Source of the DNA: Bryobacteraceae bacterium
GTDB taxonomy: Bacteria > Acidobacteriota > Terriglobia > Bryobacterales > Bryobacteraceae
Length of the DNA: 49,245 nt
Reading direction: 5' to 3'
Assembly (NCBI GenBank): GCA_025980665.1
Contig: JAICXC010000025.1
Coordinates: 1 to 49,245, forward strand
The notes beneath the pieces are model-generated. The model was not told the origin of the DNA. It ran no database searches and was given only the letters and a program-made list of their open reading frames with translations. Below are positions 1 to 49,245 of the stretch, piece after piece (the first letter of the stretch is position 1; each line of letters opens with the position of its first letter). Both the position numbers and the translations under genes were made by a program.

Positions 1-971
1 CCGAACGTTCGTGCCACGATGTATAGCGGACGTCCTTTGGACTGCTCGTAAAGCTTTGCTACATACTCGCCTAGAATCCCGATACTGATAAGTAATGCGC
101 TTCCGATGAGCGAAACCAATATCATGAGGGACGTCCCTCCTGGAACCGTGTACCAGCTCAGAAAGTGGGCTAGGGCTGCCCGGATTCCCTCTTCGATTCC
201 GAGCATTCCCACGATCCCGCCAAAGATCATGCTGAGCCGCAACGGCAGCGTCGAGAATGACGTGACGGCGGTCCAGGAAAAAGCCAGCATCTTTGGCAGA
301 GAATACTTGGTAACGCCGGCGACTCGTCTCTCCCGGCGATAGGCGACGGCCGTTTGCGGAAATCCCGCCCAAGCCACCATGCCGCGCAGAAACCTGTGCG
401 TCTCTCGCATCTGGTTCAGAGCATCCAGGCAAGGACGGGAGATCAACCGGAAATCGCCGACGTCCGGTGGCAATTGCCGGTAGACCAGACCGCGCATGAT
501 TCGATAAAACGCCCAAGCGGTGAAACGCTTATATGCAGACTCACCTGCGCGCGATTCTCTCTGGCCGTACACCACGTCGTAACCCTCGCAATAGCGATCG
601 ATCATTTCGTGGATCGCGCCCAAAGGATCTTGTAAATCGGCATCCAGAAGCACCACGGCATCGCCAGTTGCATGATCTAGTCCGGCGGTCGCCGCGATCT
701 GGTGCCCGAAATTTCGAGACAGGTGCAGCACTTTGACGCGAGCATCGCAGGCCGCCCATTCCGCCAGGAGAACCAGCGTACGATCCGAGCTGCCATCGTT
801 CACCAGTAACAGCTCGATTTCACACCACAGCGTGCGAGCGAAGCTGTCGACCGCGTCGCGAAGGGGGGCGATCATGGCTTCCTCGTTGTACATCGGAATC
901 ACCAGCGAAAGCCGGCCGGGCTGCGCGCGTCGGGTCAGAAGGTGGTTCGTGATGGGGAGTGTTTGCTGCAA
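1..971 (-). CDS. GT2 family glycosyltransferase (DPM1/GtrB-like), C-terminus cut by window edge
   Basis: The - strand reads as one open frame from about 971 to the left edge (about 323 codons), close to the usual 310-330 aa for polyprenyl-phosphate glycosyltransferases. Seen: the N-terminal nucleotide-binding strand LSLVIPMYNEE, the NDGSSDRT segment, the metal/donor motif DADLQDP, a basic stretch RRERRVAGVTKYSLPKM, then two hydrophobic segments typical of the GtrB/ArnC C-terminal membrane anchor (LPLRLSMIFGGIVGMLG; LMILVSLIGSALLISIGILG). The family transfers a sugar from UDP or GDP to undecaprenyl phosphate at the inner face of the cytoplasmic membrane, feeding envelope polysaccharide or protein glycosylation. 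No ATG precedes the catalytic domain; TTG at 971 is the best guess for the start, and CTG/TTG codons further upstream are possible. The last residues lie outside the window. Confidence 0.87.
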   Translation of the reverse strand, partial: MQQTLPITNHLLTRRAQPGRLSLVIPMYNEEAMIAPLRDAVDSFARTLWCEIELLLVNDGSSDRTLVLLAEWAACDARVKVLHLSRNFGHQIAATAGLDHATGDAVVLLDADLQDPLGAIHEMIDRYCEGYDVVYGQRESRAGESAYKRFTAWAFYRIMRGLVYRQLPPDVGDFRLISRPCLDALNQMRETHRFLRGMVAWAGFPQTAVAYRRERRVAGVTKYSLPKMLAFSWTAVTSFSTLPLRLSMIFGGIVGMLGIEEGIRAALAHFLSWYTVPGGTSLMILVSLIGSALLISIGILGEYVAKLYEQSKGRPLYIVARTF

Positions 972-1072
972 TGTAGCCAGGTCCAGAATACGTCCCGTTC
1001 TTGTATGACGCTCACCAGATTCACCAACAGCCCGTCACCCTGGACTAGTTCACGACATGGCATAGTGCAGAG

Positions 1073-2011
1073 ATGCCTCCCGCGACTCCTTCTTTCGATC
1101 CTGGATTGACGCAGCAGTATACCGGGCCGCTGCTGCGCGCCATCAACAAAGACGGCTCCTTTAATGTCCGCCGGCGTGGTCTACGCGGTATTGGGAGCTT
1201 CTACATGCACCTGGTCAACCTGTCGTGGCCGCGTTTTTGGGGCTTGGTGGCGCTGGCGTACCTGGCGGTCAATATCGTCTTCGCCTCACTCTACACGGTG
1301 CTTGGACCCCGCGCCTTGCGCGCCGCCGAAACCGACATGGGCTTGGGCGCTTTCGGCAAAGCCTTCTTTTTCAGCGTCCACACGCTCACCACGGTGGGCT
1401 ATGGAGATCTCTATCCTCTGGGGCTGGCCGCCAACATTGTGGCTTCGACCGAGGCGGCCGTGGGGCTGATGGGATTCGCCTTGGCCACCGGCCTGTTATT
1501 CGCTCGATTCTCGCGCCCCAACGCGCAATTTGTTTTCAGCGATCACATGGTGGTGGCGCCCTATGGCGATGGAAATAGCCTGCAATTCCGCATCGCCAAT
1601 CGCCGCAGCAACGTGCTCACCGATGTGCAGGCGGATATGATGCTGATGACGGTGCAGCAGGACGCAGCCGGGCAACTTCGCCGGAATTTCGTGGAGTTAA
1701 AACTGGAGCGGAAGAAGATATTTTTCCTCGCGCTTACCTGGACCGTGGTTCACCCTATCGATGAAACCAGTCCTCTGGCAGGAATGACCGCCGCGGACCT
1801 CGAACGTCTTCAGGCGGAAGTGTTGATCTTAGTACGAGGCTACGACGATTCGTTCACCCAAGTGGTGAATACCCGCTATTCCTATCGCTGGGAAGAGGTC
1901 AAGTGGGCGGCGCGATTCGCAACCGCGTTCGAAGTTTCGCCCGCCGGGCACCTGGTGCTCGATCTGGATCGAATCAGCGCGACGAGCGCCGTTTCCGAGC
2001 CGCGACAGTGA
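1073..2011 (+). CDS. Inward-rectifier potassium channel, KirBac type
   Basis: 312 aa, normal for bacterial Kir channels. Seen in order: a cytoplasmic N-terminus (1-52) with an amphipathic slide-helix region, TM1 about 55-77, pore helix and selectivity filter TVGYGD at 107-112, TM2 about 118-145, then a soluble C-terminal beta-sandwich (about 150-300) with the typical opening QFVFSDHMVVAPYGDGNSLQ and a WTVVHPIDETSPL segment that matches the Kir cytoplasmic domain. The family makes tetrameric K+ channels in the inner membrane. The ATG at 1073 has only a weak purine-rich leader (GCAGAG). The gene stands alone: it diverges from the glycosyltransferase and converges on the esterase. I see no lipid- or ligand-binding signature that would show how it is gated. 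Confidence 0.93.
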   Translation: MPPATPSFDPGLTQQYTGPLLRAINKDGSFNVRRRGLRGIGSFYMHLVNLSWPRFWGLVALAYLAVNIVFASLYTVLGPRALRAAETDMGLGAFGKAFFFSVHTLTTVGYGDLYPLGLAANIVASTEAAVGLMGFALATGLLFARFSRPNAQFVFSDHMVVAPYGDGNSLQFRIANRRSNVLTDVQADMMLMTVQQDAAGQLRRNFVELKLERKKIFFLALTWTVVHPIDETSPLAGMTAADLERLQAEVLILVRGYDDSFTQVVNTRYSYRWEEVKWAARFATAFEVSPAGHLVLDLDRISATSAVSEPRQ

Positions 2012-2023
2012 TGGAGCGGCTGT

Positions 2024-3592
2024 CTATTTCTTAAGCACCAGTGCGTAGTATTTGTCGAAGAACGCCAGCCGGGACAATTCGATCTGCGGCCCGAATTGGA
2101 CCGTGTCACCGAACACCATGGCCTGACCGTCGTTTTTGGCGCTATAGGCCTGCCACGTGGGGAGCCCTTTGCCATTCGGATCGCCCGTGGCGATGAAGTT
2201 TACCCAGTAGGACGACATCATGTCCGCGAGCTTGTGATCGGCGACCATCCACGAGTCGTTCGCCGGTGGATTGTTGAACATGTAAGACAGCTCGGCGGTG
2301 TGCGTCGCGCCGCGAGCGCCATTTCCGGGAGGCACGTGGGTGAAGTAATAGAGGTAGGCCTTCTTGCCGCGTTTCACGGTCAACTGCGCCCATTCGCGCT
2401 GGTGCCAGCCGGTTTCATCGCGGCTGCGCATCAAGCCTGAGGCAACCGCTTCGGCGTCCGCGTTAGCGGGATACAGCTTCAGGAAATCATCGGCCAAATC
2501 CGCATAAGTCTGCCGGGCGCGATTCTTGGCGGCATCGGCCGACGTCGGGCCGCCCGCGAAGAACGTTCCCTCATCCTGATTCGACCCGACCAGCACGTCG
2601 ACACCGTTCTGCTTGCCTTTGAGGAAGGTCAGCGACTGATCCTCGGGAACCATCCAGCCGTCGACGATCACGCCCGCCGGAACTCCGGTTAGATTCTGCC
2701 CGAGATCCTGCGTCGACATCGCCCGTAGCTCAGCGATGGTATGCGTGCCGGCGGAACGCTTGCCCGCCTCTTCCGCTTGTTCCAGCGTCCGCATCTTAGC
2801 GATACTCAAGCCCATCCATGCGCCGCTCTGCGCGATCGCGCGCTGGAAAAGACCTTTGCCCTCGGGCGATCCGACCATAGCCGAAACCAGGATCGCTCCG
2901 GCCGATTCGCCATCGATGGTGACCTTTCGGGGATCGCCGCCGAACGCAGCGATATTCTTCTGCACCCATCGCAGCACAGCTGCCATGTCCATCATACCGT
3001 AGTTGCCGGACGCGTTGTGGCCGGATTCCTTGGTCAACTCCGGGTGCGCCAGGAATCCGAACATGCCCAGGCGGTAGTTATAAGTAACCACCACGATGCC
3101 CTTCCTGGCCATCGCTTCCCCGTCGTATCGGCCTTCCGCGCCCGAGCCGCCAGTGAAACCTCCACCGTAGGTCCACACCATTACCGGCAGGCGGTCGCCC
3201 GCGGCTTTGGCTGGTGTCCAGACGTTGACGTAGAGGCAATCTTCACTTGGAGCAGGTCCTGCCGGAGCCGCAGACTTAGCGGGTGCGGGACCTTTATCTC
3301 CAGCAGGCCCTTTGCCCCTGCCACCGCGTCCCCCGCCGCCCGCCGTGCAGTTCGGGCCGAACTGATCGGCCTTACGTACACCATCCCAATGCGCCGCGGG
3401 CTGCGGAGCGCGCCAACGCAGATCGCCGACCGGCGGAGCCGCATAGGGGATGCCCTTGAATATCCTGACGCCCGCGTCGTTAACAGCAATTCCGGAAATC
3501 GATCCACTGTCCAGATGGACAGGATCGGGAACTGCAGCCGACATCGTACCGGTTAGGATGAATGCAAATGACAGAATATAGAGTGGCTTCAT
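2024..3592 (-). CDS. Secreted type-B carboxylesterase / para-nitrobenzyl esterase-like
   Basis: Alpha/beta hydrolase of about 522 aa, the family's usual length. I chose the ATG at 3592 because it begins a clear signal peptide (MKPLYILSFAFILTGTMSAA) and has GAAGGGA 8 nt upstream; an in-frame TTG at 3622 lies further out. Motifs seen: the nucleophile elbow IDGESAG with Ser near residue 230, the oxyanion region TYGGGF (the family more often has HGGG), the acid-residue region GSNQDEGTFF and the histidine region THTAELSYMFN. The family hydrolyses carboxylic esters; the export signal suggests action in the periplasm or outside the cell. Odd: a Gly/Ala/Pro/Lys-rich low-complexity insert at about residues 85-115, just before the EDCLYVNVW motif, probably a surface loop. 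The substrate cannot be told. Confidence 0.92.
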   Translation of the reverse strand: MKPLYILSFAFILTGTMSAAVPDPVHLDSGSISGIAVNDAGVRIFKGIPYAAPPVGDLRWRAPQPAAHWDGVRKADQFGPNCTAGGGGRGGRGKGPAGDKGPAPAKSAAPAGPAPSEDCLYVNVWTPAKAAGDRLPVMVWTYGGGFTGGSGAEGRYDGEAMARKGIVVVTYNYRLGMFGFLAHPELTKESGHNASGNYGMMDMAAVLRWVQKNIAAFGGDPRKVTIDGESAGAILVSAMVGSPEGKGLFQRAIAQSGAWMGLSIAKMRTLEQAEEAGKRSAGTHTIAELRAMSTQDLGQNLTGVPAGVIVDGWMVPEDQSLTFLKGKQNGVDVLVGSNQDEGTFFAGGPTSADAAKNRARQTYADLADDFLKLYPANADAEAVASGLMRSRDETGWHQREWAQLTVKRGKKAYLYYFTHVPPGNGARGATHTAELSYMFNNPPANDSWMVADHKLADMMSSYWVNFIATGDPNGKGLPTWQAYSAKNDGQAMVFGDTVQFGPQIELSRLAFFDKYYALVLKK

Positions 3593-3637
3593 ACTAATAG
3601 TCCCTTCGGGTGAGTATGTCAATGCGCCGGGAGGTTG

Positions 3638-4576
3638 TCAACGACCTGTTTGGCGAAGGGCGATGAACTCACCGTAATCGCGGATGTATTCTGCCGCGTC
3701 ATAGTATTCCGATGCTAGAACCAAAAGGACTGCGTCGCGGGTGAATTTGTACTGCGTAGCCCACAACATGGCGGGAATGTAGACGCCCTTACCCGGTGAA
3801 TCGAGCACCACCTCATGCCGCCTGACGCCGTCGTCGATCACCACATTGCACCGCCCAGCGACACACACCAGGAACTGCTGCAGCGTGCGATGCGCGTGTT
3901 CCCCGCGAACATGCTCGCTGGGGACGTCGAAAACCAGAAAATAGCGCTGCACTTCGAACGGTACCTGGCGATGGACTTCGCCGAAGCTCAGGCTGCCGCG
4001 CAGATCCTTAGCTCCCGGAATGCGGAAGACCACGGCCTCGCCCAATTGGCTCGCATCCTCGCCATCCTCGGCTAGCGTGACCGCCGGTTCCGGACTCGCA
4101 TCCACGTATCCGATAATGCGCGCCGGATTCCCGGTCAGTTTCGAATGCGGCGGGGCATTGTGCGTCACCACCGCGCCCGCGCCGACCATCGCCATTTCAC
4201 CGATAACGATTCCGGGAGCCAGCGTAGCATTGGCGCCGATTGAAGCTCCACGCTTGATCACCGTCCGCGGATACTCCGCCAGGTGCTGTTTGCTGCGTGG
4301 GAAACGATCGTTGGTAAACGTGGCGTTGGGCCCGACGAATACGTCGTCTTCTACTCGCAGGCCGTCCCACAACTGGACGCCGCATTTGATCGTGACTCTG
4401 TCGCCCACGATCACGTCGTTTTCAATGAAGGTGTGATCGCAGATATTGCAATCCCGTCCGATGCGGGCGCCGGGGAGGATATGAGCATAGGCCCATATCT
4501 GCGTGCCTTCGCCAACGTGGTCGGATTCAACCAAGGCGGTCGGGTGGAACCTCGCAGGTACCATTACGGGGTGCAT
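3638..4576 (-). CDS. Bifunctional hexapeptide acyltransferase / WxcM-like sugar 3,4-ketoisomerase
   Basis: 312 aa with two domains. Residues 5-155 are a left-handed beta-helix acyltransferase with hexapeptide repeats (for example HILPGARIGRDCNIC, GASIGANATLAPGIVIGE) ending in the NPARIIGYVD tail typical of WbpD/WlbB-like sugar N-acetyltransferases. Residues 175-305 are a cupin of the FdtA/WxcM family (FEVQRYFLVFDVPSEHVRGEHAH, then GKGVYIPAMLW) with the GEHAH motif expected at the active site. FdtA-type enzymes isomerise dTDP-4-keto-6-deoxyglucose to the 3-keto sugar, and the acyltransferase half N-acylates the derived amino sugar; WxcM proteins carry both. No dTDP-sugar genes or aminotransferase lie beside it, so the rest of the pathway must be elsewhere. 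The ATG at 4576 or the Met four codons later could be the start. Confidence 0.88.
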   Translation of the reverse strand: MHPVMVPARFHPTALVESDHVGEGTQIWAYAHILPGARIGRDCNICDHTFIENDVIVGDRVTIKCGVQLWDGLRVEDDVFVGPNATFTNDRFPRSKQHLAEYPRTVIKRGASIGANATLAPGIVIGEMAMVGAGAVVTHNAPPHSKLTGNPARIIGYVDASPEPAVTLAEDGEDASQLGEAVVFRIPGAKDLRGSLSFGEVHRQVPFEVQRYFLVFDVPSEHVRGEHAHRTLQQFLVCVAGRCNVVIDDGVRRHEVVLDSPGKGVYIPAMLWATQYKFTRDAVLLVLASEYYDAAEYIRDYGEFIALRQTGR

Positions 4577-4636
4577 ATAGTAGCAGTTCGCGTCGCGACC
4601 TTTTTTCTCCGTTCTATCAACGGGCGCCCCTATGTC

Positions 4637-4642
4637 TACAAT
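4637..4642 (+). promoter_or_regulatory. Possible -10 box TACAAT
   Basis: TACAAT lies 18 nt before the ATG of the OmpR-type regulator at 4661, in the short gap between that gene and the divergent WxcM-like gene. No convincing -35 element is seen at the right distance. The same hexamer recurs before other starts in this window (near 21448 and 33422), which is why it is noted. Confidence 0.3.
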
Positions 4643-4660
4643 TAGAGAAGCTCCCCAAGC

Positions 4661-5335
4661 ATGCAGACGATTTTGGTCATCGACGACGACGACAGCCTTC
4701 GCGACACTATCGGGTTAATGGTTGAAAATGAAGGGTTTAAGTCGGTATTGGTAGCCGATGGGAGCACCGGCCTGGAGCAGGCGTTCGCGCTTCGGCCGAA
4801 CTTGATCCTGGTAGATCTCCGTATGCCCGGTTTGAGTGGTGTAGAAGTGTGCAAGCGCATTCGGGCGGCCGGATTGAAGACGCCGGTCATCGTGTTGAGC
4901 GCGATGGGCGACGAAATCGATAAGGTTCTGCTGCTTGAAATCGGCGCCGACGACTACGTGGTCAAGCCTTTCGGGACGCGCGAGCTTCTGGCGCGTATAC
5001 GGGCTCTTCTGCGGCGAACGACCCAAGGATCAGATCTGGTTTTATCTTTTTCGGATGTCGAAGTCGACCTGGACCAGCGCATGGTCCGGCGCAGCGGCGC
5101 GGAAACTCGCATGACGCGGGCCGAATTTAATCTGCTCGCATTCTTCCTTCAGAATCCAGGACGGGCGCTATCGCGCGATGTAATTCTCAATTCCGTGTGG
5201 GGCTATGAATCGTTCCCCAACACCCGAACCGTGGACGCGCACGTGGTCCGGCTGCGGCAGAAACTCGAGCCTAATCCCGAGATCCCCCGCCATTTCCTGA
5301 CCATGCATGGCGTGGGATATCGCTTCCTGCCATGA
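4661..5335 (+). CDS. OmpR/PhoB-family response regulator
   Basis: 224 aa. The receiver domain (1-118) has the acidic pocket DDDD at 8-11, phospho-acceptor Asp52 (LVDLRMPG), Ser80 (VIVLSAMG) and Lys102 (YVVKPFG). The C-terminal winged helix (about 128-222) shows the usual ending: TRAEFNLLAFFLQNPGR, SVWGYESFPNTRTVDAHV, LRQKLE and GVGYRF. It should bind direct-repeat DNA as a dimer once phosphorylated. It is the first gene of a tight + strand group of lone receiver, porin, cupredoxin and histidine kinase; the kinase at 7744 is the likely partner. The stop overlaps the next start by 4 nt. Confidence 0.95.
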   Translation: MQTILVIDDDDSLRDTIGLMVENEGFKSVLVADGSTGLEQAFALRPNLILVDLRMPGLSGVEVCKRIRAAGLKTPVIVLSAMGDEIDKVLLLEIGADDYVVKPFGTRELLARIRALLRRTTQGSDLVLSFSDVEVDLDQRMVRRSGAETRMTRAEFNLLAFFLQNPGRALSRDVILNSVWGYESFPNTRTVDAHVVRLRQKLEPNPEIPRHFLTMHGVGYRFLP

Positions 5336-5697
5336 CCATCCTGCTGGTGGATGACTCCGAGGACTGCATCGCCACATTGGACTTGGCGCTGCAAACGCTC
5401 CCCGGCGTTGTGATCCGCCCGTCGCTGTCGGCGGAAGCCGCACTTGCGGCGTTAGAGAGTGATACAGTCTCCGCTGTGATTACCGATGTGCATCTTCCCG
5501 AAATGACCGGCCTGGAACTTGTCGCTCGGCTTCGGAAAGATCCGCGTTTTCGCTCGTTACCGATTCTAGTGGTGAGCGCCGATGCCGATCCCTCGACGCC
5601 GGCCCGCGCGCTCGGCTTGGGGGCCAACGCATATTTCGCCAAGCCTTTCTCACCCAGCGCCATGCGCAAAAAACTGGAGGAGCTGACACATGCGTAA
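5332..5697 (+). CDS. Single-domain response regulator (CheY-like)
   Basis: 121 aa consisting of one receiver domain and no output domain: DDSED at 7-11, phospho-acceptor Asp52 (ITDVHLPEMTG), Ser82 (ILVVSADAD) and Lys104 (YFAKPFSP). Such proteins relay or drain phosphate, or act by protein contact. It overlaps the OmpR-type regulator by 4 nt and the porin by 8 nt, so translation of all three is probably coupled. With one histidine kinase in the operon, the two receivers may compete for, or receive in series, the same phosphoryl group; that is inference. Confidence 0.92.
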   Translation: MTILLVDDSEDCIATLDLALQTLPGVVIRPSLSAEAALAALESDTVSAVITDVHLPEMTGLELVARLRKDPRFRSLPILVVSADADPSTPARALGLGANAYFAKPFSPSAMRKKLEELTHA

Positions 5698-7036
5698 ACT
5701 CTCGTGCCTGCTATTGGCGGCTTGTGCTGCGAGGTCTCTCACTGCACAGCAACCAGCGGAGCTCAGCACTGTGATCGACCGGCTGGATCGCCTGGAAGCT
5801 CAGAATCGCGAACTCATGGCGGAAATCCGGGCATTGCGGTTGCAACTCGCGGCCAGCCAGCCCGTATCTTCTGAAACCGTTCCTCAGACCGCGGAGACCG
5901 AAACTCCACCCCAGCCGCTGGCAGAACGCGTGGAAGTTACCGAGCAGCGGATCGCCGACCTGGATCAATCCAAAATCTCCAGCGAGCATCGCTTGCCCGT
6001 GACCCTCACAGGAATGTTGTTGTTCAATACTTTCCTGAACGGTAAGGGCGCCGGCGGGGCGGATAACCCCGTCGTTGTGCCGCCTAACGGCGGTCAAGCC
6101 TCCGGAGGCGCGACGTTCCGTCAGAGCGTTATTGGCCTGAAGGTGGACGGGCCCGGCCTGATCGGCGGCGGCAAGGTGACTGGCGCGATCTACATGGACT
6201 TTTTCGGCGGCGGCACGGGACTCAACCAAACCGTGCGCTTGCGCGTCGCTACTCTGGACGCGACCTGGAAAAACACTACGCTGGGCTTGGCTTTCGACAA
6301 ACCGATCATCGCGCCGCGTGAACCGGATTCGCTGGCCCAGGTAGGGGTTTCGCCCCTGACCGCAGCGGGGAATCTGTGGCTGTGGCAGCCGCAGGTGCGG
6401 GTGGAACAGAGGATTTCGCTGACGGAGCAGGCTGGATTGCGCGCTCAGTTTGGGGTCTACCAAACAGCGGAAAGCGGCACGGGGCTGACGGCGCCGGATC
6501 TTGCGCGAGCCCGGCCAGGCTACCAGGGCCGATTCGAGGTCTGGGCGAAATCGGGGAGCCGCCGCATCGAAATCGCGCCCAGCTTCCATGTGAGTTCGAC
6601 ACGCGTACTTGGCCAATCGGTCCCCTCGCGGATATTTTCCATCGACTGGCTGATTCGTCCGGCTGCGCGCGTGGATTTTACCGGGGCTTTTTTCCATGGA
6701 GAAAATACCGGCGTGATCGGCGGTCTCCGGCAAGGCGTGAACCTGATCAACGGCCAGGCTCGCGCGGTGGGTGCCGCGGGAGGCTGGGCACAGTTCACGT
6801 TCCGGGCCACACGGCGGGCTACGTTCAATCTCTACGGCGGGCAGGAGGACGATCGCAATCGGGATCTCAGCCTCGGGGCGGTTGGCAAGAACCAGGGCTA
6901 CGGCGCGAACATCATTTATCGGTTAGGTTCAAATATTCTGACCAGCTTCGAATCTTCGCAGATGCGCACTACATATTTGGGATCGAAAACGGTCGTCAAT
7001 CCGCATTATGATCTGGCCTTCGCATATCTTTTTTAG
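5690..7036 (+). CDS. Outer-membrane porin-like beta-barrel with N-terminal coiled coil
   Basis: 448 aa. Seen: a signal peptide (MRKLSCLLLAACAARSLTAQ), a heptad-like coiled coil at about 25-55 (VIDRLDRLEAQNRELMAEI), a Pro/Glu-rich linker, then a long region of alternating amphipathic strands ending in an aromatic residue (YDLAFAYLF), the usual C-terminal signature of outer-membrane barrels. The layout recalls DcaP-like/OprP-like trimeric porins, where the coiled coil trimerises in the periplasm. A role in solute or anion passage is likely but the substrate is not visible. It lies between two receivers and a cupredoxin; the cupredoxin gene begins inside its last 29 nt. Confidence 0.78.
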   Translation: MRKLSCLLLAACAARSLTAQQPAELSTVIDRLDRLEAQNRELMAEIRALRLQLAASQPVSSETVPQTAETETPPQPLAERVEVTEQRIADLDQSKISSEHRLPVTLTGMLLFNTFLNGKGAGGADNPVVVPPNGGQASGGATFRQSVIGLKVDGPGLIGGGKVTGAIYMDFFGGGTGLNQTVRLRVATLDATWKNTTLGLAFDKPIIAPREPDSLAQVGVSPLTAAGNLWLWQPQVRVEQRISLTEQAGLRAQFGVYQTAESGTGLTAPDLARARPGYQGRFEVWAKSGSRRIEIAPSFHVSSTRVLGQSVPSRIFSIDWLIRPAARVDFTGAFFHGENTGVIGGLRQGVNLINGQARAVGAAGGWAQFTFRATRRATFNLYGGQEDDRNRDLSLGAVGKNQGYGANIIYRLGSNILTSFESSQMRTTYLGSKTVVNPHYDLAFAYLF

Positions 7037-7736
7037 TCTGCTGCTAAGCGTGGCCGCGGTGACGAACCTGGTTGCCGGATCGCTCTCCGGCCGCGTGGAG
7101 CTGCGTGACTCGCAGGATATTGCCGTGCGCAAGCGCATGGATTTCTCGGGGGTCGTAGTATGGCTGGAGCCTGTGAACGGTTCACCTGCCCCGCTGCCCG
7201 CGGAGACCGCCGCAAAAATGATCCAGAAGGACAAGACCTTCACCCCGCACGTATTGCCGATCCAGGTGGGCACCAGCGTGGATTTCCCCAATTTCGACCC
7301 CATCTTTCACAACGCATTTTCGAATTACAACGGCCAACTCTTCGACGTCGGACTGTATCCCCCGGGAACTTCGCGGCACGTACGATTTGCTCGGCCTGGC
7401 GTGGTGAGGGTTTTCTGTAACATCCATGCGAACATGAGTGCCGTGATCGTCGTGCTGAATACGCCATACTTCCAAGCCACACCCAAAAAAGGCAATTTCC
7501 TGCTCGATAATATCCCGCCCGGCGAATACATACTGCGGTTTTTCCACGAGCGCGCCACACAGGCGACGCTCGATGCTCTCACGCGCCGCATCACGATTAC
7601 GAATGGAAGCGTCGCGCTGCCGGCGATCGATATCTCAGAAAGCGGCTATATTGTAATTCCGCACCACAACAAGTACGGTCACGACTATACGGATCCGCCC
7701 GACGACGGCGGAGTCTATCCGGCCGTTCGAAAATAA
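7008..7736 (+). CDS. Periplasmic cupredoxin (plastocyanin / methylamine-utilisation-like)
   Basis: 242 aa. A signal peptide (SHIFFSLLLSVAAVTNLVAG) is followed by a blue-copper-like fold. Candidate type-1 copper ligands are all present: His101 (PIFHNAFS), then Cys137, His140 and Met143 (FCNIHANM). The supporting family features are PIQVGTSVDFPNFDPIFHN and GNFLLDNIPPGEYIL, the latter like a carboxypeptidase-regulatory beta domain. Annotated relatives are called methylamine utilisation protein or plastocyanin, although a role in methylamine use is not established for them. The ATG at 7008 lies inside the end of the porin gene and no clear ribosome site is seen, so expression is probably coupled to it. 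The role here may be copper binding, electron transfer or sensing for the kinase that follows. Confidence 0.85.
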   Translation: MIWPSHIFFSLLLSVAAVTNLVAGSLSGRVELRDSQDIAVRKRMDFSGVVVWLEPVNGSPAPLPAETAAKMIQKDKTFTPHVLPIQVGTSVDFPNFDPIFHNAFSNYNGQLFDVGLYPPGTSRHVRFARPGVVRVFCNIHANMSAVIVVLNTPYFQATPKKGNFLLDNIPPGEYILRFFHERATQATLDALTRRITITNGSVALPAIDISESGYIVIPHHNKYGHDYTDPPDDGGVYPAVRK

Positions 7737-7743
7737 TCCGGAA

Positions 7744-9477
7744 ATGAAACTCAAGTTACAGTCCGTTTCCTTGCTGTGGAGAATTCTCTTCTCCACCTCG
7801 ATTGCGATCACCGTGCTGTTCGCCGCCATGGGATGGCTGTTGCAGGATCAGTTTGTGCGGATCGCCTCGGCCACCTTGGGAGAAGAGGCTCGTGCGAGCT
7901 TCCGGGCTTATGAATCACTGTGGAAGGCCAGAGGGGACCAACTCGCCAGCATCAGTCTGATCCTTAGCCGGCTGCCGAGCGTTCGTTCGGCTTTTGGCAC
8001 CGGCGACGGAGCCACCATCCGCGACTCGGCCAGCGAGGTGTGGGACCAGCTTTCGCGCCCGCAGACATTGTTTCTGGTGTGCGATCCCAAAGGCGCGGTG
8101 ATCGCCTCGGTGGCCGGATTTGAAGGCCAGGAAAAAACGAAGGCGCAAATGTCCCAGATCGCTGTCGTTCGCTCGGCTGCCCGGGAGTTTCCCAAACAGG
8201 CTCGTGGCTTCGTCACGCTGGGCGGACGTCTGTATCAGATCGTGATTACGCCGGTTTACGTGGCCACTACGCACGATTCGGCGCTGCTGAATGTACTGGT
8301 GGCCGGGATCGCCGTGGACGCGGATCTGGTCCGCGAGCTCAAGAGCGCCACGGGGGGAAGCGACTTCGTTTTTCTGGCTCACGGAGCGGTAGTGGCCTCG
8401 ACGCTTGATCCTGCGGCGGAACGTGCCTTGCCAGCCGATTCCTCTTCACAGCACCAAGTCGCGCTTCTCGGCTCGGACTATCTTCAGATGGCATTTCCGT
8501 TAACCGACGTCGACGGGAATCCAGTGGGCGAGCTGCGCATCTTGCGCTCATTCGAGGGAGCGCTGAACCAGATCACCGCGGTGCGCTCGAGATTGGCGGT
8601 GCTGTGGCTCGGCGCCGTTTTGGCCGGCATCGGATTGACCTACTTGCTGGCACGCCGCCTTCTCAAACCGGTGGACGAATTGGATCGCGCTGCGGCGGAA
8701 ATCGCATCCGGGAATTACAATGTGCGGGTTCCAGTACACGGAGGCGGCGAAATCGCGCGGCTGGCGGAAACCTTCAACAGTATGTGCGCTTCGATCCGCA
8801 AAGCCCGGGAGGATCTCATCCGGCAGGAGCGGATCGCCACCATCGGGCGGCTGTCGACGTCTATCATCCACGACCTGCGTAATCCGCTTGCGGCCATCTA
8901 TGGCGGCGCTGAAATGCTGGTAGATACCAAGCTATCCGGAGCTCAAGTGGAACGTCTAGCCGCGAACATCTATAGGGCTTCGCGCCAGGTGCAGAGCCTG
9001 CTGCAAGAGCTGGCGGATGTCACCCAGGGCCGTGGCCACGCCCGCGAAGTTTGCCGCTTACGCGAGGTGGTCACGGCGGCATACGAACCACTGGTAGCCG
9101 CGGCCGAGGCTCGCGGTATCACGGTTCAGATCGATCTCGAAGAAGACGTGGAGTTGCCGCTCGACCGCTCCCCGATGGAACGCGTATTCCAAAATCTGCT
9201 CAGTAACGCCATTGAGGCCATGCCGAACGGAGGTTCGGTTTGCGTCCGGGCAGACCGGCGCGATCGCGAAATCGTGGTCAGCGTGGAGGATAACGGTCCT
9301 GGCATCCCGGCTTCGATCGCCGCTCAACTCTTCGAACCCTTCGTCACGGCGGGGAAGAAAAAGGGAGTGGGCCTGGGACTGGCGCTTTCACGCGAAACGG
9401 TGGTCTCTCACGGCGGGGATCTGTGGTCGGACAGCAAGCCGGATGGCGCCCGGTTTGTACTGAGGCTGCCGGTATAA
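7744..9477 (+). CDS. Membrane sensor histidine kinase with periplasmic sensor domain
   Basis: 577 aa. TM1 at about 12-32, a large periplasmic region at about 35-280 with Cache-like features (FLVCDPKGAVIAS; LYQIVITPVYV), TM2 at about 284-304, HAMP at about 303-358, HisKA with phospho-acceptor His376 (STSIIHDLRNPLAAI), and HATPase_c from about 455 to the end (N box FQNLLSNAIEAMPNGG; VEDNGPGIP; GVGLGLALSRE). It is a hybrid-free kinase, so phosphate must go to a separate receiver; the two receivers at 4661 and 5332 in the same operon are the obvious targets. The preceding porin and periplasmic cupredoxin suggest that an envelope or metal/redox cue is sensed, which is inference. Confidence 0.93.
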   Translation: MKLKLQSVSLLWRILFSTSIAITVLFAAMGWLLQDQFVRIASATLGEEARASFRAYESLWKARGDQLASISLILSRLPSVRSAFGTGDGATIRDSASEVWDQLSRPQTLFLVCDPKGAVIASVAGFEGQEKTKAQMSQIAVVRSAAREFPKQARGFVTLGGRLYQIVITPVYVATTHDSALLNVLVAGIAVDADLVRELKSATGGSDFVFLAHGAVVASTLDPAAERALPADSSSQHQVALLGSDYLQMAFPLTDVDGNPVGELRILRSFEGALNQITAVRSRLAVLWLGAVLAGIGLTYLLARRLLKPVDELDRAAAEIASGNYNVRVPVHGGGEIARLAETFNSMCASIRKAREDLIRQERIATIGRLSTSIIHDLRNPLAAIYGGAEMLVDTKLSGAQVERLAANIYRASRQVQSLLQELADVTQGRGHAREVCRLREVVTAAYEPLVAAAEARGITVQIDLEEDVELPLDRSPMERVFQNLLSNAIEAMPNGGSVCVRADRRDREIVVSVEDNGPGIPASIAAQLFEPFVTAGKKKGVGLGLALSRETVVSHGGDLWSDSKPDGARFVLRLPV

Positions 9478-9481
9478 GGGG

Positions 9482-10156
9482 CTACGCCGCCGATTTTCGT
9501 GTCGCATCCCGTGACATCGCTGCCGCCAGCTTGCGCCGCGCGCTTACGATGTAGGCTTTTGCCCCGCTCTTATTGGTCAGGCCCAGCATGCGGCTAACCG
9601 TGTTGAGCGGCATTTCCTGTCCATAGTGGAGCATCATCACACGAGCTTCGGTTTCGTCTAACGTTTCCAGGATGAAGCGCCAACTTCGGCGCCGGCGTTG
9701 TTCGGTTTCGACCGCCGTGTGCACATCGACCGAGGCGGTATCGGGAAAATCCACGGGGCTGGCCTTGGCGACCCACACCGGTTCGCAGGAGCGTTTTTGG
9801 ATCGCGCTCATGCACAGATTGCGGGCGATCACATACAGCCACGTTGAGAAGCGGCATTCTCCGCGATAACTATCCAGGTTGCGAAAAGCGCGCAACAGGA
9901 TTTCCTGGGCTAGGTCCGAGGCGGATTCCCGATCGTGCGTGAAGCGGTAGCACCAGCGCGTAATTCGGGTTTGATGCCGGAGAAATAATTCCGCGGCCGC
10001 ATCTTCCCTCGCCTGACTTTCCCAATTGGTCCGCAAGTTCTCCCGATAGATAGCGACAAGTTCCTCGTCCGAAAGGGTTTTCCACTTGCTAGGGTCGGGC
10101 GGCGGGGAAAGGGGTGTACGGGCAAACGTTGCGAAGGTGACAGCTGGGGCGCTCAT
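9482..10156 (-). CDS. ECF-type RNA polymerase sigma factor
   Basis: 224 aa. Region 2 is clear (AAELFLRHQTRITRWCYRFT, DLAQEILLRAFRN, FSTWLYVIARNLCM), and region 4 follows at about 150-215 (LETLDETEARVMMLHYGQEM, LTNKSGAKAYIVSARRKL). Region 3 is absent, as in extracytoplasmic-function sigma factors. An extra 45-residue N-terminal stretch is rich in Pro and has no recognisable domain. No anti-sigma gene lies next to it. It is the last - strand gene after the NtrY-like kinase (69 nt apart), so it may be read through from that unit or have its own promoter. Its target genes cannot be told from here. Confidence 0.9.
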   Translation of the reverse strand: MSAPAVTFATFARTPLSPPPDPSKWKTLSDEELVAIYRENLRTNWESQAREDAAAELFLRHQTRITRWCYRFTHDRESASDLAQEILLRAFRNLDSYRGECRFSTWLYVIARNLCMSAIQKRSCEPVWVAKASPVDFPDTASVDVHTAVETEQRRRRSWRFILETLDETEARVMMLHYGQEMPLNTVSRMLGLTNKSGAKAYIVSARRKLAAAMSRDATRKSAA

Positions 10157-10225
10157 ACCGCCCCATCCTACGAAGCAAGCCTGCGGGAAGTCGTGTACAG
10201 GTTGTAAAAAACTTGTAAAATCTAC

Positions 10226-11563
10226 TTAAGCCGGTAACACGAGACGCGCCTCGCAACCCCGGCCGTCCTCGCGATTACGCAGCTCGAGCGATCCGCCGTG
10301 CGCTTCGGCGATCTGACGGCTGAGAACCAGGCCGATTCCCGAGCCGCCCGGTTTGGTGGTGAAAAAAGGAACGAATAGGTTCGCGGTGTTGGCCAAGCCG
10401 GGACCCTCATCCTCCACCGAAACTTCCAGCCGTGCGCCGTGCCGCTTCCAGGAAACCGCCACTGCTCCACCGGTTTCAAGCGAGGCATCCACCGCGTTCC
10501 GCAACAGGTTGATGATTACCTGTTCGAGCTGATCGCGATCGCCTTGGATGGTCATCTCCGGACCCGGCAGCACCCGGGCGGTCAGCCGCTGCTCGAGTCT
10601 GGCGGACTGGCGAATCCACATCCCTACCTCTAGTGGCGCTGGCCGAGGAGGAGGTAATTTGGCCAGCAGAGCATAGGCGCCCAGGAAACGGCTCAGCCCT
10701 TCGCTGCGGGCGGCGATGATTGAAAGACCGCGGCGGGCGTCATCGCGCCAATCGTCGGGGAGAGGATCGCGCGCGATCAAGGCTTCAAGGCTACCGGCGA
10801 TGGACTTTATCGGCGCGAGAGAATTGTTGAGTTCGTGGCCTAGCACGCGCACCAATCGCTGCCAGGCCTTTAGTTCTTCTTCGCGCAGCGCGCGGGTGAG
10901 ATCGCTGACCACCAACAGTTGATGGGGAAGGCCACCTTCGCGGAACATAGAACGCGTCATGGCCCAGCGGCCTGCGCCCGTCGGAAAGGTGCGTTGCACG
11001 GTGCGTGCCGGCTCGCCCTCCAGGAACTCGGCCAGGCCCAGGTTTTCGGCGCTGGAGGTCAGGATGCGTTCGGCGGGCTGCTTCAAGAGCCGCTCTCCGG
11101 CGCGATTCACCAGGCGCAGCCTTTGCTCGCCGTCAAACGCAAACACCGCGACGTCGATTTCCTCCATTACTTTGCGCAGCAAGGTTGTGGCTTCGAGTGC
11201 GCCCAGTCGTTGCGCCCGCAGTGTCGCGCTCATGGCGTTAACCTGATGCATCACGTCGGCCAGCGCATCTTCCCCTTCGTACGCGCCCGTTCCGCGGCCG
11301 CGAATCGAGTAGTCGCCTTCGCGCATCGCTTCGAGCAGGTTGGCCAATGTGCGCAGCGGAGAGGCCACTCGTTCGCGGATGGCCGAAGCGCAGGCCCACC
11401 AGATCGCCAGGATCAGGACGGTGATGGTCCATTGAACTTTGGGTGTGTAGTCCGCGATCCAGAGAAGCACTAGCGCGGCAACGATTGCGGGCAGCCCGGC
11501 TGCCAAGGCCAGCAGGCGCATGCGCTGCTCGTGCACGGGCCTGAACTTCTCCGCTATTTTCAC
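10226..11563 (-). CDS. NtrY-like sensor histidine kinase
   Basis: 445 aa. Two hydrophobic segments (about 16-37 and 45-62) with a very short loop between them, a HAMP domain (about 63-118, SPLRTLANLLEAMREGDY), a PAS domain (about 125-230, EIDVAVFAFDGEQRLRLVN), HisKA with His243 (VLGHELNNSLAPIKSIAGSL) and HATPase_c (NLLRNAVDASLETGG, VEDEGPGLANTANLF, GSGIGLVLSRQ). The HELNNSL box is the NtrY type, which partners sigma54 activators. It follows the NtrC-type regulator by 10 nt on the same strand, so the pair is surely one system. The minimal periplasmic part suggests a membrane or cytoplasmic signal through PAS. Confidence 0.94.
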   Translation of the reverse strand: MKIAEKFRPVHEQRMRLLALAAGLPAIVAALVLLWIADYTPKVQWTITVLILAIWWACASAIRERVASPLRTLANLLEAMREGDYSIRGRGTGAYEGEDALADVMHQVNAMSATLRAQRLGALEATTLLRKVMEEIDVAVFAFDGEQRLRLVNRAGERLLKQPAERILTSSAENLGLAEFLEGEPARTVQRTFPTGAGRWAMTRSMFREGGLPHQLLVVSDLTRALREEELKAWQRLVRVLGHELNNSLAPIKSIAGSLEALIARDPLPDDWRDDARRGLSIIAARSEGLSRFLGAYALLAKLPPPRPAPLEVGMWIRQSARLEQRLTARVLPGPEMTIQGDRDQLEQVIINLLRNAVDASLETGGAVAVSWKRHGARLEVSVEDEGPGLANTANLFVPFFTTKPGGSGIGLVLSRQIAEAHGGSLELRNREDGRGCEARLVLPA

Positions 11564-11573
11564 AAGATAATTT

Positions 11574-12932
11574 TCACAACCCGTAACGTTGTAAACGCCG
11601 GTAAAGTGCGCTGCGGCTCAACCCGAGCCCGTTAGCGGCGTGGCTCACGTTACCGTTATACCGGGCCAGCGCTTTCTTGATGAGGAAGGCTTCCACCTCT
11701 TCCAGGCTCATATCATCCAGTTTGGGCGAGCCCTGCGGTCCCGAGCGGAGCGCCAGATCGCTGTTGCGGATCAGTGTGTCCTGCGCCAGCAGGACGGCCC
11801 GCTCGATCACATGGTTCAGCTCGCGGACGTTGCCTTGCCAGGGATTGTCGAGCAGAGCTTGCATGGCGGTCTGATCGAAGCCGCGCAGATCCTTGCGATA
11901 GCGCCGGGCGTGCACGCCCAGGAAATGCGACGCCAGGGCGGAGATATCCTCGCGCCGCTCGCGCAATGCCGGCAAGTGGATCTCGACCGTGTTCAGACGG
12001 AATAGCAGATCTTCGCGAAACCGTCCCGCACCCACTTCTTCCGCAAGCCGGGCATTTGTCGCCGAGATCACGCGCACGTCCACGCGCTTGGTTTTCGAGG
12101 ACCCCACGCGTTCGATCTCGCCAATTTCGAGCGCGCGCAGCATCTTGGCCTGCAGGTTCAGCGGGACGTTGGCGATCTCATCCAGAAACAATGTGCCGCC
12201 ATCGGCCAGCTCGAAGCGGCCAACGCGGTCCATCTTCGCGTCGGTGAAGGCTCCCCGCACGTGACCGAAGAGTTCGCTTTCGAAAATGCCTTCCGCCAAG
12301 CCGCCGGCGTTGACCGTGACCATGGGGCGCGAGGCCCGTGCGGAAACAGCGTGAAGCGTGCGCGCGACCACTTCCTTGCCGGTGCCAGCCTCGCCCGTGA
12401 TCAGTACATTGGCGTCCGAGGGACCCACCCGTGCGATTAGTTGCAGCACGGGCTGCATGGTCGGCGATTCCGCGATCAGTGCCGGGCCGCCGTCAGTGCG
12501 CAACAACCGGTTTTCGGCTTCCAGGCGCTGTCCACGCTTCAGCGCATTGCTGAGCTCAATCTGCGTGCGCAGGATCGCTAGCAGACGTGCATTGTCCCAG
12601 GGTTTCTGTACGAAATCGCGCGCGCCCCGGCGCATGGCTTCCACCGCCAGGTCTACACTACCCCAGGCCGTCATTACTACAACCGTCGTCGAAGGATCGT
12701 TAGAACGAATACGCGAAAGGAGATCTAGTCCCTCCTGTCCACTAGTTGTATCCCGAGTGTAGTTCAGGTCCATCAGGACCACGTCGAAATCGCTGGTCTC
12801 GAGGGCGGCCATGATTCCGGCTGGGGAATTCGCGGATTCGATTCCAAACCCTTCGCCCTTTAAGAGCAGCCGCAGGGCTTCCAGCACGTCCGCCTGGTCG
12901 TCAGCGATAAGAACCCGTCCGTGGTTTGCCAA
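11574..12932 (-). CDS. Sigma54-dependent NtrC-family response regulator
   Basis: 452 aa. Receiver (1-122) with Asp55 and an inserted loop NYTRDTTSGQEG right after it, seen in one clade of these regulators; AAA+ domain (about 150-385) with Walker A GEAGTGKE at 180-187, sigma54-contact loop GAFTDA at 227-232, Walker B GGTLFLDE, and RFREDLLFRLNTVEIHLPALRER; a Fis-type HTH at the end (ALARYNGNVSHAANGLGLSRSALYRRL). It activates sigma54 promoters when phosphorylated by the NtrY-like kinase next door. It lies 128 nt downstream of the pilus operon on the same strand, so control of pilus genes, as PilR does, is plausible but unproven. The loop has Asp where GAFTGA has its second Gly. Confidence 0.95.
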   Translation of the reverse strand: MANHGRVLIADDQADVLEALRLLLKGEGFGIESANSPAGIMAALETSDFDVVLMDLNYTRDTTSGQEGLDLLSRIRSNDPSTTVVVMTAWGSVDLAVEAMRRGARDFVQKPWDNARLLAILRTQIELSNALKRGQRLEAENRLLRTDGGPALIAESPTMQPVLQLIARVGPSDANVLITGEAGTGKEVVARTLHAVSARASRPMVTVNAGGLAEGIFESELFGHVRGAFTDAKMDRVGRFELADGGTLFLDEIANVPLNLQAKMLRALEIGEIERVGSSKTKRVDVRVISATNARLAEEVGAGRFREDLLFRLNTVEIHLPALRERREDISALASHFLGVHARRYRKDLRGFDQTAMQALLDNPWQGNVRELNHVIERAVLLAQDTLIRNSDLALRSGPQGSPKLDDMSLEEVEAFLIKKALARYNGNVSHAANGLGLSRSALYRRLQRYGL

Positions 12933-13060
12933 GTATTCCTCTATTCTATGGAAGATCAGGCTGTGGCATTTCAGCCGCCGATTCTATCTCACTACAAACA
13001 GGGGTGATTTAGTTGCCAGGACTGTCCGTTTATGGGATTCTCTGCGCGGAACCAACGTCT

Positions 13061-14491
13061 CTAGCGGCTGGGACCGGCCCCGGACGTTGGTTGGCCTCCG
13101 CTGGGGCCGAATGTCCCACTGGGAGCGAACGTGTTGGGCGTGGCACTCTGGCCCGGTCCAGCTGGTCCCTGTCCGTTGGGAGGAATCCCGCCCGCTGGGG
13201 TTGCTGCACCGGGTATTGTATTCGCCGTTGGGCTGAACACAAATTCCCACATTTCGTACTGCCCCTGATCTTTATAGATCTTGATGCTGGGACCCTTATG
13301 GGTACTGGCGATGCCAGCAATCGCACCAATCTGGTTGCTGCTGGTGGCTCCCGAGGTTGGCGCAGGAATTTGGCGCGGAGTGGTGAGGAGCTGGTTGATG
13401 GCGGTTAACGCGGCGCTGGGCGAGCCCTGCACCGGACCCGACGCAGTGGGGGGTTGCGGTGTAAAGGGTTGTCCAGGAATCCCTTGTCCCGGAATCCCTT
13501 GGGGTTGACCTGGAATCCCTTGCGGTTGACCCAGAATCCCTTGGGGTTGACCCGGAGTGCCTTGACCCGGAGTGCCTTGGCCCGGAACCGGGGCGCTTGG
13601 CACCAGCTGACCATTCGCATCAATTTGGAATCCTGGCGGCACACCCGGGATTCCGCCTGGTAGTCCTCCCGGAGCCTGACCGGGGAATGGAACAACCCCC
13701 CCCGGCGAGTTTTGCACCGGGATGGGTACTTGTCCTGTGTATTGGCCTTGCTGTGAGTTCCGTCCGGGGATTAGTCCTGGATTTTGTGCAGTGTTTTGCT
13801 GACCCGGAGTTCCAATGGGCGCCAGCGTGATGGGAGGAAGTCCCCCAGGTTGATTCATGCCTCCAGGTTGCAAGGTGATGGGCGGCAGGGCACCTGGGCC
13901 CTGCTGCGGCTGAAGCGTAATGGGGGGAAGTGGTGTGTTCACTGGTTGCGCCGCCGATGGGGTTTGCGCCCCGGTGGTCTGCCCAAATCCAGGCGGCGTG
14001 AGGGGACGATCGCTGGGGCGCTGCAACACGGCCGCGTTCACCTGCGGCGGTTCGTTGGCGGCGGTTGTAGTGTTCGCAGTACTTGTGCTGCTATTAGTCG
14101 AGTTGCTGGCCGACTGCCCCTGAGCATCCGTAGGAGGCTTTTGCACCAGCGAATCCGTAAGAAATCCGCCATTGGTGTGAATGATCCGCCACTCGGCTTT
14201 GCCCGTAAAGGGATCCACGAAGCGCCGCCGCAGAAAGCGTTTTTCTGGTTTCTCAAGGTCGTCAAGGCTGGTCGGGTATTGCCGGTTGTTCGCGAGATAA
14301 TAAAGCTGAATGGCCCGCGTATACTGCTCACCGCGGTCGATTAGGAGCTGTTCTTTTTCACGCTCGCTTTCGAAAGCGACACGCGGCAGCTGCTGATAGA
14401 GCATCAACGCGATGAGAGCGGCCATCAGGAAAATCATCAACAGGGCATAGCCTTGCTGCGATTCGCGCCGTCTTCTCGTTACGCTCTTCAT
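13061..14491 (-). CDS. Proline/glycine/glutamine-rich pseudopilin-like protein
   Basis: 476 aa. The N-terminus resembles a type IV pilin/pseudopilin: basic leader, prepilin-peptidase-like site QQG|Y at residue 14, a hydrophobic helix (ALLMIFLMAALIALML), then a GspG-like start of the globular part (YTRAIQLYYLANNRQYPTSLDDLE and FVDPFTGKAEWRII). The conserved Glu at +5 of mature pilins is missing; Met is found there. From residue 120 on, the protein is a very long low-complexity tail rich in Pro, Gly, Gln, Ser and Thr with repeats such as LPPITLQP and GQPQGIPGQ, then a short ordered island (IKIYKDQGQYEMWEFVF) before another disordered end. It is the last gene of the pilus operon and overlaps the PilP-like gene by 4 nt. 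It is likely a minor pseudopilin or surface-exposed fibre component. Confidence 0.75.
   Translation of the reverse strand: MKSVTRRRRESQQGYALLMIFLMAALIALMLYQQLPRVAFESEREKEQLLIDRGEQYTRAIQLYYLANNRQYPTSLDDLEKPEKRFLRRRFVDPFTGKAEWRIIHTNGGFLTDSLVQKPPTDAQGQSASNSTNSSTSTANTTTAANEPPQVNAAVLQRPSDRPLTPPGFGQTTGAQTPSAAQPVNTPLPPITLQPQQGPGALPPITLQPGGMNQPGGLPPITLAPIGTPGQQNTAQNPGLIPGRNSQQGQYTGQVPIPVQNSPGGVVPFPGQAPGGLPGGIPGVPPGFQIDANGQLVPSAPVPGQGTPGQGTPGQPQGILGQPQGIPGQPQGIPGQGIPGQPFTPQPPTASGPVQGSPSAALTAINQLLTTPRQIPAPTSGATSSNQIGAIAGIASTHKGPSIKIYKDQGQYEMWEFVFSPTANTIPGAATPAGGIPPNGQGPAGPGQSATPNTFAPSGTFGPSGGQPTSGAGPSR
13473..13585 (-). repeat. Tandem degenerate repeats coding for a Gly-Pro-Gln tail
   Basis: Five or six imperfect copies of a roughly 18-24 nt unit (core GGAATCCCTTG..TTGACC on the + strand) lie head to tail. 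In the pseudopilin frame they code for GQPQGIPGQ-type repeats. Three related copies of a LPPITLQP-coding unit lie upstream in the same gene, around 13815-13935. This is a coding repeat that can change length by slippage, not a CRISPR array. Confidence 0.75.
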
Positions 14492-15234
14492 GGTGCTTCT
14501 TCGGCCAGTGGCAATGTCTGTTGATTCTTCGCGACAGTGTCCTCCACTACGGCCGAGTTTACCCCGATCCGGATGATCTTGTAGCGGTTCAAGAGCGTCT
14601 CATTCTCGCCGGCCTGGACGATGTCATCGCCGCTCAGGAAGAACGCGCGCCGCACGTTCGATCGCATGGTTCCTGAGTAGCCGTAGAACTTTAATGGGAT
14701 GGGCGGCGGCGGGGGCGGAGGCGGTGGTCCCTTTTTCGCTTCGGCCGCCTGTAGCTCAGCGGCGGTTAGTTGCTTTGGGACGATGGGCTGGGGTTTGGCA
14801 ACCGGTGGAGGCGGTGGCGGAGGCGGAGTATAAAATTCAAACAAGCTCCGCGACCCGCCTTCGACCGATACGTTTCGTACTTTGGCCAGCCGATCCAACT
14901 GCAGCGTGGGATCGATGCCACTCACATCCATGCCCTCCGGCAGTTTCAGCGTGGGCCGAAAATCGTCGCCGGAAGCGGACACACGACTCCCGCGCGTGGC
15001 CGTTCTCGGACCATAGGAAGATGTCGTGGTGCGTACCGAGTTAGAGGGTGGCGAAGGAGCCGGTACGGCTTGCGTACTTACCGCGGGTCCCGATGGAGTT
15101 GCAGCCGTATTCGTCCCGGCAGGCGGGTCGGGCCGGCTCATCCAAAAGTAGGTCCCGCCGGCCGCCACTAGTAATACCAGCAAAATGGCCAGCTTCTTGG
15201 GCTCCGCGCCGACACCTGTGGGAGCCAGTTTCAT
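14488..15234 (-). CDS. PilP/GspC-like pilus assembly protein with polyproline tracts
   Basis: 248 aa. One N-terminal membrane segment (about 14-32, KLAILLVLLVAAGGTYFWM), a Ser/Thr/Pro-rich periplasmic linker, a conserved-looking stretch (KLPEGMDVSGIDPTLQLDRLAKV), two uninterrupted proline runs of 8 and 9, and a C-terminal small beta domain (about 182-240: PLKFYGYSGT, RRAFFLSGDDIVQAGENETLLNRYKIIRIG) that fits the HR/PilP-like domain of GspC/PilP proteins. In the family this domain links the inner-membrane PilMNO complex to the secretin. The place right after pilO and before the pseudopilin supports the call. It overlaps pilO and the pseudopilin by 4 nt each. Polyproline runs normally need EF-P for translation. 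Confidence 0.72.
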   Translation of the reverse strand: MKLAPTGVGAEPKKLAILLVLLVAAGGTYFWMSRPDPPAGTNTAATPSGPAVSTQAVPAPSPPSNSVRTTTSSYGPRTATRGSRVSASGDDFRPTLKLPEGMDVSGIDPTLQLDRLAKVRNVSVEGGSRSLFEFYTPPPPPPPPVAKPQPIVPKQLTAAELQAAEAKKGPPPPPPPPPIPLKFYGYSGTMRSNVRRAFFLSGDDIVQAGENETLLNRYKIIRIGVNSAVVEDTVAKNQQTLPLAEEAP

Positions 15235-15869
15235 CGTAATTCCTCTACGCGAGCGGCGGTCTGAACCGTCTCCAGAGGCGTCGAATCATCTCTTATGAAA
15301 GCATCGATCTTCAGGCTCACGGTCAGGATATTCGAGCCCTGCTGCGGAGCCGCGCTCATCGATTCGATGATCAGCAACTGCTGGGAATGGTCCAGCTCGT
15401 TAATGAAGTTCAGCAGATTACGATAGGTGCCTTCGTAGTTGCCTGTGATGGTCATCATGCTGAGCGAATCCGAGCCTTCAATGTACTCGGTGGTCTGGGC
15501 CCGGTCACGCTCTTTGATCTGGGCCTTGCTGGCGGCCTCGCTCAGCACGGAAAGCAAGGTGGAATCCGCTGTCCGGCGGCTTAGGAAGTAATCGGTGAGA
15601 AAGCGGTCGCCCTCTCCACGCGCCTTTTCGATGGCGGCGACATTAAGCCGGCTGTGCTCCAGCAGTGCGCGCTTCTGCATGATTTGCGATTGCAGAGTAG
15701 CCAGTTCACGTTCCAGGTCGTCGGCCGAACCCCCTGGCGGGAAAAGAACGAGTCCGGCGGCGATCAAGTTAAGGGCCAGCAACGCACCCAGGAGGATGCG
15801 GATATTTCGCGTCAGATCGCGGGTGTGACTTCTGGCCGCCGCCCCTTGGCTTTTAGAGTTTCTGGGCAT
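15231..15869 (-). CDS. pilO: PilO-like type IV pilus inner-membrane protein
   Basis: 212 aa with the PilO/GspM layout: a basic cytoplasmic tail, a single TM segment (about 25-45, ILLGALLALNLIAAGLVLF), a coiled coil (about 50-90, DDLERELATLQSQIMQKRALLEHSRLN) and a periplasmic ferredoxin-like fold (about 95-200, with TITGNYEGTYRNLLNFINEL typical of PilO). PilO pairs with PilN to align the platform. The gene overlaps pilN by 17 nt and the PilP-like gene by 4 nt. Sequence identity cannot be judged by eye, but the order pilM-pilN-pilO makes the assignment firm. Confidence 0.85.
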   Translation of the reverse strand: MPRNSKSQGAAARSHTRDLTRNIRILLGALLALNLIAAGLVLFPPGGSADDLERELATLQSQIMQKRALLEHSRLNVAAIEKARGEGDRFLTDYFLSRRTADSTLLSVLSEAASKAQIKERDRAQTTEYIEGSDSLSMMTITGNYEGTYRNLLNFINELDHSQQLLIIESMSAAPQQGSNILTVSLKIDAFIRDDSTPLETVQTAARVEELR

Positions 15870-16422
15870 AACTCACCGTTACTCGGAAACGCCACAGGGG
15901 CTCGTTCTGCGTAGGAGGCGACTGACGCGAAAGGTTCGTCGGTCCAAACAAAGGGGAATCTTGCAGGCGCTTCAGGAACTCGATTACCGGCCCCTGGCTT
16001 TGCGCACCCACTTCCATATCGAGCGTCACTTCATTGCGGGAATTGATCTGCGGGAGACGTACCTGGATCAGCCGCACGTTATCGGGCTTCACACCTTCAA
16101 TATCGGCGTATAGCTTGGTCCAGCTGATCGATTTACGCTGGATCAGCGAGTTCAGCAAGAGGCTGCGCTCCAGCACCTCGGCATTCATAGGCAGGTGCAG
16201 CGTGCTGTCGAGCTTAGCCTGCTCGATAGAGACCGTGCGCAGCTCGGAATTCAGCTTCGCCACGGCCGTGCGGGTTTCGGTCTGCCGGCCCCGTTCGCTG
16301 AAGATAAGAAATACCAGCAGGCCCAGCAGCGCCACCAGTACGACGCCACAGGCAGCGGAGGCCACCAGCATGGGCCGGTCGCGGCGAAAGGGTTCACTCG
16401 CGAGATTGACCTGGATGCGCAT
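15853..16422 (-). CDS. pilN: PilN-like type IV pilus inner-membrane protein
   Basis: 189 aa. The N-terminus carries the short cytoplasmic motif that binds PilM (RIQVNLASEPFRRDRP, the NLASEPF version common in Acidobacteriota), then one TM segment (about 21-43, VASAACGVVLVALLGLLVFL), a coiled coil and a periplasmic fold. PilN works with PilM and PilO as the alignment complex between the inner-membrane motor and the outer parts. It starts 2 nt after the end of pilM and overlaps pilO, which points to coupled translation. Confidence 0.88.
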   Translation of the reverse strand: MRIQVNLASEPFRRDRPMLVASAACGVVLVALLGLLVFLIFSERGRQTETRTAVAKLNSELRTVSIEQAKLDSTLHLPMNAEVLERSLLLNSLIQRKSISWTKLYADIEGVKPDNVRLIQVRLPQINSRNEVTLDMEVGAQSQGPVIEFLKRLQDSPLFGPTNLSRQSPPTQNEPLWRFRVTVSYAQKL

Positions 16423-16424
16423 AC

Positions 16425-17285
16425 TCAGACAGTCGCCTCCAGATACCCAAGCAGTCCGGCGTTATATGCGTTGGGTGTTCCCAAACGGCTCCTTAACGGC
16501 TCCATTTCCACGTTCAATCCTTCGATGGGTTTGGCGAACCCGCAGAGCAGCAGCTTTTCCGGCTTCTGTCCCAATTCGTCTTCGATGTAAGCAAAAGTCG
16601 GGTTGAGCACCGCTAAAATTTCCTGGTCGCTGCCTTCTTCAATTGTCAGGCACCGGAAGAGTTTCAATTGCCCGTTGTCGACGGCCATCACGGTAAGAAC
16701 ATTGCCCGTCAACTTGGCGATCACGGCTACCCCGCTCGCGGTGTACAGATTCAGCGCAGCCAATCCAGATGTCGTGACCTCCCCGGGGTACAGGTTCGCG
16801 TTTCGGAAAACGGCTTCATAGCGAGCCAGAATCTCCATCGCGACGGTGACCGCGACCACCTCGATTTTCTTCGCGCCAGCCTTGGCCGAGGCCGGCTGGG
16901 CCCAATAACTGACAGCGGCCGAATCTATATCGAACGGAATCGTCTTTTTCACCCGGAATCGCACCAGCGGCAGTTGCTCCTCGGGTGAAGAAGGGAAAGA
17001 ATCGAAATCGAGCAAACTGACGCGCGTGGCGTAATCCGGCAGAATCACGGTTGCGGGACGCCGCTTGTTTCCATTTGGAGGCGCGATGCGCGCGAGAGCG
17101 GACATCACCGCGTCCGGACGCAACAGGTTGTCGGCTACCGGCGATACTGCGAGCACGCCGGGCTCGAAAATCTGGAAACCGGTTTCCCCATTTCGCGCGT
17201 AGGCGATACCTGCTTCGGACAGCTCGAAGATGTGATCCGGTGGTGGATCCTTCACTAGATGCGTGATTTGTTTCCACAAGGCCAT
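16425..17285 (-). CDS. pilM: PilM-like actin-fold pilus assembly protein
   Basis: 286 aa. An FtsA/actin-like fold of the PilM family: it opens with a membrane-distal strand region (FELSEAGIAYARNGETGFQIFE), has VILPDYATRVSLLDFDSFPS and FRVKKTIPFDIDSA (typical of PilM), and ends with a LLLCGFAKPIEGLNVEMEPL segment matching the last strand-helix of the fold. It is a little shorter than the usual 340-350 aa PilM. PilM is cytoplasmic, binds the N-terminal peptide of PilN and links the complex to the PilB motor. It begins 6 nt after the end of pilB. Confidence 0.87.
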   Translation of the reverse strand: MALWKQITHLVKDPPPDHIFELSEAGIAYARNGETGFQIFEPGVLAVSPVADNLLRPDAVMSALARIAPPNGNKRRPATVILPDYATRVSLLDFDSFPSSPEEQLPLVRFRVKKTIPFDIDSAAVSYWAQPASAKAGAKKIEVVAVTVAMEILARYEAVFRNANLYPGEVTTSGLAALNLYTASGVAVIAKLTGNVLTVMAVDNGQLKLFRCLTIEEGSDQEILAVLNPTFAYIEDELGQKPEKLLLCGFAKPIEGLNVEMEPLRSRLGTPNAYNAGLLGYLEATV

Positions 17286-17290
17286 AGGAG

Positions 17291-18904
17291 CTAGCTTTCG
17301 ATGAAGGTGACCTTGTTGATTTCCTTGAGCGTAGTGATTCCTTCGCGAGCCTTCTCGACGGCCGAATCGCGCAGGAAGGTCATCCCCTCTTCACGCGCTT
17401 TGCGGCGGATTTCCGTGCTGGGCCGCCGGTTCAGGATCAGGTCGCGGATGTTGTCGCTCAGATCGAGAAGTTCGGAAATCGCGCTGCGCCCACGGAATCC
17501 GGTTCCCCCGCATTCGAAGCAGCCTGTGCCTTCATACAGCGGTACATCGCGCCACTGGCCTGGATCGAGGCCGCTTTCGACCAAGTACGAATCCGGATAG
17601 GTGACCTGCTTCTTGCAGTGGGGGCAGATCATACGGACCAGCCGCTGCGCCAGAATGCAGTTCAGCGCGGAGACAAAATTGTAGAGCTCCACGCCCATGT
17701 TCAGGAATCGGCCAAGCACGTCCAGCACGTTATTGGCGTGCACCGTGGTGAAGACCAAGTGTCCGGTGAGCGCAGCGTTGATGGCGATCTGCGCGGTTTC
17801 GTTATCGCGGATTTCGCCGACCAGAATTTTATCGGGATCGTGGCGCAGAATCGACCTTAGCCCGCGTGCGAAGGTCAGACCCTTCTTCTCGTTAACCGGA
17901 ATCTGGGTGATACCGCGGATCTGGTATTCCACCGGATCTTCGATGGTGATGATTTTGTCTTCGTCGTTCTTGATCTCGCTCAGCGCCGCGTAGAGGGTCG
18001 TGGTTTTGCCCGAGCCAGTAGGTCCGGTGACCAGCACCATGCCGTAGGGCTCTTTGATATAACGGCGAAATTTCGCCAGCTCTGATGCCGAAAATCCGAC
18101 TACGTCCAGCGAAAGATTCGAAAACTTCTCGCTCATCGATTCTTTGTCGAGTACGCGCAGCACCGCATCTTCGCCGTAGATCGTGGGCATGATGGAGACG
18201 CGGAAATCGATCAACCGGGTTTTGTAGCGCACGCGAAAGCGTCCGTCTTGCGGAATGCGCCGCTCGGCGATATCCAACTCGGACATTACCTTGATGCGCG
18301 AAATGATGGTCGAATGCCAGTCCTTGGCGATGGGCGGCATGGCGTAGTGCAGCACGCCATCAATACGGTATTTGATCGCCACTTCCTGATCGCGCGTCTC
18401 GATGTGAATATCGCTGGCCCGCCGCTCGAGGGCGTTGAAGATGGTGGTGTCCACCAGTTTGATCACCGGCGCAATGTCCGAATCGCCAGCGGCGAGGCGG
18501 TCGATGGATAGAGTCTCGTCGGGATTTTCTTCGTCGCCGACGACGTCGAGCGTAAAGCCCTCGGTAACTTCGTCGAGCACGCGCTGCGATTGCTCGGTCT
18601 TCTTGAGCAGGTCGGAGATCTGCGAGAGCGTCGCGACCTTGACGCGCAATTTCTTGCCCAGCAGCACGGCCAGCTCGTCGATCAGGCTAAGATTGCGCGG
18701 GTCGGCCAGGGCGATATCGAGCGTTCCGTTGTGCCCTTCGATAGGCACGAAGTTGTAACGGAACATCAGGTCCACCGGGATGGAGGTGAACAGGTCGTGG
18801 TCGATGCGCACTTCCCGCAGATCCACGAACTCGTGGTAGTAGCGCTCGGCCACGGCGCGGGCGCGTGCGGCTTCCTGAAGGGGATCTAGGGGCGTACTAG
18901 CCAT
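17291..18904 (-). CDS. pilB: PilB/GspE-type assembly ATPase
   Basis: 537 aa. N-terminal MshEN-like region (about 25-110), catalytic core from about 145: Walker A GPTGSGKT at 294-301, Asp box (ITIEDPVEYQI), Walker B ILVGEIRD at 360-367, His box (LVFTTVHANN), and a four-cysteine zinc site (CPHC at 427-430 and CFEC at 462-465). These are full-length features of the extension ATPases of type IV pili and type II secretion. It hydrolyses ATP as a hexamer under the PilC platform. In this operon it lies between an unknown gene (19085-19594) and pilM. The 180 nt upstream gap (18905-19084) has no visible gene and may hold a promoter. Confidence 0.95.
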   Translation of the reverse strand: MASTPLDPLQEAARARAVAERYYHEFVDLREVRIDHDLFTSIPVDLMFRYNFVPIEGHNGTLDIALADPRNLSLIDELAVLLGKKLRVKVATLSQISDLLKKTEQSQRVLDEVTEGFTLDVVGDEENPDETLSIDRLAAGDSDIAPVIKLVDTTIFNALERRASDIHIETRDQEVAIKYRIDGVLHYAMPPIAKDWHSTIISRIKVMSELDIAERRIPQDGRFRVRYKTRLIDFRVSIMPTIYGEDAVLRVLDKESMSEKFSNLSLDVVGFSASELAKFRRYIKEPYGMVLVTGPTGSGKTTTLYAALSEIKNDEDKIITIEDPVEYQIRGITQIPVNEKKGLTFARGLRSILRHDPDKILVGEIRDNETAQIAINAALTGHLVFTTVHANNVLDVLGRFLNMGVELYNFVSALNCILAQRLVRMICPHCKKQVTYPDSYLVESGLDPGQWRDVPLYEGTGCFECGGTGFRGRSAISELLDLSDNIRDLILNRRPSTEIRRKAREEGMTFLRDSAVEKAREGITTLKEINKVTFIES

Positions 18905-19084
18905 TTAAATCAATCATTTAGCCTGAAGACACCGCGCCCAGGCTAGTGCAACTACTAAATTAGACGCGCGGCGGACGCAAGGCGTGGACAAGCAATTACT
19001 TGAAATCAATTGCTCGACCGGTTGGGGTCGCTGAAGGCAATTAAGAGGGGCTTTCCGATGCCCACCAACCCGCAACTTCTGCGG

Positions 19085-19594
19085 TCAAACAGAGTCAGCG
19101 CCAGCCATCTCCCCAGCCGACGCTTGCGCCGTTTGATAGGAAATCGCGAGATGCTGGATTAGCAAAAGAACGTCTTCCTGAAGCCGTACGATGATCTCTC
19201 CTACGTTTTCGATTGCCTCCCTCTGGCCCTCCATCTCCGATTTCTCCATTTTGGCCAAAAGGTCCAGTATGCTGATCAAGTTCTCAGCTGAGTCTCTCAT
19301 CGTGTCAAGGTTCAGACTACGTGTCTCGCCATTGCGCGCTACATTGACGATTTTGGTCGAACCAAGTATTGTCCCTAGGACACTGATAATTCCGAGCAGC
19401 GTTGTCGCCTGACCATACACCACCCAGAGCATCGCTACGTTGGCGTTGAAGTAATCCCAGCCACCGGCGTGGAGAATGCAATAGTCTCCAATTGTGGCGG
19501 TGTATGGGCAGGGTTTTCCCAAGAAGTTTGTGCTGATACAACGCCATGCCCGGGAGTTTATCACAGAGACGCGTAAGGGCCGTGCGTGAAACAC
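19085..19594 (-). CDS. Unknown membrane protein with N-terminal Cys/His motif, inside the pilus operon
   Basis: About 169 aa if started at the GTG at 19594; the true start is uncertain. Residues 17-45 hold a Cys-rich pattern (RCISTNFLGKPC, then GDYCILHAGG) that resembles the short C..C..C..H motif preceding many uncharacterised proteins and looks like a small zinc knuckle. A hydrophobic stretch follows (about 50-78, ANVAMLWVVYGQATTLLGIISVLGTILG), then a Glu/Leu-rich helical tail (about 95-155) with coiled-coil character. I do not recognise a named family. It sits between pilC and pilB, 19 nt after pilC, and its codon use is less GC-rich than its neighbours, which hints at later insertion. No pilus function can be claimed. 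Confidence 0.6.
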   Translation of the reverse strand: MFHARPLRVSVINSRAWRCISTNFLGKPCPYTATIGDYCILHAGGWDYFNANVAMLWVVYGQATTLLGIISVLGTILGSTKIVNVARNGETRSLNLDTMRDSAENLISILDLLAKMEKSEMEGQREAIENVGEIIVRLQEDVLLLIQHLAISYQTAQASAGEMAGADSV

Positions 19595-19613
19595 TGCGGA
19601 ATCCTCGGTGAGA

Positions 19614-20822
19614 CTACCCGTGGAACGAATCCGCCAGCGAGAAGATGGGCAGATACAACGAAACCAGCACGAACGCCACGAAAACGCCCATGCAGATCAT
19701 GATGCCGGGTTCGACCAAACTGAGCATGGCCGTCACGCGCGTTGAAACGTCATCCTCGTAGAATTCCGCCACGCTCGATAGCATCGCCGGGAGTGCGCCG
19801 GTCGATTCCCCCACCTCGATCATGTCGATTGCCAGCGAGGGAAAGATCTTGGCTGCGCGCAGGGACTGGGAGAGCGACTGCCCCTCCCGAACTGTCTTCA
19901 CCGCCTTTTCGAGCACTCTCTTGAGCACCTGCGTTCCGAGCGAATCGGCTGCCGTTTCGAGCGCCTGCAATAGCGGAATGCCGCCGATCAGGAGAGTGCC
20001 TAGCACGCGAGAAAACTGCGCGACCTGATACTTGAGCCAGACTTCCCCGACCATCGGCACGCGCATCAGGAACCGGTCCACACGCTCCGATCCGCTAGGG
20101 GTGCGCGACCAGATCCGGAACGCGATGATTCCTAACACGAAGGCGCCAAAGCCCGCCAGTACGTAATTTCGCGCCGTGGTGCCCAGCGCGATCAGGATCT
20201 GGGTTGGCACCGGGAGCGTCGCCTGCATGTCCCGGTACAGCGTGGCGAAGTTCGGGACCACGTAAGTGACCAGGAACACGATCAAGCAAGCCGCCAGGAC
20301 CACCAGCACAGCCGGATAGAGCAGCGAAGTCAGCAGCTTCCTCCGTACCGACAAAGACAGTTTCTGATACGTGATGAAGCGGTCGAGCACGTCCGCCAGC
20401 GATCCGCTACGTTCGCCGGCAAGTACCGTTGTGACGTAAATCGGCGGGAACACACGCTGTCGCGCGAAAGCTTCAGAGAGCAAGGCGCCATTCTTCACTT
20501 CTTGGCGGACACCCTGAATGTGGCGCGACAGTTTGGGGTCGGTCAGGCGGTCAGCCAGCAGTTCCAGACCTTTCAGGATGGGCAGACCGGCACGAATGAG
20601 AGTGACAAACTGCTGGTTGAAAATCAGAAACTTTTCTACGTTAAGTTTCTTCCCGCTGGGGCGCAGGCTCTGAGTGACACCCTCGCCGCGGGGCCGGATG
20701 GAATAAATCAGGAATCCTTGTTCTGTGAAGCGATCACGCAGTTCGCGTTCGGACTCGGCTTCGGCCACCTGCTGGTGGATTTCCCCCCGGGCGTCCGCGT
20801 ATTTAAGTGTCCATTCAGCCAT
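19614..20822 (-). CDS. pilC: PilC/GspF-type inner-membrane platform protein
   Basis: About 402 aa, the family's normal length. Two tandem GspF domains (about 70-195 and 270-395) with three TM helices (about 168-190, 218-240, 373-395); typical motifs FNQQFVTLIRAGLPILKGLELL and FSRVLGTLLIGGIPLLQALE, and the ending LSLVEPGIMICMGVFVAFVLVSLYLPIF. The ATG at 20822 has GGAG 6 nt upstream; a GTG two codons earlier is possible. It is the platform on which PilB acts. It is the first gene of the - strand pilus operon; about 70 nt separate it from the next gene upstream (end of the peroxidase gene). Confidence 0.94.
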   Translation of the reverse strand: MAEWTLKYADARGEIHQQVAEAESERELRDRFTEQGFLIYSIRPRGEGVTQSLRPSGKKLNVEKFLIFNQQFVTLIRAGLPILKGLELLADRLTDPKLSRHIQGVRQEVKNGALLSEAFARQRVFPPIYVTTVLAGERSGSLADVLDRFITYQKLSLSVRRKLLTSLLYPAVLVVLAACLIVFLVTYVVPNFATLYRDMQATLPVPTQILIALGTTARNYVLAGFGAFVLGIIAFRIWSRTPSGSERVDRFLMRVPMVGEVWLKYQVAQFSRVLGTLLIGGIPLLQALETAADSLGTQVLKRVLEKAVKTVREGQSLSQSLRAAKIFPSLAIDMIEVGESTGALPAMLSSVAEFYEDDVSTRVTAMLSLVEPGIMICMGVFVAFVLVSLYLPIFSLADSFHG

Positions 20823-20891
20823 GCGCACTCCGGGCTGCTTAACTAGCCCCTGAGAGACATTGACGCTTAGAACCCCGGCGGCGTGCAGCCG

Positions 20892-21443
20892 CTACTTAAG
20901 GGCGGCTTCCACGGCGGCTTCGATCTCCTTGGAATCCGGCTCAACCGCCGGTTCGAAGCGCTGGATCACCTTGCCGTTGCGGTCGACGAGAAACTTGGTA
21001 AAGTTCCACTGGATCTCGCCGCCCGTTTTGGGATTGGTTTTCGTATCGGTCAGGAATTGGTACAGCGGGGCTTGGTCTGAGCCTTTGACGGAGATTTTGG
21101 AAAACATCGGGAAAGTCACGCCAAATTTCGATTTGCAGAAGGCTCCGATTTCCGCATCGCTTCCCGGCTCCTGGCCGCCGAAGTTATTGGCCGGGAAGCC
21201 GGCCAGGACCAGTCCGCGTTCTTTGTACTTGACGTACAACGCCTGCAGACCTTCGTACTGATAGGTGTAACCACACTGGCTGGCCACGTTCACCACCAGC
21301 ATCACCTTCCCCTTGAAGCTCGCGAGCGGGACCTGCTTGCCATCCAGCGATTTCATTGTGAATTCGTGCACCGAAGAGGCCCCCATCGCCATTCCTGCTG
21401 TCACCGACAGAGTAAAACATAGCTTAGCGACCAGTGTTTTCAT
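20892..21443 (-). CDS. Glutathione-peroxidase-family peroxidase, exported
   Basis: 183 aa. A signal peptide (about 1-22) precedes a complete GPx fold: peroxidatic Cys57 (NVASQCGYT), Gln91 (FPANNFGGQEPG), Trp146-Asn147 (WNFTKFLV) and Cys103 (FCKSKFG), the resolving cysteine position of thioredoxin-dependent GPx enzymes. It uses cysteine, not selenocysteine. The family reduces H2O2 and lipid hydroperoxides, usually with thioredoxin in bacteria. Export to the periplasm is an inference from the leader. It diverges from the small gene at 21465 across a 21 nt gap that holds a palindromic promoter-like element. Confidence 0.94.
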   Translation of the reverse strand: MKTLVAKLCFTLSVTAGMAMGASSVHEFTMKSLDGKQVPLASFKGKVMLVVNVASQCGYTYQYEGLQALYVKYKERGLVLAGFPANNFGGQEPGSDAEIGAFCKSKFGVTFPMFSKISVKGSDQAPLYQFLTDTKTNPKTGGEIQWNFTKFLVDRNGKVIQRFEPAVEPDSKEIEAAVEAALK

Positions 21444-21447
21444 AATT

Positions 21448-21457
21448 TACAATTGTA
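21448..21457. promoter_or_regulatory. Palindromic TACAATTGTA: possible bidirectional -10 element
   Basis: TACAATTGTA is a perfect 10-nt inverted repeat in the 21-nt gap between two divergent genes. Each strand reads TACAAT, a good -10 hexamer, 11 nt before the + strand ATG (21465) and 8 nt before the - strand ATG (21443). Transcripts would then be leaderless or nearly so; no Shine-Dalgarno sequence fits either start. No clear -35 boxes were found. Confidence 0.4.
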
Positions 21458-21464
21458 CTAGCAC

Positions 21465-21713
21465 ATGAATCTCACAAAAATGATCGCCGAGCTGCGGGAG
21501 CAGAAAGAAGCTCTCGAACAAACTATGATGATGCTGGAACGGCTCGCGCGAAGTCAGGGTAAGCGCCGGGGGCGGCCTCCTGCATTCCTAAGCCAGGCGA
21601 GCTCATCCGGTCCCGCGCGAAAACGCCGACCCTTTAGTGCCGAAACCCGCAAGAAGATGGCGGTAGCGCAGCGCAAGCGGTGGGCAGCAATCCGGAAAAA
21701 ACAGGCCTCCTGA
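21465..21713 (+). CDS. Small basic protein, coiled coil plus AT-hook-like motif
   Basis: 82 aa, pI clearly high. The N-terminal 30 residues form an amphipathic helix (MIAELREQKEALEQTMMMLERLA); next comes an AT-hook-like core KRRGRPPAF, then a second basic stretch RKRRPFSAETRKKMAVAQRKRWAAIRKK similar to the NUMOD3/SPRTLK-like tail motif (ETRKKMAVAQRKRW). Such short proteins are common in Acidobacteriota but unnamed. DNA binding is suggested by the AT-hook and the charge only. It may be leaderless (see the palindromic element upstream). It ends 14 nt before the NIPSNAP gene, so the two may be co-transcribed. Confidence 0.75.
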   Translation: MNLTKMIAELREQKEALEQTMMMLERLARSQGKRRGRPPAFLSQASSSGPARKRRPFSAETRKKMAVAQRKRWAAIRKKQAS

Positions 21714-21727
21714 TTCAGGCCTATTTT

Positions 21728-22141
21728 ATGACCCGCCGCGGATTTTCGGGTATGCTCGCGGCTGCGGCCGTGGTCCCGGCGTTCGAATCCCGCGATGCTT
21801 GCCGAGTTGTAACTCTCGAAGCAATTGCGGGCGTCCGCCTTCCGGAAACGCTCGCGATCGCAACCGCTTTCCCCGAGAAACTGAGGCGAGGCGTCTGGGA
21901 ACTGAGGACCTATCGCGGCGTCGCGCCTACGCTCGCGAGCGATCACACTGAAATTTTTCCGCGCAGTGGGATTCGACCGTTGTTACGAGCCGCGAACGGG
22001 CCCGATCTCACCTACCTTATCCCGTTTGAAAGTCTGAGCGCCCGCGATCGCGCCTGGACCGCGCTCAATGCCGATCCTCGTTGGGCCAGCGCTTGCACGC
22101 GGTTCCAGTCATATCATTTCGGCCTATATCGATCCGTGTAG
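21728..22141 (+). CDS. NIPSNAP-family protein with Tat-like leader
   Basis: 137 aa from the ATG at 21728. I prefer this start because it begins a twin-arginine-like leader (MTRRGFSGMLAAAAVVPAF) and falls just after the preceding gene; a longer frame opens at 21680. After residue 50 the NIPSNAP/ABM fold is visible: WELRTYRGV, SGIRPLLRAANGPDLTYLIPFESL and SARDRAWTALNADPRW. NIPSNAP proteins are small ferredoxin-like folds of unclear role, abundant in Acidobacteriota and Planctomycetes. The end converges on the DUF2238 gene (28 nt overlap of coding regions). Confidence 0.8.
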   Translation: MTRRGFSGMLAAAAVVPAFESRDACRVVTLEAIAGVRLPETLAIATAFPEKLRRGVWELRTYRGVAPTLASDHTEIFPRSGIRPLLRAANGPDLTYLIPFESLSARDRAWTALNADPRWASACTRFQSYHFGLYRSV

Positions 22142-22815
22142 CCGACACCCGCCACAGCGGCTTTAGGAGCGATGTCTTTCCGGCGGCGGCTCCGCACAGC
22201 TCGCACGGATGCGATGACGATCATCGCCGTGATGGCACCCAACCCGGCCATGAACATGTCCTTCTGCGAATCCCAGATGTCACCCTGCATTCCCACGAAC
22301 TCTTCGCCGCGCTCGGGTGTGAGCACCGACGCCGCGAAGGCCTCGAGCATTTCGTAGCAGGCACTGAAAGCCAGCGTGGATTCCACCGGCAACAGATAAC
22401 GCCAGCGGCTGGTCACGCCCACGACGCGCATAAACCATTCCTGCATCGGATACGCCAGCAACAGACCGTAACTGAAATGCATAATGCGGTCGTAATGATT
22501 GCGCGTGGTGCCCAGCCAGGGCTTCATCCATTCGCCGAGCGGCACATCCGAATATTTGTACTCCGCGCCCCATTCGTGCATGCTCAGGTAAACAAAAATG
22601 AGCACGTAAGACAGATCCGAAAGCGGCAAGCGCCGGTAGGTGGTCCCGAGGATGGCGATAAACGTCAGGGCGGCGGCATTTTCAAGCCACCAATCGAAGA
22701 CTTTTTCCGGGCGGTATCCAGTGATGATGATGACCAGCGCCATCGCCACGCACAGGACGTGCAACAGTCGATTATCCAGGAATCGGAGGTAGGAAGCCTT
22801 TGAAGCAGTGGTCAC
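22114..22815 (-). CDS. DUF2238 membrane protein (YjdF-like)
   Basis: 233 aa with about six TM helices. Family signatures are seen: HEWGAEYKYSDVPLGEW, NHYDRIMHFSYGLLLAYP, and YEMLEAFAASVLTPERGEEFVGMQGDIWDSQKDM. The conserved acidic and histidine residues in these loops suggest a buried polar site, yet no function is established for the family. It converges with the NIPSNAP gene and diverges from lactate permease. The ATG at 22815 has a weak leader. Confidence 0.88.
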   Translation of the reverse strand: MTTASKASYLRFLDNRLLHVLCVAMALVIIITGYRPEKVFDWWLENAAALTFIAILGTTYRRLPLSDLSYVLIFVYLSMHEWGAEYKYSDVPLGEWMKPWLGTTRNHYDRIMHFSYGLLLAYPMQEWFMRVVGVTSRWRYLLPVESTLAFSACYEMLEAFAASVLTPERGEEFVGMQGDIWDSQKDMFMAGLGAITAMIVIASVRAVRSRRRKDIAPKAAVAGVGYTDRYRPK

Positions 22816-22832
22816 TTATATTTAGGATTTGC

Positions 22833-22865
22833 GATTACAGCAATGTTGATTACACAACGATTACA
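22833..22865. repeat. Three GATTACA direct repeats between divergent genes
   Basis: GATTACA occurs at 22833-22839, 22848-22854 and 22859-22865 (start-to-start spacing 15 and 11 nt), two of them as CGATTACA. They lie in the 126-nt gap between the DUF2238 gene (-) and the lactate permease gene (+). Such spaced heptamers can be an operator for a regulator of the permease. No regulator gene is adjacent. Confidence 0.35.
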
Positions 22866-22941
22866 TGGCCCGTGGCAAGCGCCTGCGAGAACTAACAAGC
22901 GCTCCGCGCGGCATCTGAAGTAAGATAGGACTCCTTGCGCT

Positions 22942-24570
22942 ATGTGGACGCATAACTACACACCGCTTTCCGGAAGCTTGACACTTTCCGCCTTGGTCGC
23001 CGCGGTTCCTATTTTCACGCTGGTCGTGTTGCTAGGGATTTTGCGCAAGCCGGCGTGGCTAGCAGCTTTGTGCGGGCTCGTCGCCGGCGTGCTCATGGCG
23101 ATTGGATTGTATGGCATGCCAGTCAGCATCGTGTTCGCGTCCGTGACGTATGGCGCCGCGCAAGGGCTTTTCCCGATCGGATGGGTGGTGTTCACGGCCG
23201 TATTGCTCTATCGGATCACTCAGGAAACGGGAAAGTTCGAAATCATCAAAGACTCCATTGGCTCGCTTTCCTCCGATCCCCGCCTCCAGGCTTTGCTGAT
23301 CGCCTTTGCATTCGGCGCATTTATCGAAGGTGCTTCGGGTTTTGGAACGCCGATCGCTGTTGCCGCCGCGATGCTCACAGGTTTGGGATTCTCCCCCTTC
23401 TATGCCGCGGCGATTTGTCTGCTGGCGAACACTTGCCCGGTAGCGTTCGGATCGATTGGAATACCGATTACCACTCTGGCTCAGGTGACGGGACTCCCGG
23501 AGATGCGCCTCAGCGCCGGGGTGGGACGGATTTGCGCTCCGCTCTCGCTGTTCGTGCCGTCTTACTTGATCGCGGTGATGGGCGGCATGAAGGCGCTCAA
23601 GGGCGTACTACTGGCGTGTGTCATATGCGGGATTAGCTTCGCCGGGGTACAGTTTGTAATTTCGAATTTCGTGGGCGTGCAGTTGACCGACATTCTCGCC
23701 TCACTGACCGCCATGGCCTGCCTCGCGATGCTGTTTAAGGTTTGGAAACCGAAGGATCGCTTCGCCATGGCTGACGGAAAGAGCCTGGCCGAGCAGGGCG
23801 TAGCTCCTACACGCCACCCCGCGGGTGAGGTTTTCATGGCATGGCTGCCTTACATCCTTTTGGTGGTCATCGTCCTGGTGTGGGGCTACAACCAGACAGC
23901 TCTTCGAACCGTCAGCAAGGTAATCAACTGGCCCGGCCTGCACAACGCGGTGGAAATCGTTCCCCCGGTCTCGAAAATCCCCGGTCCGTATGCGGCTACC
24001 TATCGTTTTGACTGGCTTTCGGCATCGGGCACGGCTTGTCTGATTGTGTCGATCGTTTCAGCTTTCCTTCTGGGCATGAGCCCGGGAAAGCTGGTGCGCG
24101 TTTTCTTCCGTACGCTGAACCAATTGGCGTTAGCCGAGCTGACCATCGCGTCGGTGATGGGGCTGGCGTACTTGATGAACTATTCTGGCGCCACAGGCAC
24201 ACTGGGGCTTGGATTCGCCGCCACGGGCGCGCTGTTTCCGTTCTTCAGCACCTGGTTAGGATGGCTGGGCGTCTTTCTCACCGGCAGCGACACCTCCGCC
24301 AATGCTTTGTTCGGAAATTTACAAGTAGTGACCGCCAACCAGCTCAACATGAATCCTGTACTGATGGCGTCGTCGAACTCGGCGGGCGGGGTGATGGGCA
24401 AAATGATCAGTCTCACCAGCGTCGCGGTCGCCTCGGCGGCTACCGGAATGAAGCGTGCCGATGAAGCCCGTTTATTTAGGTTCACGATCCGCCATAGCGT
24501 CACGCTGGCGACAGTGATCGGCTTCATCGTGATCTTCTACGCCTACATTGCTCCGCAGCTCGCACCATAA
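22942..24570 (+). CDS. lctP: L-lactate permease, LctP family
   Basis: 542 aa with about 13 TM helices, the normal size. Family motifs seen: LRKPAWLAALCGLVAG, the GASGFGTPIAVAAAM segment (about residues 130-145), ANTCPVAFGSIGIPITTLAQVTGLP, FFSTWLGWLGVFLTGSDTSAN and SSNSAGGVMGKMISLTSVAVA. LctP proteins import L-lactate, D-lactate or glycolate with protons. No lactate dehydrogenase genes adjoin. A TAAGAT -10-like box lies 16 nt before the start and three GATTACA repeats further upstream. Confidence 0.94.
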   Translation: MWTHNYTPLSGSLTLSALVAAVPIFTLVVLLGILRKPAWLAALCGLVAGVLMAIGLYGMPVSIVFASVTYGAAQGLFPIGWVVFTAVLLYRITQETGKFEIIKDSIGSLSSDPRLQALLIAFAFGAFIEGASGFGTPIAVAAAMLTGLGFSPFYAAAICLLANTCPVAFGSIGIPITTLAQVTGLPEMRLSAGVGRICAPLSLFVPSYLIAVMGGMKALKGVLLACVICGISFAGVQFVISNFVGVQLTDILASLTAMACLAMLFKVWKPKDRFAMADGKSLAEQGVAPTRHPAGEVFMAWLPYILLVVIVLVWGYNQTALRTVSKVINWPGLHNAVEIVPPVSKIPGPYAATYRFDWLSASGTACLIVSIVSAFLLGMSPGKLVRVFFRTLNQLALAELTIASVMGLAYLMNYSGATGTLGLGFAATGALFPFFSTWLGWLGVFLTGSDTSANALFGNLQVVTANQLNMNPVLMASSNSAGGVMGKMISLTSVAVASAATGMKRADEARLFRFTIRHSVTLATVIGFIVIFYAYIAPQLAP

Positions 24571-24720
24571 TGGCCGGGTCGGCCTTGCCCGACTCCGAGA
24601 AGCACTGGACCGATTTCCAGAACGACCCGGCATGGAAAGCGTCCGCTGAGTCGGCAGCCAACGGGAAACGGGTGAACATGGGCCCTACCTCCCGCGGCTA
24701 CTATTCTTCCCGGCGCGAAT
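24570..24720 (+). pseudogene. Probable remnant of a NIPSNAP-type gene (3' fragment)
   Basis: The frame that begins at the ATG overlapping the permease stop reads PDSEKHWTDFQNDPAWKASA, followed by NGKRVNM and YYSS. This matches the last third of NIPSNAP proteins (EK.W..F..DP.W.. and a following loop) but there is no N-terminal part, signal peptide or first strand, and after about 45 residues the reading turns into arginine-rich nonsense that runs into the kinase gene. It looks like a decayed 3' end. The intact NIPSNAP gene at 21728 is about 2.8 kb away, so a copy may have been lost by rearrangement. Translation of a short peptide cannot be excluded. Confidence 0.4.
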
Positions 24721-24750
24721 GTGGCAAACTAAGGGTTCCCAGAGTGGCCC

Positions 24751-26619
24751 ATGGTCGGGAGAACTGTCCACCATTATCAATTCCTAGAAAAACTCGGCGC
24801 CGGAGGAATGGGCGAGATCTGGAAGGCTCAGGATACCCGCCTCAACCGGTTCGTCGCCGTTAAGATTCTCACTGACGCCAGCGCCGGCGATCCCGAGCGC
24901 CGCCGGCGGTTTATTCAGGAAGCGCAGGCCGCTTCGGCGTTGAACCATCCCAACATCATCACCATCCATGACATCGTTTCGGAAGGCAACGCCGAATACA
25001 TGGTGATGGAATTCGTGCAGGGCAAGACGCTTATCGACCTGATTCCCAAGGGCGGCCTGCGCGTTCCACAAGTATTGAAATACGCGGTCCAGATGACCGA
25101 CGCTCTGCAGGTCGCCCACTCAGCCGGCATCATCCACCGCGATCTTAAGCCTGGCAACGTAATGGTGACGGAAACGGGACTGGTCAAGGTCCTGGATTTT
25201 GGCTTGGCCAAGCTGGCCGACAGCAGTCCCTTGAGCCAGACAGCTTCGAGCCCTACCGACGCCACGCAGACGATCAACCACGCGCCGCTCACGGTGGAGG
25301 GCTCGATCATCGGCACTGTGAGTTACATGTCGCCGGAGCAGGCCCAGGGCAAGCGGGTCGACTCTCGGTCCGATATCTTTTCTCTTGCGGTCGTGCTGTA
25401 CGAAATGGTGACGGGAACGCGGGCATTCGCGGGCGAATCGGCGCTCTCCACGCTCTCGGCGATCCTGCGCGACGAAGTCCGGCCCATCCCGGAGGTCGCG
25501 CCCGACACTCCGCCGCAATTGGAGCAGGTGATTCAGCGCTGCCTGCGAAAAAATCCCGACCAGCGCTTCCAGACGATGAAGGAAGTGCAGGTGGCATTGG
25601 GCGCATTGAAGCACGAGTCCGATTCCGGCATGCTGTATCGCACGCGCGCTGGAATGGAACCGTGGCCCAAACCCAAACGGTCACCCATGCCGATCATGCT
25701 CAGCGCCGGTGTTGCTATCGCCGTGCTGGCGATCGCGGGGGGCGGCACCTGGTGGTGGCTGCACCGGGCGTCCAAACCGCCGGCCGCTACGGAGATCCAA
25801 AATCCTGCTCCTGCGCCCCCTCCAGTCGCGGTGCAGCCGCCTCCCGTGACCGCTACTGTACCGGCCATCGCACCCGCGGATCAGGTGCTCAGCAACGACA
25901 ACATCCTTCAGATGGTCGAGGCGAAAGTTGCGCCCGCGGTAATTCTGAGTGAGATCCGTAATTCGAAGACCGCCTTTGTTCTTTCCGCACCGGAAATCAT
26001 CCGCCTCTCCAAGGCGGGCGTTTCGGAAACAGTTCTGGAGGCCATGCGCAACCCCAAAGCGGCGCCTTCGAAGCCTGCTGGGCCTGTCGTATCTGTGGCA
26101 CCTGCCCCCACCCCGGTTTCGACGACGCCAACCGCGCCGCCACCGGCAGCACCCGCCCCCACTCCCGTTCTAGCGGCCGCTCCGCCGTCTGCCGCGGGAG
26201 CCATCGTAGCTGTCACGCTGACAGATGGCATTCCGTTTTTCATTACTCTGGCGGAAGATATCCCGCAGAGCGCGCAGGAAGGTACCCCCCTTCGCTTCAC
26301 CGTGGCCAAAGATGTTCGCGTCGGCGATCTCGTTGTCATTGCGAAAGGTGCGGCTGTCACTGGGGCCATCGCTCAGGTCGGACGCAAAGGAACATTCGGA
26401 ATTGGGGGCGGCAAAATGACGATGCGCCTGCTGACGGTGGATGCGGTCGACGGACACAAGTATCGAATCCGTACCCAATCGGGCCGCAGCGGCGATGGCA
26501 AGAGCGAGCGTCCGGTAGAGACGAACGTGAAGCCCAAAAACAAGGACCTGGTGGCTGCCGCGGGAACAGAATACCTTGCTTATATTGACGGCGACGTAAC
26601 CGTTAGCGTGAAGAAGTAG
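24751..26619 (+). CDS. Membrane Ser/Thr protein kinase (PknB/Stk type)
   Basis: 622 aa. Kinase domain 9-285: Gly loop [11 protein letters not shown], Lys38 (VAVKIL), catalytic HRDLKPGN (Asp131), DFGLAKL (149-155) and SPEQAQG; all catalytic residues present. One TM helix at about 314-337. The extracytoplasmic part has a Pro/Ala-rich linker, a helical repeat-like part ([40 protein letters not shown]) and a C-terminal beta-rich domain (about 490-622). No PASTA repeats are present, so the signal is not the usual muropeptide. The helical part resembles segments seen before S/T kinases of Acidobacteriota that sense unknown cues. It has no phosphatase gene next to it. Confidence 0.93.
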
Positions 26620-26882
26620 AGATTCTCCGTCACAGCAGAGTCGCGGTCTTTTGCGTAGTGAACGTCAGCACCGTCTCCGACGGACTCCGCACCTGCACCA
26701 ATGGCAGCGCCATTTCCGCCACCCGCGATCGCCTCGATGATCGCTCCGACCTCTCTGCAGCTGCCGATTTCGCCGTACGCGCGTCTCGGAGGTTCTAAAT
26801 GGAACACACCAAGTAACTGAAGAGCCTTTCTTAACGCCTCTTCACTCGCCCCCGACCCGATTTACGGTATGCTAGACGGTCC
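26620..26882. other. 263-nt intergenic gap, no gene seen
   Basis: Between the kinase gene and the first spermidine-synthase-like gene no reading frame with protein-like character was found on either strand. A TATGCT hexamer at 26868-26873 lies 9 nt before the ATG of the next gene and could be a -10 box, without a good -35 partner. Confidence 0.5.
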
Positions 26883-28919
26883 ATGTTTGTTTACGCGGCT
26901 ACCATCTTCCTGAGCGCTTTTCTCCTGTTCCAGGTACAGCCGATGATCGCGAAATTCGTTCTCCCGTGGTTCGGGGGATCGGCCGCGGTATGGAGCGCAT
27001 CCCTGCTTTTCTTCCAGCTTTTGTTGCTGGCCGGCTATCTGTATGCACACTGCCTGATCCGGTATCTTAAGCCCAAGCAACAGATTATTGTCCATTGCAC
27101 ACTCCTCCTGATCAGCCTGGTCACGCTGCCGATTATTCCCAAAGACTATTGGAAGCCCATCGGCGGCGCCGATCCATTGCTGGGCATTCTGCTTCTGCTG
27201 GGGGCGACCGTTGGCCTGCCTTACACACTGCTTTCTGCCACCAGCCCCCTGCTCCAGGCCTGGTATCTGCGAACGAAATCCGACGTTATTCCCTACCGCC
27301 TGTTCGCGCTTTCGAACTTCGGGTCGATGCTGGCACTTCTGAGCTACCCCTTTCTGGTGGAACCCAACGTCACCCTTCGCTTACAAGCCCGGCTCTGGTC
27401 CGTCGGATTCGCGGCGTTTGCCGTCGCTTGCGGATTGGCAGCCTGGAAAAGCCGCGGCGGCACCGACCCGTTGCAGGCGGCCGCGCAAGAGAATGCCCCA
27501 CCGCCCCGCTTCTCGACCATCCTTATGTGGATTTCGCTGGCGGCCTGCGCCTCCACTCTGTTGCTGGCGACTACAAGTCACCTAACGCAAAATGTAGCGC
27601 CGATTCCGCTCTTGTGGATCGCCCCGCTGAGCATCTACCTGCTGACCTTCATCCTCTCGTTTGAAAGCAACAAAATCTATCAGCGCTGGCTGTTCCTGCC
27701 GCTCGGTCTGGTCGCGCTAGGCACATTCACTTACGGGATGAGTGAATACGAAAACAACAGTGACGTCATCAAGCGCCTGATTCCCATGCTGTGCGGAGCC
27801 CTTTTCATTGCCTGCATGGTCTGTCACGGCGAGCTTGCCCAACGCAAGCCGCATCCGCGCTACCTAACGCTGTATTTTCTGATGGTCTCGCTGGGCGGCG
27901 CGATTGGCGGATTGTTCGTTGCCCTGCTCGCGCCTCGCATGTTCCCCAACTACTGGGAAATGCCGATCGCGATCACCGGGCTAGGCGTGCTGATGGCCAT
28001 CGTGCTTTCTTATGACGATAAGGGCATGCCCCGGCCGCTGGCCGTGCGAGCGTCGCTGGTGATTGTGGCGCTCTCCTTCGGCGTTTATCTGGCCCGCCTC
28101 GAACGTCGCGCGAATGAGGAATATATCCTGGCCGCCCGCAATTTTTATGGCGTGCTTCGCGTCCGCGACGATCCTCCCGGCGGCGGCGTCGATGGAGTGC
28201 GTGTCCTGATCCATGGGACCATAAACCACGGCACGCAGCTCCTGGGTCCAGGCGGCGGACGCATCCCCACATCGTATTTCGGAGAAACCTCCGGCATCTC
28301 GCGCGCGATCCGCACCAAGGGGCAAAAGGGTCCCATTCGAATCGGCATCCTGGGGCTGGGCGCGGGTGTCACCGCGACGCTTGCCCGCGCCGGCGATACG
28401 CTGCACTATTACGAAATCAATCCGCTGGTGTTTCAAATCGCCCAGACCAAGTTCGATTTCTGGAAGGATTGCCCGGCCGACAAACATCTGTATTTCGGCG
28501 ACGGCCGCCTGACGCTTGAGGGCATGCAGGACAGCGAAAACCTCGATTTCCTGGCCATGGACGCCTTCACCAGCGACGCCGTGCCCATGCATCTATTAAC
28601 ACGTGAAGCTTATGCCACTTACGCGCGCCATCTGAAACCGGATGGTGTTCTGGCCGTCAACATCTCTAACCGGTATCTGGATCTGGAACCGATCATCGCC
28701 CAGGCCGCCAAGGAAATGGGCTGGTTCGGAATCGTGGTGTACGATGAAGGTAATTCGGAAACCTACTACGTTTCGAATACTTGGATCTTGCTGTCGAAAT
28801 CGTCCGCCGTATTCGCTGATCCTAACTTCCAGGACACCAACACCTACGCGCTGCAACCGCGCAAAGGATTCCGGGCCTGGACCGACGACTATAGCAATAT
28901 TATCCAGATACTGCGCTGA
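26883..28919 (+). CDS. Membrane-fused spermidine-synthase-like protein, copy 1
   Basis: 678 aa. The N-terminal half (to about 420) has 10-12 hydrophobic helices (MFVYAATIFLSAFLLFQVQP, AVWSASLLFFQLLLLAGYLYA). The C-terminal part (about 470-675) is a Rossmann methyltransferase-like domain of the spermidine synthase family: motif I ILGLGAGVTATLAR, YYEINPL, FGDGRLTLEG and MDAFTSDAVPMHLLTREAY. The conserved substrate Asp (DAFTSDAVP) is kept. True spermidine synthases are soluble; this fused type is common in Acidobacteriota and Planctomycetes and its substrate is unknown. A near-identical layout follows 12 nt downstream. Confidence 0.85.
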   Translation: MFVYAATIFLSAFLLFQVQPMIAKFVLPWFGGSAAVWSASLLFFQLLLLAGYLYAHCLIRYLKPKQQIIVHCTLLLISLVTLPIIPKDYWKPIGGADPLLGILLLLGATVGLPYTLLSATSPLLQAWYLRTKSDVIPYRLFALSNFGSMLALLSYPFLVEPNVTLRLQARLWSVGFAAFAVACGLAAWKSRGGTDPLQAAAQENAPPPRFSTILMWISLAACASTLLLATTSHLTQNVAPIPLLWIAPLSIYLLTFILSFESNKIYQRWLFLPLGLVALGTFTYGMSEYENNSDVIKRLIPMLCGALFIACMVCHGELAQRKPHPRYLTLYFLMVSLGGAIGGLFVALLAPRMFPNYWEMPIAITGLGVLMAIVLSYDDKGMPRPLAVRASLVIVALSFGVYLARLERRANEEYILAARNFYGVLRVRDDPPGGGVDGVRVLIHGTINHGTQLLGPGGGRIPTSYFGETSGISRAIRTKGQKGPIRIGILGLGAGVTATLARAGDTLHYYEINPLVFQIAQTKFDFWKDCPADKHLYFGDGRLTLEGMQDSENLDFLAMDAFTSDAVPMHLLTREAYATYARHLKPDGVLAVNISNRYLDLEPIIAQAAKEMGWFGIVVYDEGNSETYYVSNTWILLSKSSAVFADPNFQDTNTYALQPRKGFRAWTDDYSNIIQILR

Positions 28920-28931
28920 AAACTAACTCTC

Positions 28932-31016
28932 ATGATCCTTTACGCCATCACTATTTTCCTGAGCGCATTCCTGCTGTTCCAGGTGCAGCCACTGATCGCT
29001 AAGATCATACTTCCGTGGTTCGGAGGCTCAGCCGCCGTTTGGGCCGCCGCGCTGCTGTTTTTCCAGCTTTCACTATTAGCCGGATACGCCTACGCGCACG
29101 CTCTTATCAAAATGACCAAGGCGCGGACCCAACTTCTGGTCCACGGAACGCTGTTGCTGGCCAGCTGCGCGCTCCTGCCGATTATGCCTAACGTGACTTG
29201 GAAGCCAACGGCGATCGGCGATCCCACGCTGCGCATTCTCGAGCTGCTGGCGGCCACCATCGGGCTGCCCTATTTTTTGCTTTCATCAACAAGTCCACTG
29301 CTGCAAGCCTGGTATGTCCGCCGTACGGGCAGCAGTGTCCCTTACCGCCTTTTCTCGTTATCGAACTTCGGGTCGTTTTTGGCGCTCCTAAGTTTTCCTT
29401 TCGTCGTGGAGCCGAACTTGGCATCGCGCCAGCAGGCCTACTTCTGGAGCGCTGCGTACGTCGCGTTCGCGGCACTCTGTTTGATTACTGCTTGGGTGAG
29501 CCGGGAGGCTGCCTCCCCCGAACCCGTAGTAGCGGCATCTCCGGTGATCCGCGAGAAATCCGGCAAGCGTCCGACCGGTCTGCAACTCCTGCTTTGGGTC
29601 AGTCTGGCAGCTTGCGCGTCGACGCTTCTGGTGTCGATCACCAACCATATGAGCCAGAACGTGGCGCCCATTCCCTTGCTCTGGGTGGTACCACTGGCGA
29701 TCTATCTGCTGACCTTTATCCTCGCCTTTGAAAGCGACCGGGTTTACCAGCGCTGGATTTTTCTGCCTTGGGTAGCTCCGGCTTTGGGCTGGATGGCATA
29801 CGCGCTCTATGCCGGCGAAGGAAACTTCCACATCAAGTTTTCGATCCCCATTTTCTGCGCGGGTTTGTTCATCTGCTGCATGCTGTGCCACGGCGAGCTG
29901 GCGCTGCGTAAGCCTGCTCCTCAGTACTTGACGCTGTTTTACTTGATGGTGTCGGTGGGCGGCGCGATCGGCGGCATCTTCGTCGCCATCATCGCACCGC
30001 GCGTCTTCAACTCCTACCTGGAGCTTCCCATCGGTTTGGTTGCCTGCGGGGTATTGGGAACGATTGTCCTGTTTAATCTGGAGATCCCCGCGTTCAATAT
30101 GTTTGGACGCCGCTTCGCGTGGGGATCCTGGCCCATACGCTTCGCGCTGGCCGTTGGCGTCGGTCTCCTGGCCGGGTACCTGGTGCGGAAGGAACTGGAA
30201 GATCGCAAGGGTTATCACCTGTTCGCGCGGAATTTCTACGGCGAACTGCGGATTCGCGATGACGATGTCGGTCAGGAATATGCCCTGCGCAACCTGCTGC
30301 ATGGAACGATCAACCACGGATCGCAGCGGCTCAATCCGGAACACCGCTATGAGGTGAACTCTTACTATGCGCCGAGCTCCGGCATCGGTCGAGCCATGCA
30401 GGCCAAGCAGGCCCTTGGTCCGATACGGTACGGAGTCGTCGGCATGGGCGCCGGCGTCATGACTGGATACTGCCGCGCGGGAGACTACGTGCGCGTATAT
30501 GAAATCAATCCCCTGGTGAAATCGCTTTCCGAACGGGGTGAGTTCACCTTCTTCTCCCATTGCGCCGGCGATAAGGAAGTGCTGATGGGCGACGCCCGTC
30601 TCACAATGGAAAAGCAAGAGCCACAGAACTATGACGTGCTGGTCATCGACGCATTCTCAAGCGACGCCATCCCAGTCCACCTGCTGACCAGGGAAGTGAT
30701 GCAGCTATATTTCAAGCTGCTGAAGCCCGACGGTGTGCTGGCCGTACACATTTCGAACCGCTATCTGAATCTGGCGCCGGTGTGCGAGCGGGGCGCGGAA
30801 TTCGTCGGAAAGAAGGCTACCGTAGTGGCCGACGATGCCTCTGACAATACCTTCGCCAACTCCACCACGTGGGTTCTGATTACTTCTCCGGACAACAACG
30901 TATTTCAGAATCCAAGTTTCGAAGGAGCGAACATGTATCCGGCCACCGCCGACGCTACCTTCCGCGGCTGGACCGATGATTACAGCAGCATCTTACCGAT
31001 CCTAAGTTTGAATTAG
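28932..31016 (+). CDS. Membrane-fused spermidine-synthase-like protein, copy 2
   Basis: 694 aa, clearly a paralogue of the gene just upstream: both begin with ITIFLSAFLLFQVQPLIAK or a near match, share WFGGSAAVW, and both end with FRGWTDDYS or FRAWTDDYS. C-terminal domain motifs: VVGMGAGVMTGYCRAGDY, VYEINPLVKSL, MGDARLTMEK, DAFSSDAIPVHLLTREVM. Divergence is visible throughout, so the duplication is not recent. Only 12 nt separate the genes, so they are co-transcribed. They may form a heteromer or act on related membrane-associated substrates. The stop codon overlaps the convergent TIR gene. Confidence 0.85.
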   Translation: MILYAITIFLSAFLLFQVQPLIAKIILPWFGGSAAVWAAALLFFQLSLLAGYAYAHALIKMTKARTQLLVHGTLLLASCALLPIMPNVTWKPTAIGDPTLRILELLAATIGLPYFLLSSTSPLLQAWYVRRTGSSVPYRLFSLSNFGSFLALLSFPFVVEPNLASRQQAYFWSAAYVAFAALCLITAWVSREAASPEPVVAASPVIREKSGKRPTGLQLLLWVSLAACASTLLVSITNHMSQNVAPIPLLWVVPLAIYLLTFILAFESDRVYQRWIFLPWVAPALGWMAYALYAGEGNFHIKFSIPIFCAGLFICCMLCHGELALRKPAPQYLTLFYLMVSVGGAIGGIFVAIIAPRVFNSYLELPIGLVACGVLGTIVLFNLEIPAFNMFGRRFAWGSWPIRFALAVGVGLLAGYLVRKELEDRKGYHLFARNFYGELRIRDDDVGQEYALRNLLHGTINHGSQRLNPEHRYEVNSYYAPSSGIGRAMQAKQALGPIRYGVVGMGAGVMTGYCRAGDYVRVYEINPLVKSLSERGEFTFFSHCAGDKEVLMGDARLTMEKQEPQNYDVLVIDAFSSDAIPVHLLTREVMQLYFKLLKPDGVLAVHISNRYLNLAPVCERGAEFVGKKATVVADDASDNTFANSTTWVLITSPDNNVFQNPSFEGANMYPATADATFRGWTDDYSSILPILSLN

Positions 31017-31033
31017 ATCGGAGTTTGAATTAG
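31005..31033. repeat. 12-nt direct repeat around convergent stop codons
   Basis: AGTTTGAATTAG occurs at 31005-31016 and again at 31022-31033, 17 nt apart start to start. The first copy contains the stop codon of the second spermidine-synthase-like gene; the second contains another in-frame-looking TAG. The TIR gene on the other strand ends inside the first copy. It looks like a small local duplication that lengthened the TIR protein by a few residues. Confidence 0.55.
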
Positions 31034-31591
31034 CCGGCAGCCGGCTTGCCCGGGCTTCGACCCGGCTTGTACGGCCCGGATAACTTTCTGGATCCCGACA
31101 TCCCAATCCGGGAACAAGTCGACGTACTGCGTCCGCTCCTGGATCTGCCTCGGCACGGCGCACGCCTCCAGCCGGACCGGAACGACGAAGGTTTGATCGA
31201 TCGGCATCCGTTGCCCGCATTCGAGCGCCCACCGCAGTTCGCTTTGAAACGGCCCGCGCTTGGAAGTCGAGCGCGCTGAGAAGCACGCGACGAATACGTC
31301 GGAAATCTCGATGGCCCGTCGAATCGCCCGCGGCCAGTTCTGCCCCGGAATCAGTTTGTCCTTGTCCATCCAGGGCGAACATCCGGCCGCCGCTAGCATG
31401 TCTCGCAGTCGCCGCGCGAGCAGGAGATCCTCCTCCACGTATGCGATGAACACTTGCGGCTCGGTTTGGGCTATGAACTCATAAGCCCCGTCGGTCCCGC
31501 GCCGAAACATCCCCAATCCGTCAATCTCCACAGTCTGGCCGCGCTCGAGTGACCGCCGGATCATGGCCAGAATCCGCCGGGGATTCTTCAC
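31013..31591 (-). CDS. TIR-domain protein with N-terminal HU-like DNA-binding fragment
   Basis: 192 aa from a GTG at 31591. Residues 4-31 (RRILAMIRRSLERGQTVEID then GLGMFRRG) match helix 2 and the first beta hairpin of HU/IHF proteins (compare GxGxF after a KxGxxVxL segment). Residues 45-172 are a TIR domain: EPQVFIAYVEEDLLLARRL, WMDKDKLIPGQNWPRAI, SDVFVACFSARSTSKRG, and FQSELRWAL with Glu118 at the place of the catalytic glutamate of TIR NADases; ends with VPVRLEAC and QYVDLFPDWDVG. TIR domains cleave NAD+ in many anti-phage systems (Thoeris, TIR-STING, Avs); whether this one does is unknown. It is translationally coupled (GTGA) to the HU-like gene upstream. Its C-terminus overlaps the convergent gene. 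Confidence 0.85.
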   Translation of the reverse strand: MKNPRRILAMIRRSLERGQTVEIDGLGMFRRGTDGAYEFIAQTEPQVFIAYVEEDLLLARRLRDMLAAAGCSPWMDKDKLIPGQNWPRAIRRAIEISDVFVACFSARSTSKRGPFQSELRWALECGQRMPIDQTFVVPVRLEACAVPRQIQERTQYVDLFPDWDVGIQKVIRAVQAGSKPGQAGCRLIQTPI

Positions 31592-31770
31592 CGTTGTTTG
31601 TGTGTCCCGGCGCGTCTTACGAGCGTTCCAATCCCAGGCAGTTTGACTGGACGCCCGCTCCGTAGCTTCGTCACAATCCGGTGTACCAGTTCATCGATCC
31701 GGTCCTGAGCTACCGCGACGGGCAAGCCATCCTCGCGTGCCAGTTTGCGGGTCAGTTCGTCGCGCTTCAT
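31588..31770 (-). CDS. Short HU-like DNA-binding protein
   Basis: 60 aa from the ATG at 31770; a longer TTG-initiated frame to 31833 is less likely because family similarity begins at MKRDELTRKL. The sequence follows HU helix 1 (RDELTRKLAREDGLPVAVAQ), helix 2 (RIDELVHRIVTKLRSGR) and the first beta strands (PVKLPGIGTLVRR, HU consensus LxGFGTF), but stops before the DNA-embracing arms and the C-terminal helix (HU is about 90 aa). It is therefore a truncated, arm-less HU relative. The last nucleotides overlap the start of the TIR gene (GTGA), so the two are made together. It may pair with the HU-like end of the TIR protein to complete a dimer. Confidence 0.8.
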   Translation of the reverse strand: MKRDELTRKLAREDGLPVAVAQDRIDELVHRIVTKLRSGRPVKLPGIGTLVRRAGTHKQR

Positions 31771-31984
31771 GTCGTTTGAGGGTATCCTCAGATTCGAGCT
31801 CACCGAGACCGTGGTGGATAGCAATAGCTTCAATAAATAGAACTTAACCGAAATAGGGGCCGGGAACCTTCTGGAATGAAACGATTTTAATGGATGTTTA
31901 AGGGCCTATTCATGTCCGGTTGTAAACATAGAAGTGCTGCGACGGTATTTGCCGTTCGGCCAAGAAAGAGGAGATCTCACCCAA

Positions 31985-32206
31985 ATGAAGAAGCTCGTGA
32001 ACATCATGCTGGCCATGGCGCTGACCATCGGCGTTGCCGGCATCACCGTAGCCCAGGACGCCCCCAAGGACGCCACGAAGAAGGCTGCCAAGAAGGGCAA
32101 GAAAGATAAGGACGCCAAGGGCGACACCAAGAGCACCGACGCTAAGGCCAAAAAGGGCAAGGCCAAGAAGGGCAAGGACGGCGATACAACCGCGCCCACG
32201 AAGTAA
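31985..32206 (+). CDS. Small exported lysine-rich protein
   Basis: 73 aa from the ATG at 31985, where a signal peptide begins (MKKLVNIMLAMALTIGVAG, cleavage likely after TVAQ). The mature part is almost only Lys, Ala, Asp, Gly and Thr (repeats of KKGKKDKD and AKAKKGKAKKGK type), with no hydrophobic core and no cysteine. GAGGAGA lies 10-14 nt upstream. Such low-complexity cationic exported proteins may bind polyanions or the cell surface; no function is known. It is followed by a strong intrinsic terminator, so it is likely a single-gene, well-expressed transcript. Confidence 0.75.
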   Translation: MKKLVNIMLAMALTIGVAGITVAQDAPKDATKKAAKKGKKDKDAKGDTKSTDAKAKKGKAKKGKDGDTTAPTK

Positions 32207-32232
32207 CATCCAGCTCTTTAGTAGTGAATTCG

Positions 32233-32285
32233 ACCGCGGTGGGCTGCCTGCTCGAAGGACGTCCCCCGCGGTTTCGTTTTTTTTT
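32233..32285 (+). terminator. Rho-independent terminator
   Basis: A stem ACCGCGG (32233-32239) pairs with CCGCGGT (32266-32272), extended after one mismatch by GGG/CCC, and is followed by TTTCG and a run of nine or ten T (32276-32285). It ends the small Lys-rich gene 27 nt after its stop. The chromate-transporter pair on the other strand ends at its far edge; the hairpin could also slow that transcript, but the U-run serves the + strand. Confidence 0.82.
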
Positions 32286-32802
32286 AGCGGAACAGGCTGG
32301 CCGCAAGCCCTGCGCCCGCCGCGCCCAGCATCAACCACGCCGAATCTATCCGCGTGAACGTGAGAACCGCGAAGCTCGCCACCATCAGGATTACCGAAAA
32401 CACGCCCGTGAACGCATCCTGCGTGAGGGGCACCGAAGAGGAAACCAACAAGCCCACGCTGGCCAGCAGCAATCCCCGAATCGCGCTACGGACCCTAGGG
32501 ATGTCGGCTCGCGCCCCGATCCAGCGCATCAATGGGATTACCAAAAAAGCCGGCGTGATCAGCGCCAGAAACCCTACGCATGCCCCGGGAATGCCTCCCA
32601 CCTCATAGGCGACGCATACCAGGTAGAGCCCGAACGGTCCCGGTCCGGTGCGTCCCGCCACCACGGCCATATTTAGCTGGTGATCGGTGAGCAGATGGCG
32701 CTCGACCACGAAATCATCCCGCACCATGGGTAGCGATCCGAGGCCGCTAAATGACGTCACGCTGGCCTTGAGCAGCAACAAATAGAGCACCAGCAGATTC
32801 AC
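32284..32802 (-). CDS. chrA: Chromate transporter half-protein, second subunit
   Basis: 172 aa from the GTG at 32802, which overlaps the stop of the first subunit (GTGA). One CHR domain with about six TM helices: LLLKASVTSFSGLGSLPMVR, LTDHQLNMAVVAGRTGPGPFG, YEVGGIPGACVGFLALITPAF. Chromate transporters of the short type work as pairs of opposite-topology halves coded side by side; the family exports chromate (or sulfate-like anions) with the membrane potential. The T-rich terminator lies directly past its stop. Confidence 0.88.
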   Translation of the reverse strand: MNLLVLYLLLLKASVTSFSGLGSLPMVRDDFVVERHLLTDHQLNMAVVAGRTGPGPFGLYLVCVAYEVGGIPGACVGFLALITPAFLVIPLMRWIGARADIPRVRSAIRGLLLASVGLLVSSSVPLTQDAFTGVFSVILMVASFAVLTFTRIDSAWLMLGAAGAGLAASLFR

Positions 32803-33383
32803 GGTTTCTTGGCGTCCTTCCAGAGGAATCCGGTCAGCGTGCCTGCGAGGATGATCGGCAGGGGAGTGAGTCCGAAGATCCAGGACGCCACGAACGCTCC
32901 TCCCGCAATCAACACGACTTGCAGATTGCGGATCATGCCATTCCACGTCGTCCCGCCTACATGGGGCTTGAGGATGATCCAGATGGTGGCCCACATCATG
33001 CCCGCAACGGCTGCCACGGTTCCTCCGATGGCGGCCATCGCGATCCGGTTCCCCTGCCAACGTTCGAATCCGTAAGCGATTAATACGGCCAGCGCCGACG
33101 AGGGCGCGGTAAGAGCCAAGACCGCCCCAATCGCCCCCGCCACGCCGCAAATCAGCGCGCCGATCGCCGCGCAGAACGCGATCAGGTTGGTTCCAGGCGT
33201 AACCCGCGCAATTGCAAACGCCAGATCGAACTTCTCCGCGTTGATCCAGCGGCGCGCGTCGACCAGTTCCCTTCCCAGCATCCCGATGGTCACGTATCCA
33301 CCGCCGAAGGTGGTGTTGCCGATGCGGAAGAAAATCTCCGTGAGCTTCTTGACCGAGGGAGGAGGATTTTGCGGCGGATTCAA
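32799..33383 (-). CDS. chrA: Chromate transporter half-protein, first subunit
   Basis: 194 aa. One CHR domain: FFRIGNTTFGGGYVTIGMLG (FGGG motif), WINAEKFDLAFAIARVTPGTNLIAF (the PG motif) and four to six TM helices. The start is TTG at 33383; no ATG precedes the conserved region, and the ribosome site is weak, so the start is not certain. With the downstream half it makes a heterodimeric short-chain CHR transporter. No chromate reductase or ChrB regulator is nearby, so the true substrate may be another oxyanion. Confidence 0.87.
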   Translation of the reverse strand: MNPPQNPPPSVKKLTEIFFRIGNTTFGGGYVTIGMLGRELVDARRWINAEKFDLAFAIARVTPGTNLIAFCAAIGALICGVAGAIGAVLALTAPSSALAVLIAYGFERWQGNRIAMAAIGGTVAAVAGMMWATIWIILKPHVGGTTWNGMIRNLQVVLIAGGAFVASWIFGLTPLPIILAGTLTGFLWKDAKKP

Positions 33384-33397
33384 ACTTCTAATTCTCG

Positions 33398-33430
33398 TAC
33401 AATCATCGTTACCCGCGTGGTTACAATCAT
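33398..33430 (+). promoter_or_regulatory. Repeated TACAATCAT, probable promoter of the SDR gene
   Basis: TACAATCAT occurs twice, at 33398-33406 and 33422-33430, 24 nt apart, in the 56-nt gap between the divergent chromate-transporter and SDR genes. The second TACAAT is 12 nt before the ATG at 33440, so it can serve as a -10 box of a short-leader transcript. The copy pair could also be a repressor site. No -35 match is convincing. Confidence 0.35.
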
Positions 33431-33439
33431 AGATTCTTT

Positions 33440-34228
33440 ATGAACCTCGGTCTCACCAACAAAGTCGCTATGGTCGCCGGCGCCAGCCGGGGGCTTGGAT
33501 TCGCCGTGGCGCGCGCCCTGGCCCGGGAAGGCGCGAAAGTCTCGTTGTCCTCTCGAAATCCCGAGGCAGCTTTAGCTGCCTCCAACGTGATTGGCGGCGA
33601 TACCGGAGCCGACATCCTGGCCATCGCCGCCGATGTCCGTTCCGCGGTTGCTCTCGAGAACTGGTACCACGAAACCGTCGACCGCTTCGGCGGCGTCGAC
33701 CTCCTCTACGTCAATTCGGGAGGACCCCAGCCCGGTCCCGTCCTGAAATTCGATGATGCCGCTTGGCAGGGCGCGTTCGAGCTGCTGCTGCTGAGCGCTG
33801 TGCGCATGATCCGGCTGGCCGTCCCTTCGATGGCCGCGCGCGGCGGCGGATCCATCCTCCTGGCCACTTCTTCCGCGGTGCGAGAGCCTATCGGTAACCT
33901 CGCGCTTTCCACAGTGATGCGGACATCGGTGTCAGCACTCTCTAAGATTCTTTCCAACGAGCTCGCGCCGAGCAAAATTCGAGTGAATCAGCTTATTCCC
34001 GGCCGCATCGACACAGACCGCGTCAAAGAAATCGACCAAGATAACGCGAAGCGCTCCGGCATAAGCGTCCTCGAACAACAAAGGCGCATCTTCGCGGCCA
34101 TTCCGATGGGCCGCTACGGCGATCCTGACGAATTCGCGGCAGCGGCGGTCTTCCTCCTTTCCGACGCGGCCGGCTACATCACCGGCGCCAGCCTTCAGGT
34201 CGACGGCGGTATGCTCCACGGGATATAG
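33440..34228 (+). CDS. Short-chain dehydrogenase/reductase with altered catalytic motif
   Basis: 262 aa, classical SDR length. Cofactor motif GASRGLG (14-20) and the NAG-like VNSGGP (91-96) are present, and Ser144/Ser145 lie in the right strand (LATSSAV). In place of YxxxK the sequence reads STVMR: Ser157 and Arg161. The rest of the fold (ALSKILSNELAPSKIRVNQL, PGRIDT, FLLSDAAGYITGASLQVDGG) is intact. Many bacterial SDRs share this LxLSxxxR version, so it is a real subfamily, but it cannot work by the standard Tyr-Lys proton relay. The role is unknown. It stands alone, 24 nt before the esterase gene. Confidence 0.9.
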   Translation: MNLGLTNKVAMVAGASRGLGFAVARALAREGAKVSLSSRNPEAALAASNVIGGDTGADILAIAADVRSAVALENWYHETVDRFGGVDLLYVNSGGPQPGPVLKFDDAAWQGAFELLLLSAVRMIRLAVPSMAARGGGSILLATSSAVREPIGNLALSTVMRTSVSALSKILSNELAPSKIRVNQLIPGRIDTDRVKEIDQDNAKRSGISVLEQQRRIFAAIPMGRYGDPDEFAAAAVFLLSDAAGYITGASLQVDGGMLHGI

Positions 34229-34252
34229 CTCGCACGGGCTTAGAATGGAATC

Positions 34253-35938
34253 GTGCGAGCGGTTGCCCTCGTCAGTATCGGGCTATGTTGTATGGCCTTC
34301 GCCCGCACGCCCTCCGAACGCCTGAAAAACAGCCGCCTAGAAGCGGTTCATAACCAGATCGTCGAGTGGAAGAAGAATCGCGCCAGCTTTTCCCCGGAGG
34401 GGGTCTATCAGGATTTTCGCGCTGTTTTTCTTCCGGAGGCCGCGGCTCAACAGGTCCTTGTGGAGCCCGCGCACAACGCCGGTGTCCGCGTAGTCTTTGG
34501 CGCAGCGACCGAGGGGATGCACGACGGAATCTTGTTCCTGCACGCGCCCGACGGCGATTTCAAAGGCACTGATATTTTCGGCTTACCCCAGGAAGAAGAC
34601 CCGCAGCATCTGCCGTCCAAGTTCAAGCAGCTTCCCGATGAAGCCTTCGGCTCGGATGTCCATCGACCTGAGGAACCGGTGCCTGCGGGATCCGTGCTTT
34701 TCGCGCGCACTCACATTCCGCCTGCGAAGGTCACCAAAGATTTGACCGACGCTTATACCGCTGCCTTCCGCCACGCGACTACCCACATTCTGGCCACCCA
34801 GTTCACCGCCGCTGCGATCCGAGCTTCTCTTGCTGCCGGGCACGCGTATGTCGCCCATGACTGGCTATGCGATCCCACTGGGACTGCGTTCATCGCGCAG
34901 AGTTATTTTGGAGTGTTCGACATAGGCGATACTGTGGCGTATAACCCGCTGACAGGCTCCGTCACTCTCAGTGCTCGCGTTCCGGTTCCGGCTATCATAC
35001 GCCTGCTGCGTGACAACGTGGTCGTCGCCGAAGCTCACGATTGGAAGCTCGACTACATCGTGCGCGAAACCGGTGCGTATCGTCTGGAAGCCTCGCTCTC
35101 GATTGATGGCGAGGAACGCCCGTGGATCTTCTCCAATTCGATTACGGTCGGTCCGCCGACCAATATTACGCTGCCCACAGTCCAGATTTCGTCTAACGTG
35201 GACTTCCAGGCCGGCATCCCTTACACCGATGGTGAGCCGGTGGATTCCGACAAACATAAGCTCGATCTATACCTTCCTCGCGATCAAAAGAACTATCCGG
35301 TGCTGATGTTCCTGCACGGGGGTTCTTGGAGGACCGGCGATCGTTCGTTGTACACAGCGTTGGGCAACCGTCTGGCTCGAGCCGGAATCGGAGTGGCGAT
35401 TCCGAGCTACCGGCTGATGCCTCAGAACCCTCATCCCGCGCAGATCGAAGACGTGGCCGCGGCGTTTGCCTGGGTCGTCCGCAACATCTCGCAACACGGT
35501 GGCGACGCGACGCGTATCTATCTGAGCGGACATTCCGCTGGAGCACACTTGGCGGCGCTGCTCGCCTTGGATGAAAAATATCTGAAGAAGTTCGATCTGT
35601 CCCGTAGTGCAATTCGCGGTGTCATCGCCATGAGCGGCATCTACGATGTAGAAAAGCTGGACACGTTCCTGGTGGCCGCTGACACGGGCGATAAACGTGA
35701 CGCCTCGCCCGTAGCACACGCTCATTCCGGCGCGCCGCCCTTTCTGATCAGCTACTGCCAGTGGGACTACTTCGGCTTGCCCAAACAGGCTCGCGATTTT
35801 ACCCTGACTCTCAAAAAGAACTTCGTCGCGGCCGAGCTTCTTTACGTTCCAGGCGAGAACCACATTTCCGAGCTCGTCAGCCTGGGGCAGGATCACGGCT
35901 TGCTCGTCGATACCATCCTGAGCGCCGTTCGCCCGTGA
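34253..35938 (+). CDS. Secreted two-domain alpha/beta-hydrolase esterase
   Basis: 561 aa from GTG with a signal peptide (residues 1-18). The N-terminal 330 residues are not part of the hydrolase; a segment around 180-225 (TAAAIRASLAAGHAYVAHDW, then LCDPTGTAFIA) matches the end of PHP-type metal-dependent phosphoesterase proteins of this phylum, and 230-300 looks like an Ig-like beta domain. The C-terminal 260 residues are a BD-FAE/HSL-type esterase: HGGSW (about 355-359), SGHSAGAHLAAL with Ser near 427, and the ENHISELV histidine region. It likely cleaves ester groups from a polymer. It overlaps the sugar kinase gene by 4 nt. Confidence 0.85.
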   Translation: MRAVALVSIGLCCMAFARTPSERLKNSRLEAVHNQIVEWKKNRASFSPEGVYQDFRAVFLPEAAAQQVLVEPAHNAGVRVVFGAATEGMHDGILFLHAPDGDFKGTDIFGLPQEEDPQHLPSKFKQLPDEAFGSDVHRPEEPVPAGSVLFARTHIPPAKVTKDLTDAYTAAFRHATTHILATQFTAAAIRASLAAGHAYVAHDWLCDPTGTAFIAQSYFGVFDIGDTVAYNPLTGSVTLSARVPVPAIIRLLRDNVVVAEAHDWKLDYIVRETGAYRLEASLSIDGEERPWIFSNSITVGPPTNITLPTVQISSNVDFQAGIPYTDGEPVDSDKHKLDLYLPRDQKNYPVLMFLHGGSWRTGDRSLYTALGNRLARAGIGVAIPSYRLMPQNPHPAQIEDVAAAFAWVVRNISQHGGDATRIYLSGHSAGAHLAALLALDEKYLKKFDLSRSAIRGVIAMSGIYDVEKLDTFLVAADTGDKRDASPVAHAHSGAPPFLISYCQWDYFGLPKQARDFTLTLKKNFVAAELLYVPGENHISELVSLGQDHGLLVDTILSAVRP

Positions 35939-36891
35939 CTACGATCGAGTTCGACTTGGTTGGCGTGGGCCTCAACGCCACCGATACGCTCCTGCTGGTT
36001 GCAAAATACCCGCAGCTTGGCGGCAAGGTCCCTTTCGAACGTGAAATCCTGAGCCCCGGCGGGCAGGTGGCCAGCGCACTTGTGACCTGCGGCAAACTGG
36101 GCCTGCGGACAAAGTACATCGGAGCTATAGGTGATGACGAACGTGGCCGCATCCAGATGGCCAGCCTTCGTGAGGCCGGGATGAATCTCGATGATGTAGA
36201 GATTCGCGCGGGCTGTCCCAATCAAAGCGCCTACATTGTCATCGACCAGTCTACCGGCGAGCGGACCATCTTCTGGCATCGTCCCGAATGTCTGGCTCTC
36301 GACCCAACGCACATCACTGCGGAGAGAATCGCTGATGCACGCATGCTGCACATCGATGGTCACGACACGCCCGCCGTCGCTCGTGCCGCCCGTATCGCCC
36401 GCCAGCATGGCATTCCCGTCAGCGTGGATGTCGACAACGTCTATCCGGGCTTTGACCAGGTGCTCGCTTGCGTCGACTATCTGGTCGGCAGCACTGAGTT
36501 TCCGGCGCGCTGGACCGGTGAACGCGATCCTTTCCTCGCGCTCGAGCGCATCCAAAAAGAGTACGGCATGCGGATCGCCGCGATGACTCTAGGTCCCCAC
36601 GGTGCATTGGCGCGTGAAGGTGACAAGTTTGTGTATTCCCCCGGATTCGTGGTGGATTGTGTCGACACCACAGGCGCGGGAGACGTGTTTCACGGAGCGT
36701 TCTGTTATTCTGTGCTCAAGGGAGCATCCGTGTGGGACGCACTCGAATTTTCCAATGCCATGGCTGCTCTAAATTGCACTCGGCTGGGGGCTAGGGGCGG
36801 CATCGCCACGGCAGGCGAGGCGCGCAACTTGATCGAGCGTGGCGACCGCCGCCTGCACGACGATTTCACCGGTAATCACATCTCCCGATGA
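35935..36891 (+). CDS. PfkB-family carbohydrate kinase (ribokinase-like)
   Basis: 318 aa from the GTG at 35935 (GTGA overlap with the esterase stop); a longer frame reading upstream is inside the esterase gene and is not used. Motifs: GVGLNATDTLLLVAKYP (N-terminal sugar-binding strand), GGQVASALVTCGKLG (PfkB signature 1), and DTTGAGDVFHGAF (signature 2, catalytic Asp in GAGD). The family phosphorylates ribose, fructose, nucleosides or similar. Specificity cannot be told. Coupling to an exported esterase and a rhomboid protease suggests one operon, although they share no obvious pathway. Confidence 0.92.
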   Translation: MTTIEFDLVGVGLNATDTLLLVAKYPQLGGKVPFEREILSPGGQVASALVTCGKLGLRTKYIGAIGDDERGRIQMASLREAGMNLDDVEIRAGCPNQSAYIVIDQSTGERTIFWHRPECLALDPTHITAERIADARMLHIDGHDTPAVARAARIARQHGIPVSVDVDNVYPGFDQVLACVDYLVGSTEFPARWTGERDPFLALERIQKEYGMRIAAMTLGPHGALAREGDKFVYSPGFVVDCVDTTGAGDVFHGAFCYSVLKGASVWDALEFSNAMAALNCTRLGARGGIATAGEARNLIERGDRRLHDDFTGNHISR

Positions 36892-37553
36892 TCCCTCTGC
36901 GCTCGAGCGAGCGTGTCTACTCGCGGACAGTGGTCACAGGCTCCCTGATCGCGGTCAACACGATCATCTTTCTGTATCAAAATACGCTAAGTTACTACCG
37001 CCTCGATCAGTTCGTCAGAACCTGGGGCATCGTTCCGGATGACCTGCATCTGGTTACTTTGTTCACCTCGATGTTTCTGCACGGCGGGTGGCTGCACCTG
37101 CTGGGAAACATGCTGTTTTTGTGGGTTTTCGGGCGTAATGTGGAGGATCTGATAGGCGGATCCCGCTTCCTAGTCTTCTACCTGGTGTGCGGCGTGGCGT
37201 CGGGCCTGACGCAGGTGCTCGCGAATACGTCGGCTCCGAATCCCACCATCGGAGCCAGCGGCGCCATCGCCGGTGTGATGGGCGCGTATTTGATCAAGTT
37301 TCCCCGGTCGCAGATCGACACTCTGGTATTGTTGTTTGTTTTCTTCACGCGCCTGGCAATCCCCGCGCCTTTCTACTTGCTCTTGTGGTTCGGGATGCAG
37401 TTCTTGAACGGCGTCGAGTCCATCGGCGAGCGGAGCTATACCGGCGGCGGCGTGGCCGTGTTTGCGCACATCGGCGGCTTTATCGTCGGACTGCTGCTGA
37501 TCCGGCTGTTCCCCTCGCGTCAGCGCTGGCGGCATTGGTACGAAGAATCCTAG
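36888..37553 (+). CDS. Rhomboid-family intramembrane serine protease
   Basis: 221 aa with six TM helices. Catalytic pair: Ser124 in GASGAIAG and His194 in AHIGGF; the helix-2 oxyanion motif HLLGNM (His70, Asn74) and the L1 motif HGGWLHL are present, and a C-terminal basic tail ends the protein. Rhomboids cut membrane proteins inside the bilayer. The WR-like motif of GlpG lies in another place, but the fold is typical of bacterial rhomboids. The ATG overlaps the kinase stop by 4 nt. Confidence 0.94.
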   Translation: MIPLRSSERVYSRTVVTGSLIAVNTIIFLYQNTLSYYRLDQFVRTWGIVPDDLHLVTLFTSMFLHGGWLHLLGNMLFLWVFGRNVEDLIGGSRFLVFYLVCGVASGLTQVLANTSAPNPTIGASGAIAGVMGAYLIKFPRSQIDTLVLLFVFFTRLAIPAPFYLLLWFGMQFLNGVESIGERSYTGGGVAVFAHIGGFIVGLLLIRLFPSRQRWRHWYEES

Positions 37554-37642
37554 GCTCTACCATTCGGTAGACCGCAAAACCCGCCGATATCTCGATGGTT
37601 TCAGCGCTCTTGTCCGGGTACTCTTGCTGTGGGAGACATTCA

Positions 37643-38821
37643 GTGACGCTCATCGATACTTGGTTGAAGACCAATCGGAAGCAAATCGCGGTCCAGGAGC
37701 GCGAAGCACCCCTCCGGAACGAACTGTTTTGGCGCATCCTGATCTTCGCGGCCGGAGGGCTCGCCCTTGAGCTCGGACTGCTCTGGCAGGTAGGAATAAG
37801 GGGATGGGGAAACAACTTCGGATTTGGGTCGTTCATCTTCTCAGGTGTGCTGCTTCTGGCTGCCATCCTGACGCGAAAATGGTATCCCCCATTCGCTCTC
37901 GGACCTCTCTTCTTCGCAATAATCTCAATTGTCGTGCTGCCGATCCAGCAGGCCGCGAAAGGCCGTTACGAATATCCACAATTCAGCGGAGCGTTGGTTC
38001 TTACCATCCTGCTTTCCGGGCTCCTGATGGGGAAATCGAATGTGCGTCTCTGGACTACGATCTGCATCATGTTTCAGTTCGCCGCACCGAGGTCGAGTTG
38101 GGGCGCGAACGCGCTCTGGGACTTGATATACGTAGCAGCCGGTTGTCTGGTGACGCTGTATTCCAGCCACCTGCAGCGGTTGTTCGAAGTCAGCCGTGCG
38201 GCGGAGGAGCAGCAGCGCCACGCAATTGTCGCCGAGCGCACGCGTTTTGCGCGGGATATCCATGATACGCTGGCGCAAGGTTTCACCGGCATCATGATGC
38301 AGTTGAACGCAGCAGAGCAACGCCTGCAGGGCGATTCCATGGACGCGCGAGCGCACATCGAAAAAGCGCGTGAGCTTGCCACCGCGAGCCTGGAGGAGGC
38401 CCGGCGCTCCGTCTCGGCTCTACGCGTCGACCCACTCTCCGGCTCGCTGTTGGGAGCCATCGAACAGATCGGACGCAGACTCACGTCCGATTCGGGCGTA
38501 CAGGTCGACACCAAACTCGAAGGCCAGCCCTACGCATTATCCTAGCAGTGTGAAGCCAATCTTCTGCGCATCGCTCAGGAGGCACTCACGAATGCCGTCC
38601 GCCATTCAGGCACCGAGCGTCTCAGAATTCGACTGGCTTATCGGACCGGCTCCGTCGTACTCGAAATTGGCGATAGCGGCCGGGGTATGAGTGGAGTCGA
38701 GCCCTCGGGCTTTGGAGTCGACGGCATGCGGGAACGCGCTCGCCAGATTGGCGGCGAGATTCAGATATTGAGCGATCCGGGGCGCGGCACGCGAATTATC
38801 GTCACGGTCCCGAATGCCTGA
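37643..38821 (+). pseudogene. NarX/DegS-type sensor kinase interrupted by an in-frame amber codon
   Basis: I start at GTG 37643 (GGGAG 7 nt upstream); an ATG at 37595 is possible. The protein has about five TM helices, then a HisKA_3 domain with His in ERTRFARDIHDTLAQGF. After 300 codons comes TAG at 38543-38545, but the same frame continues without any shift for 91 more codons as a proper HATPase_c domain: NLLRIAQEALTNAVRHSG, VVLEIGDSGRGM, GFGVDGMRERARQIGGEI, GRGTRIIVTVPNA, ending at TGA 38819. The downstream regulator starts 8 nt before that stop, as expected for an intact partner gene. So one base change (or a sequencing error) breaks it; the split product lacks the ATP-binding domain. Confidence 0.85.
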
Positions 38822-39440
38822 GTCCATACGAATTCTTATTGCCGAAGATCATGCCGTGGTCCGCGATGGCCTCGCTGCCGTGCTTAAGTTCGAGCCGGAC
38901 ATGACTGTTATAGGGCTCGCTAAAGATGGCCACCAAGTCGTAACGCAATTCCGTGAGCTGAAACCGGATGTGGTCCTGATGGATTTGGCGATGCCGGAAC
39001 TGGATGGTGCGGGAGCCATCCTGGCGATCCGCAGTGAGTTTTCAGACGCGCGGATTCTGGTGTTGACCACTTACGATAACGACGAAAGTGTATTTCGCGC
39101 GCTCGAAAACGGTGCCAAGGGTTTCCTTCTTAAGGACTGCTCCACGAGCGATCTGCTGGCGGCGATTCGCAAAATCCACGCCGGCGGTACGCACGTTTCA
39201 GAGCGCGCCGCGTCTCGCCTGGCCGAGCGTGCCATGGCGGGAGGCCCGCTATCGCCGCGTGAAGTCGAAGTACTGAAGTGGATCGCGAGGGGCAAAAGCA
39301 ACAAGGAGATTGCCGCCTTATTGTTTATTAGCGAAGGGACCGTGAAGACCCACGTGCTGAGCATTCACGAGAAACTCGGCGTGTCCGACCGCACCGAAGC
39401 CGTCGTCACGGCCATCAAGCGCGGAATCTTGAATGTCTGA
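38814..39440 (+). CDS. NarL/FixJ-family response regulator
   Basis: 208 aa. Receiver 1-120: acidic pocket EDH, phospho-acceptor Asp in VVLMDLAMPELDG (about Asp55), Lys in GFLLKDCS; LuxR-type HTH 143-207: LSPREVEVLKWIARGKSNKEI, FISEGTVKTHVLSIHEKLGV. It should be activated by the HisKA_3-type kinase encoded immediately upstream, which carries a stop codon here; the regulator itself is intact. If the kinase is truly broken, it must work unphosphorylated or get phosphate elsewhere. Confidence 0.95.
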   Translation: MPESIRILIAEDHAVVRDGLAAVLKFEPDMTVIGLAKDGHQVVTQFRELKPDVVLMDLAMPELDGAGAILAIRSEFSDARILVLTTYDNDESVFRALENGAKGFLLKDCSTSDLLAAIRKIHAGGTHVSERAASRLAERAMAGGPLSPREVEVLKWIARGKSNKEIAALLFISEGTVKTHVLSIHEKLGVSDRTEAVVTAIKRGILNV

Positions 39441-40238
39441 CTATTCTTCCGGCACAGTCCATTTTTCTCCGCACTGGAATACTTTAAATCGCTGCTCGGG
39501 CCGGTGGCCCAGCATGTGCGAGACGAACTCGCTCTCCCGGTCTTCATCAAAGGTTCCGTAATGCATGGGAGCGATCCAAGCAGCGCCTATATCGGAAGCA
39601 AGTTGCGCGGCTTCACTCACGCTCAAGTTTTGGGGACCGATCGGCAACAGCGCAACGTTCACGTTGAACGGCCGCAAGTGCGCCGCCAGCTCGGGATACA
39701 TTACGCAATCCCCCGCGTGATAAATTGTCCAACGTCCAAAGCGGATCAGGTAGCCGAGGAAAGGGTAACCGCCTGCCGCGGTCCAATCGAGGTGCGGATG
39801 CGCCGAGGGCACGGCATACACGCGCCCGTACAGGTTGTCCTTGAAGTACTCGATGCGCAACCCGGAGTCCGTGGTGGTCATGCGGTTGTAAGGAATTCCG
39901 GCGGCGTTCGCGGCGTCGGCCGCGCTCTTCGGCAACACCAGCTTCGCGCTCCGGCAGGTTTCTAGAATTGGGCCGACCGACGGAGCGTCCAGATGCCCGG
40001 GGTGCCCGTGCGTGGCGAAAATCATGTCGGCATGGCGGATCTCGCTCGCGGCCAACGGCGCGGCCATTCTTCTGGTGCGCCCCGGAGGATTGGACAGACA
40101 CGGGTCCACGTAAAACGTGATGTGGGCGAAACGGACCACGAAGCCCGCATGCCCTAGCCACCAAAGAGCGGGTGTGACCGAAAGCGTGCGGTCGATCTCC
40201 TCAATCAGCTCGCGGCCGCTTTTCGCGGGTTTATTCAC
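39441..40238 (-). CDS. MBL-fold metal-dependent hydrolase (UlaG-like)
   Basis: About 265 aa from a GTG at 40238; the start is uncertain. The beta-lactamase fold is seen: LWWLGHAGFVVRFAHITFYVDP, metal motif THGHPGHLD (76-84), PSAHPH, GYLIRFGRWTIYHAGDC, and PMHYGTF at the end. In UlaG-type proteins the motif is HxHxDH; here the Asp is Gly (HGHPGH), so one Zn ligand is changed, while the other His and the Asp after it remain. The stop codons of this gene and of the regulator at 38814 are abutting. The gene lies downstream of the Sua5-like gene (13 nt overlap of coding regions) and may belong to its transcript. Substrate unknown. Confidence 0.85.
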   Translation of the reverse strand: MNKPAKSGRELIEEIDRTLSVTPALWWLGHAGFVVRFAHITFYVDPCLSNPPGRTRRMAAPLAASEIRHADMIFATHGHPGHLDAPSVGPILETCRSAKLVLPKSAADAANAAGIPYNRMTTTDSGLRIEYFKDNLYGRVYAVPSAHPHLDWTAAGGYPFLGYLIRFGRWTIYHAGDCVMYPELAAHLRPFNVNVALLPIGPQNLSVSEAAQLASDIGAAWIAPMHYGTFDEDRESEFVSHMLGHRPEQRFKVFQCGEKWTVPEE

Positions 40239-40249
40239 TTGTGAGTATT

Positions 40250-41221
40250 CTACCGTTCTGCCGCTCTGGTAAGTCGATCGCGGATGGCCGACCAATCCGG
40301 AGCATCCGGCGGCATCTCCACCGCAATCCACGGCCAGTTTTCTGCATCAAGCTGGTGCAGCACCCGGTAGAGCTGTGCCGCGTAGGGTGCGGCATCAAGC
40401 GGCATCCGGACGGCGCGCGCCGCCGGCCCCAGGGCCGCCCGCCATACATAGGCTCCAGTGCGATCCGGAAGCTCGGATGCGCCGCGGACTAAAATCAGCC
40501 GCGTGCGCGGGCTGTAATGTTTCTGGTGCATACCAGGCGCGGGATGGGCGGCTTCCGCGATGTGTACGGTCGCGTGTTCGATCTCACCTAAAGAAATCAT
40601 GCCGGGGCGTAACAACTTGAGCTTGCCGTCAGCAATCGCCACCACGGTCGATTCGATCCCCACTGTGCACGGACCGCCTTCGAGGATCGGTACTGCGTCG
40701 CCGAACGCGGCTCTGACATGATCCGCAGTTGTTGGAGAAAGCCCAGTGAAGCGATTCGCGCTGGGTGCGGCTATGGGTACCCCTGCTGCTTCGAGCAGCT
40801 CCAAGGCGATCGGATGGTTCGGCATCCGGACGCCGACGGTAGACAATCCTGCGGTCACGTTGTCCGGCACGAGATTCTTCTTAGGTAGAACCAGCGTCAA
40901 CGGACCCGGCCACCACAGCCGCGCTAACTCTTCCGCCATCGGCGGCCATTCGGCGACAAGTTCCCGAGCCATCTCCACCGACGCCACGTGAACGATCAGG
41001 GGACTGGTTTCAGGCCGGCCCTTCATTTCGAAGATCTTCTGAACCGCCGCTGGATCGAGCGCATTCGCGCCCAGCCCATAAACCGTTTCGGTAGGAAACG
41101 CGACCAACCCGCCTGCCCGAATAACCTCCGCGGCCTCTTTAATCGAGAGCGCACAGGACGCGGCGGCACCCGTTGAACTATCCGGCACGTCGGCCGCCGC
41201 GTTCCGTTGTGCGCGTTTCAT
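40250..41221 (-). CDS. tsaC: L-threonylcarbamoyladenylate synthase (Sua5/TsaC family)
   Basis: 323 aa, the long Sua5 type. N-terminal YrdC domain: GGLVAFPTETVYGLGANALD, KGRPETSPLIVHV, WWPGPLTLVLPK, APSANRFTGLSPT and GIESTVVAI; after it a linker PAPGMHQKHYSPRTRL and the C-terminal Sua5 domain (about 240-323). The enzyme makes threonylcarbamoyl-AMP from threonine, bicarbonate and ATP, the first step of t6A37 in ANN-reading tRNAs. It starts right at the stop of prfB (TAATG), so the two translation genes are an operon. Confidence 0.95.
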   Translation of the reverse strand: MKRAQRNAAADVPDSSTGAAASCALSIKEAAEVIRAGGLVAFPTETVYGLGANALDPAAVQKIFEMKGRPETSPLIVHVASVEMARELVAEWPPMAEELARLWWPGPLTLVLPKKNLVPDNVTAGLSTVGVRMPNHPIALELLEAAGVPIAAPSANRFTGLSPTTADHVRAAFGDAVPILEGGPCTVGIESTVVAIADGKLKLLRPGMISLGEIEHATVHIAEAAHPAPGMHQKHYSPRTRLILVRGASELPDRTGAYVWRAALGPAARAVRMPLDAAPYAAQLYRVLHQLDAENWPWIAVEMPPDAPDWSAIRDRLTRAAER

Positions 41222-42352
41222 TAGTCGAGAGGTTCGTCTTTATCCGACGCGGTTTTCCCGGTCTTGCGCCATACAAGATAGGCGTGGATCAGCGCATCCA
41301 AATCGCCGTCCAGCACGCGATCGACATCGCCAATCGACAATTTGGTGCGATGGTCTTTGACCATCCGGTAAGGCGCGAGCACGTAGCTGCGGATCTGGCT
41401 GCCGAAGTTGATCTCAAGCTTGGAATCCTCCATCTTGCGATCTTCGGCCCGCTTCTTGTCCATTTCGTGCTCGTACAGCTTGGCGCGGAGCTGCTTCATC
41501 GCGGTAGCCCGGTTCTTATGCTGGCTGCGCTCGCTCTGGCACTGCACCACGATTCCTGTCGAGAGATGCGTCATCCGGATAGCGGAATCGGTCCGATTGA
41601 CGTGCTGGCCCCCGGCCCCCGATGCGCGGAACGTATCCACGCGCAAATCTTCCGGACGAATGTCGATCTTAATCTCCTCGTCGATCTGCGGATATACGAA
41701 AACGGAAGCAAAGGAAGTATGGCGGCGCGCGGCCGAGTCGAATGGTGAAATGCGGACCAGCCGATGCACGCCCACTTCGCTTTGCAGCAGCCCGTAGGCG
41801 TTTTCGCCGTTGACTTCGAAGGTCGCCGACTTGATACCCGCGCCCTCACCTTCCAGGCGATCGGTTTCAACGATCTCGAATCTGTTGCGCTCCGCCCAGC
41901 GGTAATACATGCGCAGCAGCATCTCGGCCCAGTCCTGGCTCTCGGTTCCACCGGCCCCCGGATGAATGGTGACGATGGCGAACTTAGAGGCGTTGTCTCC
42001 CGAAAGCAGCATCTGGGTTTCAAGTTTTTCGAGGAAGACGAAGAAAGTCTTCATGTCGCGCTCGAGATCGGCCGTGACATTCTCGCCTTCGCGTCCCAGC
42101 TCGAACATCGTGTCCAGGTCGGAAGTCAGGCCGGATATCTTGATATCCTGGGCGATCTGCTCCTCCAGGCGCTTGCGATCCTGCATGATTTTCTGGCTTT
42201 TTTCAGGGTTCGACCAAAAATCGGGCGCGTTGGTCTGCTCCTCGATCTTGGCTAGCTGATTTTTTCGGGTGGGGGCGTCAAAGATAGCTCCGCACAGCGT
42301 CGGCTTGCTGGCGGAGCGTGGTATATTCGCGTTGCAATTCGTCCAGAGTCAT
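41221..42352 (-). CDS. prfB: Peptide chain release factor 2 with programmed +1 frameshift
   Basis: The first reading frame begins at ATG 42352 (MTLDELQREYTTLRQQADAV) and meets TGA at 42278-42280 after codon 24 (RSYL then stop). The second, long frame goes on from there after a +1 shift: DAPTRKNQLAKIEEQTNAPD followed by FWSNPEKSQKIMQD and the rest. The site reads CTT TGA C with SD-like CGGAG just upstream, as in the classical autoregulated prfB of most bacteria. The product is about 376 aa. Tripeptide SPF (recognises UGA/UAA) is in ISPFDSA and the peptidyl-hydrolysis motif GGQ in SGAGGQHVNRTDS. Reading only the second frame would miss the N-terminal 40-55 residues. Confidence 0.95.
42277..42283 (-). 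promoter_or_regulatory. prfB: prfB programmed +1 frameshift site CTTTGAC
   Basis: On the - strand CTT TGA C stands in the zero frame, preceded by TAT and by CGGAG, which can pair with the anti-SD and push the ribosome forward. When RF2 is scarce, UGA is read slowly and the ribosome slips +1 on CUU-U to make full RF2; this feedback is known from E. coli and most other bacteria. Confidence 0.93.
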
Positions 42353-42371
42353 TCTTTTACGAGTGTACCGT

Positions 42372-42851
42372 ATGCTAGAAGTTTCAGAATCCATGCAGCC
42401 TCGTAATTACCCACGTCGTTCCATGCAAGATTGGTTGCTCGAACTGGTCGCGTTCGCGGCGCTGAATGCGACGTTCGTCATGGTGTTCGCGCATTGGCAA
42501 CGATTGCCGCTGTTCGCGCGCAGAGGCAGCGGTGGAAGCTATAGCATCATGGTCCTGCTCAACGTGGGGATCTACCTGCTATTGACCGTCGCATCGCACT
42601 ATCAGCAACTGGTCAGCGTGCCCTTCGAAATCGATCGCGATCGCCCGGAAGTGAAGCACCTGCTGCTGCAAATGACCATCGTGCTCAAGACGGTTCTGAT
42701 GGTTCTGCTGGCCGCGCTGTTGTGGACCATCATCCACACGCCTCTCGGGCGGATGAGGACGGCTGGCCGAGGTTTCCTGGCGATCTTCCTCATCGCGATG
42801 CTCGCGCCCACGCTGATCTACGTCCGCAAGCTGAGCCGATTTCGTAAATGA
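42372..42851 (+). CDS. DUF1648-like membrane protein
   Basis: About 159 aa from the ATG at 42372; ATG 42393 (MQPRNYPRR) is an equal choice. Four TM helices: 26-43 (LELVAFAALNATFVMVFAHW), 64-84 (SIMVLLNVGIYLLLTVAS), 104-128 (TIVLKTVLMVLLAALLWTII) and 134-152. The features (HW...LP...G near the first helix, FEID.DRPEVKHLLLQMTIVLK before the third) resemble DUF1648 proteins, usually linked with envelope stress or peptidases, but the match is loose. It diverges from prfB with a gap of only 19 nt and overlaps the methyltransferase gene by 4 nt. Confidence 0.72.
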   Translation: MLEVSESMQPRNYPRRSMQDWLLELVAFAALNATFVMVFAHWQRLPLFARRGSGGSYSIMVLLNVGIYLLLTVASHYQQLVSVPFEIDRDRPEVKHLLLQMTIVLKTVLMVLLAALLWTIIHTPLGRMRTAGRGFLAIFLIAMLAPTLIYVRKLSRFRK

Positions 42852-44179
42852 AATCCGCACCTAAAGCTGTGCGAGGGATGGATTTCAGCCAGGACCTCAT
42901 CGCCATGGGCTGGTATCACAGCTTCGAGTTCCCGGACGGCTCAGTGATCGACGGATACATGCCCTTATCGGTGCAGAAAGAGCGTTACTCGCGATACCCG
43001 ATCCCGGATGATTTATCCGGCAAGCGCATCCTCGATATTGGCGCGTGGGACGGATGGTTCAGTTTCGAAGCCGAGCGCCACGGCGGCCAGGTCCTGGCGA
43101 TCGATTACGTGGAGGTACCGACGTTCCAGCAAGTCCACCGGCGCCTGCGTTCCAAGGTCGATTACAGCGTGCTCGATTTCTATGAGTTGCCGTCCGCGGG
43201 TTTGAGCAAATTCGATATCGTGTTCTTTCTGGGGGTCTTGTATCACCTTCGCCATCCGCTGCTGGCGCTGGAGATCGTTTGCGGCCTCACAAACGACGTG
43301 GCTGTGGTGGAATCGTTCGTCATCGATGCGGACACCTGGAAAGAACATCAAGACGCCATTCCGACGCTGGAATTCTACGAAACTTTCGAGCTGGGGAACC
43401 AGTACGATAACTGGAGCGGCCTCACGGTCGCCTGCCTTCTCGCCATGTGCCGCGCGGCGGGTTTTGCCCGCGTAGAGCTGATGTTCGCCGGAGGCACCTA
43501 CGCCGGCGCGGCGTGCTACCGCAAGTGGGAACCGCCTCCCGCACAGCCGGCGAGTCCGCCGCCCCAACTGCTCTCGCTCTCCAACAGCAGAACGCCGGGA
43601 AATTGCTTCTCCAGTCGAAAGTCGGAGGAGTATATCGAGTGCGCCTTTCGTGCGCCACACGATCACGTGATTCGAGCAGATGATCTGCGACTCGAGGTTA
43701 GTGGATTTGGCACGCGCGCGATCCACGTCCAGAAGCGCGAAGACGGAAGATGGGCCGCATCCTTCCGCTTGCCACCCGCGCTCGATGCCGGATGGCATCC
43801 CGTGCGGTTGCGCTTCGCCGATACCGAATTCGGCAACGAACTCCGAATCGCCGTCGATGTTCCAGTTCAACGTCCGAGTCAGGTAGCGGTGAAAGACATC
43901 TACGACGGTAGGTCATGGGCCCGCAGCGAGGTCAGGATCGCCGATGGTGGGTTCGTGAGCTTTTGGGTAAGCGGACTGCCTGAGAACCGCAGTGCGCTGG
44001 ACGTTCGTGTGCTGCTGGGCGCAATCCCTCTTCAGATCACATGGCTCGGGTCGGACGAAAAAAGCGGATACTGCCAGATCAATGCGAAGGTGCCGCCTGA
44101 CATCGCGAAGGGTACCCACGATTTTCAGGTTAGATTTGCGGGTGTCAGCTCAGATCCGCAAGCGGTCCAAGTTCTCTAG
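42848..44179 (+). CDS. CmoB/DUF1698-like methyltransferase with C-terminal beta domain
   Basis: 443 aa. Residues 10-235: class I SAM-dependent methyltransferase similar to DUF1698/CmoB: GWYHSFEFPDGSVIDGY, motif I ILDIGAWDGWFSFEAE, VDYSVLDFYEL, FDIVFFLGVLYHLRHPLLAL. Residues 270-443 are a beta-rich region with two Ig-like halves, ending in an IPT/TIG-like piece (ITWLGSDEKSGYCQINAKVP, FQVRFAGVSSDPQAVQV). This second half is not part of the tRNA-modifying CmoB. The substrate may be a glycan or lipid; nothing proves it. The stop (TAG) is shared as a CTAG palindrome with the convergent phosphoesterase gene. Confidence 0.82.
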   Translation: MKSAPKAVRGMDFSQDLIAMGWYHSFEFPDGSVIDGYMPLSVQKERYSRYPIPDDLSGKRILDIGAWDGWFSFEAERHGGQVLAIDYVEVPTFQQVHRRLRSKVDYSVLDFYELPSAGLSKFDIVFFLGVLYHLRHPLLALEIVCGLTNDVAVVESFVIDADTWKEHQDAIPTLEFYETFELGNQYDNWSGLTVACLLAMCRAAGFARVELMFAGGTYAGAACYRKWEPPPAQPASPPPQLLSLSNSRTPGNCFSSRKSEEYIECAFRAPHDHVIRADDLRLEVSGFGTRAIHVQKREDGRWAASFRLPPALDAGWHPVRLRFADTEFGNELRIAVDVPVQRPSQVAVKDIYDGRSWARSEVRIADGGFVSFWVSGLPENRSALDVRVLLGAIPLQITWLGSDEKSGYCQINAKVPPDIAKGTHDFQVRFAGVSSDPQAVQVL

Positions 44180-44772
44180 AGTTCCAGCAGAAACCCTTTT
44201 TTGCCGACGTTCTGCGCGCGCGTGGCCCCCATCTGTATCACGGCTCCTTCTGCCTCGTGGATATGGCCGCAGAAGAAATATTCGGGCTGGTGGTTCTCGA
44301 TAAACTCTCGCACCGCTCGGCTGCCTGCATGCAGCCCAGCGCGAATGCGATCGAGCTCAGTATCGAACGGAGGCGCGTGGCAAATCAGCACGGACGGGTT
44401 CCATGCCGAAAACTTTTCCAGCCGTGACGCCATTTCCTCTTCTGAGTATTCGCCTGGCGTATCGAAAGGGGTCGGCGTCGAGTAGCCCAGCCCGGCGACA
44501 TGTTGCCAGCCGATGTCGAGCGTCCCGCCGTGAAAATTCACGAATCCGTGGCGCTTGCAGAAATCGGCAATGTCTCTCTCAGATTCATGATTGCCGGGCA
44601 GAACATACATGCGATCCGCGCGGCGCTTCATCGGCTCAGCCATCTTGTCCAGGCCGCGAGCCCAGCTCACCAGGTCGCCGGCGGCGAAGTAATAATCAGC
44701 GTCTATATCCATCAGGCTCTGAAGAGCCTGCCGATCGTTGTGGATGTCGGAAAAAATCAAAAGACGAGGCAT
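44176..44772 (-). CDS. Calcineurin-like metallophosphoesterase (YfcE-like)
   Basis: 198 aa. Metal motifs in order: FSDIHND (8-14), AAGDLVSW (about 31-38), LPGNHES (about 57-63), ICHAPPFD (about 129-136) and CGHIHEAEG (about 168-176), which is a complete dinuclear metallophosphatase set. The first motif has DIH and the last GHIH, as in the YfcE/MJ0936 group. Substrate unknown. It diverges from the big 2-oxoglutarate dehydrogenase gene across a 43-nt gap. Confidence 0.93.
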   Translation of the reverse strand: MPRLLIFSDIHNDRQALQSLMDIDADYYFAAGDLVSWARGLDKMAEPMKRRADRMYVLPGNHESERDIADFCKRHGFVNFHGGTLDIGWQHVAGLGYSTPTPFDTPGEYSEEEMASRLEKFSAWNPSVLICHAPPFDTELDRIRAGLHAGSRAVREFIENHQPEYFFCGHIHEAEGAVIQMGATRAQNVGKKGFLLEL

Positions 44773-44815
44773 GAGTCACCGAGGAGTTCAGATACCATAG
44801 TAATAGCGCCATTTC

Positions 44816-47800
44816 ATGCAAGACGACCCAACACAACCCAATATCAATAGCTGGCTCGAAGACGAGCTTTTTCAGCAATATAAGCACGATCGCAAGACGG
44901 TAGACGCCACTTGGACGCCAGTTTTGGAGGGCAACGGACACACCGCCGGACCCCTGGGAAAAGCCACCGCTGTTGCGGAACCCCCGCGGGCACTTACTGT
45001 CCGAACGGCGGAGGTGCCGGCGATTGCCCTCGCCGAAGGCGATCAACTGATCCCTTTGCGCGGCCCGGCGCTGCGCATCGCCGAAAATATGGCGGCCAGC
45101 CTCACGATTCCCGTCGCCACCAGCCAGCGCGTAATGCCGGTGAAGGTGATCGACGAAAACCGGCGGCTGATTAACCAGCATCGTTCCGCCACAGGGCAGA
45201 GCAAACTTTCCTATACGCATTTGGTGGCTTGGGCCATCGTGCGAGCCATCGAGTCGGTGCCCGCGGTAAACCAGGCCTACTCCGAGCGTGGCGAAGAATC
45301 CTTTCGCGTTACGCGTGGGCACGTCAACCTCGGAATCGCCGTAGACGTCGCCGGCAAAGACGGTTCGCGATCCCTCAAAGTACCGAGCATCAAGCGCGCG
45401 GAAGGTATGAACTTCGCGGAATTCGTCACCGCCTACGACGATCTGGTCGCCCGGGCGCGTAGCAATAAACTCACCGTCGCCGATTTCGAAGGCGTGACTA
45501 TTTCGCTGACCAATCCGGGCACTGTCGGAACCGTTGGCTCCATCCCCCGATTGATGCCCGGGCAGGGCGCGATCATCGCCACGGGCGCCATCGATTATCC
45601 GCCGGAGTATCGCGGCGTGCCGGAAGACGTGCGTTCTTCCATGGGCCTAAGCAAAGTGATGACGATGACTTGCACTTATGATCATCGTGTCATTCAAGGC
45701 GCGGAGTCAGGCATGTTCCTGGCGCGCGTGCAGGCGCTGCTCGAAGGCGAGAACGGTTTCTACGACCAAGTTTTTCGGGATCTGGCAATCCCGGCGCAGG
45801 CTTGGCGCTGGCAGCCCGACCAGGCCACGGCTCCGATGGTCAGCGCCGATCCCTTGAAGCAAGCCGGCGTCGCCCGTCTGATCAACGCTTGGCGCGAGCG
45901 CGGGCATCTGGTGGCGGATATCGATCCACTGGGTTTGCCGCGTCCCTCGCATCCGGATCTGGAACCTTCCGCACATGGACTGACGATTTGGGATCTCGAC
46001 CGCACGTTTCACGCCGAATCTTTCGGCGTGCTGCCGCTGCGTACGCTACTCGACCGTCTTCGCGAGACCTATGCCGGCAAGACCGGCGCGCAGTTCATGC
46101 ACATCGATAGCCGGGAAGAGCGGAAATGGATCCAGGAGCGCCTGGAATCGGCCGCGGAGCAATTTTCGCTCGATGCTGCCGCCCAGCGCCGCATCTTGAA
46201 AGACGTCGTCCTGACGGATGGATTCGAGGGATTCCTCGACAACCGCTTCAAGGGCCATAAGCGCTTCTCAATCGAAGGCGGCGAAACCACCATCGCAATG
46301 ATCGAGGAGCTGCTGGAATGCGCGGCCCCGGCCGGCGTACACGAGATCGTGATCGGCATGGCCCATCGCGGGCGGCTGGCGGTGCTCGCCAATGTGATCG
46401 GCAAAGGCGTCGCGCAAATTTTCTCCGAATTCGAGGGCGATATCGATTCCGATCTCGCCGAAGGTACCGGCGACGTCAAGTATCACCTGGGCGCCAGCAG
46501 CGTCCGCCAGGTATCCAGTGGTCAAGAGATCACGATTTCTGTTGCCGCGAACCCGAGTCACCTGGAAGCGGTGAATCCAGTCGTCGAAGGCATCGTCCGC
46601 CCCAAGCAGGATCGCATGGGCGACGCCAAACGCGAGCGTGTAATTCCGCTGCTGATTCACGGCGACGCCGCTATGTCGGGACAGGGAATCGTGGCCGAAA
46701 CGCTGAACTTCAGCCAAGTCGTCGGTTACACCACTGGCGGCACCATCCATCTGGCAATTAACAACCAGATCGGATTCACCACCAATCCACGCGAAGCGCG
46801 GTCGTCGACCTATTGCACCGATGTAGCCCTAGGGATTCAAGCGCCGGTCTTGCACGTGAACGGAGATGATCCCGAGGCATGTGTCGCCGCCATGGAGCTG
46901 GCCTTCGATTATCGTCAGCGCTTCCACAAAGACGTCGTGCTCGACATGGTCTGCTATCGCAAGCACGGCCACAACGAAGGCGACGATCCCAGCTATACGC
47001 AGCCCCTGGTTTATCAGAAGCTGCAAAATCACAAGCCGGTTGCCGCTCTTTACGCCGAGCAGCTGATCCACGACGGCGTGGTAACCGCGAAGGAAGTCGC
47101 CGCCTGGCAGGAAGCGCAGAAGAAGCAGCTTTACGAAATCTACGATCACACTCAAAAAGTCAAGGAAGAGTTTGAGCTTCTTGAGATGAGTCCTGTCGCA
47201 GCGGAGTTCCTGCCCGGAGATCGCCCACCCACGGCGGCCGATCGCGCAGTGCTCGATCGCATCATCGACGGAATCACTACATTCCCCCCGGATTTCCACC
47301 TGTACCCGAAACTTACACGGCTTATCGAGCGCCGGAAGCAAGCTCATGACGGTCCGAATGTGGACTGGGCGCTGGCGGAGACGCTAGCTTTCGGCAGCCT
47401 GGTCCTGGAAGGAACGCCGGTGCGATTGAGCGGTCAAGATAGTGGACGTGGCACGTTCAGCCAGCGCCACGTGGAATTTCATGATGCGGAAACAGACCGC
47501 GTGTATTCGCCGCTGCAGCACTTGGCGCCGAATCAGGCGAGCTTCGAGGTGTATAACAGCCCGCTGAGCGAGTTCGGCGTGGTCGGTTTCGAATTCGGCT
47601 ACAGCGTCGCGGATCCCCTTTCGCTGGTGTTGTGGGAAGCGCAGTACGGCGACTTCGTCAATGGCGCGCAAATCATCATCGATCAGTTTATTTCGGCGGC
47701 GGAAGCCAAGTGGGGACAGCCCAGCGGAATCGTTATGCTGCTGCCGCACGGGCAAGAAGGCGGCGGTCCGGAACACTCCAGCGCGCGCCTGGAGCGTTTT

Positions 47801-48466
47801 CTGCAACTGTGCGCAGAGAATAATATGCAGGTGGCGTATCCGACCACACCCGCCCAGTATTTCCATCTGCTGCGCCGTCAGATGCGCGGAGGCAGCGATC
47901 GGCGAGGCTTGAGAAAGCCGCTGGTGGTGATGACACCCAAGAGCCTGCTGCGGCATCCGAAAGTGGTTTCGACGGTAGACGAACTGGCCAGCGGATCATT
48001 TCACACGGTTTTGGACGACACCCGCGTGACCGATCCTGCCAGCGTGACTAGGATTCTGGCATGTACCGGCAAGATCTACTACGATCTGCTGGCGGCGCAC
48101 GAAGCGCGCGGCGGACCTTTCGCGGGCAATTGCGCAATAGTGCGATTCGAGCAGCTCTATCCTTTTCCGCAAACCGAGTTCGCCGATATTTTGCGGCGGT
48201 ATTCCGCGGCCCAGCACGTGGTGTGGGTGCAGGAAGAACCGCGCAATATGGGCGCTTGGTCATCCGTCCGGGGACGCATCCAACCGATGCTGGGACCGAA
48301 TCAGGCCATCGGCTACGCTGGCCGTCCTCGTAGCGCTAGTCCCGCGCCGGGATCGCCCAAAGTTCATCAGCGTGAGCAGGCGCAATTAATCGAAGCGGCA
48401 TTCGCTGCACCGACGGTGGCACGGTTCGGCCGCAAGCGGCTGGTTCGTCGCAAGAAAGAACGCTAA
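44816..48466 (+). CDS. kgd: Multifunctional 2-oxoglutarate decarboxylase/dehydrogenase E1 fused to an E2 acyltransferase domain
   Basis: 1216 aa. N-terminal E1o peptide SWLEDELFQQYKHD (about 13-26), a linker, then an E2o catalytic domain (about 70-305) with YDHRVIQGAESG (catalytic His near 289) but no lipoyl domain; from about 345 the ThDP-dependent E1o: GLTIWDLDRTFH, GMAHRGRLAVLANVIGK (about 513), HGDAAMSGQGIVAETLN (ThDP Mg site), INNQIGFTT, CYRKHGHNEGDDPS, and the C-terminal transketolase-like part (LPHGQEGGGPEHSSARLER). This layout is known from actinobacteria (Kgd/OdhA) and also occurs in some Acidobacteriota and Bacteroidetes. Role: TCA cycle at 2-oxoglutarate. No lipoyl-E2 or E3 gene is nearby. 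Confidence 0.95.
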   Translation: MQDDPTQPNINSWLEDELFQQYKHDRKTVDATWTPVLEGNGHTAGPLGKATAVAEPPRALTVRTAEVPAIALAEGDQLIPLRGPALRIAENMAASLTIPVATSQRVMPVKVIDENRRLINQHRSATGQSKLSYTHLVAWAIVRAIESVPAVNQAYSERGEESFRVTRGHVNLGIAVDVAGKDGSRSLKVPSIKRAEGMNFAEFVTAYDDLVARARSNKLTVADFEGVTISLTNPGTVGTVGSIPRLMPGQGAIIATGAIDYPPEYRGVPEDVRSSMGLSKVMTMTCTYDHRVIQGAESGMFLARVQALLEGENGFYDQVFRDLAIPAQAWRWQPDQATAPMVSADPLKQAGVARLINAWRERGHLVADIDPLGLPRPSHPDLEPSAHGLTIWDLDRTFHAESFGVLPLRTLLDRLRETYAGKTGAQFMHIDSREERKWIQERLESAAEQFSLDAAAQRRILKDVVLTDGFEGFLDNRFKGHKRFSIEGGETTIAMIEELLECAAPAGVHEIVIGMAHRGRLAVLANVIGKGVAQIFSEFEGDIDSDLAEGTGDVKYHLGASSVRQVSSGQEITISVAANPSHLEAVNPVVEGIVRPKQDRMGDAKRERVIPLLIHGDAAMSGQGIVAETLNFSQVVGYTTGGTIHLAINNQIGFTTNPREARSSTYCTDVALGIQAPVLHVNGDDPEACVAAMELAFDYRQRFHKDVVLDMVCYRKHGHNEGDDPSYTQPLVYQKLQNHKPVAALYAEQLIHDGVVTAKEVAAWQEAQKKQLYEIYDHTQKVKEEFELLEMSPVAAEFLPGDRPPTAADRAVLDRIIDGITTFPPDFHLYPKLTRLIERRKQAHDGPNVDWALAETLAFGSLVLEGTPVRLSGQDSGRGTFSQRHVEFHDAETDRVYSPLQHLAPNQASFEVYNSPLSEFGVVGFEFGYSVADPLSLVLWEAQYGDFVNGAQIIIDQFISAAEAKWGQPSGIVMLLPHGQEGGGPEHSSARLERFLQLCAENNMQVAYPTTPAQYFHLLRRQMRGGSDRRGLRKPLVVMTPKSLLRHPKVVSTVDELASGSFHTVLDDTRVTDPASVTRILACTGKIYYDLLAAHEARGGPFAGNCAIVRFEQLYPFPQTEFADILRRYSAAQHVVWVQEEPRNMGAWSSVRGRIQPMLGPNQAIGYAGRPRSASPAPGSPKVHQREQAQLIEAAFAAPTVARFGRKRLVRRKKER

Positions 48467-48978
48467 CGCGTTTCGCGGGCCAGCTTGGCTGTCGTGATTG
48501 CCTGTCCCAAATGACGCTGGGTATGCTCGGCGACGTGCACCAGGATGCCCAGCACTGTCGAGGGCAGGCGCTTTTTCCCGATATAACGCGGTTCATTTAG
48601 CATGCTAGGCTCGATCGCGCGGATTCGACGCTCGGCGTCGCTTAGCTTCTCGTCGATATCTTCCAGCAGCTGTCCCAGGGTCGCGCCGCCCGGTTCGGTT
48701 TCCTGCTTGAGCGTTGCGATCTGGGCGTCACTCAGTTGATTGCCACAGAGATACGTCACCAGCCGGTCGACGCTGTGACCCATGTGGCGCAGATGGAAAC
48801 CCAGCGACGGAAGTGCTCCAGTGCGCAGCCAAACATCTTCCGTGGTCAGTCCTTCGGTGTAATAGGCGAGATCCTCGCGCACCATAGCAAAGGAATGAAA
48901 CACGGGCATCAGATGCGGCGGGACGCCTTCGATGGGTCCGCGCAGCCATGCTTCAGTAGGGCGGGGTTCTGGATTCAT
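48463..48978 (-). CDS. DinB-like family protein
   Basis: 171 aa with the four-helix DinB/DUF664 fold: metal-ligand-type histidines in SLGFHLRHMGHSVDRL (His about 62 and 66) and VHVAEHTQRHLGQAI (His about 148, 151 and 155). The family includes thiol-dependent transferases and many unknown proteins induced by stress. The stop overlaps that of the kgd gene (convergent) and the start overlaps the fibronectin-type gene by 4 nt. Confidence 0.88.
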   Translation of the reverse strand: MNPEPRPTEAWLRGPIEGVPPHLMPVFHSFAMVREDLAYYTEGLTTEDVWLRTGALPSLGFHLRHMGHSVDRLVTYLCGNQLSDAQIATLKQETEPGGATLGQLLEDIDEKLSDAERRIRAIEPSMLNEPRYIGKKRLPSTVLGILVHVAEHTQRHLGQAITTAKLARETR

Positions 48979-49245
48979 TGTGCGTTAGCCTCCACAGGCG
49001 CCGATCGGACGCTCTCGTTGCCGGTGAGATCCACGGCGGAAACTGTGTATCGATATTTTTTTCCGGCCTCAATCTTCGAATCGCTGAACGCGGGTTTTTC
49101 TACTAACGAGGCGATTTTTTCGAACGGAGCATTATCCACTGAACGGAAGATATTGTAACCCTGAAAATCCATTTCCGTGTTGCGTGTCCAGGCAAGCTCG
49201 ATCGATTGCGGAGTAGATACCGCCCCTAAACCTTCCGGAACGACG
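48975..49245 (-). CDS. Fibronectin type III domain protein, N-terminal part outside the window
   Basis: The last 89 residues of a longer protein: VVPEGLGAVSTPQSIELAWT, then MDFQGYNIFRSV, KYRYTVSAVDLTGNESVRS and PVEANAQ at the stop. These are strands A to G of an Fn3 domain (Leu-Trp-Tyr-Tyr core pattern). Such proteins of this phylum are exported or lipoproteins, but the leader is out of view. An internal ATG at 49172 is not the start because the fold begins before it. ATGA overlap with the DinB gene shows one operon. Confidence 0.85.
   Translation of the reverse strand, partial: VVPEGLGAVSTPQSIELAWTRNTEMDFQGYNIFRSVDNAPFEKIASLVEKPAFSDSKIEAGKKYRYTVSAVDLTGNESVRSAPVEANAQ

Follow-up and report, generated by a model that had tools for sequence, protein, structure and literature searches.

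The window, a stretch of 49,245 nucleotides from a Bryobacteraceae bacterium, carries two overlapping genes, HU-short and HU-TIR, whose products both contain a relative of the HU proteins, with the second continuing into a TIR domain. We propose, at slightly less than even odds (about 0.45), that they form an obligate two-protein module in which the HU pieces associate and the complex holds, places or gates a TIR domain that probably cleaves NAD+. HU-short and the HU half of HU-TIR would come together like the subunits of IHF or HU, and the TIR NADase would be kept off until this complex changes state. The trigger may be a particular DNA or RNA structure, with a nucleic acid as the ligand, or the loss of HU-short.

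Both open reading frames and their GTGA overlap lie where the original prediction had placed them (Table 1). With start codons picked by a script, on which all these lengths hinge, the genes overlap in 51 of the 57 pairs of a first set, by 4 nt in 29 of those, and are separated by at most 7 nt in the remaining six; in a second set, 57 of 68 pairs overlap, two abut and nine show gaps of 2–19 nt, the value for locus L124 having been measured against the wrong ORF. A 337-aa open frame at L124 proved to be no more than open sequence preceding a pair of the usual kind. A fused HU-HU-TIR gene was sought and none was found, the HU and TIR frames being separate in the 125 loci that were opened.

Table 1. 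Features of the HU-short and HU-TIR genes in the window
Feature	Position	Strand	Evidence
HU-short gene, 60 aa	31588..31770	-	PF00216 match, E 2.7e-6
HU-TIR gene, 192 aa, GTG start	31013..31591	-	ORF, TIR_2 match, orthologues
GTGA: overlap of the HU-short stop and the HU-TIR GTG start codon	31588..31591	-	sequence
HU-half module of HU-TIR: helix 2, GLGxF hairpin, third strand	31454..31588	-	profile match
TIR_2 domain of HU-TIR, residues 47-170	31082..31453	-	PF13676, E 1.2e-22
Glu118 codon in HU-TIR, catalytic-type glutamate	31238..31240	-	conservation and SPARTA TIR alignment

On the evidence of profile searches, HU-short is an arm-less HU relative, as had been supposed. Its residues 1–57 match positions 1–57 of the 90 in the PF00216 profile (28 bits; cut-off 22.4), and because the match stops at this point, the protein would end about where the DNA-binding arm would start. 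It comprises HU helix 1, helix 2 and the first hairpin, followed by a short basic tail; neither a beta-ribbon arm nor a third, C-terminal helix is present, and the gene stops three residues past the profile match. The profile of 57 family members matches HU structures in the PDB at 2.3e-10, and 49 of the 57 members match PF00216 and 48 match HU-CCDC81_bac_2 (PF18175) at E 0.01 or below. Their net charge has a median of +7, with a range of 0 to 17 (n = 57). The model of HU-short contains helices at residues 2–14 and 18–38 (pLDDT 72), and its top Foldseek match, 1huu, has a probability of 0.98 and a TM score of 0.68, but an E of 0.38.

The N-terminus of the TIR protein had also been suspected of repeating an HU pattern, and profile alignment bears this out. 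The HU-short and HU-half profiles, built from 57 sequences each, align with a probability of 96.7 and an E of 3.3e-10; a separate hhalign run with the two HU profiles gave a probability of 83–84 and an E of about 1e-6, against a probability of 0.1–0.4 (E 0.47 and 0.09) for the control of HU-short with the TIR core. Single-sequence BLASTP of HU-short versus HU-TIR returned nothing meaningful. Residues 10–42 of HU-TIR match positions 28–60 of 70 in HU-CCDC81_bac_2 with an E of 3.9e-4 and 20.7 bits, short of the 35 that the cut-off requires. No Pfam entry is matched more often by the HU half, with 52 of the 57 members matching this one at an E of 1 or below. Judged by these profiles, the first ~42 residues of HU-TIR are a second, shorter HU piece. 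An AlphaFold model of HU-TIR, built from three input sequences, was unusable (pLDDT 40.7).

The TIR domain of HU-TIR is probably an NAD-cleaving enzyme. Glu118, which the original prediction had singled out and which corresponds to the catalytic glutamate on helix C of TIR NADases, is retained in 124 of 125 sequences and replaced by Asp in one, while positions 110, 114 and 117 are variable. It aligns with residue 77 (a hand-counted number) of the SPARTA TIR chain 8ifk_A, and a passage of PMC10474274 gives E77A as the catalytic mutant of the SPARTA TIR. The domain might instead be a non-catalytic TIR that just self-associates within a nucleoid scaffold or regulator. Such a role would suit the absence of the WxxxE Trp in 124 of 125 sequences (1 Trp, 3 Tyr and 2 Phe at this position), and a passage of PMC11374754 reports this Trp to be weaker in non-catalytic TIRs, together with TIRs that form non-cyclic products. 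However, the constancy of Glu118 among variable neighbours argues for a catalytic domain, and the SPARTA TIR chain likewise lacks an aromatic residue there, its aligned residue being Gly. We therefore consider a non-catalytic TIR rather unlikely. If the domain is active, the missing Trp would point to ADPR as its product in place of a cyclic one.

With an E of 1e-45 or better counted as strong, HU-TIR matches were found in 184 of 237 genomes of the window's family, mostly one per genome. The 20 genomes from elsewhere in the order had none, and neither had the other 393 of the 396 sampled across the phylum. Since a strong match is absent from 53 of the 237 family genomes, some of them 98–99% complete, the pair is dispensable. 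At the 125 loci opened out of these 184 genomes, a non-random choice from the listed matches made partly for long contigs, the gene immediately upstream of HU-TIR can in every case be recognised as a short HU gene; one is interrupted, at locus L054, where just a 27-aa HU fragment is open, and that of L124 was scored present from a reading of its frames. The original prediction had staked itself on the pair being kept together in related genomes, and so it is. Conversely, no intact HU-short without HU-TIR was seen in 22 family genomes lacking a strong HU-TIR match, in a screen whose initial step considered up to 150 candidates in each genome and could have missed one. This screen gave 13 weak HU-like matches, spread over 10 of the 22 genomes; ten of these were opened, of which nine read as full-length HU genes with the arm and one as a broken HU-short-like piece. 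A piece of this kind persists in genome G109, which yielded no TIR match.

Both genes are under purifying selection. Their dN/dS lies between 0.06 and 0.19, in seven of seven close pairs for HU-TIR and in five of seven for HU-short, those with computable dS. These values, where computable, together with the recurrence of the pair at 125 of 125 loci, rule out chance or an artefact of overlapping ORFs. Across 20 loci, the distances of HU-short and HU-TIR are correlated (r 0.62, matched by 0 of 2000 permutations). Against uvrC distances the correlation is weak, with an r of 0.24 that 24 of 2000 permutations reached, and vertical descent is thus supported just modestly. In a mean-field DCA of 123 of the 125 pairs, leaving out L124 and L054 and having low power, HU-short showed no excess of couplings to the HU half over those to the TIR part, a negative result that counts against their association: 5 stood in the top 20 versus 5.1 expected, and 11 in the top 50 versus 12.8.

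Bacterial TIR proteins have been studied chiefly as defence effectors, and are often mobile. An anti-phage system, in which the HU complex would sense phage DNA or the loss of the host nucleoid and the TIR domain would drain NAD+ so that the infected cell dies, would agree with the retained Glu118, with the closest PADLOC models to the TIR part, which are TIRs of Argonaute-linked proteins (1.7e-15), and with the TIR-APAZ chains that rank among the best PDB matches when the HU-TIR profile is searched (E 1.6e-6 at the top). The original prediction had brought up such a use, and the evidence weakens it: the pair is widespread in one family and mostly single-copy, 18 of 41 loci have the start of uvrC no more than 2 kb downstream, and no phage record matches the pair. 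No PADLOC family was matched twice among 124 of 182 neighbour ORFs (best 25 of 36 families), an absence that rules out a defence-island gene as far as these families reach. Searches of viral contigs yielded no confirmed match to the pair, and plasmid records yielded seven partial matches, to the TIR part only and none covering 80%. One of the plasmid matches, from Rhodococcus, began at residue 7 and appeared to reach into the HU half; it was set aside, as that stretch contains a stop and leaves the HU profile unmatched. Against PADLOC and NCBIfam, HU-TIR gave TIR-part matches only, with no match to a whole model or above a curated cut-off, and HU-short gave no PADLOC match and one NCBIfam match far under the cut-off. 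Anti-phage defence is thus an unlikely role for the pair.

The same distribution bears on a toxin–antitoxin-like arrangement, in which HU-short would have to be produced first and, by docking on the HU half, act as an inhibitor whose loss frees a toxic TIR. The small gene coming first, the short overlap, the strict co-occurrence, the lack of a solitary intact HU-short in the 22 genomes and the broken piece in G109 would all fit, but copies on plasmids, phages or viral contigs were not found and a single family carries mostly one match per genome, making this reading decidedly doubtful. 

For the module proposed here, the locus seems to have been retained for long on the chromosomes of one family, and we therefore favour a cell-intrinsic switch responding to stress or damage over a gene dedicated to phage defence in an island. 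A specific form of it, a DNA-state-gated switch in which an HU heteromer of HU-short and the HU half would sense distorted or damaged DNA and trigger NAD+ cleavage by the TIR domain, with a PARP-like logic, would suit a chromosomal pair often near uvrC; we hold it to be very unlikely as stated.

Beside the pair lies a divergent gene for a small secreted Lys-rich protein, with a conserved 38-bp palindrome-like element in between, of which the genome has a single copy when up to two mismatches are allowed. This layout might point to a local transcription regulator, in which the pair would bind the element and control the divergent gene. However, among 20 regions picked for an apparent separation of the element and HU-TIR, 19 are without an HU-TIR piece and the small gene still adjoins the element in 14, and genera g31 and g72 possess HU-TIR without the element at up to two mismatches. 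Because the element and the small gene are also found without an adjoining HU-TIR, we rejected local regulation as extremely improbable.

Found widely in one family, mostly as a single copy, and tied to a histone-like partner, this TIR protein points to a resident role outside defence islands. If the proposed module is correct, HU-short would be a regulatory subunit of HU type for a TIR effector, with no earlier example among the literature and database records that our searches could reach, and the pair opens to experiment the question of whether NAD+ consumption can be gated by proteins of the nucleoid type.

Among known proteins, HU and IHF (PF00216) share helix 1, helix 2 and the hairpin with HU-short, which differs in stopping before the DNA-binding arm and in having a basic tail instead of the third helix. 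HU-CCDC81_bac_2 (PF18175) matches the families of both HU pieces, with the window proteins under its curated cut-off, and we know of no TIR fusion within that entry. In toxin–antitoxin operons, a small upstream gene overlaps the effector gene, as HU-short overlaps HU-TIR; the pair differs from them in being widespread and mostly single-copy in one family, with no plasmid or phage copy found. The EAD-TIR systems, as described in passages of PMC8195603, have a small domain on two adjacent genes, one of them TIR-fused, that is thought to join the partners, and the 12 EADs given there, 9 of them alpha-helical, belong to conflict systems that include STAND or MoxR-vWA components. The present pair too has one adaptor-type domain on two adjacent genes (E 3.3e-10), whereas the adaptor here is of the HU type, which those passages do not name among EADs, and no STAND or MoxR-vWA partner was seen in a pooled Pfam scan of the neighbours (best 25 of 104 families). 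The closest likeness of HU-TIR in both the PDB and PADLOC is to SPARTA, a TIR-APAZ protein with a short Argonaute, where Glu118 corresponds to residue 77. Only the TIR part is matched, at model positions 5–132 of 430, and HU-TIR has no APAZ domain; the partner there is an Argonaute, and here it is the HU protein encoded upstream.

The original prediction had described a 60-aa, arm-less HU relative (HU-short) and a TIR protein (HU-TIR) encoded by overlapping genes. Our analysis confirmed both reading frames and their overlap, in which the HU-short stop and the HU-TIR start share GTGA. HU-short matches PF00216 from residue 1 to profile position 57 of 90 (2.7e-6), and ends at about the point where the HU arm begins. 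HU-TIR carries a TIR_2 domain at residues 47-170 (1.2e-22), preceded by a stretch that matches HU-CCDC81_bac_2 starting at profile position 28 (3.9e-4, under the family cut-off).

Features of the window at and around the gene pair
Feature	Coordinates	Strand	Remarks
Protein-kinase gene	24751-26619		strong PADLOC PD-T4-6 matches
First of two adjoining genes	26883-28919		678 aa
Second of two adjoining genes	28932-31016		694 aa; like the first at its start; matches MFS_SpdSyn
HU-TIR	31013-31591	minus	192 aa; GTG start
HU-short	31588-31770	minus	60 aa; HU relative
Element	31876-31913		38 bp, palindrome-like, ATGAA-N7-TTAA-N6-ATTAAA-N5-TTCAT; between HU-short and the small gene
Small gene	31985-32206		small secreted Lys-rich protein; divergent from HU-short; element 71 nt upstream
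Two overlapping frames	32284-33383	minus	each resembles chromate transporter parts

The proposed HU repeat at the N-terminus of HU-TIR (the HU half) was borne out by profile comparison. Direct BLASTP of HU-short against HU-TIR gave no meaningful match; profiles of 57 sequences each aligned HU-short with the HU half (probability 96.7, E 3.3e-10) along helix 2, the hairpin and the residues that follow it. A separate hhalign run gave a probability of 83-84 for the HU profiles against each other and 0.1-0.4 for an HU profile against the TIR core. Among solved structures, the HU-short profile matched HU at 2.3e-10, and the HU-half profile ranked IHF and HU first, with weak scores (chain 2iif_A the best, at 8.8e-4). 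With the limit set at E 1, the HU-half pieces matched HU-CCDC81_bac_2 (52/57), HU-HIG (50/57) and PF00216 (37/57); at E up to 0.01, the HU-short proteins matched PF00216 (49/57) and HU-CCDC81_bac_2 (48/57). The HU-short structure model (pLDDT 72) has helices at 2-14 and 18-38, with HU as the top Foldseek matches (probability 0.98, TM 0.68, but E 0.38). The HU-TIR model is unusable (pLDDT 40.7), although its N-terminal helix-strand-strand-strand order nevertheless fits. Relatives such as those at loci L020, L021, L072 and L105 retain extra sequence past the HU-short hairpin, and the phenylalanine pattern of this stretch is that of the HU-TIR N-terminus, consistent with a shared origin for HU-short and the HU half.

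The pair is a feature of the window's family, f1. Order-wide, 194 of 257 genomes have an HU-TIR match at 1e-15, mostly a single one, as in the source genome; 184 of those 194 (counted from the table) reach 1e-45 or better and all belong to f1 (237 members), while none of the 20 genomes of the order's other families does. In a phylum-wide draw of 396 genomes, matches at about 1e-90 come from three f1 members; in seven genomes outside f1 the match starts at model position 32 and so takes in the TIR part only, and the remainder have no match at 1e-20. A recognisable HU-short lies directly upstream of HU-TIR in all 125 loci opened out of the 184 (21 + 36 + 68), and is interrupted in one of them; the pair is thus conserved together in relatives. 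With start codons chosen by script, 51 of the first 57 pairs overlap, 29 of them by 4 nt, and the remaining six have gaps of 1-7 nt; of the other 68, 57 overlap, and the largest separation is 19 nt, one value having been measured against the wrong ORF. For both genes dN is well under dS, and their distances correlate across 20 loci (r 0.62, 0/2000 permutations).

Twenty-two f1 genomes at least 90% complete lack a strong HU-TIR (21 have none at 1e-15; G197 has only 4.6e-18), and no intact HU-short was seen in them. Weak HU-like matches, 13 in all with E from 4.9e-7 to 0.008, came from ten of these genomes; ten matches were opened, of which nine read as full-length HU genes and one as a broken HU-short-like piece. 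This piece, in G109 (L196), has no TIR match, and in G226 (L184) the HU and TIR pair is interrupted; both cases represent either decay or assembly errors. In G197 (L182), the small gene, the element and uvrC occur without the pair between them, an empty site.

In the reading that we favour, HU-short and the HU half would assemble into one HU-type complex, which would control a TIR enzyme; we hold this tentatively, at a probability of about 0.45. A coevolution test for physical contact between the two pieces, of low power, was negative. A rival reading is toxin-antitoxin logic.

Concerning the enzyme, the claim of a kept Glu118 holds: the residue is Glu in 124 of 125 HU-TIR proteins and Asp in one. 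Phe115, Trp74, Asp76, Gly83, Gln84, Trp86, Ser105 and Arg140 are invariant across the 125. Glu118 aligns with residue 77 (counted by hand) of the SPARTA TIR chain 8ifk_A. E77A is the catalytic mutant in the passages seen of PMC10474274, whose protein we assume to be chain 8ifk_A, these PDB entries being unnamed in those passages. In a passage of PMC11374754, the Trp of the WxxxE motif is reported to be weaker among non-catalytic TIRs and among TIRs that make non-cyclic products. At this Trp position, where the SPARTA chain has Gly, Trp is absent in 124/125 HU-TIR proteins. Judged from sequence, TIR enzyme activity is plausible; one rival reading is a non-catalytic scaffold.

Phage defence, another rival, bears on the genomic neighbourhood. 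A simple script called 182 neighbour ORFs, which are not proven genes, and 124 of them were scanned with PADLOC. They matched 36 families at 1e-10, and the 25 of these listed match one member each, many being helicase models. The PD-T4-6 matches of the window's kinase gene probably stem only from the kinase domain common to the models. Phage records contained no HU-TIR match, plasmid records contained seven partial ones, none reaching 80% coverage, and none of 74 viral-contig stretches fitting a search pattern was confirmed. One plasmid match starting at residue 7 was rejected as a copy of the HU half, having a stop in that stretch and no HU match. tRNA genes occur in 7/41 loci, at scattered places.

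Across the window and 40 loci, a UvrC-type ORF follows in the same direction in 21/41 within the fetched 5-9 kb, starting less than 2 kb downstream in 18/41; Pfam confirmed UvrC in 16 of the 124 scanned ORFs. HU-TIR and uvrC distances correlate weakly (r 0.24, reached by 24/2000 permutations). A small convergent gene for a secreted, TPR-like protein of about 150-160 aa lies downstream of HU-TIR in L067, L071, L072, L076 and L106; in all of these except L076 it sits between HU-TIR and uvrC, which therefore do not form one operon there. In the window, the convergent downstream gene matches the NCBIfam fused MFS/spermidine synthase.

The element, four AT-rich boxes spaced about 11 bp, was rejected as a control site of the pair, since it goes with the small gene. 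At up to two mismatches it has one copy in the source genome and occurs in 122/257 order genomes (backward control, one match); some loci carry two copies about 400 bp apart. Twenty regions were selected for an apparent separation of the element from HU-TIR: the small gene was read beside the element in 14 of them, at a distance of 61-71 nt in 13 and of about 96 nt in the other, and HU-TIR pieces occur in only one of the 20. We therefore read the element as a control element of the small gene.

The literature matches listed include no HU-TIR pair, and a 2017 paper on new HU/IHF clades (Burroughs and others) might mention such an architecture. Among these matches, the closest logic we saw is the EAD principle, as set out in the passages available of PMC8195603, in which a small domain is common to two neighbouring genes, one of them fused to TIR.
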